Made by a program: the position numbers and the translations under genes
Notes under the pieces: model-generated
What the model was told of the DNA's origin: nothing
The model's input: the letters and a program-made list of their open reading frames with translations, nothing else
Database searches by the model: none
Source of the DNA: Ruminococcus flavefaciens
Lineage (GTDB): Bacteria; Bacillota; Clostridia; Oscillospirales; Ruminococcaceae
Assembly (NCBI GenBank): GCA_015067005.1
Contig: SVNH01000006.1
Coordinates: 1-64,000 of the forward strand
Length of the DNA stretch: 64,000 nucleotides
Direction of reading: 5' to 3'
Shown here: one piece after another, positions 1 through 64,000 of the stretch
Layout: the number at the start of each line of letters is the position of its first letter
Position numbering within the stretch: the stretch's first letter is position 1

Positions 1-34
1 TCATTTGGTATAATTTTTCTGTAGGAGTGATATT

Positions 35-598
35 GTGAATAAGAATCTTGAATTGTTCCTGACCTTTATGAAGATCGGAGCATTTACCTTTGGCGGCGGT
101 TATGCGATGATACCGCTGATACAGAAGGAAGTTTGCGAAAACAAAAAATGGCTGAATGAAAAGGATATCACCGATATTGTTGCAATCTCTGAGTCAACGC
201 CCGGACCGATCGCTATCAATGCCGCAACCTTTGTAGGATATAAGACATCGGGTTTTCTCGGTGCGTGTATGGCTACTATCGGAGTTGTCCTGCCATCGTT
301 TCTTATCATTTCGCTTATCTCCATGATATTGACACATTTTCAGAGCATCAGACCGGTAAGGTATGCTTTTATGGGTATCCGTGCAGCCGTGCTTGCACTG
401 ATACTGAAGGCACTGTGGATGATGTTTAATCAGGTGAAGAAGAAAAAGAAACCGTTTTCCTATGCGATCATGGGACTTTCTCTTGTACTGACTGCTTTTC
501 TGAAAATTGATGCTGTCTTTGTCATTATCGGCTGCGGCTTGTTTGGTTTGATTTGGTCGCTTTTGAGCAGAAAGGAGCAAAGCAATGGTACTGATTAA
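35..598 (+). CDS. Chromate transporter family protein, short half-size subunit 1
   Basis: ORF; FTFGGGYAMIPLIQKEV and SESTPGPIAINAATFVGY motifs typical of ChrA half-transporters; paired with the next ORF. Confidence 0.9.
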   Translation: MNKNLELFLTFMKIGAFTFGGGYAMIPLIQKEVCENKKWLNEKDITDIVAISESTPGPIAINAATFVGYKTSGFLGACMATIGVVLPSFLIISLISMILTHFQSIRPVRYAFMGIRAAVLALILKALWMMFNQVKKKKKPFSYAIMGLSLVLTAFLKIDAVFVIIGCGLFGLIWSLLSRKEQSNGTD

Positions 599-1151
599 AC
601 TGTTTCTTGCCTTTCTGAAAATAGGTGCGTTCACATTCGGCGGCGGATATGCAATGATCGCAATGATACAGGCGGAAGCAGAACGTCAGGGCTGGCTGAC
701 ACAAGAGGAACTTGTCGATTTTGTGGCTTTGAGTGAAAGCACACCCGGACCGCTTGCAGTGAATATGGCTACATTTGTAGGGATGAGAACTTGTGGTGTG
801 CTCGGAGCAATCATCGCAACACTTGGTATTGTTCTGCCGTCATTTATCATTATACTCATCATTGCAAAGTTTTTTGAGAAGTATAAGAAAAGCAAGGCTG
901 TCGGCGGTATCATGTCTGGATTGAAGCCTGCCGTAGTCGGAATGATCGGAGCCGCATTTATAACTGTCGCGAGAACTGTGTTTTTTCCTTCAGGTGTCAG
1001 CGTATCGGCTTTTTCAGATGTAAGTTTCTGGGTATTTCTCGGATTATTCGCCGTTACAGCCGCGCTTGCGTTCAAAAAGGTTCACCCGATCAAGATCATT
1101 ATTCTGTCTGCGGTGATAGGGGTAGGTGCAGGGTACGGAATGGGTTTATAA
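585..1151 (+). CDS. Chromate transporter family protein, short half-size subunit 2
   Basis: ORF overlapping the previous gene; FTFGGGYAMIAMIQ...SESTPGPLAVNMATFVG motifs. Confidence 0.9.
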   Translation: MVLIKLFLAFLKIGAFTFGGGYAMIAMIQAEAERQGWLTQEELVDFVALSESTPGPLAVNMATFVGMRTCGVLGAIIATLGIVLPSFIIILIIAKFFEKYKKSKAVGGIMSGLKPAVVGMIGAAFITVARTVFFPSGVSVSAFSDVSFWVFLGLFAVTAALAFKKVHPIKIIILSAVIGVGAGYGMGL

Positions 1152-1170
1152 TAGAATTTAGAAAAACATA

Positions 1171-1199
1171 TTGACATTTTTCTATGTGTATGATATAAT
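1171..1199 (+). promoter_or_regulatory. Consensus sigma-A-type promoter (TTGACA-17-TATAAT) with flanking inverted repeat TTTTCTA/TAGAAAA
   Basis: TTGACA at 1171-1176, TATAAT at 1194-1199; TTTTCTA 1178-1184 and TAGAAAA 1201-1207 form an operator-like repeat. Confidence 0.75.
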
Positions 1200-1228
1200 A
1201 TAGAAAATCTTCGATATGAGGTGAGGAC

Positions 1229-1345
1229 GTGGAGCTTTCAAACAAGCAGATCACTGTGATATTCAAAGCCCTGTGCGATGAAAACAGAGTGCAGATATTC
1301 AGAATCCTGCAAAACGGCGAACTATGCGCTTGTCATCTCCTTTAG
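1229..1345 (+). pseudogene. Truncated ArsR-family regulator (N-terminal 38 aa only)
   Basis: GTG start; VELSNKQITVIFKALCDENRVQIFRILQNGELCACHLL* matches the start of the ArsR wHTH and then stops. Confidence 0.75.
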
Positions 1346-2483
1346 GATAGACTCGTTTCCTTATTAAATGGTATGGTGACAGGAGTTCTGTTCAGACATA
1401 TATCCTGCAATATCTGATCGAATGTCCTTGGCATGAAGGTGCTGTTCACACCCAAAACAGGCTTTCCTCCGTTTCTTGCAATACCCGACGCAAGTGCAGC
1501 AGCGGTCTCTTCAGCAATGCCCACATCAAAGAATTGCCCCTTGAACTGCCTGCGTTTATCCGCATCAAAGCCCATAATCCCCGGAGTAGCGGCATTTACG
1601 CCGCATACCGCTCTGTCTTTTTATTTTCTCTGTATGATAATTTCCGGTAATGGAGCCGTAGTTCTCCCCACTCCAGTCCCATTTGCCCTCGCCTGTTTCG
1701 GTATCGAAGGGCATATGCCAGTGCCATTCTTCTCTGTTTTCCTCGGCAGGCCTATATCCCTTGCCCTTCTGCGTTACGATATGTACAGCGACAGGTCTGA
1801 CCGAACCCTTTACACTTCTGAACGCATCTATAAGCTGTTCAAGATTATTCCCTTCCTTTACAAAAACATAGTCAAGCCCCATTGCGGTAAACAGGTTCGT
1901 TTCGGCTTTTCCGTTCCCATCGCGCAGAGCTTTCAGATTTTTGTACATACCGCCGTGGATTTCAGCTATAGACATATCGTTGTCGTTCACTACGATGATA
2001 AGATTGGTATTCATCTCACCAGCAAAGTCGATGCCTTCAAGCGCCTCGCCGCCGCTGAGCGAGCCGTCCTATCACTGCGATCACGTTTTCATTTCTGCCC
2101 ATAAGGTCTCTGCCCTTGGCGAGCCCTGCCGCAAGGCTCACGGAGGTCGATGTATGCCCTATATTGAAAAAGTCATGTTCGCTCTCAGCAGGCTGCGTAT
2201 ATCCCGAAATATCCCCGAAGTGAGCAGCATCGGTGAAGGCAAGCCGCCTTCCGGTGAGCATTTTGTGAGTATAGCACTGGTGTGAAACATCAAATACCAT
2301 CTTGTCTGCCGGTGAATCAAAAACATAATGAAGCGCTATCGTTGCTTCGACCATGCCGAAATTCGGACCGAAATGCCCTCCACACTTTGAAAGTCGGTTC
2401 ATAAGAGCTTCTCTGACTTCTCCGGAGAGCTGCTTCAGCTCGCTGATGTTTAGTTTTTTCAGATCCTTGAGACTGTCTATCAT
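1342..2483 (-). pseudogene. 1-deoxy-D-xylulose-5-phosphate synthase-like gene, frameshifted and 3'-truncated
   Basis: Three consecutive minus-strand ORF pieces (2483-2037, 2014-1565, 1575-1342) read as one DXS-like protein; frameshift inside the GDGSLSGGEALEG TPP motif near 2030-2075, another near 1570-1620, and no C-terminal domain. Confidence 0.85.
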
Positions 2484-2529
2484 ATTGAGTATATCATAAA
2501 TAACATTTTACCTCATTTCATTTTATAAA

Positions 2530-3948
2530 CTAATATTTTACCGACAGACCATCGGGGTGTTCGCCTGACCGATCTCTTTCGGGCATACAGGACAGATATG
2601 ACATATCGTCAGCGTTCGCTTCCTTTTCGCGTGCGAATATGATCTTATAAGCTGATGCATTCAAAACCAATGCCCCTGTCCATGCGCATATCTCGGCGTA
2701 AGCAGTTGCCTTGAAACCTGTCTGACCGATAAGCAATGATATCGTGCCTATACGCAGTACCATTTCTGCGATACCCGATATCATTGGAACAAGCGGAAAG
2801 CCCATACCCTGTACCGCATTGCGGAATACAAACAGCATATCGACCGCAAACAGCATTGCACCGCATATAGGAAGAAATTCTGCGGCGTAGGTTATTTGCT
2901 CTCTGCCCGAAAGAAGCCGTGAGGCAAGCCACTCGGGGAAAAACGTCATTACCGTACCAAGCACTGCATAGGCTGTCAGCGCAATGAAAAGGCAGACCTT
3001 CAGTCCCTCGCCTATTCTGTCAAAACGCTTTGCGCCGAAATTCTGACCAGTGTACGCCGACATTGCAAATCCCGCTGTACAGGCAGGCTGCATGAACATA
3101 TTGATGTACTTGCTGCACGCCGAATATGCCGACGTAAAAGCCACTCCGAGTCCGTTTACATAATACTGCACCGCCATACAGCCTATCGCGGTTATTGAAT
3201 TCATCAGCGCCATAGGCACTCCGTTTTTCATCAGCTGTCCATATAAAGCACCGTCAGGCTTGAAGTCGCCATCCTGCTTTTTCAGAAAATCAATACTGCG
3301 CAGCTTTTGCAGACATACCGTACCCGATATTATTTGCGAGACTACGGTTGCAGCCGCAGCACCCCATACACCCGTATGCAGAACAAGTATAAAAAAGCTG
3401 TCCATCGTGATGTTGAGAAGCGAAGAAACAACTATAGCCCTGAGAGGTGTTTTGCTGTCTCCGAGCGAACGGAGAATGCCCGCACTCATATTGTAGAATA
3501 TCGTTGACGAAAGTCCGCCGAACAATATGTAGCCGTAAGTCAGACTGTCACCGATTATGCTTTTGTCCGTCTGCATGAGTTTCAGGACAGGATACAAAAA
3601 AGCTATACTGAGTATCGTTAGTATACCCGTTATCATTGCTGCGAGACGTACCATAGCAGACATGGTGCGGCGAAGCTCCGAGAAATTCTTTTCACCGTAT
3701 CTCTGAGCGATAAGCACCGAAAAGCCGTTCGCAAGCCCCATAGAAAACCCGATTATCAAAAAGCACAGCGAACCCATGTTTCCTACTGCCGCAAGTGCGT
3801 TGTCACCCAATCCTCTGCCGACGATAGCCGTGTCCGCAAATGAGTAGAACTGCTGTAACATTCCCGTTGCAAGCATCGGGAAGAAAAAACGCAATATCGC
3901 ACGGCTTGGTTTTCCCTGAGTAAAATCAATATTTCCGCTCATATACAC
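2530..3948 (-). CDS. MATE family efflux transporter
   Basis: 472-aa polytopic protein; FFFPMLATGMLQQFYSFADTAIVGRGLGDNALAAVG is a typical MATE N-terminus. Confidence 0.92.
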   Translation of the reverse strand: MYMSGNIDFTQGKPSRAILRFFFPMLATGMLQQFYSFADTAIVGRGLGDNALAAVGNMGSLCFLIIGFSMGLANGFSVLIAQRYGEKNFSELRRTMSAMVRLAAMITGILTILSIAFLYPVLKLMQTDKSIIGDSLTYGYILFGGLSSTIFYNMSAGILRSLGDSKTPLRAIVVSSLLNITMDSFFILVLHTGVWGAAAATVVSQIISGTVCLQKLRSIDFLKKQDGDFKPDGALYGQLMKNGVPMALMNSITAIGCMAVQYYVNGLGVAFTSAYSACSKYINMFMQPACTAGFAMSAYTGQNFGAKRFDRIGEGLKVCLFIALTAYAVLGTVMTFFPEWLASRLLSGREQITYAAEFLPICGAMLFAVDMLFVFRNAVQGMGFPLVPMISGIAEMVLRIGTISLLIGQTGFKATAYAEICAWTGALVLNASAYKIIFAREKEANADDMSYLSCMPERDRSGEHPDGLSVKY

Positions 3949-4072
3949 AACAACTCCTTTTTACTCTCTCAGATCATACCACTATTATACGATTGTCAAT
4001 AATAATTTTCTATCTATTCTATTGATTTTTTGTCGAAACTATGGTATAGTTAAGCTATGCGGGGGTGATGCT

Positions 4073-4825
4073 GTGAATACAAACAGAGAACTCAATTATC
4101 GTCTTTATATTCAGACGGAAGAGGACTTCCGGCGAACAGAAATACGAAGTGAATTTGCAAGATATGATGACATAAAAAACGGCGACATCGAAAAGGTGCG
4201 CAAAAACATCATCGAGATAAAGGCGCACTACTACGAGGGCAAAGGTATGCTTTCTGACAGTCTTCTTAAAAACAATCAGTATCATTTGGCTATCGGTGTA
4301 GGGATAATAGCGCGTGTATGCATAGACGGCGGCATGAAGCACAATATCGCTTATACGCTGAGCGATATTTATATCCGCCGAGCGGACAAATGCCGTGAGC
4401 CGCAGGATATCATTGAGCTTACAGGAACTATGATGCTCGATTTTGCAGGACGTATGGCAGATATACGAAAGGAGAAAGGAGTATCGCTCCATGTCCGCAG
4501 AACGGTCGATTACATTTATAATAATCTCCATAAACCGCTGACTCTGAAAAAAGCGGCGGAACATGAACATCTCGACCCAAGCTATCTTTCAAAGCTGTTC
4601 GCAATGGAAATGGGGATACCGATAAAGGCGTATATCCTCAAAGCGAAAATAATGACTGCACAGAATATTCTGATATTCTCTGATTTTTCTATCGCCAACA
4701 TCGCAGACTCGCTCGGTTTTTCATCACAAAGCGCATTTACGGCGGCTTTCCGCAAGATCACGGGACTGACTCCGCTGCAATACCGCAACAGATATAGTGA
4801 AGAATACTCTCTGCGGAAAGGGTAA
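4073..4825 (+). CDS. AraC family transcriptional regulator
   Basis: C-terminal double HTH (YLSKLFAMEMGIPIKAYILKAKI...IANIADSLGFSSQSAFTAAFRKITGLTPLQYRNR); GTG start assumed within ORF 4022-4825. Confidence 0.9.
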   Translation: MNTNRELNYRLYIQTEEDFRRTEIRSEFARYDDIKNGDIEKVRKNIIEIKAHYYEGKGMLSDSLLKNNQYHLAIGVGIIARVCIDGGMKHNIAYTLSDIYIRRADKCREPQDIIELTGTMMLDFAGRMADIRKEKGVSLHVRRTVDYIYNNLHKPLTLKKAAEHEHLDPSYLSKLFAMEMGIPIKAYILKAKIMTAQNILIFSDFSIANIADSLGFSSQSAFTAAFRKITGLTPLQYRNRYSEEYSLRKG

Positions 4826-4848
4826 GACACGATACAGCACCAAATAAA

Positions 4849-4886
4849 ACAGCCGTCTGTAAGAAAAAGGCCATACAGACGGCTGT
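4849..4886 (+). terminator. Rho-independent terminator candidate
   Basis: ACAGCCGTCTGTA/TACAGACGGCTGT stem immediately after the AraC gene. Confidence 0.65.
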
Positions 4887-4965
4887 TGTTGTCAGCGTTA
4901 CACACCTATCGAATCCGTGTATATCGGAATATCCGATTCGGCTTTTTTCACGGCTTCTTCAAGCG

Positions 4966-5208
4966 TTAGCCCGTAGAAATTGCCTGCGGAGAAATTTCTT
5001 CCCGAGCGCATCTATTTCTGCAAGCTTTTTCCACCTGCACAAGATTGGAAAACTCCGCACCTACCGCATAAGCCTCGGCCCCAAGAGCCTTGACTTCTTC
5101 AAGCACCTTAGCACAGTTTTCCGCTTTTCTTGCGTGAAGAATCAGGTTGCAGCCTATACCTCTTGCGGCACCTGTGATAAGCGCCCATTTCCCATTTACG
5201 TCAACCAT
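4966..5208 (-). pseudogene. Short-chain dehydrogenase/reductase fragment with internal deletion
   Basis: WALITGAARGIG runs directly into CNLILHARKAENCAKVLEEVKALGAEAYAV; the residues between, and the catalytic region, are missing. Confidence 0.7.
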
Positions 5209-6211
5209 TGAAGTCCTCCTTCATCTTCTCTGCTGCTTCGATAACTCTGTCGCACCATTTATCGAATTCCTCATCATCACGCTGACATTCCGGATGAGCG
5301 AGAACATACTCGACAGTTTGCCTTATTCCCTCACGCGCGCTGATTTCCGCACTGAACGATGGAACTAGCTTCTTCACCTTTGAGTTGTCGAACACCACCG
5401 AACATGCCTTGTCTCCGATAAGGCTTCCGGTAAAATCGTAGTCTTTCCCGAGCACTGCGAGCGTTTCGGACGACACATAGTAAGGCTTCAGCTGAACACC
5501 AAGTGTGTCTGCTATATAGCCGTATATCTCGTTCCAGCTCACGCTCTCGTCCGATGTGATGTGAAAAGTCTCTCCTATCGCCGCAGGGTTGCCGATAAGC
5601 CCTGCATACGCCTTGGCAAAGTCGCTGTTATGAGTTATCGTCCAGATCGAAGTCCCGTCGCCGTGGATTATCACGGGCTTGCCGTCTCTGATACGCTTTA
5701 TGACCTGCCAGCTGCCGTTTTTGCCGTGAACTCCGAGGGGTACGCTGCGCTCATCGTAAGTGTGACTCGGGCGCACTATCGTTACGGGGAAGCCGTCCTC
5801 GCGGTAACGTGTGAGCAGGTATTCCTCGCAAGCCTTTTTATTGCGCGAATATTCCCAGTAGGGGTTCGTTTCCTCGGTGATCTTATAGCCCTGCATAGGC
5901 TTTCTATATGCTGATGCAGAGCTTATGTATATGAACTGCTTTGTTTTTCTGTTAAACAGCCTGAAATCACGTTCAAGCTGCGAGGGCACGAAGCCGATGA
6001 ACTCGCCTACACAGTCGAACTCCATACCGCCGAGCTTTTCTGCGGCAGACTTTTCGTCGCTGATGTCACAGTTTATCACCCTGACATTTTCGGGCAATGC
6101 GGCATTTCTGTTCCCGCGGTTGAGCAGCCACAGCTCGTTGCCGCGCAGTGCGAGAAACCGTGTTATCGCCATGCTGATAGTCCCCGTTCCGCCGATAAAC
6201 AGTATTTTCAT
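5201..6211 (-). CDS. NAD-dependent epimerase/dehydratase family protein (extended SDR)
   Basis: N-terminal KILFIGGTGTISMAITRFLALRG; YISSASAYRKP; 336 aa. Confidence 0.9.
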   Translation of the reverse strand: MKILFIGGTGTISMAITRFLALRGNELWLLNRGNRNAALPENVRVINCDISDEKSAAEKLGGMEFDCVGEFIGFVPSQLERDFRLFNRKTKQFIYISSASAYRKPMQGYKITEETNPYWEYSRNKKACEEYLLTRYREDGFPVTIVRPSHTYDERSVPLGVHGKNGSWQVIKRIRDGKPVIIHGDGTSIWTITHNSDFAKAYAGLIGNPAAIGETFHITSDESVSWNEIYGYIADTLGVQLKPYYVSSETLAVLGKDYDFTGSLIGDKACSVVFDNSKVKKLVPSFSAEISAREGIRQTVEYVLAHPECQRDDEEFDKWCDRVIEAAEKMKEDFNG

Positions 6212-6220
6212 AGCTCCTCC

Positions 6221-7399
6221 TTACAGTACGGTATGTGCGGCTATTTTGTATATCTCGGCAACATCGTGCTTGTCAAGCTGAACAAATCCGCCTGTTTTGC
6301 CGTCACCAATGCCGAATTTCTCAACAAGCACAGGTATATCTTCCTCCTTTGCCCCGAGCTCCGAGAAGTTTATCGGCATACCAATACTTTTAAGAAATAC
6401 ACGGAACCTGTGTATACTTTCAAGAGCAGTGGCTTCGGGATCTTCATAATTCATCTGACAGCCGAAAACACGGGTCGCCATCTGACAGAACCGCATTACA
6501 TTATGACCGTGTACATACTCCATCCACGCAGGCATTATCACGGCAAGTCCGGCGCCGTGAGCCACATCGTACAATCCAGAAAGCTCATGTTCAAGTCCGT
6601 GGCTGTTCCAGTCCTGCTGTCTGCCCACGCCGCAGATATTTGTGTGTGCGACTGTTCCTGCCCACATGATATTGGCACGGGCTTCATAGTTATTCGGGTC
6701 AGCGATAACGCGGGGTGTTTCTTTCAGCATAGTCAGCAGAACAGCTTCGCAAAGGCGGTCGGTGATCTCAACCTCTTCCGTGTTTGTGAAATAGCGCTCG
6801 AAAACGTGTGCCATAATGTCTGTTGCTCCGCAGGCAGTCTGATATGCAGGCAGAGTCTGCGTCAGGGAAGGATCCATTATCGAGAACTTCGGGCGCAGCA
6901 GATCTGAGCCTGTTCCTCGCTTGAGCATACCGTCCTCTTTGGTGACAACGGAATCTCCCGAACCTTCGCTCCCGGCCGCGGCGATAGTAAGAACTGTTGC
7001 GACAGGCAGAGCTTTTTCGACGGGCTTGCCGCAGTACATATCCCAGAAATCGCCGTTATAAGGCACGCCTATCGCTATGGCTTTTGACGAGTCTATGACC
7101 GAACCGCCGCCTACTGCCAGAATAAAGTCAACATCCTCGGCTCTGCACAGTTCTATACCCTTATAAACAAGAGTATCACGGGGATTCGGCTTAACACCGC
7201 CAAGCTCGCAGTATTCTACACCTGCATTTTCAAGCGATTTTTTTACGATGTCGATAAGTCCCGACTTTACAGCCGAGCCGCCTCCGTAGTGTATAAGTAC
7301 CTTGTTTCCGCCGTACTTCTTAACAAAATTCCCTGCTTCGGCTGCACGTCCTTTTCCGAATACAAATTCTGTCGGGCTGTAAAAATTGAAGTTTTCCAT
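6221..7399 (-). CDS. Iron-containing alcohol dehydrogenase (YqhD/BdhA-like)
   Basis: ENFNFYSPTEFVFGKG...GGGSVIDSSKAIAIG...HGLEHELSG...AHGAGLAVIMPAW; start chosen at MENFNF behind an AGGAGG-like RBS. Confidence 0.93.
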   Translation of the reverse strand: MENFNFYSPTEFVFGKGRAAEAGNFVKKYGGNKVLIHYGGGSAVKSGLIDIVKKSLENAGVEYCELGGVKPNPRDTLVYKGIELCRAEDVDFILAVGGGSVIDSSKAIAIGVPYNGDFWDMYCGKPVEKALPVATVLTIAAAGSEGSGDSVVTKEDGMLKRGTGSDLLRPKFSIMDPSLTQTLPAYQTACGATDIMAHVFERYFTNTEEVEITDRLCEAVLLTMLKETPRVIADPNNYEARANIMWAGTVAHTNICGVGRQQDWNSHGLEHELSGLYDVAHGAGLAVIMPAWMEYVHGHNVMRFCQMATRVFGCQMNYEDPEATALESIHRFRVFLKSIGMPINFSELGAKEEDIPVLVEKFGIGDGKTGGFVQLDKHDVAEIYKIAAHTVL

Positions 7400-7449
7400 A
7401 AAGATTTTCCTCCTTTGATTTATGATCTCTGAAATACGAGTGTGTATTA

Positions 7450-8198
7450 TTACTGTGGTTCGCTGCAAAGATATGCGAGTACAAAAACTGTTGGTGAGTT
7501 CCAGTATATAGTGATCTCATTGAGCGAGTAGCTTGCTGTATCGTCCGCATAGCACTTCATGGGCGGAGTTCCATCGGGTATGACCTTTCTTGCAAACAGG
7601 TCGGAAAGATGTTTGTTGGGACCTCCCGCTATCATTCCCGGTATGCATTCCTCTATGCCGTCAGCAAAAGCGGGACGAAGATGAGGATAATTACACCTGA
7701 ACTCTCCTATCCCCGTGATATAGCTTATGCCGAGAGCATTGCACCGAGAAGACAATGAATATGACTGTTCGCATATTCGCGGCAGGTATGGTCGCCGAAA
7801 ATAACATCTGTTATTGCAAATATCATAGCTTTTTTCATAAGTATCATATTGCTGCCACAGCGCAGGTAATAGAATGCCTTCGAGACTTTGTCAAAAACAT
7901 CATCATATACATCATTTCCGATACAGAACACTGAGGATGTTTTGCCTCCTGCATATACAAAGTATCTTCCGTTTTCTGTCAGCTCCGAAAAATCGGCAAT
8001 ATATACGTTGTCACCCGATGCATCGTCCGGTCCGACAGATAACGTATTCCCTGAATAACGAACATTTCTGTTTAGATCCATAACTGTAAAGCTGTCACAT
8101 TCAAACGGAATAACGGCTTTCTTCGTGCCTGATGGGAGATATCCCGCCTGATCGACAAAAATACCGAACGGTGTGGTACGGGGAATAAGCACAGTCAT
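7450..8198 (-). pseudogene. Glycoside hydrolase family 9 cellulase remnant (N-terminal Ig-like domain plus C-terminal catalytic fragment)
   Basis: ORF 8198-7725: FGIFVDQAGYLPSGTKKAVIPF (CelD_N-like); ORF 7755-7450: YITGIGEFRCNYPHLRPAFADGIEECIPGMIAGGPNKHLSD (GH9 C-terminal region); the bulk of the catalytic domain is deleted and the frames differ. Confidence 0.75.
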
Positions 8199-8422
8199 TT
8201 CAAAATATTTTCTGTTCGTAATATCACCTGCCTTCGTATATCCTTATGTTATTATATCAGTTGAACAATGAAATCATCTATCAATTCTATTGTGTATTTG
8301 TCAAAAAATGGTGTTTTTGAGATTTTTCAATGTATTTTTAAGTGTTAGGTAGTAATACAAGAGTAAATAGTAGTGAAACAAAAATTGTTCATATATGGCA
8401 GCTTATAGTTATATGTTTTTGA

Positions 8423-8614
8423 TCAGGACGAAATTGACAATGAGGAAAATAGCAAGAAGACTATTATCGTTTCAAGGAAATACTCTTTTGCTTCTTCATG
8501 GTCCGTCCAGACCTCACGCCTGCCGTTGCATACGGTAGTTGCCTTACGTGACTTCGGCATTGCCAATTCGGGTATTGCTAACATTTGAAGCACCTCCAAT
8601 TTCATAATAACCAT
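8423..8614 (-). CDS. Small mobile-element-associated protein (ATTVCNGRREVWTDHEEAKEYFLE motif), possibly truncated
   Basis: 63-aa ORF; motif recalled from small proteins in Firmicutes integrative elements; next to a recombinase remnant. Confidence 0.45.
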   Translation of the reverse strand: MVIMKLEVLQMLAIPELAMPKSRKATTVCNGRREVWTDHEEAKEYFLETIIVFLLFSSLSISS

Positions 8615-8921
8615 ATTATAGCCTATGATGTTTTTGGAGTCCAGCCCTGCGGAGAAATTGTAACCATTCTTGTGCAGGGCGCAGCAATTTCAGAAACAAA
8701 TCCGTTGCAGTTTCACGATTCCTCGCTTGGCACATGAACGGCGAGCCATCTGATGAACATATCAATCCTCCAAATCGCATAAATCTGTTCCTCGATCTCC
8801 TGAAAATCCTTTAGGTAGGTATCATCATTTTTCGTAACTCTGAGTTTCATCTGATTGACATTGTTGTTGATGCGCCATCCGAGGGCGCTGCTCTTGAAGC
8901 TCTTGATAGAGTTACCGAAAA

Positions 8922-9356
8922 ATGAGAAGACGATTATCCCAACGCTATGAATCCAAAATTAGTCAGCTCGACAATGCGATACAGCTCCTCTTCATGGACA
9001 GGGCAAACGGAAAGATTACAGATGAGCGTTACGATATGCTTTCAGCCAACTTTGAAAAGGAGCAGTCCGAGCTTAAAGCGAAGCTCAATGCTCTTGATTC
9101 ACAGCTTGACGAAATGAAAGTGCGAGAGAAGTGTGTCAGAGACTTCATTAACAACGCAAAGCAGTACACGGAGATACACAGGCTCACTACCGAGATACTG
9201 AAAACATTCATCTGTCGCATTGAAGTCTACGAGAAGGCGGTCAAGCATTCAAGGACTTGTGGTAATCGAGTCGTGATCTACTTCACATTCTCGGCTGACA
9301 AGGCAATAATGATTGACAGAATAATAAACGAAAACGGCGATATACTGGTACTTTAA
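8922..9356 (+). pseudogene. C-terminal fragment of a large serine recombinase (DUF4368-like tail)
   Basis: QLLFMDRANGKITDERYDMLSANFEKEQSELKAKL...FICRIEVYEKAVKHS...IYFTFS; no catalytic domain upstream. Confidence 0.75.
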
Positions 9357-9365
9357 CAACGAAAA

Positions 9366-9391
9366 TCTCCGAGGGTCACCTCCCTCGGAGA
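9366..9391 (+). terminator. Rho-independent terminator candidate
   Basis: TCTCCGAGGG/CCCTCGGAGA hairpin directly after the recombinase fragment. Confidence 0.6.
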
Positions 9392-9495
9392 AAACATAAA
9401 TATCAATTGTTCGTTAAGAAACGTGAGATAAGTGTAGTGATATGATTTTTTATAACGTAAGCCCCCTTTTGAATGTTTACTTAGTAGGTATATTC

Positions 9496-9516
9496 AGACG
9501 AAGCATAGCTTCGTCT
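9496..9516. repeat. Tight 9-bp hairpin with ATA loop
   Basis: AGACGAAGC-ATA-GCTTCGTCT. Confidence 0.7.
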
Positions 9517-9520
9517 ACCA

Positions 9521-10259
9521 TCACAATAGCCTTACAGCTTCATACTCTTCTGAAGACTCGTTATAGGCAGAACGACCTGTTTTTTGAGCACAAAATACAT
9601 CAACGCCATAAATACGGAGATAACGAGCATAACGCTTACTACTACCACAATAAGGAAGTGTATAAGCGTCGTGCGGATACCGTCCATAGAAAGGTCTGCG
9701 CCTGCAAGCGCCACAGGGTTGCCCTGACTCATATATCGGGTAATAGGCTGAAGCCAAGTAGCCCTGAACGTCATAATAGGCATAATAGAGCTTTTCCTCA
9801 GGGGCCTTTGTGAATGCCCTGAACGCAGCGTCCTTGCCGCCTTGCATATACTCTTCTTTCTCGCCGAGCTCACAGGAACCTTCCTCATCTGCGTCCCATA
9901 TATATCAGTCCGTCTTCTGTGGAGATACAGACATAATAGTATTTCAGGTCAGTCTGCTTCTGTACGGTATTGAAATAGCGGCTGACTTCCTCGTAGTATT
10001 CATCTTTCTCAAGTGTCTGCGCATAATGTGAGATACGGTCTCCGTCTATATACTCGGCAGCTGCCCTGGCATAGCCGAATTCCTGGTGCTGTGTCTGAGT
10101 AATATATTCCTTTACGTACTGTACCCCGACATTAACAGAGGTGACAACTATCAGTGCGGCACCTATGACCATCAGCCATCTGATGACCGATGAACTCAGT
10201 TTATGCTTTTCTTCAACATATGCACCTGCCTTTTGCTGTGAATTTATCCGATTTTCCAC
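9521..10259 (-). pseudogene. Membrane sensor protein remnant (two TM segments, extracytoplasmic sensor, HAMP-like stub), frameshifted and truncated
   Basis: ORFs 10259-9885, 9888-9532 and 9847-9521 encode successive parts (TM1 at LMVIGAALIVVTSV; TM2 at LIVVVVSVMLVISVFMALMYFVLKKQVVLPITSLQKSMKL), with no output domain. Confidence 0.6.
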
Positions 10260-10277
10260 TTTCTTTATACTACGCGC

Positions 10278-10435
10278 TATTGCAAATCGTAATAACGATT
10301 TGCAATAGCCGTCTTTGACGGCGGGCGGCGCACAGCGCCGTTAAGTGCTGCGTTATACGCCCTCTTTCAAAGCCGCTATGTGGCTTTGATGGCTGCTCCG
10401 CAGCCTGCAAACCACAACTATGTTGTGGTTTGCAA
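10278..10435. repeat. Array of six consecutive short-loop hairpins
   Basis: Perfect or near-perfect stems: 10278-10311 (15 bp), 10310-10324 (6 bp), 10328-10342 (6 bp), 10370-10390 (9 bp, one G-U), 10393-10407 (6 bp), 10409-10435 (12 bp). Confidence 0.85.
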
Positions 10436-10556
10436 TAGAGGGCAGTATATAAGTAGTCTCTCCTCAAGTCATGATGAAAAATGATGCTTTCTGAGAGTGC
10501 TGGTTATTGAGGAAAGACTAAATATCGTAATGGATTATCTGCGTAGTGAATCATGA

Positions 10557-11396
10557 TTACGCTTGACTTAACCATATCTCAGCATACTTTACTGCATGAT
10601 CCTTCCAAGGTTTCCGGGGACCTATATAATGAATAATGGCAGGATGAGACAGGGCTTCATCATGGAATATATCGTCGGTTCCGACAATATGTTCTCTTAG
10701 AAATTTCATATCAGACACAGTATCATCGGGAAACACATTAAACCGCTTATTCAGGAACCGGACGTTCCCTCCGCAGCTATAATTTATAATATCCTGATCC
10801 AGATAGGGAAAAAATTTTGACTTCCCCAATTCCTTCATTCGGCTAGTTATATTGTCTTTTCTTAGCCGTTTCAGATTCATCAGAAGCACGCCTGAATTGA
10901 CATAGCTGCCGAAAGGAAGGCTGTGATCTGTCACAAAACCATATTGCCGCTTATCAAGACACAGCCGATCGGTAACTCCCATAATATACGCATCCTGTAT
11001 GTCTGACTTGAATATATCCATCACATCTCCGCAGACAGCTATATCCGCATCAAGGTACAGGCATTCATCATCTTCCAGAAGATCGGGGAGTAGCATACGA
11101 TAAAACGGTGTTTGATTTGATACACTTAGGAAGTTGTCGCCCTCATTCAAATGAAATCGGAATTCATATTCCTTTTCCGGGTATAAGAAGCACGGCTCAC
11201 AAACTCCCCGCGTAATTGCTGTTTCACGCAGCAGTTGGATTTCCTTTTCTGTCACATCAGGATTCAGAAGAAAAGCAAACTGTATCTTTTCAGGATTCGC
11301 TGTATGCTGAAGCAGGGACCTGACACAGATACAGACATACTCCACATAGGGTCTGTTCATGGAAAAACATATCTTTTTTGCGTTCATTTCTATCAA
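10557..11396 (-). CDS. Glycosyltransferase family 8 protein
   Basis: KICFSMNRPYVEYVCICVRSLLQHT...PFYRMLLPDLLEDDECLYLDADIAVCGDVMDIF (DxD motif) and C-terminal HYIGPRKPW. Confidence 0.88.
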   Translation of the reverse strand: MIEMNAKKICFSMNRPYVEYVCICVRSLLQHTANPEKIQFAFLLNPDVTEKEIQLLRETAITRGVCEPCFLYPEKEYEFRFHLNEGDNFLSVSNQTPFYRMLLPDLLEDDECLYLDADIAVCGDVMDIFKSDIQDAYIMGVTDRLCLDKRQYGFVTDHSLPFGSYVNSGVLLMNLKRLRKDNITSRMKELGKSKFFPYLDQDIINYSCGGNVRFLNKRFNVFPDDTVSDMKFLREHIVGTDDIFHDEALSHPAIIHYIGPRKPWKDHAVKYAEIWLSQA

Positions 11397-11408
11397 TTTC
11401 CTTTCTTT

Positions 11409-13142
11409 CTAAATTTTCATGAGAAGTGTATTGATACCAACCGTGTTATAATAGGATATATCTTTAGTAAGCATGCCTATCATTCGTATTCCGATATTCT
11501 TACACGGATCATCAGGTGAGAACTGATTCATACGCTCGACAGGATCAAAAGCCACGCAGTCATCCCGGATTCGGATGGTGAGATCACCGTTTTTAATGAC
11601 AGTTCTGATGTCAATGCAGTGTGGTTTTTTATCAGTAAATCCATGCGTAACGATATTGCCTGCCATCTCTTCTATACAAAGACCTGCGATCTTGCTGTCA
11701 TGGGACGACATTCCCTTTTCTCCGCAAAAAAAGATGATTTTCTCAGAAATATGAATAACCTCGTTCATGTTTTTGACAGAAAACTCCATTTTCTGATCCT
11801 CCGAAGCACCGAAGTCACTGTTCAACCAGAGCCATGACTTTTTTCGGATTCCAATGAACGCAATCACCAGAAGCAGTGTTAGCTCTGCTAATGGAAAAGC
11901 GAGCCAGACCGCATCTGCTCCAATGACAGAAACGCCTAAAGCCGAATAGAGACCGATGATCAGGTTTTCTGCTACGGATGCAATATTAACAAAACTCTTC
12001 TCATCTTGGATCTGGTAGCATTTCAAAAGCAGATTCAGAACAGTGTTACATACTAAGAATGACGGAAAAATAAGAAGCATACGACGAGCGATAGCCCACG
12101 CAGGATCGCCTTGCGTGAAGAACAGTGCAGGGATCAGGTTTGAGCAAGCCATTATCAGTATCATAAGTCCTGCTGATATGAAGACTCCCACTTTCATAGC
12201 ATAGCGGAATGTATCCAGATAGCCTTTTCTGTCCTCTTCGCCATAGCTTATTGCAGCTAATGTCATGAAGGCAGCAGCGCATCCCATAGGTACTGCGCCG
12301 GCGAAAGAGCATACAGAATTCTGCACATTGATGACTGCAACAGCATCAGTTCCTATGGCGTTCATCATACAGCGGTTCATAATGTATGATTTTGCTGTGC
12401 ATCCGACAGTAAACATTAGATTTGGCATTCCGGTCATAAAAGCCTCGGGAAGCACACTTAAATGCAGGGATTTCAAATCCAAGTACATGGTTCTTTTTTT
12501 GTCAAAAAAGCCAAATAACATAAACGCGGATGATAGTAAATAGCTTACGGAAGAAGCAAATCCCATACCCCATAGACCCATTCCCAATACAGGAACCAGC
12601 AGGATATCCAGTGCAATATTTGATGCAACCATAATTCCTATCCCAATATAGGATCTTGTTTTATCATTATTAAGTGGAAGAAAAAACAAAAGGATACCGG
12701 AGAGCACTTGCCCGATGATACCATAGGAATATCCTGCTATGTAGGATGCTGTGAGGGAAACTGTCTCACCCTTTGCACCAAGAAAAGCAGCCAGCGGCTT
12801 AGAAAAAATGTTGCTTGAAACCGATACGGCAAAAGCAAACGCCCCTAATGTAACGACCGCGGTCGAGAACAGCGATGCAACCCGCTTTTTATCACCGCAC
12901 CCTATGGCTTTTCCGCACACGATCTGTACTCCGGTTGTTATCACATAAGCAATGCCTAAAACTGTGGAGACTGGTACAAATAATCCTATGGCTGCCAGAC
13001 CTTCTGTTCCAATATATCTACCTGTGATAACAGAATCGATCATGGTGTTGATTGCTGCTACCAACACACTGATAATCTGAACGGGGAGAACGCGGAAATA
13101 CGATTTTTTAATGATATTTGATATACTTCCTGACATTTTCAA
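11409..13142 (-). CDS. MATE-family transporter fused to a C-terminal RsbW/HATPase_c_2-type ATPase domain
   Basis: N-terminal ~450 aa MATE (VITGRYIGTEGLAAIGLFVPV); C-terminal ~120 aa with N-box IEEMAGNIVTHGF, G1-like IRIRDDCVAFDP, G2-like NIGIRMIGML. Confidence 0.85.
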   Translation of the reverse strand: MKMSGSISNIIKKSYFRVLPVQIISVLVAAINTMIDSVITGRYIGTEGLAAIGLFVPVSTVLGIAYVITTGVQIVCGKAIGCGDKKRVASLFSTAVVTLGAFAFAVSVSSNIFSKPLAAFLGAKGETVSLTASYIAGYSYGIIGQVLSGILLFFLPLNNDKTRSYIGIGIMVASNIALDILLVPVLGMGLWGMGFASSVSYLLSSAFMLFGFFDKKRTMYLDLKSLHLSVLPEAFMTGMPNLMFTVGCTAKSYIMNRCMMNAIGTDAVAVINVQNSVCSFAGAVPMGCAAAFMTLAAISYGEEDRKGYLDTFRYAMKVGVFISAGLMILIMACSNLIPALFFTQGDPAWAIARRMLLIFPSFLVCNTVLNLLLKCYQIQDEKSFVNIASVAENLIIGLYSALGVSVIGADAVWLAFPLAELTLLLVIAFIGIRKKSWLWLNSDFGASEDQKMEFSVKNMNEVIHISEKIIFFCGEKGMSSHDSKIAGLCIEEMAGNIVTHGFTDKKPHCIDIRTVIKNGDLTIRIRDDCVAFDPVERMNQFSPDDPCKNIGIRMIGMLTKDISYYNTVGINTLLMKI

Positions 13143-13160
13143 TACACCTCGACTATTTCA

Positions 13161-15122
13161 CTAAGATTTACCGAAGCAACTCATTGCTTCACGATAGGCA
13201 TCTGGGTTTCCGATATCAAAGGCTCTTCCTTTTGGTAAAAATCCTATCAATCCGCCTTTGTGGCATACCTTTACCAGAGCGTTTGTCAGATTAATTTCTC
13301 TTCCGTCAGATGCATCACCTGACTGAATCTCTGTTTCGAGTGCATCATATACTTCAGGTGTGATGATATACTGACCAAATGTAGCGTAATAATTCTTTTC
13401 TTCAAATTTATCACAAACGCCCAAATATTTCTTAGCATATAGTGTCTCAGGCTTTTCCACCATATTATCAACCAGCATTAAGGATCTGTTTTTTGTAATC
13501 CACTTTCCGTGAATCACTCCGTAATCCGTAACTTTATTGAGAGGTATTTCTGAAATACTGATCACTGTCCTGCCGCTTTGGGTATATGCATCCATGACCT
13601 GTTTGCAACAGCTTTTATCAATAAAAGACTGATAAACAAAATCACCTAGGAGCAAAAGTACAGGATCATTGTCGGCAAATGATCTTGTTAGCCAGACAGC
13701 GTGACCAAAGCCCTTTCTTTCGGTCTGGATCACAAAAGATATATGCTTTCGTATCTCTGCGATCCTGGCTGCCATCAATTGTTTTTCAGGTGAAAGTAAA
13801 TTCAGCATTTCCGCATCTAAGGGGGCAAATAAATGTTCTATGTCTTTTATATCGTCTTTTCCAACAACTAATGCAATTTCCCTGATACCAGAAGCAATGA
13901 CTCTATCAAGCAAAATCAGTAATAAAGGTTTGAGAATTCCATCCGTATCCACTAATGGCATCAGGCTTTTCTTCAGAACCCTTGTCGCCGGAAACAATCT
14001 TGTGCCCAATCCAGCTAATGGTATGACCGCTTTTGTAACTTGTCTTGCCTGAGTAATGGTATGCTTGTAAGAAGGCATTCTTTTTTCATCCCATAAATAC
14101 TTTCTTAATGCTTCACTTTCTTTCTCTCCCTTTGCTAAAAACTGCACGGAACCATCTCCCTGCGAACCAACACCTTTTCCACCGTAAACCCATTTTTTAA
14201 TATTCGGGTCATTTAGGACAGAATGAAGTATAGGTGCTTTCAATTCAGGGGAAATGGGCATAACCATTTCATCAAAAACTTTCTGTGCTTCATCCATTAG
14301 TTTTCCGAGTTCCTCAGGATTTCCCTCTTCAATATAACGAACTGCCGCAGAAATGATCTGTTTATTCCTTTCTCCAAGTGCTTGCTGAACTTTTTCTGCG
14401 AATTCACTTTCAGCAAACGGATAGGCGCTGTTTAAGTCTGTCAGGATTTTGATTGTATCCTTTGAAGACATAAGGTTTGCAATCACCAAATGAAAAGTCG
14501 CTCCCACCTTCAACGGTTCAATCCCAACTTCCATGCCATCAAATTCCATCAGCATAGGACCGGCCCTATAAGCACAGGATTGATCCATACGGCCGCAGTG
14601 AGAGCCGGCACGCTGTTCTCCTATGAAAGCAGCCTCAATTTCATCCGTGATACTCATATTCAAATGATATAATCGGTTAAAAGCTCTTGAAATAAGCACA
14701 CATATCGCAGCCGAAGATGATAGCCCACTTTTCATTGGCAAATCTCTTTTCACAATGGTTATTTTGGCACCGCCGATTGCGTAATTCTCACACATATAAG
14801 AGACGACACCTGCAACATAAGAAAAGAAGCCACCTTGCTGTGCTGCCAAAAGCAGCTTTTCTGAATCCATTTCGCATGTCCAGAACTCGTTTTCTTGCAA
14901 TTCAGGGGAACTCTCCATGATAAACAAATCGGCTTTTTCCGCCATTGCATAGATTCCCATTTCTGTACTTGTTACAATGGCAAGTCCTTTTTCAATGTCG
15001 TGATTGATCGTCCTGTACATTCCTGCCCAATCCGAATGTTCTCCAAACAGACATAATCTGCCAGGAACAAACAGGTTTATCATTTCTTCTGGTATTTGCT
15101 TTTCCATATCTGTTAACCTCAT
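13161..15122 (-). CDS. Bifunctional GHMP sugar kinase / UTP-sugar-1-phosphate uridylyltransferase (GalU-like) fusion
   Basis: N-terminal VPGRLCLFGEHSDWAG and PMKSGLSSSAAICVL (GHMP/galactokinase signatures); C-terminal KAVIPLAGLGTRLFPATRVLKKSLMPLVD (GalU signature). Confidence 0.87.
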   Translation of the reverse strand: MRLTDMEKQIPEEMINLFVPGRLCLFGEHSDWAGMYRTINHDIEKGLAIVTSTEMGIYAMAEKADLFIMESSPELQENEFWTCEMDSEKLLLAAQQGGFFSYVAGVVSYMCENYAIGGAKITIVKRDLPMKSGLSSSAAICVLISRAFNRLYHLNMSITDEIEAAFIGEQRAGSHCGRMDQSCAYRAGPMLMEFDGMEVGIEPLKVGATFHLVIANLMSSKDTIKILTDLNSAYPFAESEFAEKVQQALGERNKQIISAAVRYIEEGNPEELGKLMDEAQKVFDEMVMPISPELKAPILHSVLNDPNIKKWVYGGKGVGSQGDGSVQFLAKGEKESEALRKYLWDEKRMPSYKHTITQARQVTKAVIPLAGLGTRLFPATRVLKKSLMPLVDTDGILKPLLLILLDRVIASGIREIALVVGKDDIKDIEHLFAPLDAEMLNLLSPEKQLMAARIAEIRKHISFVIQTERKGFGHAVWLTRSFADNDPVLLLLGDFVYQSFIDKSCCKQVMDAYTQSGRTVISISEIPLNKVTDYGVIHGKWITKNRSLMLVDNMVEKPETLYAKKYLGVCDKFEEKNYYATFGQYIITPEVYDALETEIQSGDASDGREINLTNALVKVCHKGGLIGFLPKGRAFDIGNPDAYREAMSCFGKS

Positions 15123-15247
15123 TTGCTGTTCAGCCGATCTTTACTGCACTTCTCAGCACGCATCCATAAACCGCATGTTTCTGTCTGTAAAATCGCGTAG
15201 TCCATACCATCAACAAAACAATGATTTGTTTCCTGATTCCGCAAAAC

Positions 15248-16290
15248 TCAAAACGATTCAGCGGCTCTGAGAAAGGTACAAAACCAGCCGTTACAGTGAC
15301 CAAGCGCAAGTCGTAATTTGCGAGCGTGATTCGTCAAATGTCCAGCAATCAGAATCAGATTGTCGATCACTGTCCGAATTCTTCTGTGCTTGATTGCATC
15401 GTGACGAACCGGCATATCCTTTCCCTTCATTGCTGCTGTTCCGATGATGCGCAGGATGTTGTAAGCGATCATTGTAAGCTTCAGGATCAGCGCATTCGTC
15501 TCGAACTTACCGCTGGGCATGTGCTCGATTCCCATATCCATCTTGATTTCATGGTGATACTGTTCACAGACAGCATGATTGTGGCATAGTTCGATCAATT
15601 CATCATCAGATACGCCGAGTGATGTCCAGTACATATTGATTTCTGTTTCCAGGAACAGCATTTCCTGTCCGTCTGCGGATGTTGTTCGTTCGGTGATTTC
15701 ACAGGCCATACGAATGGCAAATTTACCTTCCTTTTCCGTCTAAAAATAACGCCATGTACTGCCGATATATACACTTTCCCGTCTCTGGGATGCTGTACAT
15801 TCTGACAGACGGATTCCAGTTCCTCTGCGATTGCATAACGATCTTCACGGCGAAAATTGTGCTTGATCAGGAATTTCAGCTGCGGATCATGCTGATATTC
15901 CCATCGAGGATCTGCGTATCCATCAAAGTGCCGGTCTGATCCATTCGATTGCGAAGTGATGATTCCGATGGGATGCCGTATGCAATTCCGAGAGAAATCT
16001 TGTAGAATTCTTCGTCTGCAGAAATTCATTGACATTCTCAAAATCTGATTTTCCAAGCTACAGCAGTCCAATCATGGTCAGAAGAATATCACCGTTTTTA
16101 ATCTGCAGCTGAGAACTCTTATCCTTTCTCATGCGGTTGGCTTTTTTATCAAATTTGACTTGCCGAGCACCTATCCCGCGAGCGATAGTCCGCTTGGTGT
16201 GCTCAGTCTTTCATTGCTGACAACATACTCGATTTTCCGCATTCGAAATCTCACCCTTCAGATGCTGTTTGAACAGCGTAGTTTCCACCT
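15248..16290 (-). pseudogene. IS1380-like transposase, frameshifted (mobile element remnant)
   Basis: C-terminal YHHEIKMDMGIEHMPSGKFETNALILKLTMIAYNILRIIG...RIRTVIDNLILIAGHLTNHARKLRLALGH; frame break near 15740 and further disruptions upstream of 16071. Confidence 0.75.
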
Positions 16291-16654
16291 CTATTATAAC
16301 ATATTTACGCGTTTTATACAGCTTTTTACGGTGTGAGTTTTTCGAAATCAGGTTTTTATAATCAACAGTAAGTTTTAGTATCTTCTATTATTGTCAAAAC
16401 AAGATGGCGTAAAAAACAATAAGTCATAGTTAAGAAAATACTACCAACACAACGATTTTTCGCAAAATTATTGATTTGTCGATACGAGCAAAAATGCCGT
16501 AACCGGATATACCTATACACTTAAATTATACCCCAAATTCCTACGTATGTCAAGAAACGAATAAGCGATTTTGTCAGTTAGGTAGAATGAACATAAAGAC
16601 TATTTCGGGGGAATTAAGATGAATAAAGGAACAGATATAAACGCAGGTACGAAC

Positions 16655-16750
16655 GCTGGGAGTGCCATATTTCTATGGAAAGAGATGATAATGGAAAGCG
16701 CGTGTTCAGGTCATTTTATGGCAAGAGCCTTGAGGAAGCCGAAGCCATGC
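16655..16750 (+). pseudogene. N-terminal fragment of a phage/transposon tyrosine integrase
   Basis: Frame reads RWECHISMERDDNGKRVFRSFYGKSLEEAEA, typical of an integrase arm-binding N-terminus. Confidence 0.45.
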
Positions 16751-17110
16751 TTTGACCTACTCAGGCTTCTGCTCCATTTCCCTTTTGGCAGGGTGCTGTA
16801 CGGTCAGTCCCCAGCACTTCAGATACTCGCCGATGGTACGAATGGGCATAATAATCCCATATCTCTGCTGAATCAGCTCACGCACATTGTTCCGTGTCCA
16901 CAGGCAACCTTTGAGTTTCAGCTGATCCGGAGTTCCATCTGCAAGAATGAAAAATATCTCCTTTTCCTATTTAGGTGTAAGATGGCGCTTTTCGCCTTTC
17001 TTTCGACCGCGCGTCTTGAACTTGATAGCTGATAGTCCACCTTCATCATATTGTCTGAACAGGTTGCGTTATCGATGAATGGTTCGACGTACCTGACGTA
17101 CTTACAATAT
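16735..17110 (-). pseudogene. IS630-like transposase N-terminal (HTH) remnant
   Basis: Minus strand reads GRKKGEKRHLTPK*EKEIFFILADGTPDQLKLKGCLWTRNNVRELIQQRYGIIMPIRTIGEYLKCWGLTVQHPAKR. Confidence 0.6.
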
Positions 17111-17766
17111 CCGATGTCGCAGGATAACAGGCTACACTTCTAATGCTGTTGACCATTGGATCGTGAAAGGCAGCCTGCGCTAGGTTATTGTACAGACAGG
17201 TATCATCACTTGCCGTGATTGGCTAATCGACTTCTACTGTGGCGATGGATATAACATCGTGAAAAAGGTTGATAAGCATAGGAAATTGCTGCCAAAACTA
17301 TTGATTTAATAGCCATTCTGTGATATATATAAAAAAATTTACTGCACAAAGGAGGAGATTCTATGTCTAAGGTAATCAACATCAACGGTAAAAAGGAAAC
17401 TCGAATATCGTAATGGAACCTGAGTCGGCAAAACGCAGGCTCAGCCAAGGGGTGAACGAAACGTTCTATGCTTATATACCAGCCCTAATTCAAGGCAGGT
17501 GCAGAACGGTTCGTTCAGTACCCAACAGGCGTTTCCAAAATGGCAGCACTTTCAAATCATCCGTATCGGAAGGTATGAGCTGACAGAACGATTCGTTCGT
17601 TCAGTAGATGAGGGCACGAAATGTGACTCCATAAAATGGGGACTCGACTATTGTAACGGTAGCTGAATCGTCAAACTGAAAGGGGGAAGAATAAAATGCT
17701 GGACAAATAAATCCCTATATGCTATACTTTTAGTATCTAAAACGAAATTGATTATAAGGTGATAAT

Positions 17767-17964
17767 ATGTACTATGGCAAAATGACAAATGAGCTTGAGA
17801 GACTATATGATGAATATAGAAAAAAATGGGGCTGTGATCCAAGTGGATACGAAAATGCTGAGTACGGCATCGATGAATATAGAGAATATGTTTCTGATAT
17901 AAAAAAAGCCTTAAAGCTGGGGATTGAATTGCCGGATTTATATCCACATGATGATGAGTTTTAA
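17767..17964 (+). CDS. Small hypothetical protein
   Basis: 65-aa acidic ORF preceded by GGTGATAAT and followed by a terminator. Confidence 0.55.
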   Translation: MYYGKMTNELERLYDEYRKKWGCDPSGYENAEYGIDEYREYVSDIKKALKLGIELPDLYPHDDEF

Positions 17965-17973
17965 TACCAACTT

Positions 17974-17996
17974 AACCGCCTCACCTGAGGGCGGTT
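17974..17996 (+). terminator. Rho-independent terminator candidate
   Basis: AACCGCC/GGCGGTT followed by TTTTCTT. Confidence 0.7.
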
Positions 17997-18011
17997 TTCT
18001 TACACCCTGAA

Positions 18012-18049
18012 AGCACCTATGACCTACATTTATGCTCGTCATAGGTGCT
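18012..18049 (+). terminator. Hairpin, terminator-like
   Basis: AGCACCTATGAC/GTCATAGGTGCT stem followed by ATTTTATTT. Confidence 0.6.
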
Positions 18050-18129
18050 ATTTTATTTAAAGGAGAAAGTTAAAATGAACAATGTAGATCATATGAGAAA
18101 CACAAACGAAAGAATAACAGGAGGAACGA

Positions 18130-18345
18130 ATGAGATATACAGAAATGTTCAGAAACGAACCGGACGTGCTGACTGTTCCCGAGGCAGCAAAGCTGCTCCG
18201 CATTGGAAAGAATCAGGCTTACGAGCTCGTGAAAAATGGAAGTCTCGGAGCGATAAGGCTGGGCAAGAAGATAATTATTCCGAAGCCCGCTCTTGTTGAC
18301 TTCTGCCGAAACGAGAGAAACTATTTAGTGCTTCTGCCGAAATGA
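18130..18345 (+). CDS. xis: Excisionase-family DNA-binding protein
   Basis: DVLTVPEAAKLLRIGKNQAYELVKNGSLGAIRLGKKIIIPKPALVDF; directly upstream of an integrase. Confidence 0.88.
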   Translation: MRYTEMFRNEPDVLTVPEAAKLLRIGKNQAYELVKNGSLGAIRLGKKIIIPKPALVDFCRNERNYLVLLPK

Positions 18346-18440
18346 GGTGAAAGGTATGGATTTTTCGGGAGAAGTGTGGTATTGTTGTCGTGACGAAAGT
18401 CACGATAAGGAACGATTTGGGAATTGAAAGGAGAATGCTG

Positions 18441-19628
18441 ATGAAAAGAATAACGGGACATTTAGCCGAGAAGCACGGCAAATGGTACGCCGTAATAAAC
18501 CTGTATGACGCCGACGGAAAGCGCCGCGAAAAGTGGCGCTCCCTCGACCTCGAAGCCAAGAAAGGCACAAAAACTGAAGCCAACCACCGTATGAACGAAG
18601 TGCTGGAGCAGTACAATCTCGGCGACCAGTACCTGCACGAAGGTATGTCGAGAGCCGACAAGGAACGCAACCGCATAGCTAATATGCGAGTTGAGGACTA
18701 CCTTGCGGAGTGGCTTGAGTCCTACAAAGGCAACATAACAAAATCAACGTACACAAGCTACAAACGGTATATGGACGTACACATGATACCGTTCTTCAAG
18801 AAGATGAAGATAAAGGTCAAGGAGATCACAGGCGACGAGATAAACGAATACTACGCTTATCTTCGCGGCAGAGGTATGAAAGGTACTTCTTGTCAGCGGC
18901 ACCACTCGCTCCTGCACCTTGCATTCAAATCTGCTATGAAGCGCCGTATCATTCCGACAAATCCCGTTGATCAGGCAGACCGCCCTAAGTCGATACAGTT
19001 CATCGGCAGCTACTATAACGCTGAGGAGATAAAGCAGCTCATCGACTGCACAAAGAACGATCCGCTGCACATCGTCATCATTATAGCCGCCTATTACGGA
19101 CTGCGCCGCAGCGAGGTCATCGGGCTGAAATGGTCGGCGGTGGACTTCGTAGGCAAGACCATAAGCATCAAGCATAAGGTGTTGCAGGACGAGGACGGAG
19201 TTGCTGGCTACGACGTAATGAAAACGAAATCGTCGTACAGAACGCTTCCGCTGATACCGGTAGTCGAGCAGGCACTCATCGCCGAGCGTGAACATCAGGC
19301 TGAGATGAAGAAAGCCTTTGGCAGAGGCTACTGCAAGAAGTACGAGGACTACATCTGTGTGGACGCTGTGGGAGAGCTGATACGTCCCAACTATGTGTCA
19401 GACCATTTCCCGATAGTGCTCCGGAAAAACGGTCTGCGTAAGATACGATTCCATGATCTGCGGCACAGTTGTGCCAGTCTGCTCCTTGCAAACGGAGTGC
19501 AGATGAAGCTGATACAGGAATGGCTGGGCCATAGCGACATAAGTACAACGAGCAACGTGTACAGTCATGTGGACAGCGAAAGCAAGAAGATGAGTGCGGA
19601 GGCGATAGCTAAAGCGCTCTCGGAGTAA
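18441..19628 (+). CDS. int: Tyrosine recombinase/integrase (Tn916 Int-like)
   Basis: AYYGLRRSEVIGLKW, RFHDLRHSCASLLLANGV, EWLGHSDISTTSNVYSH catalytic motifs; start chosen behind AAAGGAG. Confidence 0.93.
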   Translation: MKRITGHLAEKHGKWYAVINLYDADGKRREKWRSLDLEAKKGTKTEANHRMNEVLEQYNLGDQYLHEGMSRADKERNRIANMRVEDYLAEWLESYKGNITKSTYTSYKRYMDVHMIPFFKKMKIKVKEITGDEINEYYAYLRGRGMKGTSCQRHHSLLHLAFKSAMKRRIIPTNPVDQADRPKSIQFIGSYYNAEEIKQLIDCTKNDPLHIVIIIAAYYGLRRSEVIGLKWSAVDFVGKTISIKHKVLQDEDGVAGYDVMKTKSSYRTLPLIPVVEQALIAEREHQAEMKKAFGRGYCKKYEDYICVDAVGELIRPNYVSDHFPIVLRKNGLRKIRFHDLRHSCASLLLANGVQMKLIQEWLGHSDISTTSNVYSHVDSESKKMSAEAIAKALSE

Positions 19629-19634
19629 ATAAAA

Positions 19635-19660
19635 GCCTCTGAACGGTTATGTTCAGAGGC
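19635..19660 (+). terminator. Rho-independent terminator candidate
   Basis: GCCTCTGAAC/GTTCAGAGGC hairpin after int. Confidence 0.65.
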
Positions 19661-19667
19661 ACAAAAA

Positions 19668-20078
19668 CTATGATAATTCTAATCGCCGCAGAATCTCACG
19701 ATAAATCTTTTCATCATCATAAATTAGATAATTGTAATTCGGCACGATAGGACGCAAGTTGATCTCTAAGTTGATTTCATCAATAAAGTCGTCCATTGAT
19801 TTACAGGTTGAAGTCAAAGCTACTTCATCAGAATTAGGATGTACCTTAATATCCGCAAGATCAGTTTCCAAATGCCAAATTGATTCTTGCTGACCATAAA
19901 AGGTGAAATCTTTACAGCCAGCAACGATCAAAGAAAGTACCTGCTTTCTGATAAAATCAATATCGTGAATATGTTCGACTATCATAAAACATGTGATTGT
20001 ACCATTTTTTAAATCCATAACGCCGCGTTCAATATCTAATCCCCAAAAATTGGAACCTAACATTTCAGTTGCTGACAT
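19668..20078 (-). CDS. Hypothetical protein
   Basis: 136-aa ORF, no recognised domain; 5' spacing compatible with an RBS. Confidence 0.6.
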   Translation of the reverse strand: MSATEMLGSNFWGLDIERGVMDLKNGTITCFMIVEHIHDIDFIRKQVLSLIVAGCKDFTFYGQQESIWHLETDLADIKVHPNSDEVALTSTCKSMDDFIDEINLEINLRPIVPNYNYLIYDDEKIYREILRRLELS

Positions 20079-20147
20079 ATTATCACCTCTGAAATAATGA
20101 TGAAAAGATAGTAAAAATCGACATCAAATAAATGATGTCGATTGGCT

Positions 20148-20236
20148 TGGCGCAGTGGGTGGGATTCGAACCCACGTCCCTCAAGGGGCATCATGATTTC
20201 GAGTCATGTCCGTTATGACCACTTCGATACCACTGC
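20148..20236 (-). tRNA. tRNA-Ser (anticodon CGA), CCA encoded
   Basis: GCAGTGG/CCACTGC acceptor, CATGA-CTCGAAA-TCATG anticodon arm, long variable arm GCCCCTTGAGGGAC, GTGGG-TTCGAAT-CCCAC T arm. Confidence 0.95.
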
Positions 20237-20327
20237 ACAAATTACTATAATATTATATCACAAGAGCTACGAAAAATCAAGAGCGGAGAAATAAAATAAT
20301 AGTTATAACCAAATAATATCAATATCT

Positions 20328-21209
20328 TTAAGTAAAAACGAGACTCATAACAAATTTATCCCCTTCGATTGAAGCGTCTATACTTCCGCCGAGGAGTTCA
20401 GTAAACTGTTTTGCAATAGCAAGACCAAGACCAGTATTTCCTTTAGTACGTGAAATATCAGTTGTATAGAACTCATCGAAAACATGATCTATACTGATTT
20501 CCTCAGAGCCGAGAGTATTCTCAAAAACTATCCTGATAGAATCCGAATCAATAACGCTTATTGAAAGGTCTCCCGCACTGTGTTTAAGAGCGTTGCCGAT
20601 AAGATTATCGAAAATACGCATGAGCATATTGCGGTTTGAGGCGATTTTCAGCCTGTGCTTATCACAGTTGAATATGACCTTTCTGCCGCGGCAGGAATAG
20701 TCGTCATAGTAATGCACTATCGACTCTTCAAGAACGCCGATGAGATCAATTTCAGAAAGCTGAGGTTTTTTTCCGCTTGAAACGATCTGTGAAAGTTCAA
20801 AGAAGGAATTAATAAGCTCTTCGAGTCTTATCAGTCTTTTATGAATGATCTCAAGTTCGCGTTTCTTCTCATCTTCTGAGATGTTGCTGTTGCGTATGAG
20901 ATCCATGTATCCCATAGCTGATGTAAGCGGAGTACGCAGATCATGAGAAATATTAGTCATCATCTGTTCGAGGGTATGGTTTTTCTGTTTATACTCTGCT
21001 CTTATGGTACGTGTTTCCTTCAGAAGAGAGTTTATCTCATTGATAAGTTTTTTCTCGGCACCTCTCTGAGAATGAAGAAGCACATTAGTATCCTTGTGGC
21101 TAACATCGCGCATTTGTACGATGATACTCCTGAGCTCTTTCATATGAACAAAGCAGAGGAACAGAAGTATGCACACAGCCGCTGCGAGTATTATAGTTAG
21201 TTTTAGCAA
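20328..21209 (-). CDS. Sensor histidine kinase
   Basis: MMTNISHDLRTPLTSAMGYMDLI H-box; GNTGLGLAIAKQFTELLGGSI. Confidence 0.95.
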   Translation of the reverse strand: MLKLTIILAAAVCILLFLCFVHMKELRSIIVQMRDVSHKDTNVLLHSQRGAEKKLINEINSLLKETRTIRAEYKQKNHTLEQMMTNISHDLRTPLTSAMGYMDLIRNSNISEDEKKRELEIIHKRLIRLEELINSFFELSQIVSSGKKPQLSEIDLIGVLEESIVHYYDDYSCRGRKVIFNCDKHRLKIASNRNMLMRIFDNLIGNALKHSAGDLSISVIDSDSIRIVFENTLGSEEISIDHVFDEFYTTDISRTKGNTGLGLAIAKQFTELLGGSIDASIEGDKFVMSLVFT

Positions 21210-21232
21210 AATCTGTTCCTCCTGATAAACAG

Positions 21233-22069
21233 TTATCTTATCTCAGCCTTTTTAAAAGAGAAATAGCTGGTTGAAATAAAGAATGCAAATATCACAAAGC
21301 ACAGCAGATATACCCTGTAAAGGTATGTATCTGAAGGCTCATGCAGAACATTATACATTGAAGATGAAAGCTCATATTCCGCATACTTATCGTCCACTTT
21401 TGCCAGTGAGCCATAAAGCGCAAACACAAGTTGACAAATAAGTATAAATGGTATGGCCAGTCCATTATAAAAAGAGGCTTTCCGGCATATAAAAGCCAAT
21501 CCGATGACTATTCCTGCAAGAGCCATGATTATAGGGAACTGATACATATACACTTCAAATGTCTCAGTAATTGTAAGGCAGCTTTTTCCGTTAAAAATGA
21601 CGCCTGCTGCATGAAATGCAAGATCATTCAAAAGTGTGAAAGCAGCACAGGCAAACAATGTGAAGCCTACTTTTGAGAAATAGTACCTGTTTCTGCTTAT
21701 TGCAGAGGAAAGTGTATTCTTAACGCTTCCTGCTGAAAAATCAGATGTTATTATCACGAACGCCAGAACTACAAAAGCATAGTAAAGGTTCACATTCTGA
21801 GAAAGGTAATCCCTTTCAAGGCAGTAATCATCGCACGAAAGCATATATTCACGCAAAGCATAAAGGCTCATACTATTATACTCTTCTGCCGGTATCTTTG
21901 ACAGAATATTTGAAGCATCACTGTGACCGAAACCTATATTCAGTATCATTCCGGGAGCGACCTGAAAAAGCGAAATCGCCATAAAAAACGCCGTTACCAG
22001 AATTATTATGTATGCCGACTTTCCTCTAACCAATCTATAAAGATCAGATCTGCATATATTTATCATCAC
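21233..22069 (-). CDS. ABC-2 type transporter permease
   Basis: Polytopic 278-aa protein (DFSAGSVKNTLSSAISRNRYYFSKV) adjacent to an ABC ATPase. Confidence 0.88.
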   Translation of the reverse strand: MMINICRSDLYRLVRGKSAYIIILVTAFFMAISLFQVAPGMILNIGFGHSDASNILSKIPAEEYNSMSLYALREYMLSCDDYCLERDYLSQNVNLYYAFVVLAFVIITSDFSAGSVKNTLSSAISRNRYYFSKVGFTLFACAAFTLLNDLAFHAAGVIFNGKSCLTITETFEVYMYQFPIIMALAGIVIGLAFICRKASFYNGLAIPFILICQLVFALYGSLAKVDDKYAEYELSSSMYNVLHEPSDTYLYRVYLLCFVIFAFFISTSYFSFKKAEIR

Positions 22070-22980
22070 GAACCCTCCCCTACAAGCTTCTTGAAATAGT
22101 CCTCAAGTGAAACGCCGGATTCAAATATTTCCCAAACATCAACATCATTATTGATAAGTGTTCGGTTAACAATATCCGGTCTTACATTTTCCTCGTAGAT
22201 CCTGAGTTCTCTGTTATCTATCACCTTATAGTCAGACAGCCCGAGCTTATCCTCTATTACTGTAACAGCACGTTTTATATTTTCTGATCTCAGAACGATA
22301 CATCTGCTGCATTCAAGATCAAGCTCCTGTTTTGTTGACTCTTTGATCACCTTTCCGTTGTCAATAAAAAGGAAGCGGTTCGCAACAGCATAGAGTTCCG
22401 AAAGAATGTGGCTCGAAATGATAAGCGTTATACCGCGCTCTGTATTCAGCTTCCTGAATGTCGTTCTGAGCTCACTTATTGCGATCGGATCAAGTCCGTT
22501 GATCGGCTCATCAAGTATCATAAGATCAGGCGCATCGAGCATCGCAAAGGCGATTCCGAGACGCTGCTTCATTCCAAGCGAAAACTTCCTGAATTTTTTA
22601 TTCTTATTCTCTGTCAGCCCGACCATTTTTAGTGCCTCGTCGATCTGACCACGGTCAGTGATCCCCTTCTGGCAGGAATAGTAGCAAAGGTTCTGATAGG
22701 CTGTAAGATTACCGAAAAATGCAGGATTCTCGATAAGCGAGCCTATTCTCCTCACTTCATTTGCCGCCTCAGCACCGGTCTTTCCGAACAGCTCGAATTC
22801 TCCGCTTGTCTTGTAGGTCAGACCGGTCAGCAATTTCATAATAGTAGTCTTACCTGCTCCGTTGCGACCGATAAGTCCATATATATCCTCGCGGTAAACG
22901 GTCATATCAGCCGCATCGAGCGCTGTGCAGTTCTTATACTTTTTGGTAAGCTTATTAGTCCTTACTACGATCTCGCGCAT
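22066..22980 (-). CDS. ABC transporter ATP-binding protein (bacitracin/lantibiotic-export-like)
   Basis: GRNGAGKTTIMKLLTGL Walker A; SLGMKQRLGIAFAMLDAPDLMILDEPINGLDP. Confidence 0.95.
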   Translation of the reverse strand: MREIVVRTNKLTKKYKNCTALDAADMTVYREDIYGLIGRNGAGKTTIMKLLTGLTYKTSGEFELFGKTGAEAANEVRRIGSLIENPAFFGNLTAYQNLCYYSCQKGITDRGQIDEALKMVGLTENKNKKFRKFSLGMKQRLGIAFAMLDAPDLMILDEPINGLDPIAISELRTTFRKLNTERGITLIISSHILSELYAVANRFLFIDNGKVIKESTKQELDLECSRCIVLRSENIKRAVTVIEDKLGLSDYKVIDNRELRIYEENVRPDIVNRTLINNDVDVWEIFESGVSLEDYFKKLVGEGS

Positions 22981-23081
22981 ATAATGTGACTCCCCTTTGC
23001 ATCGTTTTCAGTTTATAGTCACATTATAACATCTAATCATAAAAAAACACTTAAACTAATTCTTAAATATTCCTAAAAACT

Positions 23082-23762
23082 TTATGAAAGCTTTTTCAGA
23101 CGATAGCCTATGCCCCAAACTGTTTCGATATATTCCTCGTCCGGATCGAATTCCTTCAGCTTTTTACGCAGCTTGCTTATATGGACGTTCAAAGTATTAT
23201 CATCGGCTGAATTCTCATAGTCCCATACAATATCGTAGATCATGCTCTTAGTGCAGGTACGGTCGGGATTATCCATGAGAAGCTTCAGCAATGCGAACTC
23301 ATGCTTTGAAAGCTCTAAATTGCGTCCTTTTACTGTTACGCTGAAATCATTTTTATTCAGCACAAGATTCTTATATGTAAGCTGCTCGGCAGCTGCACGT
23401 TCATTGGACTTTCTGAGTCTTGCGGCAATTCGCGCAAGGAGCTCATCGTTATTGAACGGCTTCGTTACATAGTCATCCGCACCGAGTTCAAAAAGCTCAA
23501 CCTTCTTGCCGACCTCATGAACAGCACTTATTACTATTACCGGCACATTGTATTTGGCTTTCAGTTCACTGATGACTTCCTCACCGCTTTTCCCCGGAAG
23601 CATGAGATCAAGAAGTATCAGGTCAATGCCGCTGCCGTTTACGAGAAGCCCCTCAGTACCCGAATATGCGCTGATTGTATTATATCCGTTCTGTCTGAGG
23701 AGTATCATCAGCATATCGTTGATACCAACGTCGTCCTCAATTATCAGAATTTTGTTGCTCAA
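23082..23762 (-). CDS. OmpR-family response regulator
   Basis: Receiver domain with IIEDD and LILLDLMLPGKSGEE; C-terminal wHTH TVWGIGYRLKKL. Confidence 0.96.
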   Translation of the reverse strand: MSNKILIIEDDVGINDMLMILLRQNGYNTISAYSGTEGLLVNGSGIDLILLDLMLPGKSGEEVISELKAKYNVPVIVISAVHEVGKKVELFELGADDYVTKPFNNDELLARIAARLRKSNERAAAEQLTYKNLVLNKNDFSVTVKGRNLELSKHEFALLKLLMDNPDRTCTKSMIYDIVWDYENSADDNTLNVHISKLRKKLKEFDPDEEYIETVWGIGYRLKKLS

Positions 23763-23880
23763 ATCAAATTCCTCCCTGTATCATGAATGATGTCTTATAA
23801 TATTATAGAATAAAATCCAGATTATGTCAAGAAATCCGCAATTTCTTCCTCAGCTCCGGAAAGCGCAGTATAAGTAAAAA

Positions 23881-23903
23881 AGCCGGTTTATTGCAAACCG
23901 GCT
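23881..23903. terminator. Rho-independent terminator candidate
   Basis: AGCCGGTTT/AAACCGGCT hairpin. Confidence 0.65.
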
Positions 23904-23926
23904 TCTTTATTATTCAGTATTTAAGA

Positions 23927-25489
23927 TCATTTGCCGTCAATATCAGCATATCCGACCTGACCGTTATACTTGTTCACCATATCCTTCAGAGCTGTGATAA
24001 CTGAACCGTTTATCTTAGTGGACTTCTTAACGATAGCAGCCTTGAACTGGAATGTATGCTTTCCAACAGGAGTGCTCTGCTTGGAGTTGAGCTTATCCAT
24101 TGCTTCATTGACCATATCCATTACAGATTCCTTAGTAACCGACTTGTTATCGCCCTTGATAGCAATTACAAATTCATCAGAACCTGTACGATAGATCTTG
24201 CCGCCTCTTACAGTCTGCTTCAGCTGATCCACTGTTCTGACGAGCAGCCAGTCGCCTATATCGTTTCCGTACTGCGAGTTAACTCCGCTGAAATCAGCGA
24301 TGTTGAACATTGCGAAGAAGTAAGGTGTATCGCTGCTAACCTTCATTTCATCTGCGTCCATTGAGAACGAGATACGGTTGTTTACATCTGTAAGAACATC
24401 CTTGAACATAGCAGTATAAAGCGATTCCTTAGTCTTGTTGTTCTTAACGATAGTGGAAGCGAGCTTCTGGCTTACCTTCTGCTGCTTTCTTGTGATGAAG
24501 CTGAATACTATCATGAGACCGATGAGGATGATAGCAAAGATTATCATGTATACTCTGAGGTCATAGGTAAGTGAGTAAACCTCTTCTCTTGTATCATCGA
24601 GCATGAGCAGCCAGCCGTACTCAGGAATATATGAGTAAATGGATACGTACTTCTTGCCGTCCTTCTTATACTCGAAATCGCCGTCCTCAGCTTGTTTTGT
24701 ACCTGCGTATTTCGCACAGATATCCTGTATGTCCTGATTCTCGGCAGGCTTATACATAAGATCCTTGTCATCGTTAAAGACGTATCTTCCGTCATTAACG
24801 TTGACCATGCTGTAAGATGAGTTTTCGATTCCCTTGATAGAAAGCGAATTGAGTTTATTGATAAGCTGCTCGGTGTAAATACCAAGACCAACGAAGCCGA
24901 TAGGCTCGCCTGCGTCGTTATATACAGCCTTATACATTGATACGATCTGCTTACTTGTAGCCGGTGAAAGGATCATGCCGGTATTATAAACGTCATTGCC
25001 TGCTTCAAGCATAGCGTCCTGAAGCTGTTTGAGTTCCTTTTCCTTAGTGTCCTTAGGTCTTGTGGTCATGCCGACTGTCTTAGGATTTGTATGAGCGAGA
25101 CAGTGAGTTTCCCACGAACCGATCCAAAGACCTTCAAGGTTATCTATCTCACCGGAGAAAGCCTCAGTGTAAGCCTGAGCTGCTGCGATAAGTTCGCTGC
25201 TGCCGGAATCACTGAGAATATCAGTAGACTGTCCGAGCGCATTCTGTCTTTCGAGAAGCTTCTTGACCTCATAACCTTCACTGAAATATGTAAGTGTCTT
25301 TTCAGCGTTTTCAACATAGTTGAGAATGATAGAAGCACGCTCATCAGTAATGGTCTGCATATGTTCGATAGCATTCTTCTTGGTAGTTTTTGTAATAGTT
25401 GCTGTCATTATAGTTGAAAGTACGATCATAAGCACAAGCTGTATTATGAGCGCAACACTCAAAGCCGATATTTTCTTAGAACCATTCAT
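23927..25489 (-). CDS. dCache-type sensor with GGDEF domain (GSDEF variant)
   Basis: N-terminal TM and long extracytoplasmic domain, second TM, then FKDVLTDVNNRISF...YRTGSDEFVIAIKG. Confidence 0.9.
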   Translation of the reverse strand: MNGSKKISALSVALIIQLVLMIVLSTIMTATITKTTKKNAIEHMQTITDERASIILNYVENAEKTLTYFSEGYEVKKLLERQNALGQSTDILSDSGSSELIAAAQAYTEAFSGEIDNLEGLWIGSWETHCLAHTNPKTVGMTTRPKDTKEKELKQLQDAMLEAGNDVYNTGMILSPATSKQIVSMYKAVYNDAGEPIGFVGLGIYTEQLINKLNSLSIKGIENSSYSMVNVNDGRYVFNDDKDLMYKPAENQDIQDICAKYAGTKQAEDGDFEYKKDGKKYVSIYSYIPEYGWLLMLDDTREEVYSLTYDLRVYMIIFAIILIGLMIVFSFITRKQQKVSQKLASTIVKNNKTKESLYTAMFKDVLTDVNNRISFSMDADEMKVSSDTPYFFAMFNIADFSGVNSQYGNDIGDWLLVRTVDQLKQTVRGGKIYRTGSDEFVIAIKGDNKSVTKESVMDMVNEAMDKLNSKQSTPVGKHTFQFKAAIVKKSTKINGSVITALKDMVNKYNGQVGYADIDGK

Positions 25490-25511
25490 GTTATTTTCTT
25501 CCTTTCATAGC

Positions 25512-26264
25512 TTATTTATTGAAAAAACCAAATCGTTTTTTCTTGGATGTTATCCGGTCGATCTCTTCGTCATCGTCTGAAGCAGCTCTCAACAGACTAT
25601 TCACTCTGTTTTTCAGAAGATCGCTGCTCGAATTATTACTTGTTGCAGTTACAACTTCCTCTTCGTCTTCATCGTCTTCATCATCGACCTGCTGAGCAGC
25701 CGGCTGCGGCTGAGCCTTCGGAAGCGGATTAACAGGAGGCGGAGGTGCTGCCGGCTGATTTACCGGCGGCGGAGTTACTGGCTGTGCTGGTGCTCTGTTG
25801 AAGCCATTGCCCATTATTACCGGACCGTTATTCCCGCCGCGCATCATAGGCGGTTCAGGAACAACTCCCGGATTTGAAGCAAACATTCCAACATCAGTGA
25901 TCCTTATCATTCTGTCAGGCATCAGCAGTACACAGTTAGCGTTTTCCGGATGCAGCGAAAGAATATAGCCGATACAGTTATTACACGGCAGCATCTGCAT
26001 TCTTGTCTGAGTAGCTATAAGCACGAGCTCATCAATAATATTTTCTCCTGCATCAAGCATACTCTGAACAGCTTCTACCTCAGCGTGTACTCCCATTACA
26101 CCCGGTGCATTAAGACGGCTTACACCTGTAAACACTCTTCCGGATCTTGTTCTGATAGCACAAACAGTATCATCAGGTGATACGAAATGATTTGATTCAA
26201 GTACCCTGATCGCAATAGTATGTGCTGCATTGATAGTATCATTAGTGTTCATTTGTGCTTTCAC
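25512..26264 (-). CDS. Cytidine-deaminase-like domain protein with Pro-rich/acidic C-terminal tail
   Basis: RSGRVFTGVSRLNAPGVMGVHAEVEAVQSMLDAGE...LPCNNCIGYI (HAE + PCxxC), then a PPP/QP-rich and DDEDDEDEEE tail. Confidence 0.75.
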   Translation of the reverse strand: MKAQMNTNDTINAAHTIAIRVLESNHFVSPDDTVCAIRTRSGRVFTGVSRLNAPGVMGVHAEVEAVQSMLDAGENIIDELVLIATQTRMQMLPCNNCIGYILSLHPENANCVLLMPDRMIRITDVGMFASNPGVVPEPPMMRGGNNGPVIMGNGFNRAPAQPVTPPPVNQPAAPPPPVNPLPKAQPQPAAQQVDDEDDEDEEEVVTATSNNSSSDLLKNRVNSLLRAASDDDEEIDRITSKKKRFGFFNK

Positions 26265-26674
26265 CCCTGCGTTCTTATACTTTAAATAAGTGCTTTATAT
26301 TATTGTACACCTATTCTCCGAATACTTCTACCGAATTGTTTGTAGAGTTGATTGAAATACTATTAAATATAATTAGTAAATTTGTGACTTATTTTCTTTT
26401 TTAAACTAATGGCTAATTCTTTTGAAATATTTCGTCTTGTGTATATATTAATAATAGCAAATTTTTAAGCTTTTGTCAATGAAAGTTGTTTGATTGTCGA
26501 TAATTTTGGCTGGTTACACAAATAAACCATATCAAAAATAACAAAAAGTCCAAATTTTAAATTTTGCTTATATAAGTTAAAACTTGATTCGCTTTAAGTC
26601 CGGAATTTGGTATAATATATTAGATTAATCACATTTTCTACACATAGCCACATTCCAGACAAACGTTATGTTAA

Positions 26675-26718
26675 CTTTTCGTAAAATTTGACCACAAACT
26701 ATGGAAATTTACGAAAAG
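26675..26718. promoter_or_regulatory. Operator-like inverted repeat upstream of the VanX-like gene
   Basis: CTTTTCGTAAA (26675-26685) and TTTACGAAAAG (26708-26718), adjacent to TATAAT (26724-26729). Confidence 0.55.
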
Positions 26719-26769
26719 TGTGTTATAATATAGTCAGACAAACAAATACGACTCATTCGGTGAATTAAT

Positions 26770-27510
26770 ATGAATATCAAACCGATCGCTGTGATCGCTC
26801 TTTCTGGTATTGCCGCAGCAGCTTATGCAAGAGCTTCCAGAATCGAATGCAAGTGTCCAGACGATCACAACGAAGCAGCAGAAATTGCTGCATCCGGATT
26901 CACTCTTTTGTCGGATGTGATACCGGAAGCTATATTCGATATAAGATATTACTCAGCTTACAATTTTGTAGGCGAAAGAATAAACGGTTACGAACAGCCT
27001 GCCGCACTCCTTACTAACGAAGCTGCATCAGCACTGAAAAAGGTCAGCGATGATCTTTCAGGCAAAGGATATATGCTGAAAATATTCGATGCATACCGTC
27101 CGCAGAAAGCAGTGGATCACTTCGTTAAATGGGCTGAAAATGTCTCAGATACAAGGATGAAGAAAATCTTTTATCCTGATATTGACAAGTCTTTACTGAT
27201 AAAAGAAGGCTACATCGCATCTACTTCAAGTCACAGCCGCGGAAGTGCAGTAGACCTCACACTCGTGGATATGAACACCGGTAAAGAGTTGGATATGGGA
27301 AGTCCTTTCGACTTCTTCGGTAAGATCTCACATCCGGATTTCAAAGGCGTGTCCGAAAAGCAGTACAGCAACCGTATGCTTCTTCGAGAAGCAATGACCA
27401 AGCAGAATTTTATGCCGCTTAATGAAGAATGGTGGCATTTCACTCTTCATAATGAACCCTTCCCCGTCACCTATTTCACCTTCCCTGTAAACGAAAATAT
27501 GGTAAAATAA
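26770..27510 (+). CDS. M15D D-Ala-D-Ala dipeptidase (VanX-like)
   Basis: DIRYYSAYNFVGERINGY, DAYRPQKAVDHF, SSHSRGSAVDLTL, EEWWHFTL zinc/catalytic motifs. Confidence 0.93.
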   Translation: MNIKPIAVIALSGIAAAAYARASRIECKCPDDHNEAAEIAASGFTLLSDVIPEAIFDIRYYSAYNFVGERINGYEQPAALLTNEAASALKKVSDDLSGKGYMLKIFDAYRPQKAVDHFVKWAENVSDTRMKKIFYPDIDKSLLIKEGYIASTSSHSRGSAVDLTLVDMNTGKELDMGSPFDFFGKISHPDFKGVSEKQYSNRMLLREAMTKQNFMPLNEEWWHFTLHNEPFPVTYFTFPVNENMVK

Positions 27511-27516
27511 GGCGCA

Positions 27517-27557
27517 AGCATTAAAGTCTCCCGAACTATGCGGGAGACTTTAATGCT
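27517..27557 (+). terminator. Rho-independent terminator
   Basis: 17-bp stem AGCATTAAAGTCTCCCG/CGGGAGACTTTAATGCT followed by TTTTA. Confidence 0.85.
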
Positions 27558-27609
27558 TTTATTCATATATCGAAATTATGAACTTTTCTTAAACTTTTCT
27601 ACAAACCTC

Positions 27610-27637
27610 TTGATTTTTATGGAAATAGTGATAAAAT
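27610..27637 (+). promoter_or_regulatory. Promoter candidate for an ORF-less transcript
   Basis: TTGATT (27610-27615), 16-nt spacer, TAAAAT (27632-27637). Confidence 0.5.
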
Positions 27638-27643
27638 AGTATT

Positions 27644-27820
27644 AACGGAAGGCATATAAAATAAGTGCACGTCCAGCACAATGAACGCGTATGTATAATG
27701 TCTAACCGCATATGCTTGATATATCGGCACTGCAGCCGCGAACTGCGGACAGTCCCGCATTAATATCATTATCGAAATCATAGTCCCCGTGTTACAACCT
27801 CTTCGGCACGGGGACTTTCC
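27644..27820 (+). ncRNA. Candidate structured small RNA of unknown family
   Basis: Own promoter, several internal stems and a strong 3' hairpin AGTCCCCGTG/CACGGGGACT (27782-27816); a separate promoter for the next gene begins downstream. Confidence 0.4.
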
Positions 27821-27910
27821 CTTTGTACTATTGACATCACTGCACAAAATGTGATAAAATACTTTTGTGAGACTTTTCTCGATTTTTTACACCTTCAGGA
27901 GTGATGCCAT

Positions 27911-28642
27911 ATGTCAAAATCAACTAAGCCCAAAATATTCATCGTAGTTTTTGCAATACTTCTGCTCTTTGCAACAGCGCTTTCAGGCTACTGTTACAGC
28001 GTTTTCCGGGTACCTCCGGTAACCGACTGTGAGCTTCAGGAGCATGGCATCGACAACGCTTCAAAGCTGCTTATAGTCGCTCATCCGGATGACGACATCC
28101 TCTGGGGAGGCGCTCACCTTATGGAAAAGGGCTATTTTGTAGTTGTCGTTACAAATAAGACCAACTTAAAGCGTAAAAAGGAGTTTTATAACGTCCTCGA
28201 AGCAAGCGGAAACGATGGTATCATCCTCGCCCACCCCGATAAGACCTTCGGCAAAAAGGACAGCTGGGACAGAAGCCGAGAAGGTATCCAGCGTGATCTC
28301 GAAAAAATAATCCGCTATAAGCACTGGGATCTGATCGTTACCCATAACGTTGAAGGCGAATACGGTCACATCCACCACAAAATGACTCATAGCTTTGTCA
28401 GAGACATTTACAGGAAGTATTCAGATGAACTGAATACCAAGCTTTATTTCTTCGGAAAATATTACAATAAGACCGATATTCTCGATGTTCAGGATTCAAT
28501 GCCGCGCATTACCGAGGAACAGCTTAAATTCAAGGAAGATATGCTGAAGCTCTATACTTCCCAGAAAAACACTATCGCTATGTTCAACCAGATGAATCCA
28601 TTTGAAGAATGGACTCTTTATGATGGTTCAGAAAACGGTTAA
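27911..28642 (+). CDS. PIG-L/LmbE family deacetylase-like protein (membrane-anchored)
   Basis: LLIVAHPDDDILWGGAHL and HNVEGEYGHIHHKMTH motifs; N-terminal TM. Confidence 0.92.
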   Translation: MSKSTKPKIFIVVFAILLLFATALSGYCYSVFRVPPVTDCELQEHGIDNASKLLIVAHPDDDILWGGAHLMEKGYFVVVVTNKTNLKRKKEFYNVLEASGNDGIILAHPDKTFGKKDSWDRSREGIQRDLEKIIRYKHWDLIVTHNVEGEYGHIHHKMTHSFVRDIYRKYSDELNTKLYFFGKYYNKTDILDVQDSMPRITEEQLKFKEDMLKLYTSQKNTIAMFNQMNPFEEWTLYDGSENG

Positions 28643-28646
28643 TGCA

Positions 28647-28687
28647 AAGCGTCTGCAAAAGGGGTTACCTTCCCTTGCAGGCGCTTT
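28647..28687 (+). terminator. Rho-independent terminator candidate
   Basis: GCGTCTGCAA/TTGCAGGCGC hairpin followed by TTTTTT. Confidence 0.75.
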
Positions 28688-28868
28688 TTTGTTTTGTTAA
28701 TTTTAGGTTATTTTTTCTAAATCTCTTTACTATTGTTGACATTTGTGGTATAATGTAATGTAGCCGCGGCCCTTCCGCACTACGAAACAATCGCAAGCAA
28801 TACCGTATATTTCTGTACATCAATCATTGACTGCTGCAATAACAGCAGTCACCCACTATGGAGGAATC

Positions 28869-29543
28869 ATGGATAAGAGTGAATACCAGAAAACTATTGA
28901 TTATATCTTCGCTCTGATCGAAAGCGGTATGATCAAAAACGGCGATCAGCTGCCAACAGAAAGGAGCTTTTCCGAAAGGCTCGGAATCAGCAGGAATTCC
29001 ATACGCGAAGCTCTGAGAACTCTCGAAAACCTCGGTCTTGTCGAATGCCGTCAGGGTTCAGGAACTTACCTTACAGATCATGTTTCTGAGACCTTTACTA
29101 AAACTATCAACATCATGCTCATGCTAAAGCATACAACCAAAGCCGAAATATGCACTTTCCGCAGACATATGGAAAAAGCCATTTGCAGTTATATCATATC
29201 CAGCGGATGCAGCAAGGAGCATCAGGACACTATATCCTCGTCACTTGCAAAGCTGCTCGATGCCGATGATATACACTCCCTCGTTCAGGCTGATACGGAA
29301 TTCCACTACACTCTGATAAACGCTACTGAAAACAGTTTCATGACCACTATCATGGAATCAGTCAGCGACGTTTACAGAAAGTGGATAGACGAAATGCAGA
29401 CACTGTGTCCCGAAGAACTGCGTCCGGAACTCATTGATTGCCACAAGAAAATAGCAGAAGGTATACTCAGCGGCGATTACAATGCCTGTGTTAAAGCCAT
29501 TGACAGGCATTATGATATAGTAGACAGTATAAGTCCGCTTTGA
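28869..29543 (+). CDS. FadR/GntR-family transcriptional regulator
   Basis: QLPTERSFSERLGISRNSIREALRTLENLGLVECRQGSGTYL; FCD-like C-terminus; start at ATG after GGAGGAATC. Confidence 0.93.
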   Translation: MDKSEYQKTIDYIFALIESGMIKNGDQLPTERSFSERLGISRNSIREALRTLENLGLVECRQGSGTYLTDHVSETFTKTINIMLMLKHTTKAEICTFRRHMEKAICSYIISSGCSKEHQDTISSSLAKLLDADDIHSLVQADTEFHYTLINATENSFMTTIMESVSDVYRKWIDEMQTLCPEELRPELIDCHKKIAEGILSGDYNACVKAIDRHYDIVDSISPL

Positions 29544-29569
29544 TTTTCCACGTTCCAGGAGGAAGCTTA

Positions 29570-30433
29570 ATGAACCCCATTGAGGAGACCATTGCCGGTA
29601 AATTCGGCAAACAGATATGGTCGCGCTTCAACAAGAGCATAAATACATACGAACTGATCCAGCCCGGCGATAAGATCGCCGTTTGTATTTCCGGCGGCAA
29701 GGATTCAATGCTCATGTCCCTTTGCATAAAAAGATTCCAGCGATTCAGCAAAATACCGTTTGAGGTAGAATTTCTCGTTATGGATCCCGGATATGCCCCC
29801 GAAAACCGTCAAAAAATAGAGAGCAATCTCAGTCTTCTCGGTATAGAAGCAAGGATACTCGATACCAATATTTTCACATCCATTGAAAAAGAAAACAGTA
29901 ATCCATGCTTTCTCTGCGCCCGCCTGAGACGAGGCTGGCTCTACAAGTCCGCGCAGGAGCTCGGATGCAATAAAATAGCCCTCGGACACCACTTTGACGA
30001 TGTTGTTGAGACTATCCTTATGGGGATGCTCTATGGCTCTCAGATGCAGACCATGCTTCCGAAGCTTCATAGTGAAAATTATGCCGGTATGCAGCTGATA
30101 CGTCCGCTTTATCTTGTCCGCGAAAAAGACATAATCGGCTGGGCTGAATACAATAACCTCGAATTCATACGCTGTGCCTGCCGCATGACAGAAAACCTTT
30201 CAAATGAAACCAAAGTCTCGAAGCGTCAGGAGATAAAAGACCTTCTTAAAGATCTGAGAACAGTCAATCCGGCTGTTGATATGAACATTTTCCGCAGCGC
30301 AGAAAATGTCAATCTCAGGAAACTGATCTCCTACCATTCCGGCAGCGAATACCACCATTTTCTCGATGACTACTCAGAAGGCATAAGCGTCCGCGGAACT
30401 AAATCAGGCGAAAAACAAAAGAAGTCAACATAA
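29570..30433 (+). CDS. TtcA/TilS-family PP-loop ATPase
   Basis: VCISGGKDSMLMSL PP-loop; CFLCARLRRGWLY; ALGHHFDDVVETILM; CACRM. Confidence 0.88.
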   Translation: MNPIEETIAGKFGKQIWSRFNKSINTYELIQPGDKIAVCISGGKDSMLMSLCIKRFQRFSKIPFEVEFLVMDPGYAPENRQKIESNLSLLGIEARILDTNIFTSIEKENSNPCFLCARLRRGWLYKSAQELGCNKIALGHHFDDVVETILMGMLYGSQMQTMLPKLHSENYAGMQLIRPLYLVREKDIIGWAEYNNLEFIRCACRMTENLSNETKVSKRQEIKDLLKDLRTVNPAVDMNIFRSAENVNLRKLISYHSGSEYHHFLDDYSEGISVRGTKSGEKQKKST

Positions 30434-30457
30434 ACAAATCAAAGGAGCTGATCAAAT

Positions 30458-30730
30458 ATGATCTCTATCAAGCAAGAAGACTTCAACGACAATTACGAAT
30501 TATTTGTAAAACTATGCGAAATAACATCAGAACCTCTGAAGCTCGTCAAGGAAGGCTCTTCTGACCTCATCGTCATGAACGCAGAGGCTTTCGACAGAAG
30601 ACGCAAAATGCTCGATCTTCGTGAAAAGCTCCTCAGATATAACGATGATGAACCTCTCGGTACAAAAGGCATCTCACTCGAAGAACTCGGAAAATATATA
30701 AATGAACTCGAAAGCGATAAATCAAAATAA
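30458..30730 (+). CDS. Phd/YefM-family antitoxin-like protein (no toxin partner seen)
   Basis: LKLVKEGSSDLIVMNAEAFDRRRKMLDLREKL resembles Phd/YefM antitoxins. Confidence 0.65.
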   Translation: MISIKQEDFNDNYELFVKLCEITSEPLKLVKEGSSDLIVMNAEAFDRRRKMLDLREKLLRYNDDEPLGTKGISLEELGKYINELESDKSK

Positions 30731-30880
30731 CTTCTGTGTTCATAATTATTTCACAGCGATGAAAATTTGATGAAATCACAGTCATAATTATTGACATATC
30801 GCCAATTATCAATTATAATGGTATCAACGCCGAAGTTACCGGCGTACATGATATATTTTATTTACAGGAGGATTTGAAAA

Positions 30881-31576
30881 ATGGGAATTTTTGGAAGATT
30901 AAGCGATCTGCTCAGATCCAATGTCAACGATCTTATTGACAGAGCTGAAGATCCTGAAAAAATGGTAAAGCAGATAATCATTGATATGCAGACAGAGCTT
31001 ACTAAAGCTACTCAGAATTACGGTAAGGCTAAGGCAAGCGAACGTCTCGCTGAAAAGAGATACCTCGAAGCTAAGAAGCAGTCTGAAAACTGGGAGAACA
31101 AGGCTAAGGCTGCTCTCTCTCAGGGTAAGGAAGACCTCGCTAAGCAGGCTCTGGCTAAGAAAGTCAAAGCAGATGAGGACGTTGCTAACTACAAGCAGAT
31201 GTATGAGTCAATCTCAGACCAGACCGAAGCTATCGGCAGTCAGGTAGAGGTACTCAAGGCTAAGCTCGAAGAAGCTAAGAGCCGTCAGGCTATGCTCATC
31301 GCACGTTCACAGATGGCTGACACTCAGAAGAGCCTCGCAAAATCAGCAGGCGGTTTCGATGGCAATTCAGCACTCGAAAAATTCAACAAGATGGAAGAAA
31401 AGATCGAGCGCAAGGAAGCTGAAGCTGCTGCTTTCTCAGAAATAGCAGGCACCGATAACGACCTTAACGATACCTTCGAGAAGATCGAGGCTGACGCTAA
31501 AGTCGATGCCGAACTCGCAAGACTTATGGCTGAAATGAACGGCTCTTCTGCCGCTGCTCCAGCCGATGACCAGTAA
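30881..31576 (+). CDS. pspA: PspA/IM30 family protein
   Basis: MGIFGRLSDLLRSNVNDLIDRAEDPEKMVKQIIIDMQTEL and a long coiled coil. Confidence 0.95.
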   Translation: MGIFGRLSDLLRSNVNDLIDRAEDPEKMVKQIIIDMQTELTKATQNYGKAKASERLAEKRYLEAKKQSENWENKAKAALSQGKEDLAKQALAKKVKADEDVANYKQMYESISDQTEAIGSQVEVLKAKLEEAKSRQAMLIARSQMADTQKSLAKSAGGFDGNSALEKFNKMEEKIERKEAEAAAFSEIAGTDNDLNDTFEKIEADAKVDAELARLMAEMNGSSAAAPADDQ

Positions 31577-31594
31577 TTATAAAGGATTATTATT

Positions 31595-31765
31595 ATGAGC
31601 CGCAAAGATACTCAATACAACTCACCAAAATACATCAAGGATTCACTTCCTTTACTTGCAGCGATCTTTCTCGCTATATCTTCTGTCGTTTATATAATGT
31701 TCAGAAGCTGGAGCAATAAGCTCTATTCAGAGCGCTGGAAGGATTATGAAGACTGCGGAATCTGA
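31595..31765 (+). CDS. Small single-TM hypothetical protein (56 aa)
   Basis: ATG after AAAGGA; MSRKDTQYNSPKYIKDSLPLLAAIFLAISSVVYIMFRSWSNKLYSERWKDYEDCGI; absent from the supplied ORF track (too short). Confidence 0.5.
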   Translation: MSRKDTQYNSPKYIKDSLPLLAAIFLAISSVVYIMFRSWSNKLYSERWKDYEDCGI

Positions 31766-31789
31766 ACCGCATTTGCTTCAAAAAAATTC

Positions 31790-31810
31790 AGCTCCCGTTC
31801 TTCGGGAGCT
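31790..31810. terminator. Terminator between convergent short genes
   Basis: AGCTCCCG/CGGGAGCT followed by GTTTTGTT. Confidence 0.7.
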
Positions 31811-31817
31811 GTTTTGT

Positions 31818-31901
31818 TCAGGATTCTTCTTTCTTGATCCTGAAAATTACACGGAGAAGTCCGGAAATAAACTTAGGACTCTTTATCACAACTACTTTCA
31901 T
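31818..31901 (-). CDS. spoVM: Stage V sporulation protein M-like peptide
   Basis: 27-aa ORF MKVVVIKSPKFISGLLRVIFRIKKEES behind AAGGAGG; fits the SpoVM pattern MKxxxIKxPKFxxGxxR; absent from the supplied ORF track. Confidence 0.85.
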   Translation of the reverse strand: MKVVVIKSPKFISGLLRVIFRIKKEES

Positions 31902-31986
31902 ATGTATCCCTCCTTTGTATAGTTTATTATATTCAGCGGGAGTTTTTTTGTGAGTAGTTTTCATCAAAATATGTCAGGAGATAATT

Positions 31987-32244
31987 ATGGATTACAAATA
32001 CAAAACTAAAATGGTGTGCTCTCAGGAGATCAGATTCAATATCGAAGGCAACGTTATCACCAATGTTTCTTTCATCGGAGGATGTAACGGCAACCTTAAA
32101 GCCATATCCAAACTCGTCGACGGCATGACTGTTGAGGAGATCGAAGCTAAGCTTAAAGGCAATACCTGCGGAAGCCGTCCGACTTCCTGCGCCGATCAAC
32201 TCTGTCTTGCTATCCGCGAAGCCTATGATTCAGCTAACAAGTAA
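31987..32244 (+). CDS. TSCPD domain-containing protein
   Basis: NVSFIGGCNGNLKAISKLVDGMTVEEIEAKLKGNTCGSRPTSCADQL. Confidence 0.9.
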   Translation: MDYKYKTKMVCSQEIRFNIEGNVITNVSFIGGCNGNLKAISKLVDGMTVEEIEAKLKGNTCGSRPTSCADQLCLAIREAYDSANK

Positions 32245-32250
32245 CATATA

Positions 32251-32289
32251 AAAGCCCTGCATATGAGTATTACACATATGCAGGGCTTT
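32251..32289. terminator. Rho-independent terminator candidate
   Basis: AAAGCCCTGCATATG/CATATGCAGGGCTTT hairpin. Confidence 0.8.
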
Positions 32290-32306
32290 TGATATGACTG
32301 CTGTTA

Positions 32307-34478
32307 TCATGCGTTTGAAGGCATCTTCAATTTACCGGAAGTTATCAGCTTCTTGATCTCTTCATAAGGCTGAGGTTTACTGAAATAATATCCCTGAACC
32401 TTGTCACAGCCGATAGATTCAAGGAACTTGAACTGTTCCGCTGTTTCAACGCCTTCAGTAAGTGAATTCATTCCAAGCTGCTTTGTAAGGTCAACAACAT
32501 TTTTGAGAATAGTTTTGGTCTTTGCGTTATCATCAAATCCGGAGAGGAACTTCATATCTATCTTCATAACATCGAAATTATAGTCCTTGAGGACATTGAG
32601 CGATGAATAACCGCTTCCGAAATCATCAAGCCAAATACTGTAACCGGATTCATGCAGCTTCTTTGTTGCATTTTGCAGGAAATTCTGCTGCTCAGTAAGT
32701 GCGCTCTCGGTTATTTCGACATCAAGGTAAGACTTCGGAACTTTGTACTTATCCGCCATTTTTCCAAGATAGCCGACTATATCGCAAAGTTCAAAATCAA
32801 GACGCGAGAAGTTCAGCGATACCGGTACAAAAGGCTCATTATTGTCAACAGCATTACGATAATCACGGCAAACATTTTCGATTATACACATATCAAGTTT
32901 ATGTATCTGCCGGTACTCTTCGAGAACATCAATGAACATCGCCGGCGGAAGAAGTCCGTAATTAGGCTCCTTCCATCTTGCAAGCGCTTCAAATCCGCAT
33001 ATAGTGCCGTCCTTAGTAGATACAACAGGCTGATAATAAACCTTGATACAATCGTTTTCGATAGCATTGTCGATATTATTGACAATGTACTGCTTGAGTG
33101 TGAAGCGTTCTTCGAGAGTTTTATCATACAGACAGAAACTGCGTCCGAAATGCTTCTTGATATTATTGCAGGCGAATCTTGCTCGATCGCAGGCATGACT
33201 TACATCGCTCTCGTTTCCTAATGGTTTATATGCACCGCATTTCAGCGAAAGCTGTACCTCTCCCTGAAGATGGTGTATCGACTCAGAAAGCATCTCAATT
33301 ATGTCCATACTGCCTTCGCTCTGTGTCAGAACCACAAAATGGTCATCGGAATAACGTGCAACAAGCGAGCCCTTAAAGCTGTTATTGATCTCATGCGCGA
33401 ATTTGATAAGGAGTTCATTTCCGGCGTAGAAGCCATACTTATCATTATACGACTTAAAATTCTCAATATCAAAGAACAGGAAAATTACCCTTTCCTTATC
33501 GGTCGTTACATAATTCAGCAGCTTCTCTGCCTCGCTGCGGAAATACACCATATTGTGAATTCCGGTAAGTTCATCCTCAACAGATATGCGGCTGAGATAT
33601 GTGTTCATTTCCTCAAGGTTCTCGTCCTTCTGCGCCTGAGACAAGGTCTTATTATAGTTTGCTATACAGAACAGCAGCGTTGACAGCCACATCGTAAATC
33701 CGTTGATCTTGATACCGTCACCGAGACCGGTCTCAACTGTTGAGAAGTCCACAACACCGGTGAATTTTCCGACTGTGCTGAGATCTATCATTCCGCTTAT
33801 TCTGTAATAGAATATGAGGTATGAAACTGTGAGGACAATGAATCCCCATATCGGTCGCCACACAAGCAGACATATAACGAATAATTCCATAGTCAGGAAT
33901 GTGAGCATCTGCTCGCCCTTAGCATAGCCGTTTACCGATATAATTATACCGAAATTTATGCACACGAATGAGAACACATACATTACAGAAAGGCTCTGCC
34001 ACTTTCTGTCTTCACTGCCTCTCATAAGCAATACAGAGAATATCATCATCAGTATCGCTGCGGAAAGAAGTATGATGTAGTTTACGAGATCCGCAAGCTT
34101 TTTGCCGCTTCCGTTATACTTCGACAGCATCCAGACCTCAAACACTGCAACCGCCGCACACATTATCATAACTAAAAATGCTATCCATTTATGCTTGTGC
34201 TTCTTAGTCAATGCGCGTATCGCATAAAGCAGCATCAGAATTCCAGAACTCAGCAGCAGCACATAATTCGAGTAATACTTTTCCGTAAGAGTCCAGATCT
34301 GACTTTGAAGGTTCTTTTCAAAGATAGTGCGGGTCATTCGCAGTATCATCCATATTTCAAGCACTATTACGACAATAGACATATATATGCTTGCTTTCAT
34401 ATTGGTCATATAAAAATATTCCCTGACATACTTGCTCTGTTTATCAACGCCGAGCCAGCTTTTCAATTTCCTAAGCAT
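32307..34478 (-). CDS. Multi-TM GGDEF-EAL protein (degenerate GGDEF, intact EAL)
   Basis: GGDEF region reads ARYSDDHFVVL; EAL region GFEALARWKEP, DVEITESAL, WLDDFGSGYSSL. Confidence 0.92.
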   Translation of the reverse strand: MLRKLKSWLGVDKQSKYVREYFYMTNMKASIYMSIVVIVLEIWMILRMTRTIFEKNLQSQIWTLTEKYYSNYVLLLSSGILMLLYAIRALTKKHKHKWIAFLVMIMCAAVAVFEVWMLSKYNGSGKKLADLVNYIILLSAAILMMIFSVLLMRGSEDRKWQSLSVMYVFSFVCINFGIIISVNGYAKGEQMLTFLTMELFVICLLVWRPIWGFIVLTVSYLIFYYRISGMIDLSTVGKFTGVVDFSTVETGLGDGIKINGFTMWLSTLLFCIANYNKTLSQAQKDENLEEMNTYLSRISVEDELTGIHNMVYFRSEAEKLLNYVTTDKERVIFLFFDIENFKSYNDKYGFYAGNELLIKFAHEINNSFKGSLVARYSDDHFVVLTQSEGSMDIIEMLSESIHHLQGEVQLSLKCGAYKPLGNESDVSHACDRARFACNNIKKHFGRSFCLYDKTLEERFTLKQYIVNNIDNAIENDCIKVYYQPVVSTKDGTICGFEALARWKEPNYGLLPPAMFIDVLEEYRQIHKLDMCIIENVCRDYRNAVDNNEPFVPVSLNFSRLDFELCDIVGYLGKMADKYKVPKSYLDVEITESALTEQQNFLQNATKKLHESGYSIWLDDFGSGYSSLNVLKDYNFDVMKIDMKFLSGFDDNAKTKTILKNVVDLTKQLGMNSLTEGVETAEQFKFLESIGCDKVQGYYFSKPQPYEEIKKLITSGKLKMPSNA

Positions 34479-34675
34479 CTGATCCTCCCCTCAGCTGTAA
34501 TGATCTAAAATAATAAAACAGCTGTATCAAGCTATTCTTAGAGATATTTCTTTCATAATGCTCCTATATGTGAACGTGGAACATAGTATATATAAATTAT
34601 ACCAAAAAGCTTTTATAATGTCAATGATTTTTAAGTAAATTGGTTATAATTTTAAATGTATTATCACACAAAAAA

Positions 34676-34700
34676 ACAGCCGCATTTTAACTGCGGCTGT
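34676..34700 (-). terminator. Rho-independent terminator candidate
   Basis: ACAGCCGCA/TGCGGCTGT with an A/T-rich tract on the minus-strand 3' side. Confidence 0.7.
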
Positions 34701-34711
34701 TCATAAAATGA

Positions 34712-36400
34712 TTATTTTTCCTCTTTTTCAGTCTTTATAAGAGTTCCGTTGATCTTCTCAACCAATTCTGAGATCTCACCGATAGACTGATGAATAACAC
34801 CTGAACTTTCGTTCGTAACATTAACATTGTCATCAAGTACACTGAATGCAGAAATAGTCATTTCAAGGATACTGATAAGCTGCTTAACGCTGTCGCCGTC
34901 CATTGTAGGATTCTCATTGCAGAATGTAACAACGTTCTGAAGCAGATCCTTAACAACTGTTGCTCTCTCGCTCGTTGCAGATGTAGAATCGCCGATGGTG
35001 TTCATATTCTTGCTGATAGCAGCTACTTCTTCCTTCAGTTTGTTTGAAAGCTCAAGACACTCTGCTGTGATCTCAGCAAGCTGTTCATGCTGCTTTGCAA
35101 GTTCTGAATGTCTTGCAATGAGAACTGACTTAGCATAGATCACACAGTTTTCAGGAGTATTAAGTCCTCGTGAAATAGCGATAGCCATACTACGACAGGT
35201 ATCGTATCCACAGGCACGGCAGTCATAATGCTTATCTGCATCAGTTAACTTGCCCATCTTCTCATAGATCGGTTCAAGCTGTTTCTCGCTCGGAACAGGT
35301 GAAGGCATAGTGCCCTTGTAGGTTCTTACGAAATCTGCGATCCTGAGTTCCTCATCAAATCTTTTGAAGAGTTTATCCTCTCCTCTGCCCATGATACCGC
35401 CTGACTTACGTCTGCGCTTAGCTTCGTTCTCAATTGATCTCATTGTAGCCATCATGTCGAAGATAGTCTGATTTGTAGCAGTAGCCGGTCCGCCGTTACA
35501 ACCTGCATCGCACGAAAGAACATCGAACACCTGCGGGTGCTTGGACTCAGGCATTTTGCCATACATATCTATCTCTTTATATACCTTGTAGAGACCTTCT
35601 GAGGTTGCTATATTGAGTTCCTCATCATGTGCCCAGAGGTTATCGCGGAGTCCGCCCGGACGTGGATATACAGAACCGAGCTGTCCCTGCTGATCGTCGA
35701 ATTTATACTCAAAATCGTCGATCGGGTTTATCGGTATATTAATGTCATTTCTGTCGAAATAGTTCATAAGCTTCTTGAAGGTAACGTTATACTCAACAAG
35801 ACCTGTCTCGTCGAATTCGCTCTTCTTTGCGATACAAGGTGAAAGGAATGCAATAGGGTTGTTTCTTCTGAGATACTGCTTTATGTATATAGCTCCGCAG
35901 GCAACAGGGCTGTGTACCGGTGAAAGGTTTGAAAGCAGCTTAGGCTGATACTTTTCAATATAGTTTACGATAGCAGGACATGGCTGTGTAATGATATTGC
36001 CGACCTTGCTCTGCTCAAGCATTCTCAGATGCACCCATGTACAGATATCTGCACCAAGTGAAACATCGTAAACAGAACATCCCTGGCTCTTGAACCAATC
36101 AAGGATACCCTTCCACTTATTCGGAAATACTGTCTTGATAGCCGGAGAAGCCATGATAATCATCTTCTCCTTGACTACTCTTGACATACACTCCTCTGTA
36201 TCATCAACATAGTCTCTTGCTCCATGCTGACAAACCTTTACACATTCGCCGCAGGCAATACACTTATTCGGATCAACTGATGTTATGAATCTTCCGTCTT
36301 CAAGTCTTTTCGTGATATTGGCTTCCGGTGCAGGACAGCATCTCACACACGCATTACATCCATCACATTTTTCAGGTCTTACAATTACTAATTCATTCAT
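34712..36400 (-). CDS. [FeFe]-hydrogenase-like iron-sulfur protein (sensory-type) with C-terminal coiled coil
   Basis: CDGCNACVRCCP and CIACGECVKVCQ ferredoxin clusters; H-cluster-like motifs TQPCPAIVNY, SPCIAKKSEF, SCDAGCNGGPAT; CRACGYDTC 4Fe-4S motif; coiled-coil tail. Confidence 0.85.
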   Translation of the reverse strand: MNELVIVRPEKCDGCNACVRCCPAPEANITKRLEDGRFITSVDPNKCIACGECVKVCQHGARDYVDDTEECMSRVVKEKMIIMASPAIKTVFPNKWKGILDWFKSQGCSVYDVSLGADICTWVHLRMLEQSKVGNIITQPCPAIVNYIEKYQPKLLSNLSPVHSPVACGAIYIKQYLRRNNPIAFLSPCIAKKSEFDETGLVEYNVTFKKLMNYFDRNDINIPINPIDDFEYKFDDQQGQLGSVYPRPGGLRDNLWAHDEELNIATSEGLYKVYKEIDMYGKMPESKHPQVFDVLSCDAGCNGGPATATNQTIFDMMATMRSIENEAKRRRKSGGIMGRGEDKLFKRFDEELRIADFVRTYKGTMPSPVPSEKQLEPIYEKMGKLTDADKHYDCRACGYDTCRSMAIAISRGLNTPENCVIYAKSVLIARHSELAKQHEQLAEITAECLELSNKLKEEVAAISKNMNTIGDSTSATSERATVVKDLLQNVVTFCNENPTMDGDSVKQLISILEMTISAFSVLDDNVNVTNESSGVIHQSIGEISELVEKINGTLIKTEKEEK

Positions 36401-36470
36401 AATACATTCTTACCCCTCTGATGATCTTTGATATTGAAAGAACACATAGCAATATACCAGTATTCCGGGT

Positions 36471-37589
36471 TTATTTCTTGCCGCCGAGTGCACTTGCCTG
36501 TGCTGCAAGAGCCGCAAGGTCTATCTTTCCGCCTTTTTTCTCCTTTGGCTCTTCAGCTTTTGCCTCTTCCGGCTTTTGCTCTTCCACTGGTGCTTCTGCC
36601 GGTGCTTCGACAGGTTCTGTCACCTTACTGCCAGATGTCTCATGAACATTCTTGTCTTTTTTGCCGCCGATAGCTTCAGCCATCTGCTTCAGCTTATCGA
36701 GCTCGCTTCTCTTTTTCAGTCTCTCCTCAGCTTCCTCTTCACGGTCCTTAAGCGCATTGCGTTTAGGTGCTTCCGGAATTTCCGGCGCATACGACTCCGG
36801 CTCTCTGAACACAGGAACTCCGCCTTCTCTGAGGGTATTGCTGACAGAGAAGAGTCTTTCCTCAGCATCGCTTATATCACCGAGACCTGTATCAACGAAA
36901 GCTTCGAGAGTTGTTCTCAGCTGCGACATCTGAGCGCCAAGCTTTGTAACGTCATCAAGCATAATAGCCTTTAGATTATTGGAAGAAACGTTCATCTCTT
37001 CCGCTTTATTCTTAGCCTCTGCCAGTTTTAAAGCAGCCGTTCTCTCAGCCTCATATATGATCTGGGCAGCCTCGTCATTAGCATCAGCTATTGCAAGCTC
37101 AGCAGCTTTTTTAGCTTCATCATTGAGGTTTTCAGCCTCTCTCTTTGCATTATTAACGAGCATATCAGCCGATTTCTGCGCTTCGATGAACACCTGACTG
37201 AGTGAAGCCGGATTATTTCCCGACTCATATCCTGCAAGCTTATCATTTGCTGCTTTAAGCTGCTCTTTGAGTTCTTCGATAGAGGCGTTAAGATCAGCGA
37301 CCTTCTGTTCAAAGCCTTTATTCTCTTCCTCAGTTGCCTTTAACTTGGTCGTGAGAGTCTCATTCTGCACCTGCACCTGAGTAAGCTTAGCCCTTTCCCC
37401 TGCCATAACTGTTTCGTTAGCCTTTTCAGCATCCGTACCTTTTTTATAAGCATCGAGAAGAAGCTTAGTCTCTCTGAGTTCATTCTTCATATCGTAGACC
37501 TGTGAATAAAGGTACTCAAGTCTGCGTATGACCTCTGTTTTATCATATCCACCGAAGGTCACAGTTTTTATGAATCTTGCCTCTGCCAT
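36471..37589 (-). CDS. DivIVA-like coiled-coil protein with Pro/Glu/Ala-rich tail
   Basis: FIKTVTFGGYDKTEVIRRLEYLYSQVYDMKNEL N-terminus followed by a long coiled coil. Confidence 0.7.
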   Translation of the reverse strand: MAEARFIKTVTFGGYDKTEVIRRLEYLYSQVYDMKNELRETKLLLDAYKKGTDAEKANETVMAGERAKLTQVQVQNETLTTKLKATEEENKGFEQKVADLNASIEELKEQLKAANDKLAGYESGNNPASLSQVFIEAQKSADMLVNNAKREAENLNDEAKKAAELAIADANDEAAQIIYEAERTAALKLAEAKNKAEEMNVSSNNLKAIMLDDVTKLGAQMSQLRTTLEAFVDTGLGDISDAEERLFSVSNTLREGGVPVFREPESYAPEIPEAPKRNALKDREEEAEERLKKRSELDKLKQMAEAIGGKKDKNVHETSGSKVTEPVEAPAEAPVEEQKPEEAKAEEPKEKKGGKIDLAALAAQASALGGKK

Positions 37590-37777
37590 ATCAATTCCTC
37601 CTGCGGCACTGATTTTGGTACAAAAAACTACGCAAATCCAGCGCTCTCTACTGTTTGTATTTATAAGTTCAATTATACATCATTTTAACGCCAAAGTCAA
37701 TATAAGAATTATACAAATTACTCAGGCATTTTATGTATATTGCACATTATTTTACAAAATACATCCAAAATAAAAAA

Positions 37778-37805
37778 CGTTTCCTGACAATTTTCACAGG
37801 AAACG
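37778..37805 (-). terminator. Rho-independent terminator candidate
   Basis: CGTTTCCTG/CAGGAAACG hairpin, downstream of the minus-strand ORF at 37815. Confidence 0.6.
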
Positions 37806-37814
37806 CATAGTTTT

Positions 37815-38372
37815 TTACCAGTCACCGTTATTATCTTTGATAAGCCTCTGAACTTCCTCATTATCATAAAGTCCGAGGTCAAAGAGACGGTTTATCTGTT
37901 TATTTGTTATTCTTCCGCTGTCGGAATGAACATACTGTCCATGCTGACGCACTTTGCCATCCCACGAATCTATGATCTTCAGCCAGCCGCCGCGTCCGAG
38001 AGCAGTTTCAGGGTATTTTGATTTCGGGAAAAACTTCTTGGCGAGCATTATCGCACATTTATTGTGATTGGTATAGCTGCAAGAATAGGTGTCGCCATCC
38101 GGAGACATCCAGCCCAGCTTGAAATCAGGATCGTTCTTATAGTACATCTCTTCAAGCTTCAGAGGGCACTCTTTATCGCTTTCGATAACCTTAAGGAAAC
38201 AATAATCGCCATTGTCAAAGTTGAAATAACCGCCGTTTCCGTCAAGCACTATCGGAAGCTGTTCTTCTGTAACGAAATCCGCAAAATCAGTTTTTGCAAG
38301 TTTTTCCATTGTGTCGATATATTCATAGCAATACAGACCTGTCGGTGATCTGAATACAGCGTACTTTTTCAA
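37815..38372 (-). CDS. Hypothetical protein
   Basis: 185-aa ORF, no recognised family; flanked by terminators. Confidence 0.7.
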   Translation of the reverse strand: MKKYAVFRSPTGLYCYEYIDTMEKLAKTDFADFVTEEQLPIVLDGNGGYFNFDNGDYCFLKVIESDKECPLKLEEMYYKNDPDFKLGWMSPDGDTYSCSYTNHNKCAIMLAKKFFPKSKYPETALGRGGWLKIIDSWDGKVRQHGQYVHSDSGRITNKQINRLFDLGLYDNEEVQRLIKDNNGDW

Positions 38373-38505
38373 CTTTGCTCACCTCGTTTCGCAGTAATAT
38401 CCCCAAATTCAGCCAACACTTTCATTTTAACATCTATCTAAGGATTTGTCAAACTATATTTAACTTACAGAAACCATTACAAATTGGCTATATTGCACAA
38501 AAAGC

Positions 38506-38530
38506 TGCCGGAACAACGTTCCGGCAGCCA
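38506..38530 (-). terminator. Rho-independent terminator candidate
   Basis: GCTGCCGGAAC/GTTCCGGCAGC hairpin next to A5 (U5 on minus). Confidence 0.8.
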
Positions 38531-38544
38531 ATTGAACTATTGTA

Positions 38545-39780
38545 TCAGATGTCAACAACAGTGTTGATCATGTTACCGCCGTTCAGCTTAGCATTTCTGA
38601 GTGCTGTATCAAGCTTAACGAGCAGTGAGTTTACGTTGAGGCAGTCGCCCGGGAGGTAGTGGTAAACACTTCCTGAAGCCGGAAGCTGTACTGTAAGGTT
38701 AAGCACATCGTAAGGACTGCTGATAACAGCGTGGATATTCTGAACGATACCCATTGCCTGGCTCTCTGAGATCTCCTTATTGAATACGAAGCAGAACTCA
38801 TTACCTGTGATGTTATAGATCTCGGCAACTGAACCGAACTCACTTTTAAGTCTGTCTGCAACTGCGATAAGATACTCATCACCGAAATCATAACCGTAGT
38901 TATCGTTTATGCTGCGGAAGTTATCCATATCGAATACAGCGATGTTGAAACGATCAGACTCAAGTCTCTCGGTAATATCGTTATCAAGAGCATAACGGTT
39001 CTTCATACCTGTAAGGATGTTCATAACAGCAAGGTCGCTTGCCTTCTGACGTGTAGTCTTGAGCTTAGCGTCAACCTCACGGAGGCTCTTCTCACGCTCT
39101 TCGAGCTCAAGTCTTGCCTTCTTAGCCATTCTTGCGATGAACATGATAGCAATTTCACCAACGATAAGGAGAAGGAACATAGCAGCTTCAACTGAAACGA
39201 AAGCTGTTACAGTCTTTCTTGACTCCTTGGATGCGTCCTGGTTAGCGATGTCGATAGTAGCTTCGAGCATTTCTGAAGCAGTGATCTGAAGCGGATAAAT
39301 ATCCTGAATGTAGAGGTTGTTCATGTTTCCGCTGAAAGCGCTTGTGCCAAGCTGCTGACCGTTTGCATCTACCTTATTGAACATCTCACGGAAGGTGACA
39401 AGTCTGTCATTGTAAGTTGTGATGAATGACTTAGCGTGATTGAATCGACGAACAAGGTCATCGGATTTGCCTTCGAGTTCATCGAAGTCGTCCATAGCAT
39501 CGTAGATGTTATCGAATGCTCGCTGAGTATCCTCAGCAAGAGCAGTAGCATCACCGATGCCGGCAACGATCTGAAGAACGTTACCATTGATGTACTTAAG
39601 TTCTGAGTTGATTCGGTTAACGCAGTTCATAGTACCTGAAGTCTTTTGTGAAATAGCACGGTTTTTGTTTGAAAGATATCCCACGAGCGCCATGTTTGCC
39701 AAAACGACTACCGCAAGAAGAATCGCACCAAATGTATACGCTCTGGACTGATATCGAGCATTATTTCTATCTTTAGCCAT
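38545..39780 (-). CDS. Membrane sensor with GGDEF-fold domain (degenerate signature)
   Basis: Two TM segments; MNILTGMKNRYALDNDI...FDMDNFRSINDNYGYDFGDEYL; signature reads YNITGNEFCFVF. Confidence 0.88.
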   Translation of the reverse strand: MAKDRNNARYQSRAYTFGAILLAVVVLANMALVGYLSNKNRAISQKTSGTMNCVNRINSELKYINGNVLQIVAGIGDATALAEDTQRAFDNIYDAMDDFDELEGKSDDLVRRFNHAKSFITTYNDRLVTFREMFNKVDANGQQLGTSAFSGNMNNLYIQDIYPLQITASEMLEATIDIANQDASKESRKTVTAFVSVEAAMFLLLIVGEIAIMFIARMAKKARLELEEREKSLREVDAKLKTTRQKASDLAVMNILTGMKNRYALDNDITERLESDRFNIAVFDMDNFRSINDNYGYDFGDEYLIAVADRLKSEFGSVAEIYNITGNEFCFVFNKEISESQAMGIVQNIHAVISSPYDVLNLTVQLPASGSVYHYLPGDCLNVNSLLVKLDTALRNAKLNGGNMINTVVDI

Positions 39781-39795
39781 AATTACTTACCTCCA

Positions 39796-40911
39796 TTAAT
39801 AGTTCTCTGGGTGGAGAAGAAGCTGAACGTAAGTATCGTTCAAGTTATCGGCATTTACGTAAGTAACTCCGGTATCAAGAGTCTTCGGAAGGCTGTCATC
39901 ATTAATAGCTTTCTTAGCAAATCTTACTCCAACGTATCCCATATTGTAAGGGTTCTGAATGATAGTACCGTCAAGAACACCTGTCTTGAGATAATCAAGC
40001 TCCTTCTGGTCTGAGTTGAATCCTATTACGAACACCTTATCTGCCATATCGAGTTCTTCAACTGCTCGGCAAACGCCAAGTGTAGTATTTGTATTTGTAG
40101 CATAGAAACAGATAACGTTACAATCTCTTGCGCTGAGAATCTTCATTGCCTCTTCATAAGCAGCATCAATACTTGAACATCTCTCACCTTCGATGAAGAA
40201 CTTCGAGAACATATCAGAGATCTGTTCCTGAGTGAGATCCATCTTTGAAAGATCAACACCATCAGCTGCCATCTGACGCTGAACCTCAGATGCAGTAGAT
40301 TCCTTGAAGCCCTGAATACGCTTATCAGCTGTTGCAGCTGTATGACCTATAATAGCAACAGCGCCGCGTCCGAGACGTGCAACATCGGTGATCTGAACGT
40401 CACCGCGATCCATAACCGCTCTTACTGTATTACTGAGAAGAACTCCATCAGCAGCGTAACGTGCAGCAACAGAACCGCCGTCTATATCGGACGAACTGAT
40501 ACATGAAATAACATTCGGGTAATCTGTTTTTGAGTTGATATTGATGATCTTGATTCCTGCGTCATCAGCCTTCTTGAATGCCTCATCAAGTTCAGCATTT
40601 CCGTTAGGAGCGATGATGATAGCATCAACGTCTTCCTTGATCGCATCATTGATAGCCTCTACCTGTGATGCGAAATCATTATCTCCTGAAGCTGCTGTAT
40701 AGATGATATCATAACCGAGCTCATCACCGGCTGCTTCCGAGCCTTTTTTAACGTCATCCCAGAAAGATACGCTCTTGTTCTTGGTGATAACAGCTATCTT
40801 GCCCTTAGTGCTTCCGCCGCCCGGCTTGCCGCAGCTTGTAGTCATCAGAACTGACATACTAACTGTGCAGAGGGCAAGAGAACTAAGAATCATTTTTTTG
40901 CCTTTGTTCAT
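39796..40911 (-). CDS. Sugar-binding-type periplasmic binding lipoprotein
   Basis: Lipobox MTTSCGK; KIAVITKNKSVSFWDDVKKGSEAAGDELGYDI...DAIIIAPNGNAELDEAFKKADDAGIKIININS. Confidence 0.92.
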   Translation of the reverse strand: MNKGKKMILSSLALCTVSMSVLMTTSCGKPGGGSTKGKIAVITKNKSVSFWDDVKKGSEAAGDELGYDIIYTAASGDNDFASQVEAINDAIKEDVDAIIIAPNGNAELDEAFKKADDAGIKIININSKTDYPNVISCISSSDIDGGSVAARYAADGVLLSNTVRAVMDRGDVQITDVARLGRGAVAIIGHTAATADKRIQGFKESTASEVQRQMAADGVDLSKMDLTQEQISDMFSKFFIEGERCSSIDAAYEEAMKILSARDCNVICFYATNTNTTLGVCRAVEELDMADKVFVIGFNSDQKELDYLKTGVLDGTIIQNPYNMGYVGVRFAKKAINDDSLPKTLDTGVTYVNADNLNDTYVQLLLHPENY

Positions 40912-41304
40912 AAAAACATAACCTCCTTAAAGTATTTTAAGCCACTTACGAAGAGCCGTAGCGATCATGTGCTTACGATCGCCGGCACAACCGTGAACTC
41001 AAACTGCTTTCTATTTAGCTTATTTAATTCTATCACATATTCAGCAGAATTTCAACACAATTCCAAAAATATTTCATTCACACTTTTACCAATAATTTTT
41101 ATGAGAATATATGCAAGTTCAACTATTTTATACCATTTTTTAATATTTTCTTTGATATTACTCTTTGTATATAAAATTGTGCATAAATTTCGCCATTTTT
41201 TATGTCGCTTCTATAATCCCCTATTTATTGCCCTATCGCAAATACACCAGTATACTTCGAGTTAAAAAAACTGCCTAAAAATAATATTTTTAACACTTTG
41301 ATAC

Positions 41305-41333
41305 TTGACAACTATTATAAAAGATGATATACT
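41305..41333 (+). promoter_or_regulatory. Sigma-A-type promoter upstream of the TerY-P-like locus
   Basis: TTGACA (41305-41310), 17-nt spacer, TATACT (41328-41333). Confidence 0.7.
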
Positions 41334-41419
41334 ATTCGTGATAGCAATGTGTAAATATTCGCGTAATTGTATTATCATACTTTTTATACCTACAAAATAT
41401 TATGTCAGGAGGGTAATTT

Positions 41420-42457
41420 ATGCAGTGCGAGAAATGTGAAGCTCAAGTCGATCCACGACTTGTCTCGTGCCCCAATTGCGGTGCGCCGGTCCCGCAGAAT
41501 ATAGAGGGATTTGAAAATACTATGGAATTCCAGCAGGAACTGCGTTCGATCGTTGTCAACCACGGTCCTTACGGTGTTATCAAACAGAACCGCTTCGTCG
41601 GCCTTCTCAACGACTATATTCCTGATTACAGCAAAGAACGCAGACTACTTATTAATATGTATAGAATGGGCGTTCTCAAGCTTATGCTCAAAGAACCTAA
41701 CCGCGAGATCTCTATAATGCGAGCAAAAAGCTTTATGCTCGGAGATGCTTTTCTCTCCGAAAATGCTACCGAATTCGTACTTGCCTGCTATACATATATG
41801 CTCGGCTGGCCTTATGAATCAACTCTGAAAGTTCTCCCGCCTGACGAAAACGGCGAGGAACAGCCGGTCGAAGAAGCACCCAAGAAACGTGCAGCAAGCA
41901 TTGATGATATGGTGTTCACTCCGCGTAACGCCTTCAGATACCGTCTCAGCAGCAATATCGTTATCCCGGATGGTTTCACAAAACTCGAAGCTTTCTGCTT
42001 CGATAAATTCGGTTCCCTCAGAACGATCCAGCTTCCGCAGTCGCTGCTCGCTATCGGTGAGTATGCTTTCTCAGGATGCAAGCGTCTGAGAGGTCTCGAT
42101 CTTCCTGAATCACTGAGAATTATCAAACAGGGCGCATTCAGCCAGTGTGCAAAGCTTGTGGTAGTCAAGATCCCTAAGGGCGTAATGGAGATCGAAGACA
42201 GCACCTTCTCTTTCTGCACAAGCCTCGAAGTTATCGAGATACCGGATACAGTCAGCAGCATAGGCGCTGAAGCTTTCTCAGGCTGCGATAAGCTGAGAAA
42301 ACTCTTCCTTCCAGAGAGCGTTAAATTCATCGACATCAATGCGTTCTCCTACTGCCCTAACTTAACTATTCATTGCATAGAGAATTCTTACGTTCATAAA
42401 TACTGCCTTGTAAACGGTCTCAGCGTTAAACTCGTTACCTCATCGGCAGAAGTTTGA
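41420..42457 (+). CDS. Zinc-ribbon protein with C-terminal BspA-type (LRR_5) leucine-rich repeats
   Basis: MQCEKCEAQVDPRLVSCPNCGAPV; repeats such as LRTIQLPQSLLAIGEYAFSGCKRLRGLDLPESLRIIKQGAFSQC; no signal peptide. Confidence 0.85.
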   Translation: MQCEKCEAQVDPRLVSCPNCGAPVPQNIEGFENTMEFQQELRSIVVNHGPYGVIKQNRFVGLLNDYIPDYSKERRLLINMYRMGVLKLMLKEPNREISIMRAKSFMLGDAFLSENATEFVLACYTYMLGWPYESTLKVLPPDENGEEQPVEEAPKKRAASIDDMVFTPRNAFRYRLSSNIVIPDGFTKLEAFCFDKFGSLRTIQLPQSLLAIGEYAFSGCKRLRGLDLPESLRIIKQGAFSQCAKLVVVKIPKGVMEIEDSTFSFCTSLEVIEIPDTVSSIGAEAFSGCDKLRKLFLPESVKFIDINAFSYCPNLTIHCIENSYVHKYCLVNGLSVKLVTSSAEV

Positions 42458-42488
42458 GTTCCAGTAATTAACGAAAGGATGAATTCAG

Positions 42489-43832
42489 ATGGTTGAACTC
42501 GAAATCGGTCAGGAAGTTGAAATGGAATACGGAGGGAGCGCTAAGGTTCTCAGCGTTATCGGCAGCGGCGGTCAGGGTACTGTTTATCTTGTAAGATTCA
42601 ACGGTATGAAATGGGCGCTGAAATGGTACGACATCGACAAGATGAAAAAACCAAAGGTGTTCCGCAAAAACCTTCAGAATAATATCAATGACGGTCCGCC
42701 AAGCAATAAATTTCTCTGGCCCAAATATCTGACTAAAGAAACCGAGGACGGTACTTTCGGTTATATAATGGATCTGAAACCCGATGGCTTTGATTCATTT
42801 GTTGATATCCTCAATACATATAAACTTGAGATCGATCCTCTTACAGGTCACGCTGTGAAGAGACCTGTCAAATTCAACAGTCTCTCAGCTATGGTGACAG
42901 CTGTTATCAACATTGTAAACGCTTTCCGTCAGCTCCACAGATCCGGTAAGAGCTATCAGGATCTTAACGACGGAGGCTTCTTCATCAATGTGAATACAGG
43001 CGCTGTTCTCGTCTGCGACTGCGATAATATCGCTCCGGACGGCAGCAACTTCGGTATCGGCGGTAAGCCCGGCTATATGGCTCCTGAGGTCGTAAGAGGC
43101 ATCGCTCAGCCGAATGTTCAGACTGATAAATACTCACTTGCAGTTGTACTCTTCAAGCTTCTCTTCAGAGGAGATCCTATGGAGGGCGAAAAGGTAGTCA
43201 GAGACGTTTGTCTCACCGAATCCTCAGAACTTAAACACTATGGTCAGAATGCAGTTTTTGTATATGATCCGAACGATTCCTCAAACCGTCCGGTAAGAGG
43301 TATCCACGATAACGTTATCAAGTTCTGGAGGATCTATCCGGATTATATCAAGGACGCTTTCATACGCTCATTTACCACTGGTATCACTGAGCCTGCAAAG
43401 CGTATCATAGAGAACGAATGGCAGAAGCTTTTCATCCGTCTCCGCTCTGAAATAATCATGTGCGGCTGCGGCAGAACAAACTTCTCATCAATGTTCGTTC
43501 AGCCGAATGATAAAACATTCAAATGCCCGAAATGCGGAATGGAATTTGCTTCCCTCGGATTCAGCGACCGCGATTACCGTATGCCGCTCTACCTCGGATG
43601 TAAGTTCTATGATTGCGAGATCAGCGCAGATTCAGACGATTTCACAAAGATAGCCGGCGAACTTGTTGAGAACAAGCTCAAGCCCGGTGTTCTCGGAATC
43701 AAGAACTGCTCTGAAAGAAAATGGCGAGCAAAAATGCCTGACGGCGTATTTTATGATATTGCCCCCGGAAAGGGATTCCCTGTTTGGCAAGGTCTTGAAA
43801 TAGACTTTGGCGAAATCAAGGCACAGATATAA
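42489..43832 (+). CDS. Divergent Ser/Thr protein kinase with C-terminal zinc ribbon (TerY-P-triad-like kinase)
   Basis: IGSGGQGTVYLVRFNGMKWALKWY, RSGKSYQDLNDGGFFINV, VLVCDCDNIAP, GKPGYMAPEVVRG, TDKYSLAVVLFKLL; C-terminal CGCG...CPKCG. Confidence 0.85.
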   Translation: MVELEIGQEVEMEYGGSAKVLSVIGSGGQGTVYLVRFNGMKWALKWYDIDKMKKPKVFRKNLQNNINDGPPSNKFLWPKYLTKETEDGTFGYIMDLKPDGFDSFVDILNTYKLEIDPLTGHAVKRPVKFNSLSAMVTAVINIVNAFRQLHRSGKSYQDLNDGGFFINVNTGAVLVCDCDNIAPDGSNFGIGGKPGYMAPEVVRGIAQPNVQTDKYSLAVVLFKLLFRGDPMEGEKVVRDVCLTESSELKHYGQNAVFVYDPNDSSNRPVRGIHDNVIKFWRIYPDYIKDAFIRSFTTGITEPAKRIIENEWQKLFIRLRSEIIMCGCGRTNFSSMFVQPNDKTFKCPKCGMEFASLGFSDRDYRMPLYLGCKFYDCEISADSDDFTKIAGELVENKLKPGVLGIKNCSERKWRAKMPDGVFYDIAPGKGFPVWQGLEIDFGEIKAQI

Positions 43833-43885
43833 TCCGCTGTTGAGTTATCAAACCTATACAGCTTATCGAAAGGATGTATTTAATT

Positions 43886-44761
43886 ATGAGTAACGAAAAC
43901 ATGACAGAGCCAGTAGTAAACGAGAATAAGAACGTTTCAGGTCTCGATGATTTCGAGCCGGCTTCAGCTCCTGAGAATACAGCTCCTGCTGCTGATAGTC
44001 TCCTCGATTTCGATGACGATCCGCTCAGCGCTACCGGTGTTTCAAGAAAAAGCCTTGTTATCTTCTTCCTGATAGATACTTCGGGAAGTATGAAAGGCAA
44101 GAAAATGGGTGAGCTCAATACCGTTATGGAAGAACTTATCCCTGAGATCAGAAGAGTCGGCGAAGCTGATACAGAAGTTAAGGTAGCAGTTCTTACATTC
44201 TCTACCGAAGTAAGATGGATGTATTCAACCCCTATCGCTATCGAAGACTTTGAATGGGCAAGACTCCGTGCAAGCGGCGTTACCAGCATGGGCGCTGCAT
44301 TCAAGGAACTCTCTCTCAGAATGTCCCGCAACAGCTACCTCAATTCACCTTCGCTTTCATTCGCACCTGTTATCTTCCTTATGACCGACGGCTACCCATC
44401 AGATGATTATAAGGAAGGTCTTAAAGAACTCCAGTCCAACAGCTGGTATAAGTTCGGTCTTAAAGCCGCTCTCGGTATCGGTGAAGAGGCTAACGATGAC
44501 GTTCTCGCTGAATTCACAGGCAGCAAGGATACAGTTGTCCACGCTTATTCAGGTACACAGCTCGCTCAGATGATCAAGATCATTGCTGTTACTTCCGCTC
44601 AGATCGGCAGTAAGAGTATGACACTTTCCGATGACAACGGCCGTGAGATCGGCGAAGAAGACGTTTTCTCTGCTAAGCAGAAGCTCCTCGGTCAGCAGAT
44701 CCAGGAACTCGTAAACAACAAGGTAGAAGAAAGCGACGTTCCTTTCGATACAGGCTGGTAA
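43886..44761 (+). CDS. vWA domain protein, TerY-like
   Basis: VIFFLIDTSGSMKGKKMGELNTVMEELIPEI; TSMGAAFKEL; IFLMTDGYPSDDY (complete MIDAS). Confidence 0.9.
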   Translation: MSNENMTEPVVNENKNVSGLDDFEPASAPENTAPAADSLLDFDDDPLSATGVSRKSLVIFFLIDTSGSMKGKKMGELNTVMEELIPEIRRVGEADTEVKVAVLTFSTEVRWMYSTPIAIEDFEWARLRASGVTSMGAAFKELSLRMSRNSYLNSPSLSFAPVIFLMTDGYPSDDYKEGLKELQSNSWYKFGLKAALGIGEEANDDVLAEFTGSKDTVVHAYSGTQLAQMIKIIAVTSAQIGSKSMTLSDDNGREIGEEDVFSAKQKLLGQQIQELVNNKVEESDVPFDTGW

Positions 44762-44833
44762 TATACTCTGTTCCAACAATGCAATACTATAACACAGTAT
44801 ATTTCTACTAATCGGAAGGAGGACTGAGTAAAG

Positions 44834-45751
44834 ATGTTCAACGGTTTCAGCCACTCGGTCAAAGGTGCAAGCCACGACAAATCTGGCCTTGTATGTCAGG
44901 ATAGTTCTTCACATAAGGTCACTGACCGTTACGCTATCGCCGTCGTTGCCGACGGTCACGGAAGCAAGAAACACTTCCGCAGCGATAAGGGATCTAAATT
45001 CGCTGTTGAAGCCACTATCGAGGCTATCGACACTTACTTCGAGGATTACGATCAGTTCGTAAGTAACTTCCCCTCAAACCACAAAATGATCATCAAAAAT
45101 ATCCAGAAACAGGCTATTTTCAACTGGAATAAAAAGGTAAATGCTCACCTCTTGGATAATCCGGTAACAGATGAAGAAAAAAGCAAGTTCACCCCTGAGG
45201 AATTTGAGGCTATCCCGCCCGAATCCTACTACGGTTCAACTCTCATCGCCGGCATCGCCGCTAAGGACTTCACCTTCGGCATCCAGATCGGCGACGGAAG
45301 CCTTGTTGCTATTTTTGATGACGGTGAAGCTATTATGCCAATGGAATATAACGAAGCCGCTCCGGCTAACGTTACCGCTTCTATGTGCAACTCGAACGCT
45401 GCCTCAATGTTCAGCGGATTCTACGTGGAGAACAAGAAGCTTATCGCTATGTATGCTTCTACTGATGGTCTTTACACCTCTTTCGGCAGCGAGCGCGACT
45501 TCCTTGATTATCATACTATAATCACAAGTCAGCTTGCAAATATCGAGAATTTCAAAACAGTTATCATCAATAATCTCACTAAACGTTCACATTTCGGTAC
45601 AGAGGACGATATTTCCCTCTCCTGCGTTTATGATACCGATATTATAGATACTCAGATGGATCTGATCGTATCAAAGGTAGAGGAGAATAAAAAACGTGCC
45701 GCAGCAAGAAAAGCTGAGCTTCTTACCAAAAAGATCGATAATTTTGAATAA
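44834..45751 (+). CDS. PP2C-family protein phosphatase
   Basis: GASHDKSGLVCQDSSSHK...IAVVADGHGSKKHFRSDKGSKFAVEA; TEDDISLSCVYD. Confidence 0.87.
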   Translation: MFNGFSHSVKGASHDKSGLVCQDSSSHKVTDRYAIAVVADGHGSKKHFRSDKGSKFAVEATIEAIDTYFEDYDQFVSNFPSNHKMIIKNIQKQAIFNWNKKVNAHLLDNPVTDEEKSKFTPEEFEAIPPESYYGSTLIAGIAAKDFTFGIQIGDGSLVAIFDDGEAIMPMEYNEAAPANVTASMCNSNAASMFSGFYVENKKLIAMYASTDGLYTSFGSERDFLDYHTIITSQLANIENFKTVIINNLTKRSHFGTEDDISLSCVYDTDIIDTQMDLIVSKVEENKKRAAARKAELLTKKIDNFE

Positions 45752-45895
45752 CTATGCAAATAACGGTTCGTAATACCGTTTAACCGTGAGATCTGCGGAA
45801 TTTCCTCTTTGCTCATAGCAGCCGCAGCTTCTCCGGAATAAATAAGGCGCTGTTCACAGCGTAATATAAATGAAAGGGAAAAGTGGTGTTTGTTT

Positions 45896-47134
45896 ATGGA
45901 AATTAGTGCTTTCTACAATACTGCAAAAAATTTCGCAAACAAGATCAAATCCGAAAGACCAGATATGGTTTCTGATCCGGACGCTTGCCTCTGCCTTATT
46001 ATAGCAGATACAGACGAGATCTTCTCAGGCGTTACTACAATAGGCGTTAACGACGAAGGAAATGTTGTTACAGTTCCTGCTGAGAATATTGCCGTTATGT
46101 CTGTTATTGCAAACGGTAAGGCTAAAGCAAGACAGATGATAATCATTACATTTGATGATAACAGCTTCTTTGAGCCAAGTCAGGACGCTCTGACTATGCT
46201 CGTTAAATCCGGAGCTGAAAACAGCAGCTGTCAGATCGTTACCTCTCCTGAGGAATCTGCTACTGCTGCAAGTATGTGCAATTATACTCCTGATTTTCTC
46301 AGCGATTATGATGATGCAACTTCATCACCTCTCGGTGCTCCGGCTGACTTCGCTGCCGGCTTCGATGTTGATGAATCAAATCCATTCAATGCTCAGAATT
46401 CAAACGGCGCAGCTCAGAACGGTGCTCAGTCCGGCGAAGGTCCTAAGTTCCTCTATGAGACAGCTGCTGATGCTCAGCAGCAGGGCGCAAGCGGTTTCGT
46501 AAATCCACAGCAGAGCGGCTATCCGCAACAGGCTGGTTATCCACAGCAGAGCGGTTACCCTCAGCAGAGCGGTTACCCTCAGCAGAGCGGCTATCCGCAG
46601 CAGGGCGGCTTCCAGCAGCAGGGCGGTTATCCACAGCAGGGCGGCTATCCGCAGCAGGGCGGTTACCCTCAGCAGGGCAGCTTCCCGCAGCAGGGCGGCT
46701 ATCCTCAACAGGGCGGTTACCCTCAGCAGGGCGGATATCAGCAGCAGGGCGGTTTCCCTCAGCCTAATCCTTACATGGGCGCAGGTACACATACCTCAGT
46801 TTACCAGAACGGCGGAGTTAATGCTGCTCCTTACACTCAGGGCTACGGCGGTTCACATTCTGTACACGTTGGCGGCGCTGCACCTCTCCGCAGCAACTAC
46901 CAGCAGAGCAGTGTAATGCTTTCAAAGACAAGCGGCGGTGCTTTCAAGAAGAGACTTAACAGCTTCCTTGATGATGATTCCGATGTAGACGCTGAAACAG
47001 CTGAGATCGCTGCAAACGCTGCAACAGCCGGCGCTACTGACCTTGAAGACGGTCCTATGTCCAAGAACGATATGCTCAAACAGGCTAAGGATAAAAAGAA
47101 AATCGCTAAGGCTAATCTGAAAAGTAAGTTTTGA
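45896..47134 (+). CDS. Degenerate cytidine-deaminase-like domain protein with Q/G/P/Y-rich tandem-repeat tail
   Basis: [40 protein letters not shown] aligns by eye to CDA motifs; PQQ(S/G)GY repeats; conserved-looking C-terminus [13 protein letters not shown]. Confidence 0.65.
46502..46770 (+). repeat. In-frame 15-bp tandem repeat coding (Y/F)PQQ(G/S/A)G
   Basis: About 17 units of NNNYPQQGG-type repeat, e.g. [26 protein letters not shown]. Confidence 0.9.
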
Positions 47135-47448
47135 TCTATGATTATCTTGCAAGTTTTTTTCTGTTCACTCAGTAAGCACTTGCATTGATAACTCTTGATA
47201 AGATACGGATATACCGCGTTTTATCAGCTATCACATTAGCCAATTCCAAGCACAGTAGATTTTTTATTATGCACATTCTTAAAAAAGTTGTTTTTTAGTG
47301 CCATTCATGCTTGCATTTTTATTTGATGTGTGTTATAATATAAAATGTAGCTATTGCTTTTGAACTAACTAAACTACAACATGAGACTTGTACATAAAAT
47401 TTAACAAGCACTGTTTAGTATATTAAAATGTCAAGGAAGGGTTATTTT

Positions 47449-47979
47449 ATGACTTATTTGCTAAATATTGATGAGGCTATTGACAGAAAATTTCTTGTGA
47501 CTAAAAGCATTAAGGGACAGGCTGAAGCAGGCACTATAATCCATGTTATGGATGCTGAAAAGGTTTCTAATTCCCTTCTCGTCGCTTATCGCGTTTCACG
47601 TTTCAATGGTAAATTCCACGATTTTCAGGACTATAACGCTAAATTCGATGACGTAAATCAGTTCTGCAAGTGGGCTCAGCCGGATAACTTCATTGCAAGA
47701 AATTATGAAAGTTTCAGCATTAAGGACATCCAGCACTACATAAAGGTCAAGAACAGAACATTCTTCTCGTTCTGTCTGCCTCTTATTCTTCTTGCAGCTA
47801 TCGTTATCTGGGCACTCGCTTTTGTCCTTCTCGATGGTGTTATCAAATTTGTACTCGGCGGCGCACTTACTGTCGTTGCAATTTTCTTTGTTTTCTCTTT
47901 ATTCAAATCACAGAAGAAAAAAGAAAAAATGCGAATGTACAAAAAGATCAGCAGCGGCTGGGGCGTTGTTATCGAATAG
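47449..47979 (+). CDS. Hypothetical protein with two C-terminal TM helices
   Basis: MTYLLNIDEAIDRKFLVTKSIKGQAEAG...; FCLPLILLAAIVIWALAFVLLDGVIKFVLGGALTVVAIFFVFSLF; RBS AAGGAAGGG. Confidence 0.75.
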   Translation: MTYLLNIDEAIDRKFLVTKSIKGQAEAGTIIHVMDAEKVSNSLLVAYRVSRFNGKFHDFQDYNAKFDDVNQFCKWAQPDNFIARNYESFSIKDIQHYIKVKNRTFFSFCLPLILLAAIVIWALAFVLLDGVIKFVLGGALTVVAIFFVFSLFKSQKKKEKMRMYKKISSGWGVVIE

Positions 47980-47983
47980 TTTT

Positions 47984-48011
47984 AAGCCATATGAGTTTTC
48001 TCATATGGCTT
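47984..48011 (+). terminator. Rho-independent terminator candidate
   Basis: AAGCCATATGA/TCATATGGCTT followed by TGTTTTTT. Confidence 0.8.
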
Positions 48012-48108
48012 TGTTTTTTAGTTTCGGTAAGTTAACAAACGTGATATGATCTTATTATTGTGGTATAATATATCAAGTTGATAGGTTATATATACAAGGA
48101 GAATGATC

Positions 48109-49299
48109 ATGGAAAAACGTTTTATATACGCTGATAACGCTGCAACTACGGCTGTTTCGGAGGAAGTCCTCGAATCTATGCTTCCCTATTTCCGCGAAGA
48201 CTATGGCAACGCTTCAAGCATCTACAAGCTCGGAAGAGATGCTCAGAAAGCAGTCGAGACAGCCCGCGAAAAAGTCGCAAATGCTATCGGTGCTGATCCG
48301 CGCGAGATATTCTTCACAAGCTGCGGAAGCGAATCTGATAACTGGGCAATAAAAGGTACAGCAGACCTCATGGCAGGCAAAGGCAAAAAACACATAATCA
48401 CTTCTGTCTTTGAGCATCACGCTGTTCTGCATACTACGGAATATCTTGAAAAACACGGTTTTGAAGTAACATACATACCGGTAAGCGATAAGGGATTGAT
48501 CGACCCGCAGGACATTAAAAATGCCATCCGCGAAGATACTGCTCTCGTTACTATAATGTATGCAAATAACGAGATCGGTACTATTCAGCCAATAGACGAG
48601 ATAGCTGCGATATGCCGCGAAAAAGGCGTACTCTTCCACACAGACGCTGTTCAGGCAGTCGGTCACGTAAACATTGATGTCCACAAGCAAGGGATAGATA
48701 TGCTGTCGCTTTCAGGTCACAAGATCCACGCACAAAAAGGTATCGGCGCACTTTATGTCCGCAAAGGCATAAACCTTCCGAATCTGATACACGGCGGCGG
48801 TCAGGAACGCGGCAAACGCGCCGGAACAGAAAATGTTCCAGCAATTGTAGGTCTTGGAACTGCCATTGAGATCGCCACACGCGATATTGATGCAAAAAAC
48901 GCTGTCATAACACCACTCCGCAACAAGCTCATTGACGGCATACTGAAACTGCCTTACACACGTCTTAACGGTGATAGAGATAAGCGCCTCCCCGGCAATC
49001 TCAACATATCTATCGAAGGTATCGAGGGCGAATCACTGCTGCTTATGCTGGATATGAACGGCATCTGCGCTTCGTCAGGTTCAGCCTGCACATCGGGGTC
49101 ACTTGATCCCTCACACGTTCTGCTTTCGATCGGTCTGAAGCATGAGGTCGCTCACGGATCAATGAGGCTTTCTATCGAAGAAAACATCACCGATGAAGAT
49201 GTCGATTATATACTTGAAGTAGTTCCGAAAGTTGTAGAGCGTCTTCGCAGTATGTCTCCTGTGTGGGAAAAAATGATGAAGGGCGAAAAATACGAATAA
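48109..49299 (+). CDS. nifS: Cysteine desulfurase NifS
   Basis: [45 protein letters not shown] (PLP Lys); [17 protein letters not shown]. Confidence 0.96.
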
Positions 49300-49310
49300 G
49301 GAGAATAATT

Positions 49311-49727
49311 ATGTTATATAGTGAAAAGGTACTCGATCATTTTTCAAATCCAAGAAACGTCGGAGAAATTGAGGATGCCGACGGCATCGGTGAGATCGGC
49401 AACGCCAAATGCGGCGACATTATGAAAATGTATCTGAAAATCGACAACAACATAATTACCGATGTAAAATTCAAAACATTCGGATGCGGTGCTGCTGTTG
49501 CAACATCCTCAATGGCAACCGAACTTATCAAGGGAAAGTCTATCGACGATGCGCTGAAACTCACAAACAAGGCTGTTGTGGAGGCTCTCGACGGTCTGCC
49601 GGCTGTAAAAGTACACTGCTCTGTACTCGCTGAACAAGCTGTACGCGCTGCGCTTTCCGATTACTATACCCGTCAGGGAATAGATCCGCTTCCGATAGTC
49701 GGCGAGATCAAAGAACCGGAGGAATGA
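49311..49727 (+). CDS. nifU: Fe-S cluster scaffold NifU/IscU
   Basis: MLYSEKVLDHFSNPRNVGEIEDADGIGEIGNAKCGDIMKMYLKI; FGCGAAVATSSMATELIKGKS; HCSVLAEQAVRAAL. Confidence 0.95.
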   Translation: MLYSEKVLDHFSNPRNVGEIEDADGIGEIGNAKCGDIMKMYLKIDNNIITDVKFKTFGCGAAVATSSMATELIKGKSIDDALKLTNKAVVEALDGLPAVKVHCSVLAEQAVRAALSDYYTRQGIDPLPIVGEIKEPEE

Positions 49728-49841
49728 TCTGATCGGATACCTCGCACCAAATGCTTCCCTTATTGGGGTAAATAACTTTTTTTGGTGATTGAAATTAGCT
49801 GGGCGTTTGCGTAATTGCCCCACATCACAAACACACATTCT

Positions 49842-50010
49842 GTCAAGACCGCCATTTATGGCGCTTGCCTTGGTCTTGACTGTATCTGAAAATGTGAAAT
49901 GATTCAGATACAATGCTGTGAGCGCAAGCAGATTAACGTTTTCTTACAAAGTGAGCGAGTAAAACGAGTGCCCCCGTGGAAGGGGGCGCAGGCTCTGCGC
50001 TGGGTTTGTA
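49842..50010. repeat. Cluster of intergenic hairpins
   Basis: GTCAAGACC/GGTCTTGAC (49842-49880, with an inner GCCAT/ATGGC hairpin), TGTATCTGAA/TTCAGATACA (49881-49912), GCCCCC/GGGGGC (49970-49987), GCGCAG-GCT-CTGCGC (49986-50000), TACAAA/TTTGTA (49945-50010). Confidence 0.75.
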
Positions 50011-50230
50011 GTATAATATGCAATTGCGAACGCCGGATGCGTATTAAACCACCATAATATTTATTTTCCCCCCTTATTTTACGTACAGCATTAAACATTT
50101 TTATGCAAAGTTTCACTTTTATAGCAGGAATCTACTGGACAAACTATAATAATTGTGGTATAATTATTATATATAATTGATCGTGAAGCGTTCAGTTCAA
50201 AAGCTGTATTAAGATCAGAAAGGAAGCACC

Positions 50231-51643
50231 ATGGATTTTCAGGAATTTGTTGCCGGTTTTCATACAATGACCAGTATAATGTCCGTTGAAAAGAAAAACA
50301 GCGGATATGGCGATATAAGAATAGTAGCCGGAAATAAAAAGTTTGTGAATATGCTGGAAAATCTGTATCATTCAGAAACTGTTCAAGCAGGCACAAGAAA
50401 ATTCATACCGAACTCATTGTATACCGATTTTCTTTCAAAAGACCTCAATCTTGAGGATCTGTGCTATCGTTCTGCCATTCTGAAACAGCCTATCCATACC
50501 TATGTTCACCCCAGCGGCTACGAATACTGGTTCAATATATACGTAATGCCGATCGACCATGAAGACGGCGATTTGTGTTACTGTACATATTCCTTTGAAC
50601 AATGTGAACTTGCCAACATAGACCTGAAAACTACATACTTCATGGATACATCTGCTGATGTGCTTAAAACCTGCATAAAACTGCACGATACCAAAGACTT
50701 CGAGCAGACTATGGCTGAGATAATCAAGGATGTACGTGTTATCTGCGATGCGGAAGTATGTACCATAATGCTTGTGAATTTCAGTGCCGGCACCTGCAAG
50801 GTTCTCGCAACTAATGTCAGAGAGGGCAGCACCCTCAAAAGAGTTACTCAGTTTAAGAATATCAATTTCTACGATATTGTGGCTTCATGGATAGATACTA
50901 TCGGAGAGAGCGATTGCCTCATTATAAAGAACGAACAGGATATGAAGTATATCAGCGAGGTCAATAATCCGTGGTACTTAACGCTTGAAGAAGCCGGTGT
51001 TGACAGTGTTGTAATGTTTCCGCTGAGATATAACAACGAGGTCCTCGGCTATATATGGGCTACCAATTTCGATACAAAAAACACTATGCGTATCAAGGAA
51101 ACTCTTGAACTCACGACCTTCTTCCTTTCATCTGAGATTGCAAGCTATAAGCTTATGCAGCGTCTTGAACTCATCAGCTATACCGATCTGCTCACCGGCG
51201 TTAAAAACCGCAACGCCATGAACAACAGGATATGTGATATAATTTCAGGGGCAGAAAAGCTTTCGGAACAATTCGGAGTTATATTCGCCGATCTTAACGG
51301 TCTGAAGCGCGTGAACGACAGCAGCGGACACTCTGCCGGTGACCTGCTTCTGAAAAAAGCTGCACTTCACCTTCAGGAAGCCTTCAACGGCAATGATATT
51401 TACCGCGCCGGCGGCGATGAGTTTATGATAATAGTGTCTGATTGTACTGAAGAAGAATTCAACGAAAAGGTTCTTGCATTGAAAGAGAGTTCAAAGGATC
51501 CGGATAATGTCTGCTTCGCTATCGGAAGCTATTACGACCGCTCAGGCAGTGACATACGCGGCGCTATGCGTAAAGCCGATGAGAATATGTATAAGGATAA
51601 GGAATACTATTATTACGAATTCCCAGATAGAAAAAACAGATAA
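50231..51643 (+). CDS. GAF-type sensor with canonical GGDEF domain
   Basis: SYTDLLTGVKNRNAMNNRI...FADLNGLKRVNDSSGHSAGDLLL...YRAGGDEFMIIVSD. Confidence 0.92.
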   Translation: MDFQEFVAGFHTMTSIMSVEKKNSGYGDIRIVAGNKKFVNMLENLYHSETVQAGTRKFIPNSLYTDFLSKDLNLEDLCYRSAILKQPIHTYVHPSGYEYWFNIYVMPIDHEDGDLCYCTYSFEQCELANIDLKTTYFMDTSADVLKTCIKLHDTKDFEQTMAEIIKDVRVICDAEVCTIMLVNFSAGTCKVLATNVREGSTLKRVTQFKNINFYDIVASWIDTIGESDCLIIKNEQDMKYISEVNNPWYLTLEEAGVDSVVMFPLRYNNEVLGYIWATNFDTKNTMRIKETLELTTFFLSSEIASYKLMQRLELISYTDLLTGVKNRNAMNNRICDIISGAEKLSEQFGVIFADLNGLKRVNDSSGHSAGDLLLKKAALHLQEAFNGNDIYRAGGDEFMIIVSDCTEEEFNEKVLALKESSKDPDNVCFAIGSYYDRSGSDIRGAMRKADENMYKDKEYYYYEFPDRKNR

Positions 51644-51668
51644 AAAAACTCCCTTAACCGGGAGTTTT
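51644..51668. terminator. Bidirectional terminator candidate
   Basis: AAAAACTCCC/GGGAGTTTTT between convergent genes. Confidence 0.8.
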
Positions 51669-51675
51669 TTTATAT

Positions 51676-52509
51676 TCACACTTTGATCTGATCGGCTGGA
51701 ATAAGCGAAGGATCAAACATTACTTCGGAATGATTATCGAGTACAAGCTCCTTTTCTACGAGTTCGCCGGAAGCCCTGTCATAGGCATTCTTATATATCT
51801 TGGAAACTCTGAAGAACTTGTCGCCTTCCTTCCGGAAGTGGTGACCTTCCTCGCTTATCTTGTAGGTATTTGGGAACTCCCTTTCGCTGCGGAGTTCAAT
51901 ATTCAGATTTTCCTCATCGCACCACGCAAGCAGCTGAACATTCTGAGCGGTATTGTTTCTGAATCTGTAATCAATATAATTATAATTCACTGAAGTACCC
52001 GAACTGAACGGAACTCTCTTTCCCTCATCGGGAGCAAGAGCATCAGAATGCTGGTGGAATTCCGTTACTTCAAGCGGACTGTGAAGTATAGTTCTATGGA
52101 TAGTATTGCTGAGATTGCAAAGACCGCCGCCGATACCGGGGATAAGCTTTCCCTGCACGATAACTCTGCCGTCCTTGAAGCCGCGGCGCTTGGTAGTCTT
52201 TCCGACAGTGTGCCAGAATGAAAAGGTCTCACCCGGACGTATAATAGTACCATTTATCTTTTTGCAGGCAAGACGTATATTCACAGCCTTGTTCAGCTGA
52301 AGAGTGAGGTCAATACCGGGAGCGCGTTTTATAAGATGTGATTCCTGATGATAAACTACATTAGGGAGCTTTCTTCTGAATCTGGTTTCAGCATAATTTG
52401 TTTTATTCAGGAAATTCTGAATATGTCTTATGCATATGCCTTTCTGCTCAGAAATAGCATAACAGGTAGGGTTTATATCACAGAATAATTTATCCTTGTT
52501 CCAGAACAT
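51676..52509 (-). CDS. VanW-like family protein
   Basis: NGTIIRPGETFSFWHTVGKTTKRRGFKDGRVIVQGKLIPGIGGGLCNLSNTIHR...HQHSDALAPDEGKRVPFSSGTSVNYNYIDYRFRN; start chosen at MFWNKD. Confidence 0.9.
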   Translation of the reverse strand: MFWNKDKLFCDINPTCYAISEQKGICIRHIQNFLNKTNYAETRFRRKLPNVVYHQESHLIKRAPGIDLTLQLNKAVNIRLACKKINGTIIRPGETFSFWHTVGKTTKRRGFKDGRVIVQGKLIPGIGGGLCNLSNTIHRTILHSPLEVTEFHQHSDALAPDEGKRVPFSSGTSVNYNYIDYRFRNNTAQNVQLLAWCDEENLNIELRSEREFPNTYKISEEGHHFRKEGDKFFRVSKIYKNAYDRASGELVEKELVLDNHSEVMFDPSLIPADQIKV

Positions 52510-53050
52510 TTTTACCTTCCTTTTTAACATAAATATCGCCGAGACGGCTTCTGTAAGTCTTATTCCTGCGGTAGAACCACAGAATAAGCTTTTCGATGTA
52601 TCTTTTTTTGCCGATGCGTTTTTCCTCAGGCAGCTGGATATAATGTACAAGAATACTCGGTATGCCGCACCGGTTAGCGCCGATTATGTCGATAAAGATC
52701 TGATCGCCTATACATACGGCTTCGTCTTTACTTACTCCGAGCATATCAAGTGCTTTCAGATAGCTTGCAGGCTCCGGCTTATCCGCATCACAGATGTAAA
52801 GCGTGTCGATATTCTTTATAAATCTGAGGACGCGCTCTTCATCGTTGTTTGTGAGCAGTATCGTTTTCAGACCTGCCTTATGTATAGTTCTGAACAGCTC
52901 GTCCACTTCAGGAGTAGAATCATCACCATGATGAACGAGAGTATTATCAAGATCGAATATTACTGCGCTGAAGCCTTTTGCGCGGAGTTTTTCATAGTCG
53001 ATCGAGAATACGCTTTTTGTATAAGCGCATGGGTAAAAGCGTTTAAACAT
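52490..53050 (-). CDS. YqeG-like HAD-IIIA phosphatase
   Basis: AVIFDLDNTLVHHGDD; ILLTNNDEERV; KPEPASYLKALDMLGVSKDEAVCIGDQIFIDIIGANRCGI. Confidence 0.92.
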   Translation of the reverse strand: MFKRFYPCAYTKSVFSIDYEKLRAKGFSAVIFDLDNTLVHHGDDSTPEVDELFRTIHKAGLKTILLTNNDEERVLRFIKNIDTLYICDADKPEPASYLKALDMLGVSKDEAVCIGDQIFIDIIGANRCGIPSILVHYIQLPEEKRIGKKRYIEKLILWFYRRNKTYRSRLGDIYVKKEGKNVLEQG

Positions 53051-53735
53051 AAGCCGGCTCTCCGCAGCGGCTGCTGATATAATCGCATACCTTGTCTATC
53101 TGTTCAGCAAAAGTCCCCTCAAACTGATTCTCAAAGAAGGCACTTCCGATAGTGAAAGCACAAGGTGAGATCGCTGCCAGCTCATCAAGCCTTCTGAAGC
53201 TGTCAACACTTCCGGCTATACATATAGGAGCATTTACCTCTTCAACGATACGTCTGTTGAGTTCAAAAGCATCGCCTGTGTACCTGTAACCAAGAAGGTC
53301 TATACCGTAAACGCCCTTATCAACATACGACTTTGCTTCTGCGACCATACTCTCTATGCTTCCGCTGAGAACAGACGGTCTGCCGGCTATTTCGCCGACA
53401 AACGGCATATACTTGATATTATTCGCCTTGCAGATCTCATTAACCTTATCTGAATATATAGTTCCCATAAGTATATCGCATCCGCATTCAACAGCAAGCT
53501 GAGCACCTTCGATACACTTATCCTCTGTGTATGCAACAACTTCAAGAACCGTCGTTTTTCCGCATTCCTTCATATATCTGTAAAGAGCCTTCATTTTCTC
53601 AGGCGGAAGGGATTCTTCCTTGAAGCCCCAGTATTCAGCTTTTGAATCCTTACATTTATCGAAGATCTCATATGCATCGTCAACAGTTCTGTCATTGTAT
53701 GTAAGCATAACGATAAGGATGGGTTTGTTTTTCAT
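53043..53735 (-). CDS. TIM-barrel fold hypothetical protein
   Basis: (beta/alpha)8-like pattern: GCDILMGTIYSD, YGIDLLGYRYTGD, APICIAGSVDS, FTIGSAFFE. Confidence 0.65.
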   Translation of the reverse strand: MKNKPILIVMLTYNDRTVDDAYEIFDKCKDSKAEYWGFKEESLPPEKMKALYRYMKECGKTTVLEVVAYTEDKCIEGAQLAVECGCDILMGTIYSDKVNEICKANNIKYMPFVGEIAGRPSVLSGSIESMVAEAKSYVDKGVYGIDLLGYRYTGDAFELNRRIVEEVNAPICIAGSVDSFRRLDELAAISPCAFTIGSAFFENQFEGTFAEQIDKVCDYISSRCGEPAYV

Positions 53736-54097
53736 AATCTCACCGACCTGTTAAGAATGTATTGATGTGCTAAATCAATTCTGTATTCTATTATCACCGC
53801 AGAAATCCCTCCGTGCGATCCGGAAGCTTTGATATGTCAGTATTTACGCAGCATAGTTCCCTTTATAAATTTCTTTTTGAATGCGTATTAACTTAGATCC
53901 ACTGCTGTCATAGCAAAATGATTCTGGGCATTAACAATTAATTATATCATAATTTTCAAAACTTGTCAAATATTGTCATTAAACCACTGCTGAAAGCAGA
54001 AATATGTCCGATGATTCCGAAAATAACAACTTGATAATGACAAAACTCAGGATATGTGTTATAATATAATCTGACATCTCAAAACAGGGAGTTCCAG

Positions 54098-55528
54098 ATG
54101 AATAAATATAAAAAACTTGCATTTAATACTGTCATATTTGCGATTGGAAGCTTCAGCTCGAAGATTTTTTCCCTTCTGCTGAACAATCTCTACACAAAGC
54201 ATTTCAGTCCTTCGGGCTTCTATACTAAAACACTGCTCGATACGCTTCTGCTTTTTCTGCTTCCGATATTCACTTTCTCAATAACAGAGGCAGTAGTCCG
54301 CTACGGTCTCGACAATAACTACGACAAAAAACAGGTATTCACGACCGGTGCAGCAGTTACTGTTTTCGGACTTTCTGGAATGCTGCTTGCAGCGCCGTTT
54401 CTGCATTTGCTGCCGTTCTTGAAACAAATAAGCGGATATACGCTCCTGTTGATAATATACGTATGTGCTTCGGCGGCAAGGGCACTATGTTCGCAGTTCG
54501 TGCGCGCAAACGGTCAGGTGAAGCTGTTCTCGCTTGACGGCATCCTGACTACCATGACGCTTTTCATTTTCAGCCTTGTATTCATCTCAGGCATGGAACT
54601 CGGCGTTAAAGGCTTTATGATCTCGGGAATACTCTCAGATACCTGCTCGGCAATATTCCTGTTCTTTGCTGCAAAACTAAAGACATATTTCAGCCTCAAC
54701 AGCTTCAGCAAGGATTTCGCTGCGGTAATGCTGAGATTCTCGCTTCCGCTCGTTCCGACTACAATAATGTGGACATTCACAGGCTTCTCCGATCAGATAT
54801 TCATCGGAAATATGCACAGCGATAAGGTGTTCATAGGCGAGGATGCTGCCGGTATATATTCAGCAGCAACAAAGGTGCCGAATCTTATGTCAATGGTCGC
54901 AACCGTGTTCTTTCAGGCATGGAATATGTCCGCGATAATGGAAAACGACTCCAGAGACCGCAACCGCTTTTACGAGAAGGTCTACTCGTCCTTTGAGGCG
55001 CTTATGTTCATCGGTGCAGCCGGACTGATCGTACTGCTCAAACCACTTTCTGCAATACTTATCAATTACAGTACCTACCCCGAATACTCAACCGCTTACA
55101 GATACACTCCCCTTCTTATCGCCGCTTCAGTTTTCACCTGTATGTCACTGTTTCTGAACGGCATTTATACTGCTACCAACCACACTAAAAACGCATTCGT
55201 AAGCATAGCGGCAGTCTGCGGAATAAACATAGTTCTGAACTACTGCCTGATACCGGAATGGGGCATACAGGGCGCTGCTCTTGCGACATTCCTCAGTTAT
55301 CTGCTCTGCTACTGCATAAGAATGATAGATGCACGTTACTACGTACCATTTGATTTTTCACCGCTGAAAAATGCTGTTAATACAGCCCTTCTTCTTGCAA
55401 TGTGCTGGCTGATGATAAAGCAGCCCGCCTGCTATATGCTTTTCATAATCATTACAGCCTGTGGAGTAACGGTACTCAATTTCCGTCCCATGCTGATAAC
55501 TTTCAACAAGCTGCTCAAGCGCGGCTAA
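54098..55528 (+). CDS. Polysaccharide flippase (MOP/Wzx-like)
   Basis: KLAFNTVIFAIGSFSSKIFSLLLNNLYTKHFSPSGFYTKTLLDT; 12-14 TM pattern. Confidence 0.9.
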   Translation: MNKYKKLAFNTVIFAIGSFSSKIFSLLLNNLYTKHFSPSGFYTKTLLDTLLLFLLPIFTFSITEAVVRYGLDNNYDKKQVFTTGAAVTVFGLSGMLLAAPFLHLLPFLKQISGYTLLLIIYVCASAARALCSQFVRANGQVKLFSLDGILTTMTLFIFSLVFISGMELGVKGFMISGILSDTCSAIFLFFAAKLKTYFSLNSFSKDFAAVMLRFSLPLVPTTIMWTFTGFSDQIFIGNMHSDKVFIGEDAAGIYSAATKVPNLMSMVATVFFQAWNMSAIMENDSRDRNRFYEKVYSSFEALMFIGAAGLIVLLKPLSAILINYSTYPEYSTAYRYTPLLIAASVFTCMSLFLNGIYTATNHTKNAFVSIAAVCGINIVLNYCLIPEWGIQGAALATFLSYLLCYCIRMIDARYYVPFDFSPLKNAVNTALLLAMCWLMIKQPACYMLFIIITACGVTVLNFRPMLITFNKLLKRG

Positions 55529-55538
55529 GGAGTAATTC

Positions 55539-56519
55539 ATGACTAAAATTGATCTTATTACAGGTATTCTCGGTTCGGGCAAGACAACATTCCTCGTAGG
55601 CTATGCCAGACACCTGATAAACAACGGCGAACGTATCGCTATACTGGAAAATGATTTCGGTGCAGTTAATGTGGATATGCTTATGCTCAGTGAATTGAAG
55701 GGGGCTAACTGTCAGCTGGAAATGGTATCGGGCGGAGGAGATCACGACTGTCATAAACGCCGCTTTAAAACTCAGCTGATAGCACTCGGAATGCAGCACT
55801 TCGACCGCGTTATCATCGAACCTTCCGGTATTTTTGACATGGACGAATTCTTCGATATTATCCATGAGCCTCCGCTTGATTGCTGGTTTGAAACAGGCAG
55901 TATCATAACGATAGCCGATGCGTGTATGGAGGATGAACTCAGCGGACAAATGGAGTATCTGCTCGCTTCCGAAGCTGCCTGCTGCGGAAAGCTGCTGCTC
56001 AGCAAGACCGAGCAGCTTAAAGGCGAGACTGTATCTCAGGCAGCTGAACGTGTTATCGCTCACTTGAACAAAGCGCTTTCAGAAATTAAATGCGACCGCA
56101 GATTCACTGCAAAGGATGTGCTTGCTGACGGCTTGAAGGATCTTACTGACGCTGATTATGATATATTGTCAAAAGCCGGATACCGCGGTTCATCCTACGT
56201 TAAAAAGTACCTGCCCGAAGAGATAAGCAGTGCAGTTCATTACTTCATGAACATACGTATTGCGGACGATAAAGTGCGCGAATTACTGGAAGCGATCTTC
56301 TCTGACAATAACTGCGGCAGAATATACCGCATCAAGGGCGCACTGCCCTCGTCCGAAGGCGGCTGGCTCAGGATAAATGCTGCCAATGAAAAAATAGAAA
56401 TAACACAAATCGACGAGGGACAATCCGTTCTGATAGTCATAGGGGATAATGTTGACAAAAACGCAGTTGACGGACACATACGTCCACTTAACACCGATCC
56501 CGAATACGTCTGCGTATAA
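55539..56519 (+). CDS. CobW/P47K-family GTPase (variant metal-binding motif)
   Basis: KIDLITGILGSGKTTFL Walker A; ILENDFGAVNVD; IIEPSGIFDMDEFF; the usual CxCC position reads SGGGDHDCHKR. Confidence 0.85.
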   Translation: MTKIDLITGILGSGKTTFLVGYARHLINNGERIAILENDFGAVNVDMLMLSELKGANCQLEMVSGGGDHDCHKRRFKTQLIALGMQHFDRVIIEPSGIFDMDEFFDIIHEPPLDCWFETGSIITIADACMEDELSGQMEYLLASEAACCGKLLLSKTEQLKGETVSQAAERVIAHLNKALSEIKCDRRFTAKDVLADGLKDLTDADYDILSKAGYRGSSYVKKYLPEEISSAVHYFMNIRIADDKVRELLEAIFSDNNCGRIYRIKGALPSSEGGWLRINAANEKIEITQIDEGQSVLIVIGDNVDKNAVDGHIRPLNTDPEYVCV

Positions 56520-56528
56520 ACACAAAAA

Positions 56529-56561
56529 GGCTGCCTGACTTTAATACGCTGTCAGGCAGCC
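56529..56561. terminator. Bidirectional terminator candidate
   Basis: GGCTGCCTGAC/GTCAGGCAGCC between convergent genes. Confidence 0.8.
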
Positions 56562-56567
56562 CGTTTT

Positions 56568-57443
56568 TTATAATGTTATAAACGAATCCTTTACCGTTTC
56601 GCAGACTTCTGCAAAAAAGCCCTTATTTCTCAGATCTGCGGAACACCTTTCTGCTGATTTTACATCGCTGAAAATTCCGAACACTGCCGAGCCGCTACCT
56701 GTCATGCAGGAATTCAAAGCCCCGTGAGAATTCATTATGCCGCATATATCACCGACCTCCGGAAGCTTTACCGCCTGTTCAAACAGGTTTCCGATGAACT
56801 GCGGAGCTTTATCAGAGAAATTGCGGAGTGCCTCAACAAGTTCTGACGTTTTCGGATGGACAGGCGATTTCAGCGCATCTATACGCGCATAAGCCTCTCC
56901 CGTTGATACTCCCTGCTCCCCTTTTGCAATGACAAGTATGCGTCCGGAATAATCCGGCAGCGGAGTTATCTCCTCGCCAATGCCTCCGACATAAGCTGTT
57001 CCGCCCGTAAAGAAAAACGGAACGTCCGCGCCAAGCTTCTTGCCCATTACCGCAAGCTCAGCGGGAACAAATACATTTCCGGCAAGAGAATTGAGACAGT
57101 AAAGCACTGCTGCTGCATCGGTGCTTCCGCCGCCCATACCAGCCTGTGACGGTATCCCCTTCCTGATATGTATGCTGCATCCTGAGGACATATCCGCAGT
57201 CTCAAAGAATAGCTTTGCGGCTTTATGAGCAATATTGCGCTCATCACATGGTATCGGATCTGATTTTGCAAAAGAATCAGGCAGTTCACACGAAATACTT
57301 ATTCCGCTCTCAGCAAGTTCGACTGTAACCTCATCGTACATTCCAACGGTCTGAAAAACGCTTTCGATAAGGTGATAGCCGTTATCAAGTCTGCCTGTGA
57401 CATCCAGTGCAAGGTTTATCTTGGCAGCTGTCTTAATTCTCAT
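56568..57443 (-). CDS. ispE: 4-diphosphocytidyl-2-C-methyl-D-erythritol kinase
   Basis: AKINLALDVTGRLDNGYHLIESVFQTVGMYD; IPSQAGMGGGSTDAAAVL; LNSCMTGSGSAVFGIF. Confidence 0.96.
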   Translation of the reverse strand: MRIKTAAKINLALDVTGRLDNGYHLIESVFQTVGMYDEVTVELAESGISISCELPDSFAKSDPIPCDERNIAHKAAKLFFETADMSSGCSIHIRKGIPSQAGMGGGSTDAAAVLYCLNSLAGNVFVPAELAVMGKKLGADVPFFFTGGTAYVGGIGEEITPLPDYSGRILVIAKGEQGVSTGEAYARIDALKSPVHPKTSELVEALRNFSDKAPQFIGNLFEQAVKLPEVGDICGIMNSHGALNSCMTGSGSAVFGIFSDVKSAERCSADLRNKGFFAEVCETVKDSFITL

Positions 57444-58620
57444 GTTTCTCAGCCTCTAACTTTTTCAGGAATTTCTCAATACGCTTCATAGCCTCCATAA
57501 GGTGCTTTAGCGAATAAGCATAGGAAATACGCATATAGCCCTCGCCGGAATCACCGAACGCGCTTCCGGGAACTGCTGCGACCTTCTCCTCATAGAGCAA
57601 TCTTTCACAGAATTCCTCACTCGTAAGACCTGTGGATTTTATACACGGAAATACATAGAACGCCCCCTCAGGATCGAAACAGGTCAGTCCGAGACGATTG
57701 AATTCGCTGACAAGGAATTTACGGCGTATGTTGTATTCGTCAACCATTTTTGCTATCTCGTCATCGCAGGATTCAAGAGCCTCAACAGCTGCATTCTGGC
57801 TGATATACGGACTGCACATTATACCATACTGATGTATCTTTGCTATCTGCGAGATTATCGGCTCAGGCGCAGTAACATAGCCAAGTCTCCAGCCTGTCAT
57901 AGCATAAGCCTTAGAGAAGCCGTTTACATAAATGGTACGCTCACGCATATCCTCAAGCTCTATTATAGATACGTGCTTTCTGCCGTATGTAAGCTCAGAA
58001 TATATCTCATCTGAAAGCACCATGATATTGGTATCGCGCAGAAAATCCGCAATAGGTTTGAGATCCTCGCGTGTCATAACAGCGCCGGTAGGATTGTTCG
58101 GGAACGGCAGTATGAGCAGCTTAGTGCGCTCAGTTACCTTGTCGCGGAAGTCCTCAACTGTAAGCTTGAAATTATTCTCAATACGTGTAGGTACTGATAC
58201 AGCCTTACCGCCTGCGAGTTCAACGAGCGGAGCATAACACACAAAACACGGCTCTACTACAAGCACTTCATCCCCCGGATCGAGTATACCGCGCAGAGCG
58301 AGGTCGATAGCCTCTGAACCGCCGACAGTGACGATTATCTCGGAAGCCGGATCGTACTCAACGCCGTGCTTTTTGTTAATGCGCTGCGAAATGGCATTTC
58401 TCAGCGGTTCAAGTCCCTTGTTAGGACCGTATACGATGTGCTTGCGTTCAAGCACCTGAATTGCAGCTTTTCTTATCACCCATGGTGTCGAGAAATCAGG
58501 CTCGCCTACTCCGAGCGAGATAACGTCCTTCATAGTGCCGGCAATATCGAAGAATTTTCGTATGCCGGAAGGCTTTATGTTCCTGATCTTATTTGATAAG
58601 ACCTTGTCATAATCTATCAC
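57433..58620 (-). CDS. Class I/II pyridoxal-phosphate aminotransferase
   Basis: VISLGVGEPDFSTPWVIRKAA; LPFPNNPTGAVM; YVNGFSKAYAMTGWRLGYVTAP. Confidence 0.96.
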   Translation of the reverse strand: MIDYDKVLSNKIRNIKPSGIRKFFDIAGTMKDVISLGVGEPDFSTPWVIRKAAIQVLERKHIVYGPNKGLEPLRNAISQRINKKHGVEYDPASEIIVTVGGSEAIDLALRGILDPGDEVLVVEPCFVCYAPLVELAGGKAVSVPTRIENNFKLTVEDFRDKVTERTKLLILPFPNNPTGAVMTREDLKPIADFLRDTNIMVLSDEIYSELTYGRKHVSIIELEDMRERTIYVNGFSKAYAMTGWRLGYVTAPEPIISQIAKIHQYGIMCSPYISQNAAVEALESCDDEIAKMVDEYNIRRKFLVSEFNRLGLTCFDPEGAFYVFPCIKSTGLTSEEFCERLLYEEKVAAVPGSAFGDSGEGYMRISYAYSLKHLMEAMKRIEKFLKKLEAEKHEN

Positions 58621-58622
58621 GA

Positions 58623-59120
58623 TCAGCCGAGTCCCCTTTCATCCGGTTCTTCACCGTCGATGAAGATTCCTTTTTCCTTGTATTTTTTGAGGATAAAGTG
58701 TGTGGAGGTTGAAAGTATGCCGTCGATAGTAGCAAGTCTTTCCGAGACGAAAAATGCAACATCCTTGAGATTAGAGCCCTTGACCTCAACTGCAAGGTCG
58801 TAAGCACCGGATGACATAAGGCTTACGCTCTCGACCTCATCATACATCATGATAGTCTTTGCTATGTCATCGAAACCGCAGTCGCGCTGAGGTGTGACTT
58901 TGAGCTCGATAGTCGCATGAACTGTGGACTTATCATATTTATCTTCATCGAGGATAACGCTGTAACCTCTGATTATCCCCTGATCTTCGAGTTCCTGTAT
59001 CTCATCAGAAGCTTCTTCCGGAGATATTCCGAGTATCTCACCGAGCGCTTCATTGGATATACGGGCGTTCTGCTGTAAAATTTTAACGATGTCGTTCATA
59101 ATAACAAAACTTCCTTTCAT
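58623..59120 (-). CDS. Lrp/AsnC family transcriptional regulator
   Basis: NDIVKILQQNARISNEALGEILGISPEEASDEIQELEDQGIIRGYSVILDEDK; RAM-like C-terminus. Confidence 0.94.
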   Translation of the reverse strand: MKGSFVIMNDIVKILQQNARISNEALGEILGISPEEASDEIQELEDQGIIRGYSVILDEDKYDKSTVHATIELKVTPQRDCGFDDIAKTIMMYDEVESVSLMSSGAYDLAVEVKGSNLKDVAFFVSERLATIDGILSTSTHFILKKYKEKGIFIDGEEPDERGLG

Positions 59121-59128
59121 ATTATTTC

Positions 59129-59983
59129 TTAGTCTATTTTAACGAAGTACGGCTTGCGGTCCTTGAAATATGCAAGGTGTCTGAATCCTGCGGCTGAGGC
59201 TATCTCAGCGCCTTCCGCAACGTTTGCACCAATGTCCTCAACGGTATGTGAATCAGAACCTATCGTAAGTATCTCACCGCCGAGTTCGCGGAACATCTTA
59301 ACATATTTCAGATCCGGGAATGCCGCTCCGAAACCCTGACGAAGCCCTGATGTGTTTATCTCGATACCCTTGCCGTTCTGAATGAGCATCCGAAAGCTTT
59401 CCTCAATAATGTCATCGAACCGGCTTATATCGGCTTCTATACCGTTTCGCTGCTTCATATAGCGCAGGCAGTATGTAAGGTGTCCGATAACATCGAACAG
59501 ACCTGTGCGGCAGAGATCATTGACCTCTTTGAAGTAGCGTTCAAGAAGAGCGTATATCTCGTTCATAGAAAGCTTTTCGTAGTCTATGAAGTAGAAGTCC
59601 TTCTCGCCGAGCACCTGATGTACAGAGCCTATAATGAAATCAACTCTTTTATCGGCGTTCACTTTCTGAGCAGCTTCAACATCATGAAGTATCTGTCCGA
59701 GTTCAACACCGCATATCATATTAAGCTTACCGTTATATTTCTCTTTAAGCGCGGTTACTGCCGCGACGGAGCTTTCAAAATCTAAAGCGTAATCGAAGCT
59801 TTCGCAGAGTTCCCATTCATCGGGACTGTAATGCTCCTTAGTGTACCATGCATTACATTCACAGTGGTCAGTTATCGCATAGGCAGCAAGACCTATCTCC
59901 GCGGCACGAGCTGCACAAAGTTCAATATCCGCCTCTGAATCCACGGAAAACTGAGTATGAGTGTGACAGTCAATAAGAGTCAT
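59129..59983 (-). CDS. PHP-domain histidinol-phosphatase-like protein
   Basis: LIDCHTHTQFSVDSEADIELCAARA; ITDHCECNAW; DFIIGSVHQVLGEKDF; LTIGSDSHTVEDIG. Confidence 0.93.
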   Translation of the reverse strand: MTLIDCHTHTQFSVDSEADIELCAARAAEIGLAAYAITDHCECNAWYTKEHYSPDEWELCESFDYALDFESSVAAVTALKEKYNGKLNMICGVELGQILHDVEAAQKVNADKRVDFIIGSVHQVLGEKDFYFIDYEKLSMNEIYALLERYFKEVNDLCRTGLFDVIGHLTYCLRYMKQRNGIEADISRFDDIIEESFRMLIQNGKGIEINTSGLRQGFGAAFPDLKYVKMFRELGGEILTIGSDSHTVEDIGANVAEGAEIASAAGFRHLAYFKDRKPYFVKID

Positions 59984-60131
59984 ATATTCACCTCTTGAGA
60001 TCAATGTATTCTATTATTATATCACATCGGGAGTTAATTTTCCACTGTTTTTACAAATTTGTAAGATTAAAAAATAAAATTAATGATAGGTCTTTATTTT
60101 TTTATAATAGTATGTTATAATTAATGCGTCC

Positions 60132-60347
60132 GCAATAAACGCATTATGGCGGTTATTGCCGCGAACTATGTTCGGGGAGCGCAAATTGCTTGAAAAACAG
60201 AGAATTTGTGCATCGCACTGATTGATGTCAAGCTCATTTTGTCCTGAAGGACAAAACAAAGTGCAGGAAAAATCATCATTATTTTAGTTTTTTCTGCACT
60301 TTGACAGCTCAAAAATGCCTTTCTAAATCTGTATAAAGGCATTTTTG
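60132..60347. repeat. Cluster of six intergenic hairpins upstream of the ACT gene
   Basis: 60132-60159, 60162-60174 (CGAAC-TAT-GTTCG), 60179-60211, 60237-60256 (TTTTGTCC-TGAA-GGACAAAA), 60258-60302 (AAAGTGCAG.../...CTGCACTTT), 60310-60347 (CAAAAATGCCTTT/AAAGGCATTTTTG). Confidence 0.8.
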
Positions 60348-60428
60348 AATTGTTGAGCAGACATTGATTATAACAGACATTGCAGCTTTGATTCTATTGC
60401 TGCATAAGATCAAACGGAGGTATTTTTT

Positions 60429-60698
60429 ATGAGAGCAGTCGTAACTGTAATAGGCAAGGATACTGTCGGTATTCTTCACAAGGTAAGCGGTATCTGTGCA
60501 GAATACAACGTAAACGTTATCGAAGTAACACAGAGCGTACTTCAGGATATGTTCGCAATGATTATGCTCGTTGACATCTCTTCTATCAACACTGATTTTG
60601 CAAAGCTCGTTGGAAGCATGGATTCCCTCGGAAAGCAGCTCGGGCTTTCCATACACACAATGCATGAGGATATTTTCAACTCAATGCACACAGTTTGA
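60429..60698 (+). CDS. ACT domain-containing protein
   Basis: MRAVVTVIGKDTVGILHKVSGICAEYNVNVIEVTQSVLQDMFAMIMLVDI. Confidence 0.95.
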   Translation: MRAVVTVIGKDTVGILHKVSGICAEYNVNVIEVTQSVLQDMFAMIMLVDISSINTDFAKLVGSMDSLGKQLGLSIHTMHEDIFNSMHTV

Positions 60699-60723
60699 TC
60701 TATAACTGAAAGGAAGTTCGTTA

Positions 60724-62082
60724 ATGCTTAACGCTTATAATATTCTCGAAACAATTAGAATGATACAGGATGAATACCTCGATATACGTACTATCACTAT
60801 GGGTATCTCTCTCCTCGATTGTATCGACACTGATATTGATAAAGCCTGCGAAAAGGTTTATAACAAAATAGTCTCAAAGGCTGGAAATCTTGTAAAGATC
60901 GGTCAGCAGATCGAAACTGAATACGGTATCCCGATCGTAAACAAGAGAATTTCCGTAACCCCTATTGCTATGCTCTGCGCTGCTTGTCCGAACGGCGATC
61001 CGGTAAAGTTCGCAAAGGCACTCCAGAAGGCTGCTGATACCTGCGGAGTAAACTTCATAGGCGGCTACTCTGCCCTCGTACATAAGGGATTCAGCGCCGG
61101 TGATATGGCTCTCATAAAGTCTATCCCGGAGGCTCTCGATGTTACTCAGAATATCTGTTCATCTGTAAATATAGGCTCAACGAAGTCCGGTATAAACATG
61201 GACGCTGTTAAGATCATGGGACAGATCGTGAAGCAGTCCGCTGAAAGAACTGCCGACCGAGACTGCATAGGTCCTGCTAAGCTCGTTGTATTCTGCAATG
61301 CCGTTGAGGATAATCCGTTCATGGCTGGTGCATTCCACGGTGTCGGTGAGCCTGACTGTGAAATACACGTTGGTGTATCAGGTCCGGGCGTTGTACGCGC
61401 AGCACTTACAAAGTACCCCGACGCTTCTATTGATGAACTCGCAGATGTCATCAAAAAGACTGCTTTCAAGATCACTCGTATGGGACAACTCGTCGGTGCA
61501 AGAGCCTCTGAACTTCTCGGTGTTCCTTTCGGTATCGTTGACCTTTCACTCGCTCCTACTCCGGCTGTTGGCGACAGCGTTGCTCATATCCTTGAGGAAA
61601 TGGGACTTGAAATGTGTGGAACTCACGGTACTACTGCCTGCCTTGCAATGCTTAACGATGCTGTCAAGAAGGGCGGAGTAATGGCATCTTCGACAGTCGG
61701 CGGACTTTCAGGTGCATTCATTCCTGTTTCAGAGGATGCAGGTATGATAGACGCAGCTGTTGCAGGTGTACTCAGTCTTGAGAAACTCGAAGCTATGACC
61801 GCTGTTTGCTCAGTTGGTCTCGATATGATAGTTGTTCCCGGCGAGATCTCACCGGAGACTATTTCCGCTATTATAGCCGATGAAGCTGCTATCGGCATGG
61901 TAAATTCCAAGACCACAGCAGTACGTCTTATCCCTGCTATCGGAAAGAAGGAGGGTGAAACTCTCGAATTCGGCGGACTTCTCGGAAGCGGTCCTGTAAT
62001 GCCGGTAAGAGAGAAATCACCTGCAAAATTCATCAACCGCGGCGGACGTATCCCTGCACCAATGCAGAGCCTCAAAAACTAA
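60724..62082 (+). CDS. UPF0210/DUF711 (PFL) family protein
   Basis: Glycine-rich 452-aa protein adjacent to an ACT-domain gene; [17 protein letters not shown]...[19 protein letters not shown]...[11 protein letters not shown]. Confidence 0.92.
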
Positions 62083-62154
62083 CGGGTTGTCCCCGATCAA
62101 TGCAATAACCAAACGGGCGAACATCGTTCGCCCTTGCTTTTATAAGGAGAAGCT

Positions 62155-62628
62155 ATGGAGATAATAAAGGCTGATATTTCATTTTTTGAAGCAGTTAAGC
62201 GGATAACTCACGATACTATAAATGCAGTATATCCCCACTATTATCCCGACGGCGCAGTGAGATTTTTCCTTGATTATCATAACAAAGACAGCATCATAAA
62301 TGATATTGAAGCCGGAAAGGTGTTCATACTGCTTGATGACGGTGTTCCCGCCGGAACAGTAACGATAAACGCCAACGACATCGGACGCTTTTTCGTCCTT
62401 CCTGAATATCAGGGACGCGGCTTTGGCAGTAAGCTGCTGCGTTTCGCTGAGAATATAGTCTTTTCTGAATATGACGAAGCAGTCCTGAGTTCATCTTTTC
62501 CAGCTAAACAGATATATCTCAGCAAAGGCTACGTTCCTACTGATTACCACATACTGGATGCCTTCGGAGATCATCTCTGCTTCGATAATATGAAAAAGAA
62601 AAAAGAGGTCTTTGAACGTGAAACTTAA
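62155..62628 (+). CDS. GNAT family N-acetyltransferase
   Basis: GRFFVLPEYQGRGFGSKLLRFAE acetyl-CoA motif. Confidence 0.9.
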   Translation: MEIIKADISFFEAVKRITHDTINAVYPHYYPDGAVRFFLDYHNKDSIINDIEAGKVFILLDDGVPAGTVTINANDIGRFFVLPEYQGRGFGSKLLRFAENIVFSEYDEAVLSSSFPAKQIYLSKGYVPTDYHILDAFGDHLCFDNMKKKKEVFERET

Positions 62629-63619
62629 TGAACTCCCATCTCTGTTCGGGATAAGCAGCGTTTATGATATATCTCCGTTCGGAACAGGTCACATAAATTC
62701 AACATATCATGTCGTTTCTGCCGGCGGTGAATACATTCTCCAGTCCATAAACAGGAATGTGTTTCATGATCCGGGAAGTGTAATGAACAACATTTCACTG
62801 ATCGTTAAGGCTTTTGCCGATACCGGAAGCGACATCGGCATTCCGGAATATCTGTCCGCAAACGGCAGAAACTACGCAGTCTGTAATGGTGAGTTCTGGC
62901 GTATGTACCGCTATATAAAAGCCTCACACGTCACTGAAAACAGCGACTTTTTATCCGGCTGCGCTTTCGGAAGCTTCATCAGGATAACTGACGGTCTGAA
63001 GCTTCAGCCCGTCATTGAGGGCTATCACGATATTGATCACTATTTCAAACGCTTCATACAATTGTCCAAAAGTAAAAATACTGATGCCGCGGTCATACAA
63101 AAACTCAGCAGCATCAACGATACGTTAAAAAGCATTTTCAGCAGCGGCATCCCGCTGCGCTGTATTCACGGCGATGCTAAAGCAGACAATGTTATAACCG
63201 GCGATAAATGCACAATAATAGATCTTGACACCGCTATGCAGGGATTCGCTGCGCTCGATTACGGCGACCTGATACGGTCGGTCTGCCGCAGCGGAAATGC
63301 TTCACCTGAGCGCATAAGCCGTATCACTCAAGGCTTCGCAAAAGGGCTCGGAGGCGTACTTACAGCCAGCGAGATAGATTCGCTGTATTATGGCATACTC
63401 TGGGTCACCGCAGAGCTTGCCATCCGCTACCTCACGGACTACATCAGCGGTGAACGCTACTTCCGTGACAAAACTCCGGAAGAATGTCTCAAACGTTCAG
63501 ACGAGCTGCTGAGACAGCTCGATATGTTTACTTCAAATGGCAGCGAAATAAAAAATATCATACAAGTTTCATTCAGTAAAACGATTTACGGAGGGGATCA
63601 TGCAGTTCAAAGCTTCTGA
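62618..63619 (+). CDS. Aminoglycoside phosphotransferase (APH)-fold sugar kinase-like protein
   Basis: GTGHINSTYHV...YILQSINRNVFHDPGSVMNNI; LRCIHGDAKADNVIT...CTIIDLDTAMQGFAALDYGDLIRS; GTG start assumed (TTG at 62612 is the alternative). Confidence 0.88.
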   Translation: MKLNELPSLFGISSVYDISPFGTGHINSTYHVVSAGGEYILQSINRNVFHDPGSVMNNISLIVKAFADTGSDIGIPEYLSANGRNYAVCNGEFWRMYRYIKASHVTENSDFLSGCAFGSFIRITDGLKLQPVIEGYHDIDHYFKRFIQLSKSKNTDAAVIQKLSSINDTLKSIFSSGIPLRCIHGDAKADNVITGDKCTIIDLDTAMQGFAALDYGDLIRSVCRSGNASPERISRITQGFAKGLGGVLTASEIDSLYYGILWVTAELAIRYLTDYISGERYFRDKTPEECLKRSDELLRQLDMFTSNGSEIKNIIQVSFSKTIYGGDHAVQSF

Positions 63620-64000
63620 GACTGCCATTGCGGTCAAAAAAGTAACCGATATGTTCGGTATCGAAATAATAGCAGATCAGAAACGCTTCTGTGCAGCTTT
63701 CAGTGATCTTGCGCCAAAGCTTTCAAAGGAAAACAAAGCGTTTTACGTCGCACTGAGCGAAAACTTGGGTAAACTCTATCTTAGAGAAAATGAGAACGTG
63801 CTCTCAGGCGATAAGCTGCCGGAAACCGTCATAAGACTCGCCGTGAGTTCGATAGGCGAATACCTAAACGAAGAAAAAGCCGAAATGGTTGCTTACAGCA
63901 TCGCCTACGCCCTTGGCTGGGATATTGAAAACAGTGCTCCTGCTCAGCCCTCCGAAACATCTACCGGAACAGTCATAGAGGAACTGTTCAGAAAAGCCGA
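63600..64000 (+). CDS. Hypothetical protein, 3' end beyond window
   Basis: ATG after GGAGGGG; MQFKASETAIAVKKVTDMFGIEIIADQKRF... remains open to the window edge. Confidence 0.6.
   Translation, partial: MQFKASETAIAVKKVTDMFGIEIIADQKRFCAAFSDLAPKLSKENKAFYVALSENLGKLYLRENENVLSGDKLPETVIRLAVSSIGEYLNEEKAEMVAYSIAYALGWDIENSAPAQPSETSTGTVIEELFRKA

Follow-up and report, generated by a model that had tools for sequence, protein, structure and literature searches.

A zinc-intact and zinc-lost pair of deaminase-fold proteins and their probable place in an extended TerY-P signalling module of Ruminococcus flavefaciens

Why does a Ruminococcus flavefaciens genome encode a protein with a complete cytidine deaminase (CDA) zinc site on the same stretch of DNA as a TerY-P operon that ends in a gene for a similar protein? 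The stretch, called the window here, covers 64,000 nucleotides of contig C6; the genome has 2.79 Mb. The zinc-bearing protein is designated A, and the protein encoded at the end of the TerY-P operon is designated B. A sequence-only reading had proposed that the two are paralogues, that they form an active and an inactive pair with a common C-terminal interaction motif, and that the motif ties the two loci into one network. The open reading frame coordinates that it gave are correct to within the start codon. The features of both loci are collected in Table 1.

Table 1. Features of the A locus and the TerY-P/B locus, in window coordinates
Feature	Position	Strand	Basis or remark
Membrane dCache protein with degenerate GGDEF (GSDEF), operon partner 3' of A	23927..25489	-	22-bp gap to A
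Protein A, zinc-intact CDA fold	25512..26264	-	250 aa counted from GTG
Basic-aromatic C-terminal end KKKRFGFFNK of A, possible membrane-association peptide	25515..25544	-	such an end in 63/67 A proteins
Shared C-terminal helix and acidic motif of A (LLKNRVNSLLRAASDDDEEID)	25563..25637	-	motif profile E 2.8e-9; in 61/67 A proteins
PCNNC of A, two Cys zinc ligands, residues 93-97	25974..25988	-	orthologue alignment
HAE zinc-ligand/catalytic Glu motif of A, residues 60-62	26079..26087	-	invariant in orthologue alignment
Promoter-like TTGACA-17-TATTAT, ~200 bp 5' of A	26451..26479	-	consensus match only; such sites occur in the region at a chance-level number
BspA-type LRR protein with N-terminal zinc-ribbon-like CxxC..CxxC, first TerY-P operon gene	41420..42457	+	
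Ser/Thr kinase with C-terminal CxC..CxxC zinc ribbon	42489..43832	+	Pkinase match; MCGCG...KCPKCG
TerY-like vWA protein, MIDAS DTSGS...T...TDG	43874..44761	+	VWA match; MIDAS read by eye
PP2C phosphatase	44834..45751	+	PP2C_2 E 1.8e-31
Protein B, CDA-fold paralogue of A, zinc ligands lost (PAE, EPSQDA), PQQGGYPQQ repeats, shared C-terminal motif	45890..47134	+	
PAE, relic of the first zinc motif in B	46076..46084	+	His/Cys ligand gone, Glu retained
PSQDA, relic of PCxxC in B	46175..46189	+	both Cys gone
Shared C-terminal helix and acidic motif of B	46925..46996	+	motif profile E 5e-9

A zinc-intact protein and its zinc-lost paralogue

The annotated start of A is a GTG at 26264, and an ATG at 26252 is the likelier alternative. 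The methionine encoded by this ATG, M5 in the annotated protein, is invariant among orthologues, and the Shine-Dalgarno sequence AGGGGTGA lies immediately 5' of the codon, so the ATG is probably the true start. The HAE and PCNNC zinc motifs are present as first described, as is a proline-rich, acidic linker, which separates the CDA core from the C-terminal tail. All but one of 67 distinct A proteins, from 11 genera, have the zinc site (H/C-x-E plus PCxxC). The sole A found with the site lost (VAAEK, MPEKS), at L243:6971-7495, retains its sensor partner, the C-terminal motif and the basic tail. Among named relatives the nearest to A, at 95% identity, comes from an uncultured rumen Ruminococcus, and further close relatives belong to R. 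flavefaciens strains. A plasmid-borne A was sought, and none was found.

An AlphaFold model of A, calculated from its own family alignment, has the CDA fold with a core pLDDT above 90. A Foldseek search of the PDB with this model returned cytidine and blasticidin-S deaminases as the top matches (probability 1.00); a sequence search of the PDB with A returned no match. In classical cytidine deaminases an N-x-E pair binds ribose. Alignment reveals that this pair is absent from A, whose GVSRLN aligns with GVNVEN of the canonical L030, and A scores 32.8 bits against the TIGR01354 cytidine deaminase equivalog, whose cut-off is 113.65. Because the ribose-binding pair is missing and the equivalog score is far under the cut-off, ordinary cytidine deaminase was rejected as a label for A.

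All three zinc ligands are missing from B in the window. A Pfam search with B at an E-value of 1 gave no match, and its identity would therefore be overlooked by routine annotation. The AlphaFold model of B, also calculated from its own family alignment, nevertheless has the CDA fold (mean pLDDT 95), and its best Foldseek matches in the PDB are again cytidine and blasticidin-S deaminases. Sequence searches behave differently. The PQQGGYPQQ array of B (46400-46800 of the window) differs in length between species and resembles Q/P-rich stretches of proteins with no relation to it, the tail of squid rhodopsin among them. Full-length B as a query therefore draws false matches; squid rhodopsin was the only hit in the PDB sequence search, via the Gln/Pro repeat.

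The zinc site is variable across the B family. C-x-E and PCxxC are retained in 15 of 61 B relatives, the remainder have lost the ligands in many differing ways, and parsimony on the tree requires at least five losses. Because some members keep the site and the others lost it on at least five occasions with the locus and the tails retained, B derives from a zinc-bearing ancestor and has been turned repeatedly into a pseudo-deaminase. Further copies were seen in several relatives. L177 and L179 each have a second, short B-type gene without TerY-P genes, beside genes for a periplasmic-binding protein and a GGDEF protein, and at least the genomes of these loci, G164 and G230, hold two B copies each. 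At L077 (G097:C54) two GGDEF genes are followed by a third CDA-like paralogue (HSE...DPYQKC), which is convergent with a TerY-P operon.

A and B are paralogues, one zinc-intact and one zinc-lost. BLASTP aligns them over the CDA core with an E-value of 2e-5 and gives a separate local match at the C-terminal motif. Comparison of the two families with hhalign, one aligned from 20 orthologues of A and the other from 18 of B, gave 99.2% probability and an E-value of 1.7e-19 over 124 columns. A tree that also included 28 deaminases from their family of bacteria separated A and B, as one clade with a support of 97, from the housekeeping deaminases. The paralogy that had been proposed between A and the 45.9-kb protein of the TerY-P locus is thus confirmed, and with it the profile similarity of the N-terminal domains. 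The proposal of an active and an inactive pair stands as regards the zinc site, intact in one and lost in the other; "active" goes further than the zinc site for A, which is without the N-x-E pair and has a low equivalog score.

The shared C-terminal motif has the form hydrophobic-Lys-x-Arg/Lys-hydrophobic-x-x-hydrophobic-hydrophobic, followed by an acidic run. The tail of A reads LLKNRVNSLLRAASDDDEEID...KKKRFGFFNK, and the predicted model has a weak helix at residues 216-225, within the shared motif region. Run across the whole 2.79-Mb genome, the motif profile finds A (E = 2.8e-9) and B (E = 5e-9) only; the third-best match, in a 21-aa frame, has an E-value of 0.87. A regular expression for the motif has 0 matches among the other ~4,350 ORFs. 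Motif models built from one family recognize the other weakly, at an E-value of 0.003-0.005 at best in a scan of 5,614 ORFs, and the only two stronger "other" matches above these cross-family ones are both B proteins. As the motif is restricted to A and B in the genome and ORF scans, the likeness of the tails is beyond chance, and chance likeness was rejected. The common motif that had been noticed in the two proteins is therefore real, and it recurs in the orthologues of both; neither of the two refuting outcomes named for the proposal occurred. The shared tail would be an interaction motif. Of the 67 A proteins, 63 have a basic-aromatic end of the KKKRFGFFRK type, a possible membrane-association peptide.

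Gene neighbourhoods of the two loci

The sequence-only reading overlooked the neighbour of A, a gene for a dCache-GGDEF protein. This gene is directly 3' of A and on the same strand at all 34 loci of a first set, and directly 3' of A at 34 of 36 loci of a named set that overlaps the first and at 20 of 20 additional loci from other genera. One of the two named-set loci without it ends at a contig edge, leaving L237 as the sole real exception. The partner matches the Pfam dCache_1 model with an E-value of 1.1e-8 and 35.4 bits (cut-off 45), with only the second half of the model covered.

The GGDEF domain of the partner was compared across 51 members, with residues numbered after PleD. The first Asp of DxD is replaced by Asn in 47, the Lys is replaced by Ser in 50, and GGDEF has become GSDEF in 46. 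The guanine-contacting Asn and Asp are retained in all 51. With this fixed degeneracy around invariant guanine-contact residues, the domain more likely binds or relays than acts as a cyclase. Diguanylate cyclase activity of the partner is disfavoured, the active-site GG[DE]EF and the first Asp of DxD being replaced. At L145:4199-5392 (G179) a PP2C gene directly follows the pair of A and dCache-GGDEF genes, a further hint of a phosphatase link.

The B locus has the order LRR, kinase, vWA, PP2C, B, which most of 34 loci share. Beside the TerY-P operon of the window, neither restriction genes nor Ter genes were identified. PADLOC defence models gave no match for A, B or the sensor; the kinase alone had partial matches, of the kinase type. 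Upstream of the operon, at 38545-40911 of the window, are a GGDEF gene and a gene for a periplasmic sugar-binding-type protein, in divergent orientation. A gene of the latter type is found near the TerY-P operon in 21 of the 34 loci.

About 20 of 61 B genes are directly preceded by a membrane GGDEF gene with an intact catalytic motif, different from the partner of A. Such a gene precedes 13 of the 15 zinc-positive B genes versus 8 of the 46 others (Fisher p = 2e-6). In a tree-based dependence test the relationship between the B zinc site and the GGDEF neighbour was not significant (p = 0.09 or 0.27). The idea that the adjacent GGDEF gene drives zinc retention in B was dropped, as the raw association is unsupported by this test; the association may reflect shared ancestry. 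In L073 (G028:C163) the usual LRR, kinase, vWA and PP2C genes are missing, and several GGDEF genes in a row take their place directly upstream of B. In one Ruminococcus clade (L070, L172, L173, L175, L180, L181, L182, L185 and L186) B is followed on the same strand by a trmB-like methyltransferase gene, pyrC, pyrF, carA and carB, and most B proteins of this clade retain the zinc ligands.

The two loci are joined in some relatives. In L224, L227, L239 and L240 the genes for LRR protein, kinase, vWA protein, PP2C, B, A and dCache-GGDEF protein form an uninterrupted series on the same strand. The A unit and the TerY-P/B unit of L241 are ~4 kb apart and face each other. In most genomes the A and B loci are on different contigs. 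Among 398 genomes of the family A is present in 20, and B is present in 19 of these (Fisher p = 2e-19, uncorrected for phylogeny). Within the genus 27 genomes have A, and 25 of these also have B; the other two are 69% and 73% complete. B accompanies A in all 16 that are at least 90% complete. B without A occurs in 25 of the 378 A-negative genomes of the family and in 47 of 73 in the genus. Because so many genomes have B without A, A is an optional extension and not a core part. The suggestion that the two loci belong to one network is well supported by the contiguous seven-gene clusters of four relatives and by the rarity of A without B (19 of 20 with B), irrespective of the motif.

An extended module and its alternatives

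On balance, A, its dCache/degenerate-GGDEF partner, B and the TerY-P genes probably constitute one extended TerY-P signalling module, which is split into two loci in this genome. The likely role of A is that of a zinc CDA-fold protein at the membrane, an adaptor or an enzyme, linking the sensor with the TerY-P switch. The Cache domain of the sensor would read an extracellular ligand, and the non-catalytic GGDEF domain would relay the state of the sensor to A. The CDA fold of A would be carried on a flexible acidic and proline-rich arm, with the basic-aromatic end anchoring the protein at the membrane beside the sensor, and its zinc site could have a structural role, bind a ligand or take part in a catalytic step. 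B would lack zinc and serve as a pseudo-deaminase scaffold that has a long arm of Gln/Pro repeats and the common helix/acidic motif. A and B would then pass the signal to the kinase/phosphatase/vWA switch, their coupling brought about by oligomerization of the fold, by docking of the common tail on the same partner, or by both. The deaminase fold would act mainly as an assembling relay in the module. We infer membrane association, oligomerization, docking, the direction of the signal and any deamination by A. The more specific proposal, that the Cache sensor feeds the TerY-P switch via a duplicated deaminase fold that forms an asymmetric zinc/pseudoenzyme scaffold, docking by the common helix and acidic tail, is put forward tentatively, as a plausible reading that falls somewhat short of probable.

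The strongest competing reading, which we consider rather unlikely, takes A for a true deaminase that makes or clears a signal. A would then primarily deaminate a nucleoside, a nucleotide or a small molecule related to these in a zinc-dependent reaction, the product or substrate being a signal or a compound cleared in stress, and B would be a regulatory pseudo-subunit whose site is retained in other species. The constancy of the His/Glu/Cys/Cys site (66 of 67 A proteins, 11 genera), the nearness of the fold to cytidine and blasticidin-S deaminases, the C.E...PCxxC pattern retained in 15 of 61 B proteins and the pyrC-pyrF-carA-carB genes after the B operon in one Ruminococcus clade are all consistent with an enzyme. 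However, A is without the N-x-E ribose-binding pair (GVSRLN vs GVNVEN) and scores 32.8 bits against the cytidine deaminase cut-off of 113.65, and the genome also encodes a separate BSD-like deaminase (L002). Moreover, the zinc site is gone from most B proteins and from one A (L243), with the remaining protein and the locus retained. Since B and its locus persisted when the zinc site was lost, catalysis is not why B is kept.

The invariance of the guanine-contact Asn and Asp (51/51), despite the loss of metal and catalytic residues, would also fit a nucleotide-second-messenger device, in which the GGDEF-like domain of the partner binds a guanine nucleotide that A modifies, senses or titrates, and the TerY-P link is secondary. 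Many B genes are directly preceded by a different, intact membrane GGDEF gene, and L073 has its GGDEF array, which point the same way; but the association between B zinc and GGDEF genes (13/15 vs 8/46) is not significant on the tree (p = 0.09 or 0.27), and the literature searched holds no precedent, so that such a device seems improbable. Least credible of all, and very improbable in our judgement, is paralogy without shared function, with A a stray cytidine deaminase relative beside a diguanylate cyclase and the two tails converged. Acidic low-complexity tails are prone to convergence, the motif is short, and motif models of one family recognize the other weakly. Yet the motif is confined to A and B in the genome and is retained in 61 of 67 A proteins, and A hardly ever occurs without B (p = 2e-19) and forms contiguous clusters with it in several lineages. 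The extended TerY-P module remains the preferred reading.

Significance and comparison with known systems

TerY-P systems are widespread but have no known inputs. Here the candidate input is a membrane Cache sensor whose GGDEF domain is degenerate, and a zinc/zinc-less pair of deaminase-fold proteins with a private common tail is a candidate relay into the switch. If the asymmetric-scaffold reading is true, this would be a new wiring of external sensing into TerY-P systems. The repeated independent loss of the enzyme site in B, and its retention in the sister protein A, offer a case in which to study how an enzyme turns into a scaffold. Cultured strains of Ruminococcus flavefaciens with the genes allow the link between A and TerY-P to be tested.

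The individual elements have known relatives, and their combination is an extension of TerY-P systems that is undescribed in the profile libraries and papers searched, which did not include the primary 2012 Ter paper. None of these papers linked TerY-P, a deaminase fold and GGDEF. A and B resemble the CDA/blasticidin-S deaminases (PF00383, TIGR01354), A in fold and in its zinc/Glu site, B in fold only. Unlike these enzymes, A is without N-x-E, has a sub-cut-off equivalog score, and possesses a long disordered arm and a conserved C-terminal tail, and B has neither zinc ligands nor a Pfam match. The partner of A shares an extracellular Cache-like domain, a TM segment and a cytoplasmic GGDEF-like domain with the dCache-GGDEF diguanylate cyclases (PF02743 plus PF00990; rumen dCache_1 receptors, PMC9540692), and differs from them in the replacement of catalytic and metal GGDEF residues in nearly all members and in its constant pairing with a CDA-fold protein. 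For the dCache_1 AI-2 receptors (CahR), five PctA pocket residues are given: R126, W128, Y144, D146 and D173 (PMC9540692).

As summarized in PMC11090510 from Anantharaman et al. (2012), the TerY-P triad consists of a vWA protein, a PP2C phosphatase and a Ser/Thr kinase with a C-terminal zinc ribbon, and such modules are hypothesized to be metal-sensing phosphorylation switches (PMC11090510). The window holds all three in order at 42489-45751, complete with the CxC..CxxC ribbon of the kinase and the DxSxS...T...D MIDAS of the vWA protein. The operon differs from the triad in adding an LRR/zinc-ribbon protein and the CDA-fold pseudo-deaminase B, to which part of the family further adds the zinc-intact A and the dCache-GGDEF sensor.
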